The translations under genes and the position numbers were made by a program. From a virus, in the IMG/VR virus record IMGVR_UViG_3300005935_000199, positions 1 through 20,108 of that record: DNA of 20,108 nt; one strand, given 5' to 3'. The notes below the pieces were generated by a model. It was given only the letters and a program-made list of their open reading frames with translations, was not told the DNA's origin and searched no databases. This document shows positions 1-20,108 of the stretch, in pieces (position 1 is the first letter of the stretch; the number at the start of each line of letters is the position of its first letter).

Positions 1-1276
1 ATGACGAAGAACTACTCTCGCTGCTAGAACTACTGCTGGAATACGACTGGCTACTTGAGCTTGAGCTAGAACTATTGCGCTCCTCGAAGGTAGGCCGGTC
101 GGGAAGAGCTAAAATCCGTATCCCGTCGCCGCCCGTACCATTCGTCAAAACCACACTGGCTATAGACTTGATCAGCCGCTGAGCATAGCCATCTGAGCTA
201 TAGGTATGCTTTAATGCTGAATCAACGGTTATGCTTACACCAGCTTGCACCGAAGCTATTTCCACCACCTCAGTCCAGCCATAATCCTCAGCAGCCTGAA
301 GCCTCATATGTGCATTTTGCGCCACAGTGAAGCTGCCTGCTACAGCCGCCGTAAGCGTAATCGTTTTTGTCTCGTGGTTTACGATCAGAATAGTTGCATT
401 TTCATCAGCAGTATTATCGTCGTGCAGCGTTATTGCATCACCTGCTTGGAAGGGAAGCGTATTCTCACAAGTAAACGTTGCCGCAGCAAGACAATCAACT
501 GTCAAGCTAACTGGCCAAGTTTCATCACGCACTAACACCTTCTGGCCAGCAACCATACCAGTTGTAGTCGTCATTGGGATGACAGTATCACCAGTATTAC
601 AACCATCGCCGGTAATCGGTTGACTACCCACACGCCGAAGAGTTGCTAACCACTGGCTACCCTCTGCCCCCAATGCTGTAACAAGCGTAGTCTCTGTAGC
701 CGTTGTGTCATCGGAATAAATTGCAGTAAAGGCTACTGTGAGATTAGCAGCACCAATAGCACTACCGACAACCTCAACAACTAACGGCACATAAGTGACA
801 TCGCTTGGTAGTGTATTAGGATATGTCGGTGCATTTCCACGATAAGCACGTGCTAACTCCAGATTTTTGGTCAAACACAAGTAAGTACTGCTGATCGTAC
901 CACCTTGCGTAGCTGCCCAAGCGTCTTTGAGGTTATAGCCAATTCGATAATGCTTATCAACTAAAGCAGCAGGTACACTCGAAAATGTGCCATTGTCACC
1001 ACTGACATACCAGGTTTGAAAAGCAGCAAGCATGCTACTTAAATCGCTAAAGAAAGCATTGCTTGTCGCGGGGGTTTCTTCGTGCAAAAGCCGCTGCTCC
1101 ATATTTTGGACATTCTCAAGAACATCCTGTCCTGCAACCTCCACATCACCCGTTCGCATAATTGTGCTGGTGAAATCGTCAGTTTCGGCGAACGCTACAG
1201 ATTTCACCAGATCTTGCAGCACAGCAGCAACTAAGTCCCACTCTTTAACCGCTGTAAAATCATCAACTTGTGACAT
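1..1276 (-). CDS. Virion/tail structural protein with polyserine tail (partial, runs off left edge)
   Basis: An open frame starts at ATG 1276 after a strong AAGGAGGT site with 7 bases spacing and stays open to the window edge (425 codons seen, no stop). The first ~150 residues look helical and polar. The middle (about 240-360) is rich in Thr, Val and Gly, with patterns such as GQKVLVRDE and KTITLTAAVAGSFTV that are common in beta-rich phage tail or fibre proteins. From about residue 402 it becomes nearly pure serine with a few Gln, Tyr and Glu, coded by mixed AGT/AGC/TCN codons. It follows the G-like and tail-terminator-like genes, where the tail tube or another tail protein would be expected. 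I do not recognise the family. A structural role is inferred from position and composition. Confidence 0.75.
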   Translation of the reverse strand, partial: MSQVDDFTAVKEWDLVAAVLQDLVKSVAFAETDDFTSTIMRTGDVEVAGQDVLENVQNMEQRLLHEETPATSNAFFSDLSSMLAAFQTWYVSGDNGTFSSVPAALVDKHYRIGYNLKDAWAATQGGTISSTYLCLTKNLELARAYRGNAPTYPNTLPSDVTYVPLVVEVVGSAIGAANLTVAFTAIYSDDTTATETTLVTALGAEGSQWLATLRRVGSQPITGDGCNTGDTVIPMTTTTGMVAGQKVLVRDETWPVSLTVDCLAAATFTCENTLPFQAGDAITLHDDNTADENATILIVNHETKTITLTAAVAGSFTVAQNAHMRLQAAEDYGWTEVVEIASVQAGVSITVDSALKHTYSSDGYAQRLIKSIASVVLTNGTGGDGIRILALPDRPTFEERNSSSSSSSSQSYSSSSSSSESSSSS

Positions 1277-1289
1277 AATCCCAACCTCC

Positions 1290-1796
1290 TTACAGCGTTA
1301 CTGCTCCCTGTAAATGGTAAACATCAATGTTAAGTCGTATCGCTACTGCACGGAGTGTCGCCGAACCTTCTTTCAAAGGTGCTGCTGGGTCATCGGTTGT
1401 AACAATGACGTTTGTAGCTATGCCTCCCAAGTCATATTTGTCTCTAAAGCAAGCTTTTATCCCGTCACGCCATTTATTTATAGTTGTAAGTGAGTCGTTT
1501 TTCTTTCGTTCTTTGATCCAGATCGCTAAGTCAAACCGATAACGATCCAAGGCCATACCGTCTTGCAATGCACCCGCAGCATCAATTCCTCGGCAAGTCT
1601 CCCAGAGTGTCTCACTACCATTGTCAAAAATTAGAACAGCAGGACAATTTACAGCGTGGATCTCTTCTGACTGATGATGATAACTTACGCCTTTCAGTAA
1701 GGACTTAGGAATATAATCATCCAAGTATTTTGCCATTATATCTTCAATGGCATAAGCCACCTCGTTGGTAATTGTTGGCGACTTATCTCTACGCAT
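1290..1796 (-). CDS. Putative tail terminator/completion protein (Mu gp37-like position)
   Basis: 168 residues. The ATG follows the stop of the upstream gene directly (TAG then ATG), so the two are probably translationally coupled; a GGAGATGGG stretch lies about 10 bases upstream. The sequence is a soluble mixed alpha/beta protein with VNCPAVLIFDNG near the middle and a C-terminal beta stretch (ATLRAVAIRLNIDVYHLQG) typical of small tail-terminator proteins that assess tail-end closure. Gene order after the G-like protein and before a long tail protein matches the head-tail joining block of Mu-like phages. The family was not identified from motifs, so the function rests mainly on synteny. Confidence 0.5.
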   Translation of the reverse strand: MRRDKSPTITNEVAYAIEDIMAKYLDDYIPKSLLKGVSYHHQSEEIHAVNCPAVLIFDNGSETLWETCRGIDAAGALQDGMALDRYRFDLAIWIKERKKNDSLTTINKWRDGIKACFRDKYDLGGIATNVIVTTDDPAAPLKEGSATLRAVAIRLNIDVYHLQGAVTL

Positions 1797-2321
1797 CTAG
1801 TAACCCATCTCCCAGGCTTGTCTCGGACGACTCAAGTCAAAGTCAAGTATGTAATCTACTACTGTATTGGCTATATCGTCAACGTTGCGCTGTGTTACGC
1901 GAATTGGCTCACGGGCTGGCATATTCTCGTGTCCTTCTGCATGTATGCCACCCAAATCGTATCCTCCGCTTACCTCATAAGCCGATCCCCAAGTAAGCGT
2001 CTGCCGTTCTCTGATGTCTGCGTGTCGCCCACTTGGATCAGTCATAGAACCATTAAAACGACCAGTTAATGTCAAAATCGGCATACCTGGATAATGTTTC
2101 TTTTTCCAAGCAGCATATCGTGGCGACAGTTTTTCCCATTTGCCGTGTTCACTAGTTCGTCCTTCCCGCTCAAACAATCGCTGTTCTGCTTCATAGATAA
2201 TATTCAGCACTTTATCCCAAACAGGATATAATTCCTGCGAACGTCCGTCCATTGTTCGCAGATACCGTCGCAAACCTATTTGCGCTACCGCATTTGTATC
2301 TATTGTCGCTGTTATTTGCAT
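1797..2321 (-). CDS. Phage virion morphogenesis (Mu G-like tail completion) protein
   Basis: 174 residues. The start overlaps the stop of the previous gene (TAATG), indicating coupling. The middle has WEKLSPRYAAWKKKHYPGMPILTLTGRFNGSMT, which resembles the 'W..l...Y...K....p..iL..tG.l..s' pattern of the phage virion morphogenesis family that includes Mu G, a protein that completes tails or joins them to heads. The C-terminal part (GGIHAEGHENMPAREP) also fits the family, where an HxxG...mPaRpf element is usual. Length is near the usual 150-180. It lies between the gp36-like adaptor and the tail-terminator-like gene, as expected for a head-tail connector block. Confidence 0.75.
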   Translation of the reverse strand: MQITATIDTNAVAQIGLRRYLRTMDGRSQELYPVWDKVLNIIYEAEQRLFEREGRTSEHGKWEKLSPRYAAWKKKHYPGMPILTLTGRFNGSMTDPSGRHADIRERQTLTWGSAYEVSGGYDLGGIHAEGHENMPAREPIRVTQRNVDDIANTVVDYILDFDLSRPRQAWEMGY

Positions 2322-2782
2322 TACCAGTGATACTGGTGGTAAACATCGCCACCAGCAACATTCTTTCGTTCGAATACAGCCGCTGGTCTTGAGCCACCGT
2401 CATAAGGAATATGTTGTAATGGGTTGGCAGCAGCTTCAGCATCGGCTGGTGCAGCACGGCTTTCCAATGCAACTATCAGATCCTCAGCCATTTGGTCAAG
2501 ATGGGTAGCCCACCACGCATTTTCGTCAGTGCCTTCCGCAGACAACGATTCGCGTAAGTAAGCTGCTGCTGTCCACATCCCACAAACTTTTTTGGCAATC
2601 TCAAAGCTATCTGGATCGTCGGCTTCAATGAACGGAACATCATACCTTCGCCGCAGCCGACCATCAAATTTCTCTTCCATTACCTCACTAAGTGCTTGCA
2701 GTTTAGAGTTGTCAACATCACCAATTGTTGTATTGTCAAGGTACTGACGAGCATCTGCCCAGTTGATGTAGTGTGCCGCCAT
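2321..2782 (-). CDS. DUF1320 / Mu gp36-like head-tail adaptor
   Basis: 153 residues. The N-terminus (INWADARQYLDN...) and the KFDGRLRRRYDVPF element, followed by a helical segment with WTAAAYLRES, match the pattern of DUF1320/gp36-type adaptor proteins: a small helical bundle that joins the portal ring to the tail. The DGRLRRRYDVP region is the most typical part (DxyLr.rY.lP). The ATG lies after AGGTGCAGCTAA. The neighbours (unknown 112-residue gene upstream, G-like protein downstream) agree with a connector block. The C-terminal third is Ala/Pro-rich and ends in aromatic residues. Confidence 0.7.
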   Translation of the reverse strand: MAAHYINWADARQYLDNTTIGDVDNSKLQALSEVMEEKFDGRLRRRYDVPFIEADDPDSFEIAKKVCGMWTAAAYLRESLSAEGTDENAWWATHLDQMAEDLIVALESRAAPADAEAAANPLQHIPYDGGSRPAAVFERKNVAGGDVYHQYHW

Positions 2783-2792
2783 TTAGCTGCAC

Positions 2793-3131
2793 CTACTCTG
2801 TACTAAGTATTTTATCTTGAATTTTGCCAAGCTCTTCTCCAAGCTTACAAGGCTTCTTAAGAGGAGGGCCACCTTTTTTGATCTTCTTTGCTAACTCAAC
2901 ACAAGCCTCCGCGTGAGCATGAGCACCCCGGACAACATTGCCATTGGGACTTTCCTTATACATCTTCACTGCTCGTTGCTCTTCGGCTTCTAGCCACTCT
3001 ATCGCTTCATCCTTATTGAAGTAGTTGCCTTCCCACAAAGCAACTGCATCCTCAGGAATTACAAGCTGCTTCCGTTGATTTGATGTTGGTAAAGTCGCAT
3101 ATATTCGTTCTGTTTCCTCTGTCGTTGCCAT
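2793..3131 (-). CDS. Hypothetical virion-region protein, 112 aa
   Basis: ATG 3131 is preceded by AAGGAG with 8 bases spacing, so translation is well supported. The product is hydrophilic, with a lysine- and glutamate-rich helical middle (WLEAEEQRAVKMYKESPNG) and a basic C-terminal stretch with KKIKKGGPPLKKPCK. No signal peptide or membrane segment is visible. It sits between the capsid-associated gene and the gp36-like adaptor. I do not recognise the family. In Mu-like phages a small gp35-type gene occupies this place and often has a short lysine-rich or SAP-like domain, which is a possible but unproven match. Confidence 0.65.
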   Translation of the reverse strand: MATTEETERIYATLPTSNQRKQLVIPEDAVALWEGNYFNKDEAIEWLEAEEQRAVKMYKESPNGNVVRGAHAHAEACVELAKKIKKGGPPLKKPCKLGEELGKIQDKILSTE

Positions 3132-3148
3132 TTAATTTTCTCCTTGTT

Positions 3149-3550
3149 TTATGATATAGCTACAAACCATGCTGATGTAAGCACAGCATCGCCTGTTCCA
3201 ACACTTATTGCTCGTAGACGCACATAGGGAACACAGCAGGAAAGGCCAATCTCAGCAGTATCACTTTGCACCGCTCCGACAAACGCAACATTTGCAGCGA
3301 GAACCCATTTATTCGCTGCCGCTGCTATGTCGTGCAAATAGGTATCATACCAAGTAATCCCATCGGGACTAAACTGAACTGTTAGCGTCAGAGTAGTCCC
3401 CGCTGGGACATTAACACCCACCAGTATCGTTGCCCACTCCCACGCCCCTAATCGTATTGGCCCCTCGCTACTTGTTACTGGCAAATTAGTTTGAACTTCA
3501 CGCGGAATCGTCTGGCTATCAGAAAGCTGATAGACGATCATCGTTTCCAT
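3149..3550 (-). CDS. Small beta-rich capsid-associated protein, 133 aa
   Basis: ATG 3550 has GGAGGT 8 bases upstream. The protein is rich in Val, Thr, Ala and Ser with few charges and no long helix, consistent with a beta-sandwich. The segment LTLTVQFSPDGITWYD resembles a pattern common in phage decoration-like or discoidin-like beta modules (TltvqfSpDG.tWyd). It lies directly after the major capsid gene and may be a decoration or neck protein. The role is inferred from location and composition. Confidence 0.6.
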   Translation of the reverse strand: METMIVYQLSDSQTIPREVQTNLPVTSSEGPIRLGAWEWATILVGVNVPAGTTLTLTVQFSPDGITWYDTYLHDIAAAANKWVLAANVAFVGAVQSDTAEIGLSCCVPYVRLRAISVGTGDAVLTSAWFVAIS

Positions 3551-3572
3551 ATCAGCCTACCTCCAACGAAAG

Positions 3573-4562
3573 TTATATGTACCAGCCAGTAGTATCTGTC
3601 CAAGCGGCACCTGCCAGATAATAAGCAACACCCGCGCCACGGTGCAACACATTGCAACTTACCCAGCGCACATATTCCTCAATGAAATTATACTTGGACA
3701 GCATAGCTTCACTGCCCTTAAGAGCAGAGTGAACCATAAGACCTTCAACACCTACACCCTTGCCCTCAGGAATACGCCATGAGCAAGGTGTCTCTTCCAG
3801 AGAGACAACAAGCATATAGTCCTCATCAATCCAGTCCTCGGCATATACCGTCACACCTGCCGCACGAATGAATGGTACCATTCCCATTTCTTGCAGTTTG
3901 GTCATCAGAGGAGTTGGCAGAGGTCCCGGCGCATTTGTCCAATCAGCAGCATTCTCTATCTGCTCTGCCTGTGCAGTATTCACAAAAGCAAAGAATGGGC
4001 CACCATACCCATGTTCAAGAATATGCTGCTTGGCATTAGTGAACTCATTTAGAGTTGGCACACCTGCCACATTTGCAGCTAGGTAGTGGCTGTGTGCTGT
4101 CGTAAATGTGTTCTTCTTGAAGCTCGGTGGAGCTGTAGTCATTGTGCCATCATACCAGCCGCCAGTTGTCAGACAAGACTTCAACACTGCATGCTGTATT
4201 AACCGAAAATCAGCACGCAATCCCTCATCATGATGATTACGTACCTGTGTTGAGCTAATACCCTTCTCGACAGCTTTCTGGGTAACAGCAGCTGCGGCAA
4301 GCATCCGACGAGGCTCATCCAAATCAATCTCGTCATGGGCTATATGCTGATAATCAGGTTGAGTAGTATCCTCGCCTGACTCATAGAAACGCATACTCCG
4401 CCGAGGCACCTCAACTACACGATCTTTAGTAGCTGGCTGACAAAACAGCGACTTAAAGTTCCGATCCTGTTCATTATGTTTCCTTATGGAATCTATAAAC
4501 TCCGTATACAATAGATGCAGCGGAACATCATCTGTTGTCAATGCACCTGGAGTACCTGGCAT
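3573..4562 (-). CDS. Major capsid protein
   Basis: 329 residues from ATG 4562. A GTG three codons upstream is in frame but touches the ribosome site, whereas GGAGG stands 8 bases before ATG 4562. Length, acidic-to-neutral composition and position after scaffold and small capsid genes fit an HK97-fold shell protein. Visible elements are an N-terminal helical arm, a long acidic loop-like region (YESGEDTTQPDYQHIAHDE) and, late in the chain, VEGLMVHSALKGSEAM and an aromatic C-terminus. A segment near the middle (EHGYGGPFFAFVNTAQAEQI) resembles the P-domain stretch 'g....vvnp.qa..l' of Mu T-like and encapsulin-type proteins. The call rests on synteny plus these patterns. Confidence 0.8.
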   Translation of the reverse strand: MPGTPGALTTDDVPLHLLYTEFIDSIRKHNEQDRNFKSLFCQPATKDRVVEVPRRSMRFYESGEDTTQPDYQHIAHDEIDLDEPRRMLAAAAVTQKAVEKGISSTQVRNHHDEGLRADFRLIQHAVLKSCLTTGGWYDGTMTTAPPSFKKNTFTTAHSHYLAANVAGVPTLNEFTNAKQHILEHGYGGPFFAFVNTAQAEQIENAADWTNAPGPLPTPLMTKLQEMGMVPFIRAAGVTVYAEDWIDEDYMLVVSLEETPCSWRIPEGKGVGVEGLMVHSALKGSEAMLSKYNFIEEYVRWVSCNVLHRGAGVAYYLAGAAWTDTTGWYI

Positions 4563-4590
4563 ATTAGCCACCTCCGTTAAGAATTACCAA

Positions 4591-5151
4591 TTATTCGCCC
4601 GTGCTTGAGCTTGAGCTACTACTCGAACTTTCCGAACTGCTGCTCGAACTCGACGAGCTGCTACTACTTGAGCTGCTGCTCGAACTTTCCGAGGAGGAAC
4701 TGCTACTACTGCTGCTACTACTACTCGAACTAGAGCTACTACTACTCTGTTGTGTATCGCTTACTATTTGTTCAATACAGATAAGAAACCTAGTAGTTGG
4801 ACTAGCTGGTGTCTGCGGTGGCTTTAGTGGGAGAGCTATTCCCACAGTCTGAGAAGTATCACCTGCTGTTGCTGAAACCGCGCCCGGGGTATTAGACAAA
4901 TACACAAGATCTCCAGCGAACAACGAAACTGGCGCATCCTGCATAATTCCCATATGCTTAATTTCTGCTATATCCCCTTCAACAACGGTTGTTTCAGCAA
5001 ATCCTACACAAGGTAATTCCTCAATACCTGTACCAGCACAAGCCAGATAAGCTAAACCGCTGGTCGTATCAATCTTCACAGCTTCTCCTGCTGTAATATC
5101 TTCACCAGCAATCGCGGGAAAATTCGGAAAACGGTTGACAAACTTTGCCAT
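4591..5151 (-). CDS. Capsid cement/decoration protein with C-terminal polyserine tail
   Basis: 186 residues; ATG 5151 follows AGAGGTG. The first ~130 residues are a small beta-rich domain (ITAGEAVKIDTTSGLAYLA, GFAETTVVEGDIAEIKHMG) of the type seen in DUF2190-like capsid decoration proteins. It is a clear paralogue of the next gene upstream. After residue ~135 the chain is almost only serine, about 45 residues broken by two glutamates, ending in TGE. Serine codons are mixed, so this is not a simple single-codon slippage tract. The gene lies immediately before the major capsid gene. The tail probably projects from the capsid surface as a flexible, possibly modified chain; that is inference. Confidence 0.75.
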   Translation of the reverse strand: MAKFVNRFPNFPAIAGEDITAGEAVKIDTTSGLAYLACAGTGIEELPCVGFAETTVVEGDIAEIKHMGIMQDAPVSLFAGDLVYLSNTPGAVSATAGDTSQTVGIALPLKPPQTPASPTTRFLICIEQIVSDTQQSSSSSSSSSSSSSSSSSSSESSSSSSSSSSSSSSSSSSESSSSSSSSSTGE

Positions 5152-5164
5152 AGCTGCTCACCTC

Positions 5165-5548
5165 TTATGTAACGATTGAGTGAGATTCTATTTGAATCAT
5201 CCACTCAGTTGTACTAACCGCCACGCCAACAACCTGTACTGCATCACCTGTAACAGCAGGTGCTGTTTGTGTAATCAAACCGTCTGTGGTGGAAAGATAG
5301 CACCAGTCGCCTTCCTGCAAACCAGCCTCGCCAGCCATCTTTCCCACACGCTTGATTTCAGCTACTTCACCTGCGGCCAACGTTGTCTCGGCAATACCGA
5401 TCGCTGGAATATCCTGGCCAGCACCAGTGCCCGCATTAGCCATATAAGCTAATCCATCAGCGTCGTGGATTGACACAAGCATTCCACGAGTTATAGCTTC
5501 ACCAGCAGTTACCTCACAGCTATCCGTAACCTTAGCGTAAATAGGCAT
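5165..5548 (-). CDS. Capsid cement/decoration protein paralogue (no Ser tail)
   Basis: 127 residues; ATG 5548 follows GAGGTG with 7 bases spacing. It shares the pattern AGEAIT..., DGLAYMANAGTG..., GIAETTLAAGEVAEIKRVGKM with the downstream gene, showing an old tandem duplication. The fold is probably a small beta barrel of the capsid cement type. It ends soon after TTEWMIQIES, where the paralogue goes on into a polyserine tail. Its place between scaffold and capsid genes supports a capsid role. Confidence 0.7.
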   Translation of the reverse strand: MPIYAKVTDSCEVTAGEAITRGMLVSIHDADGLAYMANAGTGAGQDIPAIGIAETTLAAGEVAEIKRVGKMAGEAGLQEGDWCYLSTTDGLITQTAPAVTGDAVQVVGVAVSTTEWMIQIESHSIVT

Positions 5549-5560
5549 CAGTTATCACCT

Positions 5561-6226
5561 CTATAGAAGAGTCTCGTCATAAGCTGCATGGAATGTCTTA
5601 TCCTTCTCATTGGCGGTAGTTACTTCCACTCTCGCTATAGTCTCAGGCGTAATGTTCCGTTTCTTTTGCTGCCACCATTGCTCATCACTTTGCTGACCAG
5701 GTGCCGTAGTCGCACTAACCGCTCCCACCTCACCCATTATTACCGTATCCATACTGCCACCATGCTCTTTCATATGTGCCTGAATAGCATTGATAGCCTT
5801 CTCGCCGGGGTCAACTTGAGCAGCAACTAATAGACCAACTGCAACAGGAGAATAACGCTTGTTCTCGCCGAGATCTACTGCGCTGATCTCCTCGTGCAAC
5901 CTAGCTTCCTTATTCTCCTTCTCCAGAACATCCACACGCTCGGTCAGCTTCTGAGTAGCCGCAAGTGCTTCATCCTTAGCTTCTTGCTCTTGCGTAACCG
6001 ACTGCTCCAGTTCTTTTACCTTTGCCTGAGCGTCAACAAGCTGCTTGTCTAGAGACACCTCCCCTTCATCGCCCCCTTCATCGTCTTTGCTTTCCTCAAC
6101 AAAACTCGCAGCAAGTACATCCCAGGCCTCATCTGTTTCAACACCCTTTGTTATCTTTTCCCAATCCGCATCGGAGACTTCACCATTCAACTCAACATAT
6201 TTTATTCGTGCTTCTTGGCTGTTCAT
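5561..6226 (-). CDS. Nested in-frame scaffold protein (internal start within protease gene)
   Basis: ATG 6226 is in the protease frame (codon 211) and is preceded by a strong GGAGGT 7 bases upstream, better than the site of the full-length gene. It would make a 221-residue protein holding only the acidic segment, the coiled coil and the C-terminus, which is a scaffold. Mu I/Z and lambda C/Nu3 have the same nested layout, so a separate scaffold product is likely. The residues just before this ATG (DEDTATTRTGGLS) look like a flexible linker, as expected at a domain border. Confidence 0.7.
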   Translation of the reverse strand: MNSQEARIKYVELNGEVSDADWEKITKGVETDEAWDVLAASFVEESKDDEGGDEGEVSLDKQLVDAQAKVKELEQSVTQEQEAKDEALAATQKLTERVDVLEKENKEARLHEEISAVDLGENKRYSPVAVGLLVAAQVDPGEKAINAIQAHMKEHGGSMDTVIMGEVGAVSATTAPGQQSDEQWWQQKKRNITPETIARVEVTTANEKDKTFHAAYDETLL

Positions 6227-6856
6227 ACTTAAACCTCCAGTTCGTGTAGTAGCGGTATCTTCATCACTCTTAGCAGCAACTTTGTCTCCCATCACATAAT
6301 TATATCCAGAAGCCGCAACTTGAAGTTCCGGCTGCTGCCTGAAAAATGGTCGAGTGCAGAGAGCACCTGCTTGCAAAATGCTGGTCTCAGTATAAGGATT
6401 TTCGCCAATATAGAAAACCGCCGAGAGATACTTATAACGGCCATCCTCTATTGCCGCAACACCATCCTGTGTCCACTTGATCCCAGCCCAGAGAGCATCT
6501 TCGCGTATTTCTAACTTTTCAATCCAGCCAAACGCGCCCTCACCTCGTACGTCATGAACTCCATTCTCGTCAACTGGCACACCTGCCTGCAAAGGAATAC
6601 CTTTCTCAAAGTTGGAAACCATATCTTTCAAATCAGAAAGTTTAACTTCAAATGTCCCATACTGCAAATGCTCCCAATTACCCGCATAAATTACAGGATG
6701 CCACACAAGCTCTTGGGTTTCGGCTTCTTCCGTAGAGGGAGTAACAGCAAGTGTAATAGCTTGTGCGGGACCTTCATTGATATACACAAGGCTAGGTGCT
6801 TTAACCCACTTATCACCCTGTTTCGTATCGCCAGCATTATTGCGGTCGTATAGCAT
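5561..6856 (-). CDS. Mu I-like capsid maturation protease fused to scaffold
   Basis: 431 residues; ATG 6856 has AGGGG 6 bases upstream. The first ~190 residues match the Mu-like I protein pattern: WHPVIYAGNWEHLQYGTFEVKLSDLKDMVSNF..., a central GEGAFGWIEKLEIREDALWAGIKWTQDG, and YLSAVFYIGENPYTE, as in phage proteases with an N-terminal peptidase domain. An acidic linker follows (~residues 250-270), then a long coiled coil (LVDAQAKVKELEQSV... to about 320) and an acidic or Gln-rich end typical of scaffold. Such proteins cut the scaffold and themselves during head maturation. A strong internal start (6226) lies at the junction of the two parts. Catalytic residues were not assigned with certainty. 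Confidence 0.8.
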   Translation of the reverse strand: MLYDRNNAGDTKQGDKWVKAPSLVYINEGPAQAITLAVTPSTEEAETQELVWHPVIYAGNWEHLQYGTFEVKLSDLKDMVSNFEKGIPLQAGVPVDENGVHDVRGEGAFGWIEKLEIREDALWAGIKWTQDGVAAIEDGRYKYLSAVFYIGENPYTETSILQAGALCTRPFFRQQPELQVAASGYNYVMGDKVAAKSDEDTATTRTGGLSMNSQEARIKYVELNGEVSDADWEKITKGVETDEAWDVLAASFVEESKDDEGGDEGEVSLDKQLVDAQAKVKELEQSVTQEQEAKDEALAATQKLTERVDVLEKENKEARLHEEISAVDLGENKRYSPVAVGLLVAAQVDPGEKAINAIQAHMKEHGGSMDTVIMGEVGAVSATTAPGQQSDEQWWQQKKRNITPETIARVEVTTANEKDKTFHAAYDETLL

Positions 6857-6867
6857 AGCTTGCCCCT

Positions 6868-6902
6868 AAAACAAAACGGGAAGGCTAACTGCAACCTTCC
6901 CG
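6868..6902 (-). terminator. Intrinsic terminator just upstream of the protease gene
   Basis: On the minus strand an 8-bp perfect stem (CGGGAAGG / CCTTCCCG) with a 10-base loop is followed at once by TTTTGTTTT. It ends 11 bases before the protease start. Upstream transcription, from the portal or from the local promoter at 7017-7045, would stop here unless read through or antiterminated. Confidence 0.75.
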
Positions 6903-7010
6903 CAAGAATTGCTCCCGATAAAATATAGGTGAGCGCTCACCATTTCGCCTCAGCCGGGTGCTGATTTGTCACTGCGCGATCAACGCAGTCGAGGCGTTTC
7001 TTCAGTTGTT
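6868..7010 (-). ncRNA. Candidate structured RNA with own promoter and terminator
   Basis: The 298-base gap between portal and protease has no convincing gene. Read leftward it holds a promoter, then about 140 bases of RNA ending at the terminator. Within it: an outer stem (6946-6950 with 6992-6996) closes a three-way junction with two hairpins, 6971-6976/6984-6989 (6 bp, ACTGCG/CGCAGT) and 6951-6954/6960-6963 (CAGC/GCTG). Then comes a perfect 14-base palindrome GGTGAGCGCTCACC (6928-6941), then the terminator. I checked hammerhead core sequences and found none, and recognise no known riboswitch class. It may be a free small RNA or a leader that controls the protease/capsid operon. Confidence 0.5.
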
Positions 7011-7016
7011 AAAATT

Positions 7017-7045
7017 ATGCTACCATAATTTCCAGCTATTGTCAA
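7017..7045 (-). promoter_or_regulatory. Leftward sigma70-type promoter upstream of structured RNA
   Basis: Consensus -35 TTGACA (7040-7045), 17-base spacer, and -10 TAGCAT (7017-7022) preceded by TGG, an extended -10 element. Transcription would start near 7010 and cover the structured RNA and, if the terminator is passed, the protease-capsid genes. Confidence 0.6.
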
Positions 7046-7154
7046 GGGCTATTCTAAAATCAATCATCTTTTGTTCCAAGTTTACCTAGCTTATAACCAA
7101 AAACAGCACCAAATACGAAACAACTAAACAACAATCATTGCTCTGGAATGAACA

Positions 7155-8567
7155 TCATTCAGCATCTTCTTCTATCTGTTCTTTGTCTTCCATTGCTTGC
7201 CCTTCCTTTAGTTCAGGTAAGCCAAGTTCCTCACGAGCATATCCCTCCACATCATCTGGCAAAGGAACTTTAGGATCAAACAATTTATTAAGAGCACGAG
7301 CCAGTATATATGGATCACGCACTCCCAAGGGGCCATGAGCCAAACGAGGATTCTTCACCTTCTCGTTAGTATTATAGCGTACCAGCTGATCAATAGCATA
7401 GCGATTGAAAGAAGAACAAAGCCAATCCGCAACTGTCTCGAGGGCCATAAGGAAGAAACTGCTGCTATCACGACTAAGTGCCCAGGCACCCGTGTTACCA
7501 CCTTGAGCAAGGCCCACAAATTGACCAAGCACAGTCTGAAGCATAGACTGATGTTGCCGCTCTATATGCGACTCAAACGGTACGTCAGCAGGCCCTGGTT
7601 CTATCATCTCAATCTCCCAACCTACAGGTTTAACCAAAGAGGCATCTGCCGCTGAGCGCAAATTTTTCAATATCCCTATCACATCATTGCGTTCAGATTC
7701 GGTGTAGCCCTCAGGCGGCCCCGTAGCAACCCAAATCCCGCAAGCCTGCCGCTCGATCCTAATAGCTGCAAATTCCTCAAAGTATTGCTTATACATCCAA
7801 TGCTTATATGCTTGCCGAAAAGCACCGATGCCCTCAGGGTTCCCCGATTCCTTGCGCCACGTCCAAACAATCAGCTTTTTAATAGGAATATCTACTATAA
7901 CAGAAGCTTCATCTTTAGGATTGACACCATGCTGAGTAACACCTGCCAGCCCACCAGTAGAATCAAATTGCCATTTGTATACGGTAGACCGACTTCGCTC
8001 AGCAAACTTGCGCCAACCCAGAAAACCATTGTCTTTTCTCTCGAAGACTTTTTCGTGAATAGTAAAACCATAAAGCACTGCCAGCAAAGTCTCACGAAGA
8101 AGATCATCAAAAGAATGGCTCAGACCGTCAAATAAATTGTTCTCGATAAGAGCGGAAAGCTCCTTATCATCACCTGGCTCAATACGCCAATCTGCATGAC
8201 GAATTGGCAAAGAAATAATCGCCTCCATTGCAGCTAACGCCGAATCTGAACGCCGCATCTCCTCATAAGTAATCATGCGACTATTAAGCGTTTGGAGACG
8301 ATCATTATACTCCTGATAAATACGACCCTGGCGGACATCAAGGCCAGTAACACCAGCCTCACCCAAGGAGACACTTGTATCATCTTCAGCTACATTCGTT
8401 GCTGCCATAATAGGAGAAATATCGCCAGGAACATCACCTACACGCCCATTTGGGAAAACTACAAAGCCTCCCCGAAGCAAAGGAGTGTCTTCCTTCTCAC
8501 TACGATCCCAACCACTAACATGGTCATGCCACCAACGACTTAACCGATAATGTGTTGTGCTAGCCAT
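7155..8567 (-). CDS. Portal protein (Mu gp29 / DUF935-like)
   Basis: 470 residues from ATG 8567, which has AGGGTG 6 bases upstream; an in-frame ATG nine codons earlier has no site. Portal-type features: an early MRRSDSALAAMEAIISLPIRHADWRIEPG stretch (seen here at about residues 105-135), typical of portal proteins of the DUF935 family; then GFTIHEKVFER, a Trp-rich beta segment, RIERQACGIWVATGPPEG, and a stem-like region with QHQSMLQTVLGQFVGLAQGG. Family length is usually 450-530. The protein forms the dodecameric ring at one capsid vertex through which DNA is packaged. It follows terminase large subunit, with two tRNAs and a short gene between them. The acidic C-terminus (EDKEQIEEDAE) is notable. 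Confidence 0.85.
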   Translation of the reverse strand: MASTTHYRLSRWWHDHVSGWDRSEKEDTPLLRGGFVVFPNGRVGDVPGDISPIMAATNVAEDDTSVSLGEAGVTGLDVRQGRIYQEYNDRLQTLNSRMITYEEMRRSDSALAAMEAIISLPIRHADWRIEPGDDKELSALIENNLFDGLSHSFDDLLRETLLAVLYGFTIHEKVFERKDNGFLGWRKFAERSRSTVYKWQFDSTGGLAGVTQHGVNPKDEASVIVDIPIKKLIVWTWRKESGNPEGIGAFRQAYKHWMYKQYFEEFAAIRIERQACGIWVATGPPEGYTESERNDVIGILKNLRSAADASLVKPVGWEIEMIEPGPADVPFESHIERQHQSMLQTVLGQFVGLAQGGNTGAWALSRDSSSFFLMALETVADWLCSSFNRYAIDQLVRYNTNEKVKNPRLAHGPLGVRDPYILARALNKLFDPKVPLPDDVEGYAREELGLPELKEGQAMEDKEQIEEDAE

Positions 8568-8645
8568 TTTGTTCACCCTGACAAAGTTAAACAAACTGCA
8601 ATAGCGAATTGGCTAATTTCAGTTTTCTGCCCTAAACTGCAATTC

Positions 8646-8722
8646 TGGTCGGGGCGGCTGGAATCGAACCAGCGACCTCCGGCTCCCAAAGCCGCCGCGC
8701 TACCAAGCTGCGCCACGCCCCG
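8646..8722 (-). tRNA. tRNA-Pro (anticodon TGG), CCA encoded
   Basis: A 77-nt canonical cloverleaf: acceptor CGGGGCG/CGCCCCG, D loop AGCTTGGTA with GG, anticodon stem GCGGC/GCCGG around TTTGGGA, T arm GCTGG TTCGAAT CCAGC, discriminator A and encoded CCA. C1-G72 and the overall sequence are close to bacterial tRNA-Pro. It lies 7 bases downstream of another tRNA in the late operon, so both are probably cut from the late transcript. Confidence 0.95.
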
Positions 8723-8729
8723 ACAAAAT

Positions 8730-8803
8730 TGGTAGCGAGCCTCGGAGTCGCACCGAGATCTCCGGCGCATGAGGCCAGCGACTTTCTGTTTGTCCAGCCC
8801 GCG
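8730..8803 (-). tRNA. Atypical tRNA-CAT, initiator-like
   Basis: 74 nt with encoded ACCA. Acceptor CGCGGGC / GCTCGCT has six pairs and a C1-U72 mismatch. The D stem is GAC/GTC, giving A11-U24. The D loop AAACAGAAA has no GG. Anticodon stem CTGGC/GCCGG surrounds CTCATGC (anticodon CAT) with G-C pairs at 29-41 and 30-40; variable loop AGAT; T arm CTCGG TGCGACT CCGAG, where position 55 is G. An unpaired 1-72, A11-U24 and the CGCGGGnTGGA start are marks of bacterial initiator tRNA; the third G-C pair of the anticodon stem (31-39) is reversed to C-G. The missing D-loop GG and T55 weaken the D/T loop contact. It could be an initiator-like tRNA, an Ile2 tRNA, or a decaying gene. Confidence 0.7.
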
Positions 8804-8809
8804 TCACAG

Positions 8810-8917
8810 CTATCTAGCTTTCTTCTTCGGGTCGCGGCGACATTTTCCACTCTTTGGTTTACTACGTCGTCTACCACCAGGCGGCGGCCCTTGTCCGCTT
8901 TTATCTCCTCGTGCCAT
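8810..8917 (-). CDS. Very basic 35-aa protein
   Basis: ATG 8917 follows AAGGAG with 8 bases spacing, a strong site. The product begins MARGDKSGQGPPPGG and is packed with Arg and Lys (about 15 of 35), with one Cys and no hydrophobic core. It is likely disordered and binds nucleic acid. It lies 19 bases after the terminase large-subunit stop and ends 6 bases before the first tRNA. Not recognised; a packaging helper or RNA/DNA-binding peptide is possible. Confidence 0.65.
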   Translation of the reverse strand: MARGDKSGQGPPPGGRRRSKPKSGKCRRDPKKKAR

Positions 8918-8936
8918 TACTATAACTCCTTCCATA

Positions 8937-10445
8937 TTACCATCGAGTTCTTAGCAACTTCCTCAGCTTGTCAGAAGAAGGTATGCCTCCAATCAACTTC
9001 TCACCCTTATCATACCCTCTTCGGACTCGTTTTGTCAATGCTAAGTTCGCTAACATCAACGAATCCAAAAAATCAACGTTCTTCCCCCGCCTCTTTTCGC
9101 CTGTGCCCATGCGGGCTGTTCTTAATGCTTCTCGCAATTTAGGGAACTCTTCCAGATGAACAATAAGAGTGCCACTCTCTAAATTAGCTATCAACCAACT
9201 TAGCATTTCGCTACGAGGAACATTACGCCACTGCAACCCTTCTACACGATCTACTCGTTCGGTTGCTCGATGTCCTGCTGTAAAGTTCACTGCTACTTTT
9301 GTCCGAGCATTTACTAAAGCAGGTATTGCACTGTCTTTGGTGCCATCAATGAATAGCGAACCAGGCCAATTTTTGTCAAGTGTCTCAATAGTTGCTACTT
9401 TCCCTGTGGTAGATTGGCGAGGATAGCTAAACTGGGAAACAACTTGTGGAGGTCGCGTGTGAAGATCAATAACTGTATGCACAGTTAAATCTCGGCCAGA
9501 ACCAGCAGTATCCACCCCTTTGCTATAACGATGAGCAACAATTGGCTTATGGCCTATAAAATCTATACTGGCTGCGAATTCCTCTATTATCCGCACATCA
9601 ATTGCCTGCTCTCCACTTTTTATCCGCTTCAGCTCATGCTCTTCCTCCCACTCTGCAATTCTTCCTGAAAATTTCTTTTGAGAACGCTCTTTCCAAGTCT
9701 TGCCGTTATCATCACCCCAACGACCAGGATGTGCCCGCCAATCAATAGGCAAATGAATAAGCCCTAACGCCTCGTGATTGTCAACACACTCACAGAAAAA
9801 ATCTCCATCGCCATTGTAGGTACTTACCAAAAATATAGGTGCATTCTCCATATCGTCAAGAGTGCGGGCCAACGTTCGCCAGACACCCTCAGCATACGGC
9901 ATATAAGCAACTTCCTCCATTAGTGCCGCATTACCATCAAAGCTACGGCTGGCTGTCTCCTTAGAAGGATGAGCACGAATATAATTATGAGCAGAGGGAG
10001 TATAATAGCGAATCTCAACATTCTTAGTTTTAGGATTGATGCCATCAATGTGCTTTCGTTGCTCCACAGACAATTCTGCTGTATCAAGAGCGACCTTAGC
10101 AATCTTCAAAAGCCGCTCTACAGCAACTTCCTCCGAGTTAGCAATAATATGGCAATGCAACGGTATTCCAGTTGCTTTATGCCGGTAAATAAGTTGATGT
10201 GCATACCCCATCACTACTGCTGTTGAAGCTCCGATCTGGCTAGATTTGTCAATGACATACGCTTTACCTGCTGCCACTGCTCGCATAATTTGTTTTTGGA
10301 AGTCATACGGCGTAAACGGAACCAAACCGTGTACCTTGCTTTCAATATAAGGCTTAGCCACCTCACACCAAGCAACAGGATCAAGAACTACATCATCCTC
10401 GTTGTACTGAGAAATGTTGCTCCGTCTGCTTTGAAGAATAGCCAT
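8937..10445 (-). CDS. terL: Terminase large subunit
   Basis: 502 residues from ATG 10445; an in-frame GTG at 10460 directly abuts the upstream stop and neither start has a strong ribosome site. ATPase part: PYDFQKQIMRAV adenine-binding-type motif, Walker A-like DKSSQIGAST (about 66-75), Walker B NAALMEE (about 172-178, hydrophobics then acidic pair) and the coupling motif LVSTYNGDGDF. Nuclease part: GVDTAGSGRDLT (first acidic residue about 312), LFIDGTKDS (about 365) and NVDFLDSLMLANLAL with a late acidic residue, the RNase-H-like acidic set that cuts concatemers. The conserved Arg of the usual 'sRQ.G.S' Walker A is Ser here. It follows the cupin gene and precedes the portal region. Confidence 0.9.
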   Translation of the reverse strand: MAILQSRRSNISQYNEDDVVLDPVAWCEVAKPYIESKVHGLVPFTPYDFQKQIMRAVAAGKAYVIDKSSQIGASTAVVMGYAHQLIYRHKATGIPLHCHIIANSEEVAVERLLKIAKVALDTAELSVEQRKHIDGINPKTKNVEIRYYTPSAHNYIRAHPSKETASRSFDGNAALMEEVAYMPYAEGVWRTLARTLDDMENAPIFLVSTYNGDGDFFCECVDNHEALGLIHLPIDWRAHPGRWGDDNGKTWKERSQKKFSGRIAEWEEEHELKRIKSGEQAIDVRIIEEFAASIDFIGHKPIVAHRYSKGVDTAGSGRDLTVHTVIDLHTRPPQVVSQFSYPRQSTTGKVATIETLDKNWPGSLFIDGTKDSAIPALVNARTKVAVNFTAGHRATERVDRVEGLQWRNVPRSEMLSWLIANLESGTLIVHLEEFPKLREALRTARMGTGEKRRGKNVDFLDSLMLANLALTKRVRRGYDKGEKLIGGIPSSDKLRKLLRTRW

Positions 10446-10460
10446 AATTGAGATCAACAC

Positions 10461-10844
10461 CTATAGATTTGCAAAAGCTGAACCGTCTATACGCCAATGA
10501 CGCACTACATCTTCATCATCGTGATGAGTTGAAACTTCCAGTATGATACACGGCTCACTTGAAGCTCCAATCAACAAATGAGCAGATCCAGGAGGAATAC
10601 ACACCGAACTGCCTACACATAACTCGTGAAACTCTATGCAGTTATCATCCCGCTCAAGAAGCAACCAAGCACATCCATTTAGGCACAAAAAGGTCTCGTT
10701 CTTGTGTTTATGGTGATGATAGCTACCTCCACAATTCTGATTAACTGTTAGTATCTTAGCACAATATGCTTCGGTATTTACCAACCAGTCCTCGCTACCC
10801 CACGTCTTTTCCACATGCTTGAAGCCCAACTTTTCCCAATTCAT
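10461..10844 (-). CDS. Cupin-fold metal-binding protein
   Basis: 127 residues from ATG 10844, which follows AGAGGA; seven codons upstream is a weaker in-frame ATG. The chain starts WEKLGFKHVEKTWGSEDWLVNTEAYC and carries the cupin 1 motif (SYHHHKHKNETFLCLNG: metal ligands His, His and Glu) and cupin 2 (PPGSAHLLIG, with His). Such single-domain cupins resemble the C-terminal part of mannose-6-phosphate isomerase/GDP-mannose pyrophosphorylase and small sugar isomerases. The enzyme activity cannot be told from sequence. It stands 22 bases after the tmRNA-like RNA and its stop touches the terminase frame, so it belongs to the late operon. A role in sugar-nucleotide or surface-glycan change is one guess. 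Confidence 0.75.
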   Translation of the reverse strand: MNWEKLGFKHVEKTWGSEDWLVNTEAYCAKILTVNQNCGGSYHHHKHKNETFLCLNGCAWLLLERDDNCIEFHELCVGSSVCIPPGSAHLLIGASSEPCIILEVSTHHDDEDVVRHWRIDGSAFANL

Positions 10845-10866
10845 TATAGTCCTCTCATTTGCCAAA

Positions 10867-10949
10867 TGGTGGAGGCGTCGGCATTCGAAGCCGAGTCCCG
10901 CAGCGGCCCCCTTCGGGATTTAACTGCGGTCGAAACCATTCTCGCCCCC
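10867..10949 (-). ncRNA. tmRNA-like RNA: tRNA-like domain only, no tag reading frame
   Basis: 83 nt. Acceptor GGGGGCG pairs fully with CGCCTCC and includes a G3-U70 wobble, with discriminator A and encoded CCA, the identity set for alanyl-tRNA synthetase. The following AGAATGGTTTCGAC is the conserved tmRNA D-loop signature (GGnTTCGAC) with no D stem. The T arm is TCGGC TTCGAAT GCCGA, preceded by GGGAC as in tmRNA. Between them a 6-bp helix CCGCAG/CTGCGG corresponds to tmRNA helix 2, but instead of pseudoknots and tag frame it closes on a ~20-base loop with CCC-GAAG-GGG. No normal anticodon arm can be drawn. It is therefore the tRNA-like half of tmRNA alone. It sits 22 bases upstream of the cupin start. 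Confidence 0.8.
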
Positions 10950-10951
10950 AC

Positions 10952-11120
10952 CTAACAAAGCTCTTCCCACCATCTGGGATTGTTTCTCAGCATACCAATC
11001 CAGTGTTCTATTACAATCACCATACTGTAATGTTCTAATCTCTGAGCTACTTTGAGAGCCTGTTCTAGCAGTTCAATTAGCTGCTGCTTGTCAGCATCAC
11101 TTGATCCGCTTATGGCTCAT
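10952..11120 (-). pseudogene. Small gene, start region frameshifted (about 55 aa)
   Basis: ATG 11120 overlaps the stop of the methyltransferase-tail remnant (ATGA) but runs only seven codons (MSHKRIK) before TGA. The neighbouring frame stays open from 11116 to TAG at 10952. It reads like real protein (DADKQQLIELLEQALKVAQ, then a Trp-rich end with NNPRWWEELC) but has no usable start. A one-base indel near 11098 would join the two into a helical ~56-residue protein. It is either a broken gene or an assembly error. Confidence 0.45.
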
Positions 11121-11176
11121 AGCTCCAATCTATGCTGCTTCTGGCGCGTGGCCTTCTCTAATCGCTTGCGTTGCAT
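11117..11176 (-). pseudogene. Remnant of a methyltransferase C-terminus (19 codons)
   Basis: The frame reads MQRKRLEKATRQKQHRLEL and stop. The last 18 residues match the end of the full methyltransferase upstream (RKRLEKATRSKQHKLEL) at nearly all positions. It is separated from the full gene by the zinc-ribbon gene. It is the leftover 3' end of a former methyltransferase gene. Confidence 0.75.
11144..11170 (-). repeat. 27-bp direct repeat, distal copy
   Basis: Identical over 27 bases to 11444-11470, exactly 300 bp away, and embedded in a longer imperfect repeat. The two copies bracket the zinc-ribbon gene. Confidence 0.85.
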
Positions 11177-11177
11177 T

Positions 11178-11420
11178 TTATTTATCTAATTCTTCTAACC
11201 TATACACACTGGGTAGACCGAGCTTGTCAGACAATTCGCAAAAACAGTCATAGCAGAGAATGTGGCCGCGTCTAATGTGCGGGTCAATCTGCTCCCAGAT
11301 ACAATCGGGGGCTATGAAGCCGTGAACATCCCGTCCACAGTGTTTGCAGAACTCTGGTATCGGACGAAACCGTCTTACCAAAAGTTTGATACTAACTAAT
11401 AGAAAGCGCATCACAATCAC
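11178..11420 (-). CDS. Zinc-ribbon protein, 80 aa
   Basis: The frame begins at GTG 11420 inside the methyltransferase stop; an alternative ATG lies three codons in (11411). The N-terminus is hydrophobic and basic (FLLVSIKLLVRRFRP), followed by FCKHCGRD and, 29 residues later, ILCYDCFCE: two CxxC pairs with a His (HIRRGHILC) between, a zinc-ribbon layout. The segment DCIWEQIDPHIRR between the pairs is well ordered and charged. It lies within the duplicated methyltransferase tail and so was probably added as a unit. Function unknown; many phage zinc ribbons bind nucleic acid or protein partners. Confidence 0.65.
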   Translation of the reverse strand: MIVMRFLLVSIKLLVRRFRPIPEFCKHCGRDVHGFIAPDCIWEQIDPHIRRGHILCYDCFCELSDKLGLPSVYRLEELDK

Positions 11421-13714
11421 AACTCCAGTTTATGCTGTTTGCTGCGCGTGGCCTTCTCTAATCGCTTGCGGCCAATCTCGTTATAGTCGGCGCTGATTTC
11501 CGAGCCGATATAGTCGCGGTTCTCCTCAATGCAGACCACGCCGGTTGTGTGTGCTCCCGCGAATGGGTCATAGGTTACACCCGGGCGCGTCTCTCCCCCG
11601 CAAGTACAGGTCGGTTGCCAGCCGATGGTCTTGTTCAGGTAACGGTCCCCATTCTGTGCTCTATTCAACTGATGTTCGGCCGTCTTGCCTTGGTCAAAGT
11701 GACTGCCCTTCGCGCTTGCGTCTGGCATATCAGTCTTCTCCACAATCCGCTCCCACGGCCTCCCGCACTCCACGCAGACCTTCGGCGGGCAGCCAGCGCG
11801 GATGGGCTTGCGGATTAGCTCCGGCGGGTAGACGGCGAAGTGCGCCTCGGGGAACGGGCAGGTCGGTATTGTCCAATGGTCGTCATCGGCTTCTGGCATC
11901 TGTTCACCAGGCGCAAGCTCAAAGTACCCATATCGCAGGCCATAGTCGCGAAGAGCTTGCTGGGCTGCTTCTACTTCTTCTTTTGGCAATCGCCAGCAGT
12001 CGCCAGGGTTCTTGCCGAGGGGGTTGTGTCCTTGTGTCCCCGTCCTGTTGTGATTCCATTCCGTATCAGCAACCCATTCGCCGGAAACGCGCGAACCCAA
12101 TTCGGGTTGTTGGTGTGCCTCCCTCACCGCGTCCAGGTCAAACCAGTACCTCGCGGCCTTCGTGAAGAAGAATATATGTTCCCACGTACACGAGAAGCGG
12201 TCTTTGACTGAGGACGGCATCGCGTTGGGCTTTGAGTTGTGTGTCAATACACCAGACGCCAGCGCGAATGTGTGCGGCTCATCCGCCACGCCAATGTCAA
12301 AGAACTTCCGGCCCTTGGCTTTCTGGATACTGACGATCTCGCCATTGTCCTTTACCGACCAATGGTGAGGATGAGAGGACATATCGAAACGCACTTCACC
12401 ACGAAACGCCTTGTATGTCTTGCCGGCACACTGGGCCGTGCTGAGATTGATTCGCACTCGTATGCCCAACCGCGCCCCCAGTGTCCGCAGGTCTTGCTCC
12501 AGAGCATAGTTGCGTGTGAACCCAAGCCGCCAGCGATCATTCAATTTATCATAGTGACCATCGCCATCAAGGTAGCCCTGGAGAACTGAAAGCAGAAAGG
12601 CGTTACTCCTCTGCCAGCAGGCCATTGAGAGGTGCTTGCACTTTGCGCCTTTGCCGCTGATGTACTGGCGCAGTATGCCCAGCAGAGGCGGGCTGAATAT
12701 GTTAATCGTCTGACACTGGCCACCGGTATTATGTGCTCGGCACGAACCGTCAAAGGCCTCGGCGATATTGCGCAGGCGCCGGAGCCTGTCCACCTCGTTC
12801 ACATTGCCGGAGAATTGAATGCAATTACCGTTCTGCCCAAGGCTGCCCTCAGCAAGGTATAGCCCAACAAACCAGCCAATATCCTCGTCTACCAGTGCGG
12901 TTGGGCATCGCGGGGTTTCCGGTTCGGGAATAGTAGTTGTCTTTATTGTGTCGCCCACTCTTAGTTCGTGCGCCGGGACCGCACCTCGTTGTGTGGGCCA
13001 CTTATGGCCCGGGCTACAGGTTATCCTCTCGCCGCTCCTTAACCGCAGCTCATAGCCAATAGCAGCCGCCTCCGACCAGCCCAAGCACTGCGTCCACTTC
13101 TCGCCATTCCACAACTGTACCGTGCTGGGGTCAAGGCGAACCATATCCTTGACCATCATCGGCATTTCGCCCTTTTGAGTTCTGGCGTAGACGGTCGTGC
13201 CACCACCCAGACACCACACAATATCATTGCGAACCCACCAGCCCCGCTCCTGCATCCCGATAGCGAATCTGGCAGGTATCAGCAGCAAGTTCTTCGGCTT
13301 GAGCCAAGAGTCGGCTTTGCTTGTTTGCATCTTAGCGCGAGGGACGGGCGTTCCGTCCGGCAAACCGTCTTGCTGGGGGTCTAGCCGTGACGAGGGGCAT
13401 CCCGTCCCGTGGTCGTTGCGCCCCGTTGTCCTCTCGCCACCGCTACCGTATGTATCCCCCATATTCACGAAGCAGCAGCCGGTCGGCTTCAGCACCCGCT
13501 TAACCTCGTCAAAGATAGCCCACAACTTCTCCAGATACTCCTGCGGGTGCGGCTCCAGGCCAAGCTGACCGTCAACTTGATAGTCGCGGAGGCCCCAGTA
13601 AGGAGGTGAAGTCATAATCAGGTCAATAGTGCCATCCGGTATCTTACGCATCTCGGACAGCGCGTCGCCCTGCCGAATCTCCCAGCTAAACTTTTCGGAG
13701 ACGAAATTAGTCAT
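11417..13714 (-). CDS. DNA methyltransferase (beta-class, TSPPYW) interrupted by an intein
   Basis: 765 codons from ATG 13714; a TTG frame start at 13741 is possible but neither has a clear ribosome site. The host protein (about 439 residues after splicing) has catalytic motif IV TSPPYWGLRDY near residue 36, an F-V-N-M-G-D-T-Y segment, the family signature RNDIVW/SKPNAMPSSVKDR, and near the C-terminus the AdoMet-binding motif DPFAGAHTTG. Motif order IV before I marks a beta-class N4-cytosine or N6-adenine enzyme of the site-specific phage type, likely protecting phage DNA from restriction. There is no restriction partner. Base composition looks more GC-rich than the flanking late genes, suggesting separate acquisition. 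The second Gly of motif I is replaced by His. Confidence 0.9.
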   Translation of the reverse strand: MTNFVSEKFSWEIRQGDALSEMRKIPDGTIDLIMTSPPYWGLRDYQVDGQLGLEPHPQEYLEKLWAIFDEVKRVLKPTGCCFVNMGDTYGSGGERTTGRNDHGTGCPSSRLDPQQDGLPDGTPVPRAKMQTSKADSWLKPKNLLLIPARFAIGMQERGWWVRNDIVWCLGGGTTVYARTQKGEMPMMVKDMVRLDPSTVQLWNGEKWTQCLGWSEAAAIGYELRLRSGERITCSPGHKWPTQRGAVPAHELRVGDTIKTTTIPEPETPRCPTALVDEDIGWFVGLYLAEGSLGQNGNCIQFSGNVNEVDRLRRLRNIAEAFDGSCRAHNTGGQCQTINIFSPPLLGILRQYISGKGAKCKHLSMACWQRSNAFLLSVLQGYLDGDGHYDKLNDRWRLGFTRNYALEQDLRTLGARLGIRVRINLSTAQCAGKTYKAFRGEVRFDMSSHPHHWSVKDNGEIVSIQKAKGRKFFDIGVADEPHTFALASGVLTHNSKPNAMPSSVKDRFSCTWEHIFFFTKAARYWFDLDAVREAHQQPELGSRVSGEWVADTEWNHNRTGTQGHNPLGKNPGDCWRLPKEEVEAAQQALRDYGLRYGYFELAPGEQMPEADDDHWTIPTCPFPEAHFAVYPPELIRKPIRAGCPPKVCVECGRPWERIVEKTDMPDASAKGSHFDQGKTAEHQLNRAQNGDRYLNKTIGWQPTCTCGGETRPGVTYDPFAGAHTTGVVCIEENRDYIGSEISADYNEIGRKRLEKATRSKQHKLEL
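11444..11470 (-). repeat. 27-bp direct repeat, proximal copy in the methyltransferase 3' end
   Basis: Encodes RKRLEKATR in the functional gene. Identical to 11144-11170; see the methyltransferase-tail remnant. Confidence 0.85.
12236..13213 (-). mobile_element. Intein with LAGLIDADG homing endonuclease inside the methyltransferase
   Basis: 326 residues, Cys168 to Asn493 of the host numbering. It starts CLGGGTTVYARTQ (block A, nucleophile Cys), has block B TCSPGHKW (T..H), two dodecapeptides GWFVGLYLAEGS and SVLQGYLDGDGH (LAGLIDADG, both acidic residues kept), block F FDIGVADEPHTFALASG and ends VLTHN followed by Ser (+1). All splicing residues are present, so it should be active. Removing it restores the usual sequence W-SKPN. 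The two-motif endonuclease would cut intein-free copies of this gene. Confidence 0.92.
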
Positions 13715-13817
13715 AATCAAATATGACGGGGAAACCACCAATGTAAGAAAATTCAGCCCATACTAATAGCTTGGGTTTGTTTTTGATCAGCAGCCTCCCC
13801 ATTATTATACCCCATAA

Positions 13818-14192
13818 CTACTTCTTCAACGGGATCGTCTTGCCAACCCAAAATTCACGGCTGATGCTATTATCGTGATAAGCTCCACCAACAGCTACAA
13901 AGTCAACGTAGTTATCCAGCATAGGAATTTTAACAGCAAACTTAGCACCTATACCGCCTGCTGCCACTTGATTGCCAAACGCGATAAATGGGCCAATAGT
14001 CGTTTCAATTGACTTGATCTCATACAACGGCCAAAAAGCACCAGCTCCCCAGCCAATAGTCCCACCAAGCAACGACAGCTCCATACCCTGTGCGACAGCA
14101 GTACCAGCATCGCCGACCTCAGCAAAAATGTTGTCAGCGAAAACAGGCATTGCACAAACAGCTAAGACCAATAACATTGCTACTAACTTCAT
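13818..14192 (-). CDS. Secreted protein with Sec signal peptide, 124 aa
   Basis: ATG 14192 has GGAGG 7 bases upstream; a longer in-frame start at 14237 has no site. The N-terminus is a standard signal peptide: MK, a hydrophobic run LVAMLLVLAVCAM, then PVFA before DN (likely cleavage after VFA). The mature part is Gly- and Ala-rich with alternating hydrophobic residues (TIGWGAGAFWPLYEIKS, GGIGAKFAVKIP, VDFVAVGGAYHD) and ends FWVGKTIPLKK, a beta-strand pattern seen in small outer-membrane-type proteins. It probably acts outside the inner membrane, for example altering a receptor or blocking superinfection; this is inference. It lies in the late operon after a small membrane protein. Confidence 0.7.
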   Translation of the reverse strand: MKLVAMLLVLAVCAMPVFADNIFAEVGDAGTAVAQGMELSLLGGTIGWGAGAFWPLYEIKSIETTIGPFIAFGNQVAAGGIGAKFAVKIPMLDNYVDFVAVGGAYHDNSISREFWVGKTIPLKK

Positions 14193-14217
14193 TTCGGTTC
14201 CTCCTTCCTGCTTTGCT

Positions 14218-14370
14218 TCACGTATTATATTTACCATTAACCATTCCGTAGATCACCATAACAGCACCAAATAGTAACCCAACCCATCCCAACAACATCA
14301 CCAACAACCACGGCACTTCTTTCCAGTCCTGCCGCGTCATCGCTATTTGTTCGTTCTTCTGCCTTCGCAC
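14218..14370 (-). CDS. One-helix membrane protein, 50 aa
   Basis: GTG 14370 is preceded by GGAGG with 7 bases spacing. The product has a basic, polar N-terminus (RRQKNEQIAMTRQDWK), one hydrophobic helix of about 22 residues (VPWLLVMLLGWVGLLFGAVM...) and a short polar end NGKYNT. An ATG 11 codons in would give a 39-residue form. Its stop lies 26 bases before the secreted-protein start, so the two are likely paired. It could belong to a lysis or envelope function (holin-like, pinholin-like or spanin-like), but no motif settles this. Confidence 0.6.
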   Translation of the reverse strand: MRRQKNEQIAMTRQDWKEVPWLLVMLLGWVGLLFGAVMVIYGMVNGKYNT

Positions 14371-14452
14371 CCCGAAGCCTCCGTTGTCGCTGTAGTTCCA
14401 TTAGTTGGTGTCGTTATCATCACAAAACCATTCTACCCGCTTATTCTAATTC

Positions 14453-15094
14453 TTAAACCTCCGCTGCTATATCCCTCGGCACAATCTCGCTTATTACCAG
14501 CAGCTTCCCTGGAAACTTCTTCCGCAACGCCTCCAATTGCTTATGCGTCAACTCCACCTTACCTGTCGCCAACGTCTGTTGCACCAGCCTCAATATCCGC
14601 CGCTCCCGCTCGTTCTCGATCTGTCGCTCGTCCGCAATGCTTTCCTCCAGTTCCCGTAACCGCGCCGCGCTCTTGGTAATAATTACATGCGCTCGCTGCA
14701 TCCCCTCTATTATATTCCGCGTGGTGGGCTTTACCCCTTTTATAAACTCAACTGCCTTACCCTCTAATGCTTTCTTGCACGTCGTTTGTAACATTCCCGC
14801 TATTTCTATATTCTCCCTCAGCAATATCATCTCCTCGGGTAGCCCAAATAATGCCACCTCCTCCTCCTCAACTTCACTTTCCACCCACGCCCGCTGCGCC
14901 TCCCAGTTCCCCCCACGTCCACGATCGCGCCACACCTTCACTATCCCCGTCGTCTCTATCCCCAGCATTTCCTCTATATCGTTATCCCGCAGCTTCTTTT
15001 CCCTCCCCATCGCATACAAACACATCGCTGCCCGCACCACCCGCAGTGGATATGTCCGCCGTATTACCTCATTTGCTCCGCTTTCTTTACCCAT
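14453..15094 (-). CDS. terS: Putative terminase small subunit
   Basis: 213 residues from ATG 15094. The open frame extends further upstream, but that part overlaps the promoter, so it is unlikely to be translated. An N-terminal helix-turn-helix-like region (RVVRAAMCLYAMGREKKLRDNDIEEMLGI) is followed by VKVWRDRGRGGNWEAQRAW, a pattern typical of small terminase proteins that bind the packaging site. The middle is long, helical and charged (RENIEIAGMLQTTCKKALEG), and the C-terminus has a coiled-coil part with ESIADERQIENERERRILRL, as needed for ring formation. It is first in the late operon, as expected. The start has no ribosome site and the promoter puts the RNA start only a few bases before it. 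Confidence 0.65.
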   Translation of the reverse strand: MGKESGANEVIRRTYPLRVVRAAMCLYAMGREKKLRDNDIEEMLGIETTGIVKVWRDRGRGGNWEAQRAWVESEVEEEEVALFGLPEEMILLRENIEIAGMLQTTCKKALEGKAVEFIKGVKPTTRNIIEGMQRAHVIITKSAARLRELEESIADERQIENERERRILRLVQQTLATGKVELTHKQLEALRKKFPGKLLVISEIVPRDIAAEV

Positions 15095-15106
15095 AATGTA
15101 ACATCC

Positions 15107-15135
15107 ATTATATATGGTAACCTCTGAATTGTCAA
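15107..15135 (-). promoter_or_regulatory. Consensus leftward late promoter
   Basis: -35 TTGACA (15130-15135), 17-base spacer, -10 TATAAT (15107-15112): a perfect sigma70 consensus. Start of transcription near 15100, about 6 bases before the terminase small-subunit ATG at 15094. It would drive the whole leftward operon. Confidence 0.8.
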
Positions 15136-15484
15136 CCCCAAATCGCTTTTTACGGTGCTCAGAATTGCGGATAAGTGTCTGTCTCGGATCGCGTCGAGAT
15201 CTAATTATTGTCTCGGTTTCGTCTCGGTAGCAGACGGAGGTGGCTATACAGTGGCGGTTATCGCGATAAGTGACACAAGCAACGAGATCGCAGGCGGGGC
15301 CGGAGCAAGGCATTCCCTAGGGTTAAAAAGTTTATCAGCGGAAAATGCTTTCTGGCAAAAATCGGTGTTATAGTCAATTCAGCATAAGAATCAATTAGGG
15401 TTAAGGAGGCAATAGGCGGGTATACTATAGGTAGAGGGGGGTGTGTGGGGGGGGAAAGTAATTAAAAGTATTTTGGCAAAAGAC

Positions 15485-15513
15485 TTGACTTTTGTCGCGC
15501 GCTATGATATAAT
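15485..15513 (+). promoter_or_regulatory. Rightward early promoter
   Basis: -35 TTGACT (15485-15490), 17-base spacer, -10 TATAAT (15508-15513), a near-perfect sigma70 promoter. Transcription would start about 15520 and enter the small membrane peptide gene at 15546. Confidence 0.8.
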
Positions 15514-15545
15514 TGATACAATAGCACACAGAAGGAGGCAATGCA

Positions 15546-15647
15546 ATGGACTTCCTGCCGATAATCGAGCGAGCGCTGCTAATTCCCTTGACTGGCGCGG
15601 CGATTCTGGCCTGCGCAGTAGCGATCAGTAGGTGGCTAAAGCAATAG
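15546..15647 (+). CDS. Small membrane peptide, copy 1 (33 aa)
   Basis: ATG 15546 has AAGGAGG 7 bases upstream; an ATG five bases earlier gives only seven codons. MDFLPIIERAL is followed by a single hydrophobic helix LIPLTGAAILACAVAIS and a basic end RWLKQ. It is the first gene after the early promoter. A second copy lies at 15983-16075; the shared 22 residues are identical although the codons differ at 8 places, showing selection on the protein. A longer frame that overlaps it (from 15443) is not conserved between copies. Single-helix phage peptides of this kind can act on the host membrane, for example as exclusion or toxin peptides; the actual role is unknown. Confidence 0.7.
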   Translation: MDFLPIIERALLIPLTGAAILACAVAISRWLKQ

Positions 15648-15709
15648 CACGCCGGGGCGAGGGGCCTATGCCTCTTGCCCGGTCGTACTATGAAGAAGAG
15701 GAGATACTA

Positions 15710-15901
15710 ATGAGAATATATCAAGCAGGAGCGCCGGCATACGGCGCGAAGGAGTACGAAGCACCAATAACCTGCGGGCACCTTCACACAACGCGGGAGG
15801 CGGCACAGAAGTGTGCTGATGAACATAATGAGTTGAGTATACCATTCGCACCGGAGGAAGTGGTGTATAGCTTTGAAGCAGGTTTTTGGGGCGAAGAGTA
15901 G
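15710..15901 (+). CDS. Small CxH...CxxxH protein, 63 aa
   Basis: ATG 15710 has GAGGAG 6 bases upstream; the frame is open from 15632 but that start lacks a good site. The protein has C22-G-H24-L-H26 and C35-A-D-E-H39 in the stretch ITCGHLHTTREAAQKCADEH, a likely zinc site or short finger, followed by an aromatic acidic end (VVYSFEAGFWGEE). It follows membrane-peptide copy 1 by 62 bases and a strong hairpin lies just after it. The family is not recognised. Confidence 0.6.
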   Translation: MRIYQAGAPAYGAKEYEAPITCGHLHTTREAAQKCADEHNELSIPFAPEEVVYSFEAGFWGEE

Positions 15902-15912
15902 GATAACACTGA

Positions 15913-15934
15913 GCAAAGGCCTTCGGGCCTTTGC
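15913..15934 (+). terminator. Perfect 9-bp hairpin with TTCG loop after the 63-aa gene
   Basis: GCAAAGGCC-TTCG-GGCCTTTGC, a perfect stem with a very stable UUCG tetraloop, 12 bases after the stop at 15901. There is no T-run on the plus strand, so it may be a weak terminator or an RNA-stability/processing hairpin. Confidence 0.55.
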
Positions 15935-15982
15935 CCGGTAGTATCACGCAGCGATGAGGAATGAGTCGAGAAGATCGCTATA

Positions 15983-16075
15983 ATGAGTGTACCAGCGAAG
16001 TTGATACTAATTCCCTTGACTGGCGCGGCAATTCTGGCTTGCGCAGTGGCAATAAGCCGTTGGTTAAAGCAATAG
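15983..16075 (+). CDS. Small membrane peptide, copy 2 (30 aa)
   Basis: Starts MSVPAKLI and then repeats the helix and basic end of copy 1 exactly. The ribosome site is weak (a GAGAAG lies about 13 bases upstream). Nine base differences in the shared 22 codons are all silent. The alternative overlapping frame (ATG 15961) changes several residues between the copies and is less likely. It follows the hairpin and precedes the basic 74-aa gene. Confidence 0.65.
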   Translation: MSVPAKLILIPLTGAAILACAVAISRWLKQ

Positions 16076-16106
16076 CACACACTATGTAGGAGGAGGCGCA
16101 AAAGCA

Positions 16107-16331
16107 ATGACGCGGCTAAGAACCTGGAAAAAAGTCCGGCATAACGCATACCAGCTTGCCCGGTGGCAGGGCAATGTGCAACCGTGGGTGGAAACAGCTA
16201 TGCTCGATCGCAAAGGGCCAAAGAAGATTGTTCGACGAATTATTCACAGAAAGTTGGGTAAGATATTCAGCAAGCAGCTATTCGGCAGCGGAGTAATAGC
16301 CAAGAGCATTAAGTTCGTACTCGGATTATAA
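16107..16331 (+). CDS. Very basic 74-aa protein
   Basis: ATG 16107, with AGGAGGAGG about 10 bases upstream. About a quarter of the residues are Lys/Arg (MTRLRTWKKVRHNAYQLARW, then GPKKIVRRIIHRKLGKIF). Possibly an amphipathic or nucleic-acid binding peptide; no motif names it. It ends 12 bases before the two-helix zinc protein gene. Confidence 0.6.
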   Translation: MTRLRTWKKVRHNAYQLARWQGNVQPWVETAMLDRKGPKKIVRRIIHRKLGKIFSKQLFGSGVIAKSIKFVLGL

Positions 16332-16343
16332 GGAGATGCAGGA

Positions 16344-17138
16344 ATGTTTTTAGCTATACGCAGAGAAGGTCAAACTGTTAGTAGAATGCAGGAAACCAAC
16401 GGCAAGCAGCAGGAAAGGGTACTAGCAGTTGACGAATTCGGCAATGAGTCCTGGGTGCCACCGGACAGGTTGACAGGCAACGAGGCGGCGGTGCAGCAGG
16501 AGACCCCGGAGGTGGGAACGGAGACAGAGAGGCCACAGCCAAGGCAAAGAGTTATAGAGGTGGAGACCCAGCCACAAACGACACCAGAGAATGCAACAAC
16601 AAGTAACAGCAACGACGAGGATACTCTGGCGATCCTGCCGCAGGAACCGGCGAGTTTTTGGTCAACAATAGGCGGTTGCGTAGTGGTATTCTCCGGACTG
16701 TTCTTTGTATCTGTTTATCTTATAGTGGGGCCTTCTCTCGTTCTGGGGCAGCTATTCCACGCACCAGGCTTCGGGCCGGTTATGAGTTTCCTGGCTATTA
16801 TTATCTGGCTGGGAGGCTATCGTCTATACCTTCGCCGCGTCTACTGGCCTGGACGGGGCTGGGTGCCGGTGCAACCAGTACAGCTGCAAGTGGTAAACAA
16901 GCAGCAGTTTGTGTACTCGCAGCGGGAGTGCGAGTTACCACGTATTTGGAAAAAAACTTGGGTTCGACGCGAAGCATTCCCGACAAAGGTAAAGTGCCCG
17001 CGTTGCAAAGGTACCGGCCGCGATCCCGACGACCGGCGAAGGCGTTGCAGCAAATGTGAAGGCGCAAAGTTTGTCATAGAGGAGGCTGCCGATGACCAGC
17101 ATAACGACAATACCCATAGCGCAAATCAAGCCACGTGA
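16344..17138 (+). CDS. Two-helix membrane protein with DnaJ-like zinc motif, 264 aa
   Basis: ATG 16344 follows AAGGAG with 8 bases spacing. Residues 1-100 are polar and disordered, rich in Gln, Glu, Thr and Pro. Two membrane helices follow (about 107-129 and 144-162), then a Trp-rich linker (WPGRGWVPVQPVQLQVV). At 218-238 it has CPRCKGTGRD...CSKCEG, two CxxC pairs with the CxxCxGxG style of DnaJ zinc-finger repeats. The C-terminus is acidic and polar. The soluble zinc end probably faces the cytoplasm. The gene overlaps the next by 47 bases, so they are coupled. Function unknown. Confidence 0.65.
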   Translation: MFLAIRREGQTVSRMQETNGKQQERVLAVDEFGNESWVPPDRLTGNEAAVQQETPEVGTETERPQPRQRVIEVETQPQTTPENATTSNSNDEDTLAILPQEPASFWSTIGGCVVVFSGLFFVSVYLIVGPSLVLGQLFHAPGFGPVMSFLAIIIWLGGYRLYLRRVYWPGRGWVPVQPVQLQVVNKQQFVYSQRECELPRIWKKTWVRREAFPTKVKCPRCKGTGRDPDDRRRRCSKCEGAKFVIEEAADDQHNDNTHSANQAT

Positions 17139-18057
17139 AGACCAGCCAAGGCAATACTTTGCCGACGAGGGCATTGAGCAGCTTGCCGATAGCATACGAT
17201 CGCGGGGGTTTATCACACAAGTTACAGTCCGGCGCGTAGACGGGCATTATGAGTTGCTTGCCGGACACAGAAGGCGGCTTGCTGCGTTACAGGTAGGGTT
17301 GCGAGAATTGCCTGCCGTTGTTGTTGACCTGGACGATCGGGAGGCCAGCGAGTATGTCCTGCTGGACAATCTTAACCGGGAAGATATGATGCCCTGGGAG
17401 GAGGGCGCGGGTTTCGCGGAATTGATCAACTTATACGAACTCAGCGCGGCGGCGGTTGCACAAAATGCAGGCAAGTCGGTTGCCTTTGTACAAAACAGAA
17501 TTGATCTTACAGAGAATGCCGGGGCGAAGCTAAGGCAAGCATATATTGCGAAGCAGATAGGATTAGTTGCGTTGCAGGAATTGAGCAAGTTGCCCTGCCA
17601 AAACCTCTCGCCGGTGCGTTGCCCGCGTTGTCATAAGATAAACCGGGAGGGTATCAAGCAATGCAAAGCTTGTCATTATGATCTGCCAGAGGCTTGGGTG
17701 GTGGGGAATCCGCAGGAGGAGGCCACCAGCGCGGCGCGGGGCAAGTCAGTAGCAACGGTGCAGGCTATCGTGGAGAAGGTCAAGGGTGGGTATGGACTCG
17801 GAGAAGCGTTGATGCAAACAAGTTTAGGTTTCGACGAACAGCAGTTGTTAGAGGAGGTTGTGCGGGCAAAAAGCGAGTTTGAAAAGCGGCTTGAGCAGGT
17901 AGGCCGGTTGCAGATATGGGCAACGAAGAATGTTGACAAACTCACACAGTTGACCGGCGAGCAGCTGCGAGCAGTCCAGCAGCAAGCGGCGGTGCTAGAA
18001 ACTATCGGCAAGCAGATCGCGGCGGCGGCTAGCGAGGAATTGAGCCGCCGGACATAA
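17092..18057 (+). CDS. ParB/Spo0J-like protein with inserted zinc ribbon
   Basis: 321 residues; ATG 17092 has GAGGAGG 6 bases upstream. The N-terminus fits ParB: IPIAQIKPREDQPR, DEGIEQLADSIRSRGFITQVTVRR, the GERR-type box LLAGHRRRLAAL (about 56-66) and the LDNLNRED box (about 91-98, equivalent of ENiqR). A helix-turn-helix region follows (about 113-140, with NAGKSVAFVQNRIDL). After it a zinc ribbon CPRCHKINREGIKQCKAC (C177, C180, C191, C194) is present, which common ParB proteins do not have. The C-terminal part is helical and coiled-coil-like (EKRLEQVGRLQIWATKN) and ends SEELSRRT. Role: DNA-binding and CTP-dependent clamp, or a regulator. No parA is in the window. Confidence 0.8.
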   Translation: MTSITTIPIAQIKPREDQPRQYFADEGIEQLADSIRSRGFITQVTVRRVDGHYELLAGHRRRLAALQVGLRELPAVVVDLDDREASEYVLLDNLNREDMMPWEEGAGFAELINLYELSAAAVAQNAGKSVAFVQNRIDLTENAGAKLRQAYIAKQIGLVALQELSKLPCQNLSPVRCPRCHKINREGIKQCKACHYDLPEAWVVGNPQEEATSAARGKSVATVQAIVEKVKGGYGLGEALMQTSLGFDEQQLLEEVVRAKSEFEKRLEQVGRLQIWATKNVDKLTQLTGEQLRAVQQQAAVLETIGKQIAAAASEELSRRT

Positions 18058-18137
18058 TATGCGGAGCCAAGCTTGAGGTGAAAAAAAAGGAAATCGCGTG
18101 TGCAATGAGCAGACTGATGAAAATATGAGCGGTTGCG

Positions 18138-18194
18138 TACCGAATGAGTACCGAATGCGTGTACCGAATGAGTACCGAATGCGTGTACCGAATG
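18138..18194 (+). repeat. Five iteron-like copies of TACCGAATG downstream of parB
   Basis: TACCGAATG occurs at 18138, 18149, 18162, 18173 and 18186, spaced 11, 13, 11 and 13 bases, i.e. a 24-bp composite unit with near-helical spacing. Further copies follow at 19031-19039 and 19109-19117, a TACCGAATA copy at 18746-18754, and a TTCCGAATG copy at 19231. A candidate ParB binding site, operator or origin iteron. Confidence 0.65.
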
Positions 18195-18212
18195 AGAAAA
18201 GGAGACTGTGCA

Positions 18213-18434
18213 ATGACTGAGCAAGTAGGCGATCGAGTAACGCTTCGCCCAGACCACGGTGATAGCGAATACATAAGAGCGAACCGTGTAGTCGTAGAAG
18301 TGATTAAGGTTAGGAGTCGAATGCTACTAGTCAAAGAAGTGAAAGAAGACGGGACTGATTGTGAATACAACTGTCACAAAGACTGGTGGAGGATTCTACA
18401 ACTTACGGAAGCCAGACAACAGGAGGCCGTGTAA
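18213..18434 (+). CDS. Hypothetical protein, 73 aa
   Basis: ATG 18213 follows AAGGAG with 8 bases spacing. MTEQVGDRVTLRPDHGDSEYIRANR... is a small beta-rich, charged protein (VVVEVIKVRSRMLLVKEVKEDG), which resembles an SH3-like or KOW-like barrel in composition. Its stop overlaps the start of the next gene (TAATG). The longer frame from 18144 covers the TACCGAATG repeats and has no good site there. Not recognised. Confidence 0.6.
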   Translation: MTEQVGDRVTLRPDHGDSEYIRANRVVVEVIKVRSRMLLVKEVKEDGTDCEYNCHKDWWRILQLTEARQQEAV

Positions 18435-18664
18435 TGGCAATCGGAATCTATGTCGAAGCAGTTCGTGACAAGGGCTGCATATTCCATTACAAGCGGTTCA
18501 CGGCGGGCCAGAAGGTGAGAGCTTGCCTACACGCCCGGGCATTCCAGAAAAAGCACCCAGAAGCCAATAGTGTCCGTGTGCAGTGGGAGGACGGCCACCC
18601 GATCTTCTGGCCGGAGGTTGTAGACAAGCACGAGAACCCAGAGAAGTATATGTATGCGAGCTGA
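18434..18664 (+). CDS. Hypothetical protein, 76 aa
   Basis: ATG 18434 overlaps the preceding stop and has AGGAGG 7 bases upstream. MAIGIYVEAVRDKGCIFHYKRF... is a mixed protein with VRVQWEDGHPIFWPE near its end. The DGHPIFWPEVVDKHENPEKY stretch suggests a compact fold. Not recognised. Confidence 0.6.
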   Translation: MAIGIYVEAVRDKGCIFHYKRFTAGQKVRACLHARAFQKKHPEANSVRVQWEDGHPIFWPEVVDKHENPEKYMYAS

Positions 18665-18773
18665 GAGTCAACACAACCACAACCACGACCACGACAATAG
18701 CAGCGGCTCCGGTTAAGCAACAAAGGCTAAACGGCAACGACGGCGTACCGAATAAGGAAAGGGAGGCAACACA

Positions 18774-19040
18774 ATGCAGGTCACGATCACAGTGCGAAAT
18801 GACTTCCACAACACAGTTGCCAGAGCGAAAGGTCTGTGGAATGCTACCATCGGCGAGGTGTGGCTGCCGAAGAGTGCCGTTGGTGCAATTCGCAACAAAC
18901 TATGCAACAATTCCGAATGTCACTGTGGAGGCAACCTCAACGAGCGAGGCAAGCAAAACTGGTCTGACATTCTACCGCAAAGTCAAGGTGTAGTAGTGCC
19001 GCGTTTCGACGGCGGGGTTGACATTGAGCTTACCGAATGA
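18774..19040 (+). CDS. Hypothetical protein with CHC/CxC motif, 88 aa
   Basis: ATG 18774 follows GGGAGG. MQVTITVRNDFHNTVARAKG opens a beta strand-rich N-terminus. LCNNSECHCGGN carries three cysteines and a histidine (C-x5-C-H-C), a possible small metal site. It ends VDIELTE with the stop inside a TACCGAATG copy. Function unknown. Confidence 0.55.
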   Translation: MQVTITVRNDFHNTVARAKGLWNATIGEVWLPKSAVGAIRNKLCNNSECHCGGNLNERGKQNWSDILPQSQGVVVPRFDGGVDIELTE

Positions 19041-19114
19041 CCGCCCCGGAATCGTGACGCAAGGTTTATAATCGTGACGATGGGGTATACTGAGAATGAG
19101 AGGAGGTGTACCGA

Positions 19115-19240
19115 ATGGCAAGTACAATGTATATGCTACACGAATGCGAGAAATGCGGGACGATAGCAATTTGCCACAAAGACGATGATGGGCCTTGGCT
19201 ATGTGCAGAATGCAGCAAAGAGAAGGAGAGTTCCGAATGA
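19115..19240 (+). CDS. Small zinc-ribbon protein, 41 aa
   Basis: ATG 19115 lies inside a TACCGAATG copy, with AGGAGG 8 bases upstream. The peptide has CEKCGTIAIC followed by CAEC (CxxC...CxxC, with a H next to the third Cys), a minimal zinc ribbon. ATGA overlap couples it to the next gene. Confidence 0.65.
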   Translation: MASTMYMLHECEKCGTIAICHKDDDGPWLCAECSKEKESSE

Positions 19241-19461
19241 CACAGTTCCGGGGCGTAATAGAAGGCGACAGGGGAGAAGCTTACCGATTAGCAAGCAAGG
19301 CATCTGGCCTGTTCGTATCAGCCGGAGGCAAGCAGGGCAAGGTGCAGGTGACGCTTCACTACGAGGCGGGGAAGGGCGAATACTATAGAGTGACATTCCA
19401 GGATCAATACAGCCGAGAATTACGGGCACCGATAGAGGGGACTTTTAGCCAACGGAAGTAA
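19237..19461 (+). CDS. Hypothetical protein, 74 aa
   Basis: ATG 19237 overlaps the previous stop and has AAGGAG nearby. MTQFRGVIEGDRGEAYRLAS... is a mostly beta protein, rich in charged residues, with YRVTFQDQYSRE late and a basic end. The longer frame from 19195 overlaps the zinc-ribbon gene and is not needed. No family recognised. Confidence 0.6.
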   Translation: MTQFRGVIEGDRGEAYRLASKASGLFVSAGGKQGKVQVTLHYEAGKGEYYRVTFQDQYSRELRAPIEGTFSQRK

Positions 19462-19476
19462 GAGGAGGCGAGACGG

Positions 19477-19656
19477 ATGGCGAAGACAGAACAGACAATT
19501 CCACTGAGCGGAGAAATGCGGCGCGATGAGTTCACGTCCAGTTCGGAGCAGAGGCAGGAATGGGCTAACCGTGTTGCTGATCTGGAGGCCCGGCTTAATG
19601 GTGCAGCCGTCTACAAGCAAGCAGGCAGGTATAAGGAGAAGGAGGCGCAGAAATGA
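19477..19656 (+). CDS. Hypothetical helical protein, 59 aa
   Basis: ATG 19477, with GAGGAGG about 8 bases upstream. Charged and helical, with EWANRVADLEARLNGAAVYK as a likely coiled-coil stretch and a lysine- and glutamate-rich end. ATGA overlap with the next gene. Not recognised. Confidence 0.55.
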   Translation: MAKTEQTIPLSGEMRRDEFTSSSEQRQEWANRVADLEARLNGAAVYKQAGRYKEKEAQK

Positions 19657-19847
19657 ATAACAGCAAGAACATACAAGAAGAGGAGGAACACAAGCAGGCG
19701 GTGCGAAAAGATAGCATCGTTACGCAGCTTGTGAAGGAAGCCGTTGCCCTGGAGAAGCGGATCGAAGAGGAGGAACATAAGCAGGCGGTGCGGGAAGCTA
19801 GCTTCGTTACGCAGCTTAGCAAGGAATCCGCAGAAAAGGATAAGTAG
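19653..19847 (+). CDS. Internally duplicated coiled-coil protein, 64 aa
   Basis: ATG 19653 overlaps the preceding stop and follows AAGGAGG. Residues 9-30 and 38-59 repeat EEEEHKQAVR...VTQL.KE, offset exactly 29 codons (DNA 19677 and 19764). It is highly charged and helical, consistent with a coiled coil. A recent in-frame duplication made the second half. Confidence 0.6.
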   Translation: MNNSKNIQEEEEHKQAVRKDSIVTQLVKEAVALEKRIEEEEHKQAVREASFVTQLSKESAEKDK

Positions 19848-19990
19848 ATTGGTGAAGGGGAGGAGGAGATCACGGTCGGGGCAAACGTATACCGGGCGCG
19901 GGCGTAGCAGCTTGGGGCTGGGTATATGAGAAGTTTGTAGGCATAGACACTGGCAAGGAAACCAGCGTGCCGGTTAGCAAGATGCAATAA
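19848..19990 (+). pseudogene. Possible small gene broken by a frameshift
   Basis: After GGGGAGGAGGAG the frame ITVGANVYRARA ends at a TAG (19905), while the -1 frame continues as VAAWGWVYEKFVGIDTGK... to TAA at 19988. Joined they look like one small protein, but no ATG or GTG start is clear in either. It could be a broken gene, a programmed -1 shift or a sequence error. Confidence 0.3.
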
Positions 19991-20025
19991 GCGGGTCGTT
20001 ACTCAGACGTAAGGAGGAGAGACAG

Positions 20026-20108
20026 ATGAGCACAGTAGCCAGTGGCAACAAGTACAAGCACAGGAGCACAGGTGCCATCGTTAGAGTAACCAAGGTGGAG
20101 GACGTAGA
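20026..20108 (+). CDS. Hypothetical protein, N-terminus only (cut by right edge)
   Basis: ATG 20026 follows AAGGAGGAG. Only 27 residues are seen (MSTVASGNKYKHRSTGAIVR...), polar and basic with a strand GAIVRVTKVEDV at the edge. Not recognised. Confidence 0.55.
   Translation, partial: MSTVASGNKYKHRSTGAIVRVTKVEDV

Follow-up and report, generated by a model that had tools for sequence, protein, structure and literature searches.

An 83-nt RNA gene in a Mu-like phage genome encodes, with near certainty as judged from its sequence and predicted fold, the complete tRNA-like domain (TLD) of a tmRNA without the mRNA-like part. In bacteria, tmRNA releases stalled ribosomes, and its mRNA-like part tags faulty proteins. 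Apparently new, to judge from the openly readable literature, is that the phage TLD form constitutes a large virus-specific family, whose members share a connecting helix and a hairpin and occur both in unrelated phages and in sequenced isolates. Comparison of its members indicates that the alanine determinants, the stemless D-loop, the T arm and the covarying connecting helix are under selection and that the tag frame and pseudoknots are absent.

The RNA gene and its genomic neighbourhood

The window, i.e., the whole stretch of DNA analysed, is the complete IMG/VR record IMGVR_UViG_3300005935_000199 (20,108 bp), a piece of a phage genome assigned as Mu-like from a Mu-type portal, a Mu I-type protease, a major head protein and a terminase. 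The tmRNA covariance model RF00023 matches positions 10949 to 10867 end to end (model positions 1-374, E 1.2e-23) at 65.1 bits, the gathering score being 47. About 294 of the middle model positions are deleted in this match, that is, the mRNA-like part, the tag frame and the pseudoknots are absent. An initial annotation made from the letters alone had described a whole TLD in which a short hairpin takes the place of the tag part, and had proposed an Infernal run with the tmRNA model; the match bears this description out, and each structural detail mentioned (the acceptor pairs, A73, CCA, the stemless D-loop, the 6-bp helix, GGGAC and the T arm) is found in the sequence. Its coordinates (10867-10949) are exact; the strand, which it left unstated, is the minus strand, and the gene is read from its 5' end at 10949 to 10867.

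The acceptor (GGGGGCG/CGCCTCC) contains the pairs G1-C72, G2-C71 and G3-U70, and is followed by A73. A linker, AGAAT, lies between its 5' strand and the D-loop, and the connecting helix P2 comprises 6 bp (CGCAGT/GCTGCG; Table 1). None of 200 dinucleotide shuffles folds as well as the RNA (z -2.8). ARAGORN, which is commonly used for annotation, reports neither a tmRNA nor a tRNA at 10867-10949. As a tRNA-Ala the RNA is thus not recognized by this program, and the D stem of such a tRNA is absent from it. Within the clan, the best match is RF00023 and not the mitochondrial RF02544, and the gene is unpermuted.

Table 1. Features of the TLD-only RNA gene and of the two genes downstream of it in the window.
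Feature	Position	Strand	Remark
TLD-only tmRNA gene, 83 nt including encoded CCA	10867..10949	-	RF00023 65.1 bits; family model R1 63.0 bits
5' strand of the acceptor stem, GGGGGCG (G1-G7); its G3 belongs to the alanine determinant G3-U70	10943..10949	-	7/7 pairs with 10877-10871
tmRNA D-loop signature GGTTTCGAC, no D stem	10929..10937	-	close form kept in 24/24 elements found without requiring the D-loop
Connecting helix P2, 5' strand CGCAGT	10923..10928	-	helix covaries across the family
Internal loop and hairpin TAAATCCCGAAGGGGGCC (18 nt), in place of the mRNA-like part of ~250-300 nt	10905..10922	-	family-wide AAA...CC-loop-GG pattern
Connecting helix P2, 3' strand GCTGCG	10899..10904	-	
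GGAC, joining P2 to the T arm	10895..10898	-	
T arm TCGGC-TTCGAAT-GCCGA	10878..10894	-	stem fully paired (5/5) in each of 97 tabulated elements
Acceptor 3' strand CGCCTCC (U70), A73, encoded CCA	10867..10877	-	
Cupin-fold gene (phrog_7851), next gene downstream of the TLD RNA, same strand	10461..10865	-	
Terminase large subunit, opening the Mu-like head module	8937..10460	-	

No tag-bearing piece or other tmRNA part was detected elsewhere in the 20,108-bp record, a split tmRNA being the finding that the initial annotation had set against its own reading. Among 32 related viral records, mostly fragments, a separate tag piece or full tmRNA occurs in one, and a split or permuted tmRNA with a separate tag piece was rejected on these two grounds. 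In the virus concerned (G005, a 123-kb record; locus L010, L299), a full tmRNA of 392 nt lies at 77588-77979 and a TLD-only RNA, separate from it, at 46486-46567.

The same-strand order in the window is an 80-aa ORF, the TLD RNA gene, the cupin gene and the terminase; the RNA gene is oriented along the head operon strand, in agreement with the late-operon position given in the initial annotation. A scan for promoters and terminators around the RNA gene returned nothing useful, and no long DNA match of the RNA region to sequenced phages was found. Other features of the window include genes for tRNA-Pro(TGG) and, as a weak match, tRNA-Met(CAT) at 8646-8803 (minus strand), in the head operon between terminase and portal. 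A DNA methyltransferase gene at 11417-13741 (minus strand) is split by an insert of ~275 aa that resembles an intein (weak match to Pfam intein splicing), and a small head-operon protein encoded at 4591-5151 (minus strand) ends C-terminally in a long serine run with scattered glutamate.

A related terminase (82-85% identical) is encoded in four viral contigs, all four of which carry a TLD element before the same gene block, ahead of terminase. The RNA can be aligned among them, with compensatory changes in P2 and the T stem, whereas the flanking sequences have diverged. In two close relatives of the window phage (L263:4512-4589 and L265:2287-2362), the T-loop reads GGCAGNA instead of the universal TTCRANT, and a G of the D-loop is correspondingly replaced by A; the two changes together may represent tertiary compensation.

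A virus-specific family under selection

The only fixed parts of the first pattern used on IMG/VR were TTCGAC, GGAC, a portion of the T arm and UCCA; the gap could span 14-44 nt, and at least 120 viral contigs matched. A perfect 7-bp acceptor, which this pattern does not demand, is present in 119 of 121 sequences (the first matches listed plus the window). With further IMG/VR scans, at least 204 contigs of the same architecture were found, representing at least 136 distinct sequences. Mostly 75-81 nt long up to A73, these elements have in common an acceptor of 7 bp that includes G3·U70 and is followed by A73, a D-loop without stem, a helix that covaries, GGAC and a T arm; their near-universal plan consists of a connecting helix of ~6-9 bp, an A-rich internal loop and a 3-bp CC/GG hairpin, followed by GGAC and the T arm.

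Some other viral pattern matches turned out to be permuted full tmRNAs, e.g., in L294 and L297/L301 (IMG/VR, 51 and 350 kb), for which ARAGORN predicts the tags ANDSVYEDLRLAA and ANEGNFRLAA. Tunturiibacter phage Tunturi_4 (PP885687.1; L203) carries an apparently permuted, unannotated tmRNA with a long ARAGORN-predicted tag of 33 aa, directly following a gene annotated as an RF-1-domain release factor, so that two rescue parts adjoin.

Covariation was evaluated on an ungapped set of 24 elements (A2), used instead of a MAFFT alignment (A1) in which the acceptor was misplaced. Standard pairs fill 95.5% of the paired cells of this set, changes on both sides occur in 16 of the 23 pairs, and the covariation score is 0.71 as compared with 0.17 for shuffles and 0.07-0.13 for slid partners. 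For 101 model-aligned rows, an alignment that leans towards the structure, the corresponding values are 19 of 23 pairs and 0.66 versus 0.13. The family model R1, built from the 24 elements with the window left out, scores members at 45-94 bits, the window RNA at 63 bits and ordinary tRNAs or tmRNA tails at 34 bits or less, and the window RNA is therefore not a chance match. The initial annotation had suggested searching related phages for the tag-less form with covariation in the connecting helix; the form was found, and its covariation is strong. Its argument against random decay also holds, chance and decay both being ruled out by the covariation, by scans leaving the features free and by conservation in the relatives.

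The G3-U70 pair is present in 136 of 136 distinct viral elements. Since search patterns may produce their own conservation, two scans were run with the parts under test left free. When the acceptor was free, G3-U70 occurred in 58 of 59 distinct elements, the sole exception being a one-base misregister of a known element; A73 occurred in all 59, and acceptor pairs 4-6 vary with compensation. When acceptor and D-loop were both free, a 7-bp acceptor with G3-U70 was found in 24 of 24 elements, 17 of which have the exact TTCGAC and seven slight differences from it. The G-U pair is completely conserved in tmRNA and is a potent determinant for alanyl-tRNA synthetase (AlaRS), and the deformed D-arm of tmRNA makes extensive contacts with SmpB (PMC3985003). 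CCA is encoded in only 42 of the 136 distinct elements, so many of the RNAs would need the host CCA-adding enzyme. A hidden mini-tag was rejected, as a frame running from an Ala codon to a stop was present in 29 of 97 elements versus 31 expected, i.e., without excess.

Occurrence and known counterparts

The TLD-only element is almost absent from bacterial genomes. When 84,980 prokaryote species were scanned with the same pattern, one genome per species, 70 matches resulted, only eight of them TLD-only; most of the remaining ones are weakly paired and resemble the 3' part of an ordinary tmRNA. The copy in Parafrankia directly precedes a phage terminase and portal, and those in Nonomuraea and Acidimicrobiales are near phage-type replication or head genes. 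Seven of the eight genomes contain a full tmRNA in addition; in the remaining one, a single-cell genome of Prochlorococcus, only the viral copy is seen.

Nine sequenced phage isolates carry the element, namely the Streptomyces phages LuckySocke, GiJojo, pSt2308, BRock, Shaeky, Alone3 (counted on a partial BLAST match only) and Riptide, as well as Stenotrophomonas virus Jojan60 and Pontimonas phage phiPsal1. None of the isolate records inspected annotates it as an RNA gene. Considering that ARAGORN misses these genes and that they are usually unannotated even in isolates, the phenomenon has for the most part escaped notice, DS6A excepted. As several of the isolates can be grown on laboratory strains, the role of tag-less tmRNA is directly testable.

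PMC11915505 and PMC4131195 describe the TLD-only kind from DS6A, mitochondria and two plastid genes. Mycobacteriophage DS6A carries a TLD-only tmRNA (Mao et al., 2009, as cited in PMC4131195 and PMC11915505), and the statement in the initial annotation that known phage-borne tmRNAs keep a tag does not stand. Like the window RNA, that of DS6A is phage-borne and reduced to little beyond the TLD, and a similar molecule is reported to inhibit E. coli tmRNA; however, it is a single case in the literature found, likened here by description, and the window phage is Mu-like with a different genome context. The mitochondrial tmRNAs of jakobids and others (RF02544) and the CDS-less plastid tmRNA of Mallomonadaceae also keep the TLD without tag frame or pseudoknots, but they serve their own organism, and the mitochondrial gene is usually permuted whereas the window gene is continuous and unpermuted. 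Standard bacterial tmRNA (RF00023) has in common with the window RNA G3-U70, A73, the stemless D-loop GGNTTCGAC, GGAC and the T arm, but measures ~350-400 nt with its mRNA-like part, as against ~80 nt without it. Full phage tmRNAs, as in Bxz1-type mycobacteriophages and Melnitz, are likewise phage-encoded and tmRNA-derived, but keep the mRNA-like part (in two pieces in Melnitz). No description of a widespread virus-specific TLD family with its own conserved helix and hairpin was found in the openly readable literature.

Possible roles in ribosome rescue

Trans-translation, a target of antibiotics, is found in almost every bacterium. The parts kept in the TLD RNA are those for AlaRS charging, for SmpB and EF-Tu binding and for A-site entry, and the part lost is that for re-registering the ribosome and for tagging, which makes a competitor the simplest reading. 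On the best explanation, to which we assign a probability of roughly 0.55, the RNA would serve as a decoy: charged with alanine, it would bind SmpB and EF-Tu of the host, gain access to stalled ribosomes and prevent tagging in late infection. An inhibitor of trans-translation had been among the roles suggested in the initial annotation. The RNA would be co-transcribed with the late head operon and undergo tRNA-like trimming, a missing CCA being added by the host enzyme, and then charged by host AlaRS. The charged RNA would compete with host tmRNA for SmpB and EF-Tu and enter stalled ribosomes where, having no resume codon, it could add at most one alanine, protein tagging being impossible. Host trans-translation would be blocked or diverted during the synthesis of phage structural proteins. 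Counted in favour of this reading are also the full tmRNA in seven of the eight bacterial genomes, the place of the gene ahead of terminase in all four relatives and the many elements immediately upstream of a major head protein gene.

A DS6A-type TLD-only molecule was reported to be a strong inhibitor of E. coli tmRNA, whether chargeable or not, and titration of SmpB is given as a possible cause (Mao et al., 2009, as cited in PMC4131195). Since charging was dispensable for that inhibition and its determinant is invariant here, titration of SmpB alone leaves some of the conservation unexplained; in nature, TLD RNAs presumably exert at least some of their effect on the ribosome while charged. 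SmpB was encoded in none of the 32 related records, which, being mostly fragments, do not prove its absence, and host SmpB would serve. A phage-borne RF-1-domain release factor was found in one of 50 records, also mostly fragments, and a phage supply of SmpB or of a release factor was rejected on these counts. Further points were counted against the decoy: some elements lie in tRNA arrays outside head operons, and no replacement rescue factor is present in 49 of 50 records, though blocked rescue might need one.

The occurrence of more than 200 viral sequences with selected charging and D-loop features suggests that the rescue pathway commonly matters during infection, and the spread of the gene that many phages tamper with bacterial ribosome rescue. 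As a compact natural RNA, it also offers a ready-made tool to inhibit or dissect trans-translation. A more tentative proposal, possible rather than probable, is that alanylated, SmpB-bound TLDs work actively on stalled ribosomes across this widespread viral family, ending or redirecting rescue without tagging; were it true, an RNA of ~80 nt would enable phages to remodel bacterial ribosome rescue without any phage protein.

Among alternatives to the decoy, a tag-free rescue is rather doubtful. The charged TLD, together with host SmpB, would take the nascent chain on its alanine and the ribosome would be recycled untagged, sparing phage proteins, akin to a suggestion made for tag-less mitochondrial tmRNAs. 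Such a role would account for charging determinants conserved more strictly than SmpB titration needs, and is in keeping with the coexistence of full tmRNA and TLD in one virus and with the persistence of tag-less forms in mitochondria and plastids (PMC11915505). Without a resume codon, however, there is no known route to translocate onto the RNA and end translation, and the phage release factor is missing from nearly all records.

The genomic context raises the unlikely alternative of a processing signal, in which RNase P and tRNA 3' nucleases would cut the tRNA-like fold and give the capsid mRNA a defined 5' end. The element is often ~50-170 nt upstream of a major head protein gene on the same strand, and about 30 of 70 same-strand downstream neighbours, hand-picked and not random, are major head proteins (at least two families, many from one clade); the tRNA fold and the maturation ends are preserved as well. 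Yet neither G3-U70 nor the tmRNA D-loop would be necessary for such cleavage, although both are conserved in scans requiring neither, and other copies are located in tRNA arrays or beside replication genes. Improbable, too, is a decoy without ribosomal role, directed at AlaRS or at a host defence nuclease attacking tRNA-Ala or tmRNA: the invariant alanine identity and the lack of an anticodon to cut would suit it, but the retained stemless D-loop is left unexplained, and the analysis identified no defence or anti-defence gene linked to the element.

A decaying remnant of an integrated or captured ssrA, e.g., an attachment-site fragment, can be dismissed as highly improbable although ssrA serves phages as an integration site, given the two intact ends, the 7/7 acceptor pairing in 119 of the 121 first matches listed, the strong covariation and the conservation of the RNA in relatives; for the window, with both RNA ends complete and no integrase identified beside the gene, an attachment-site copy was rejected. 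Some mycobacteriophage matches, such as that in Validus, contain only the 3' end, lie beside an integrase and are likely ssrA attachment-site copies.
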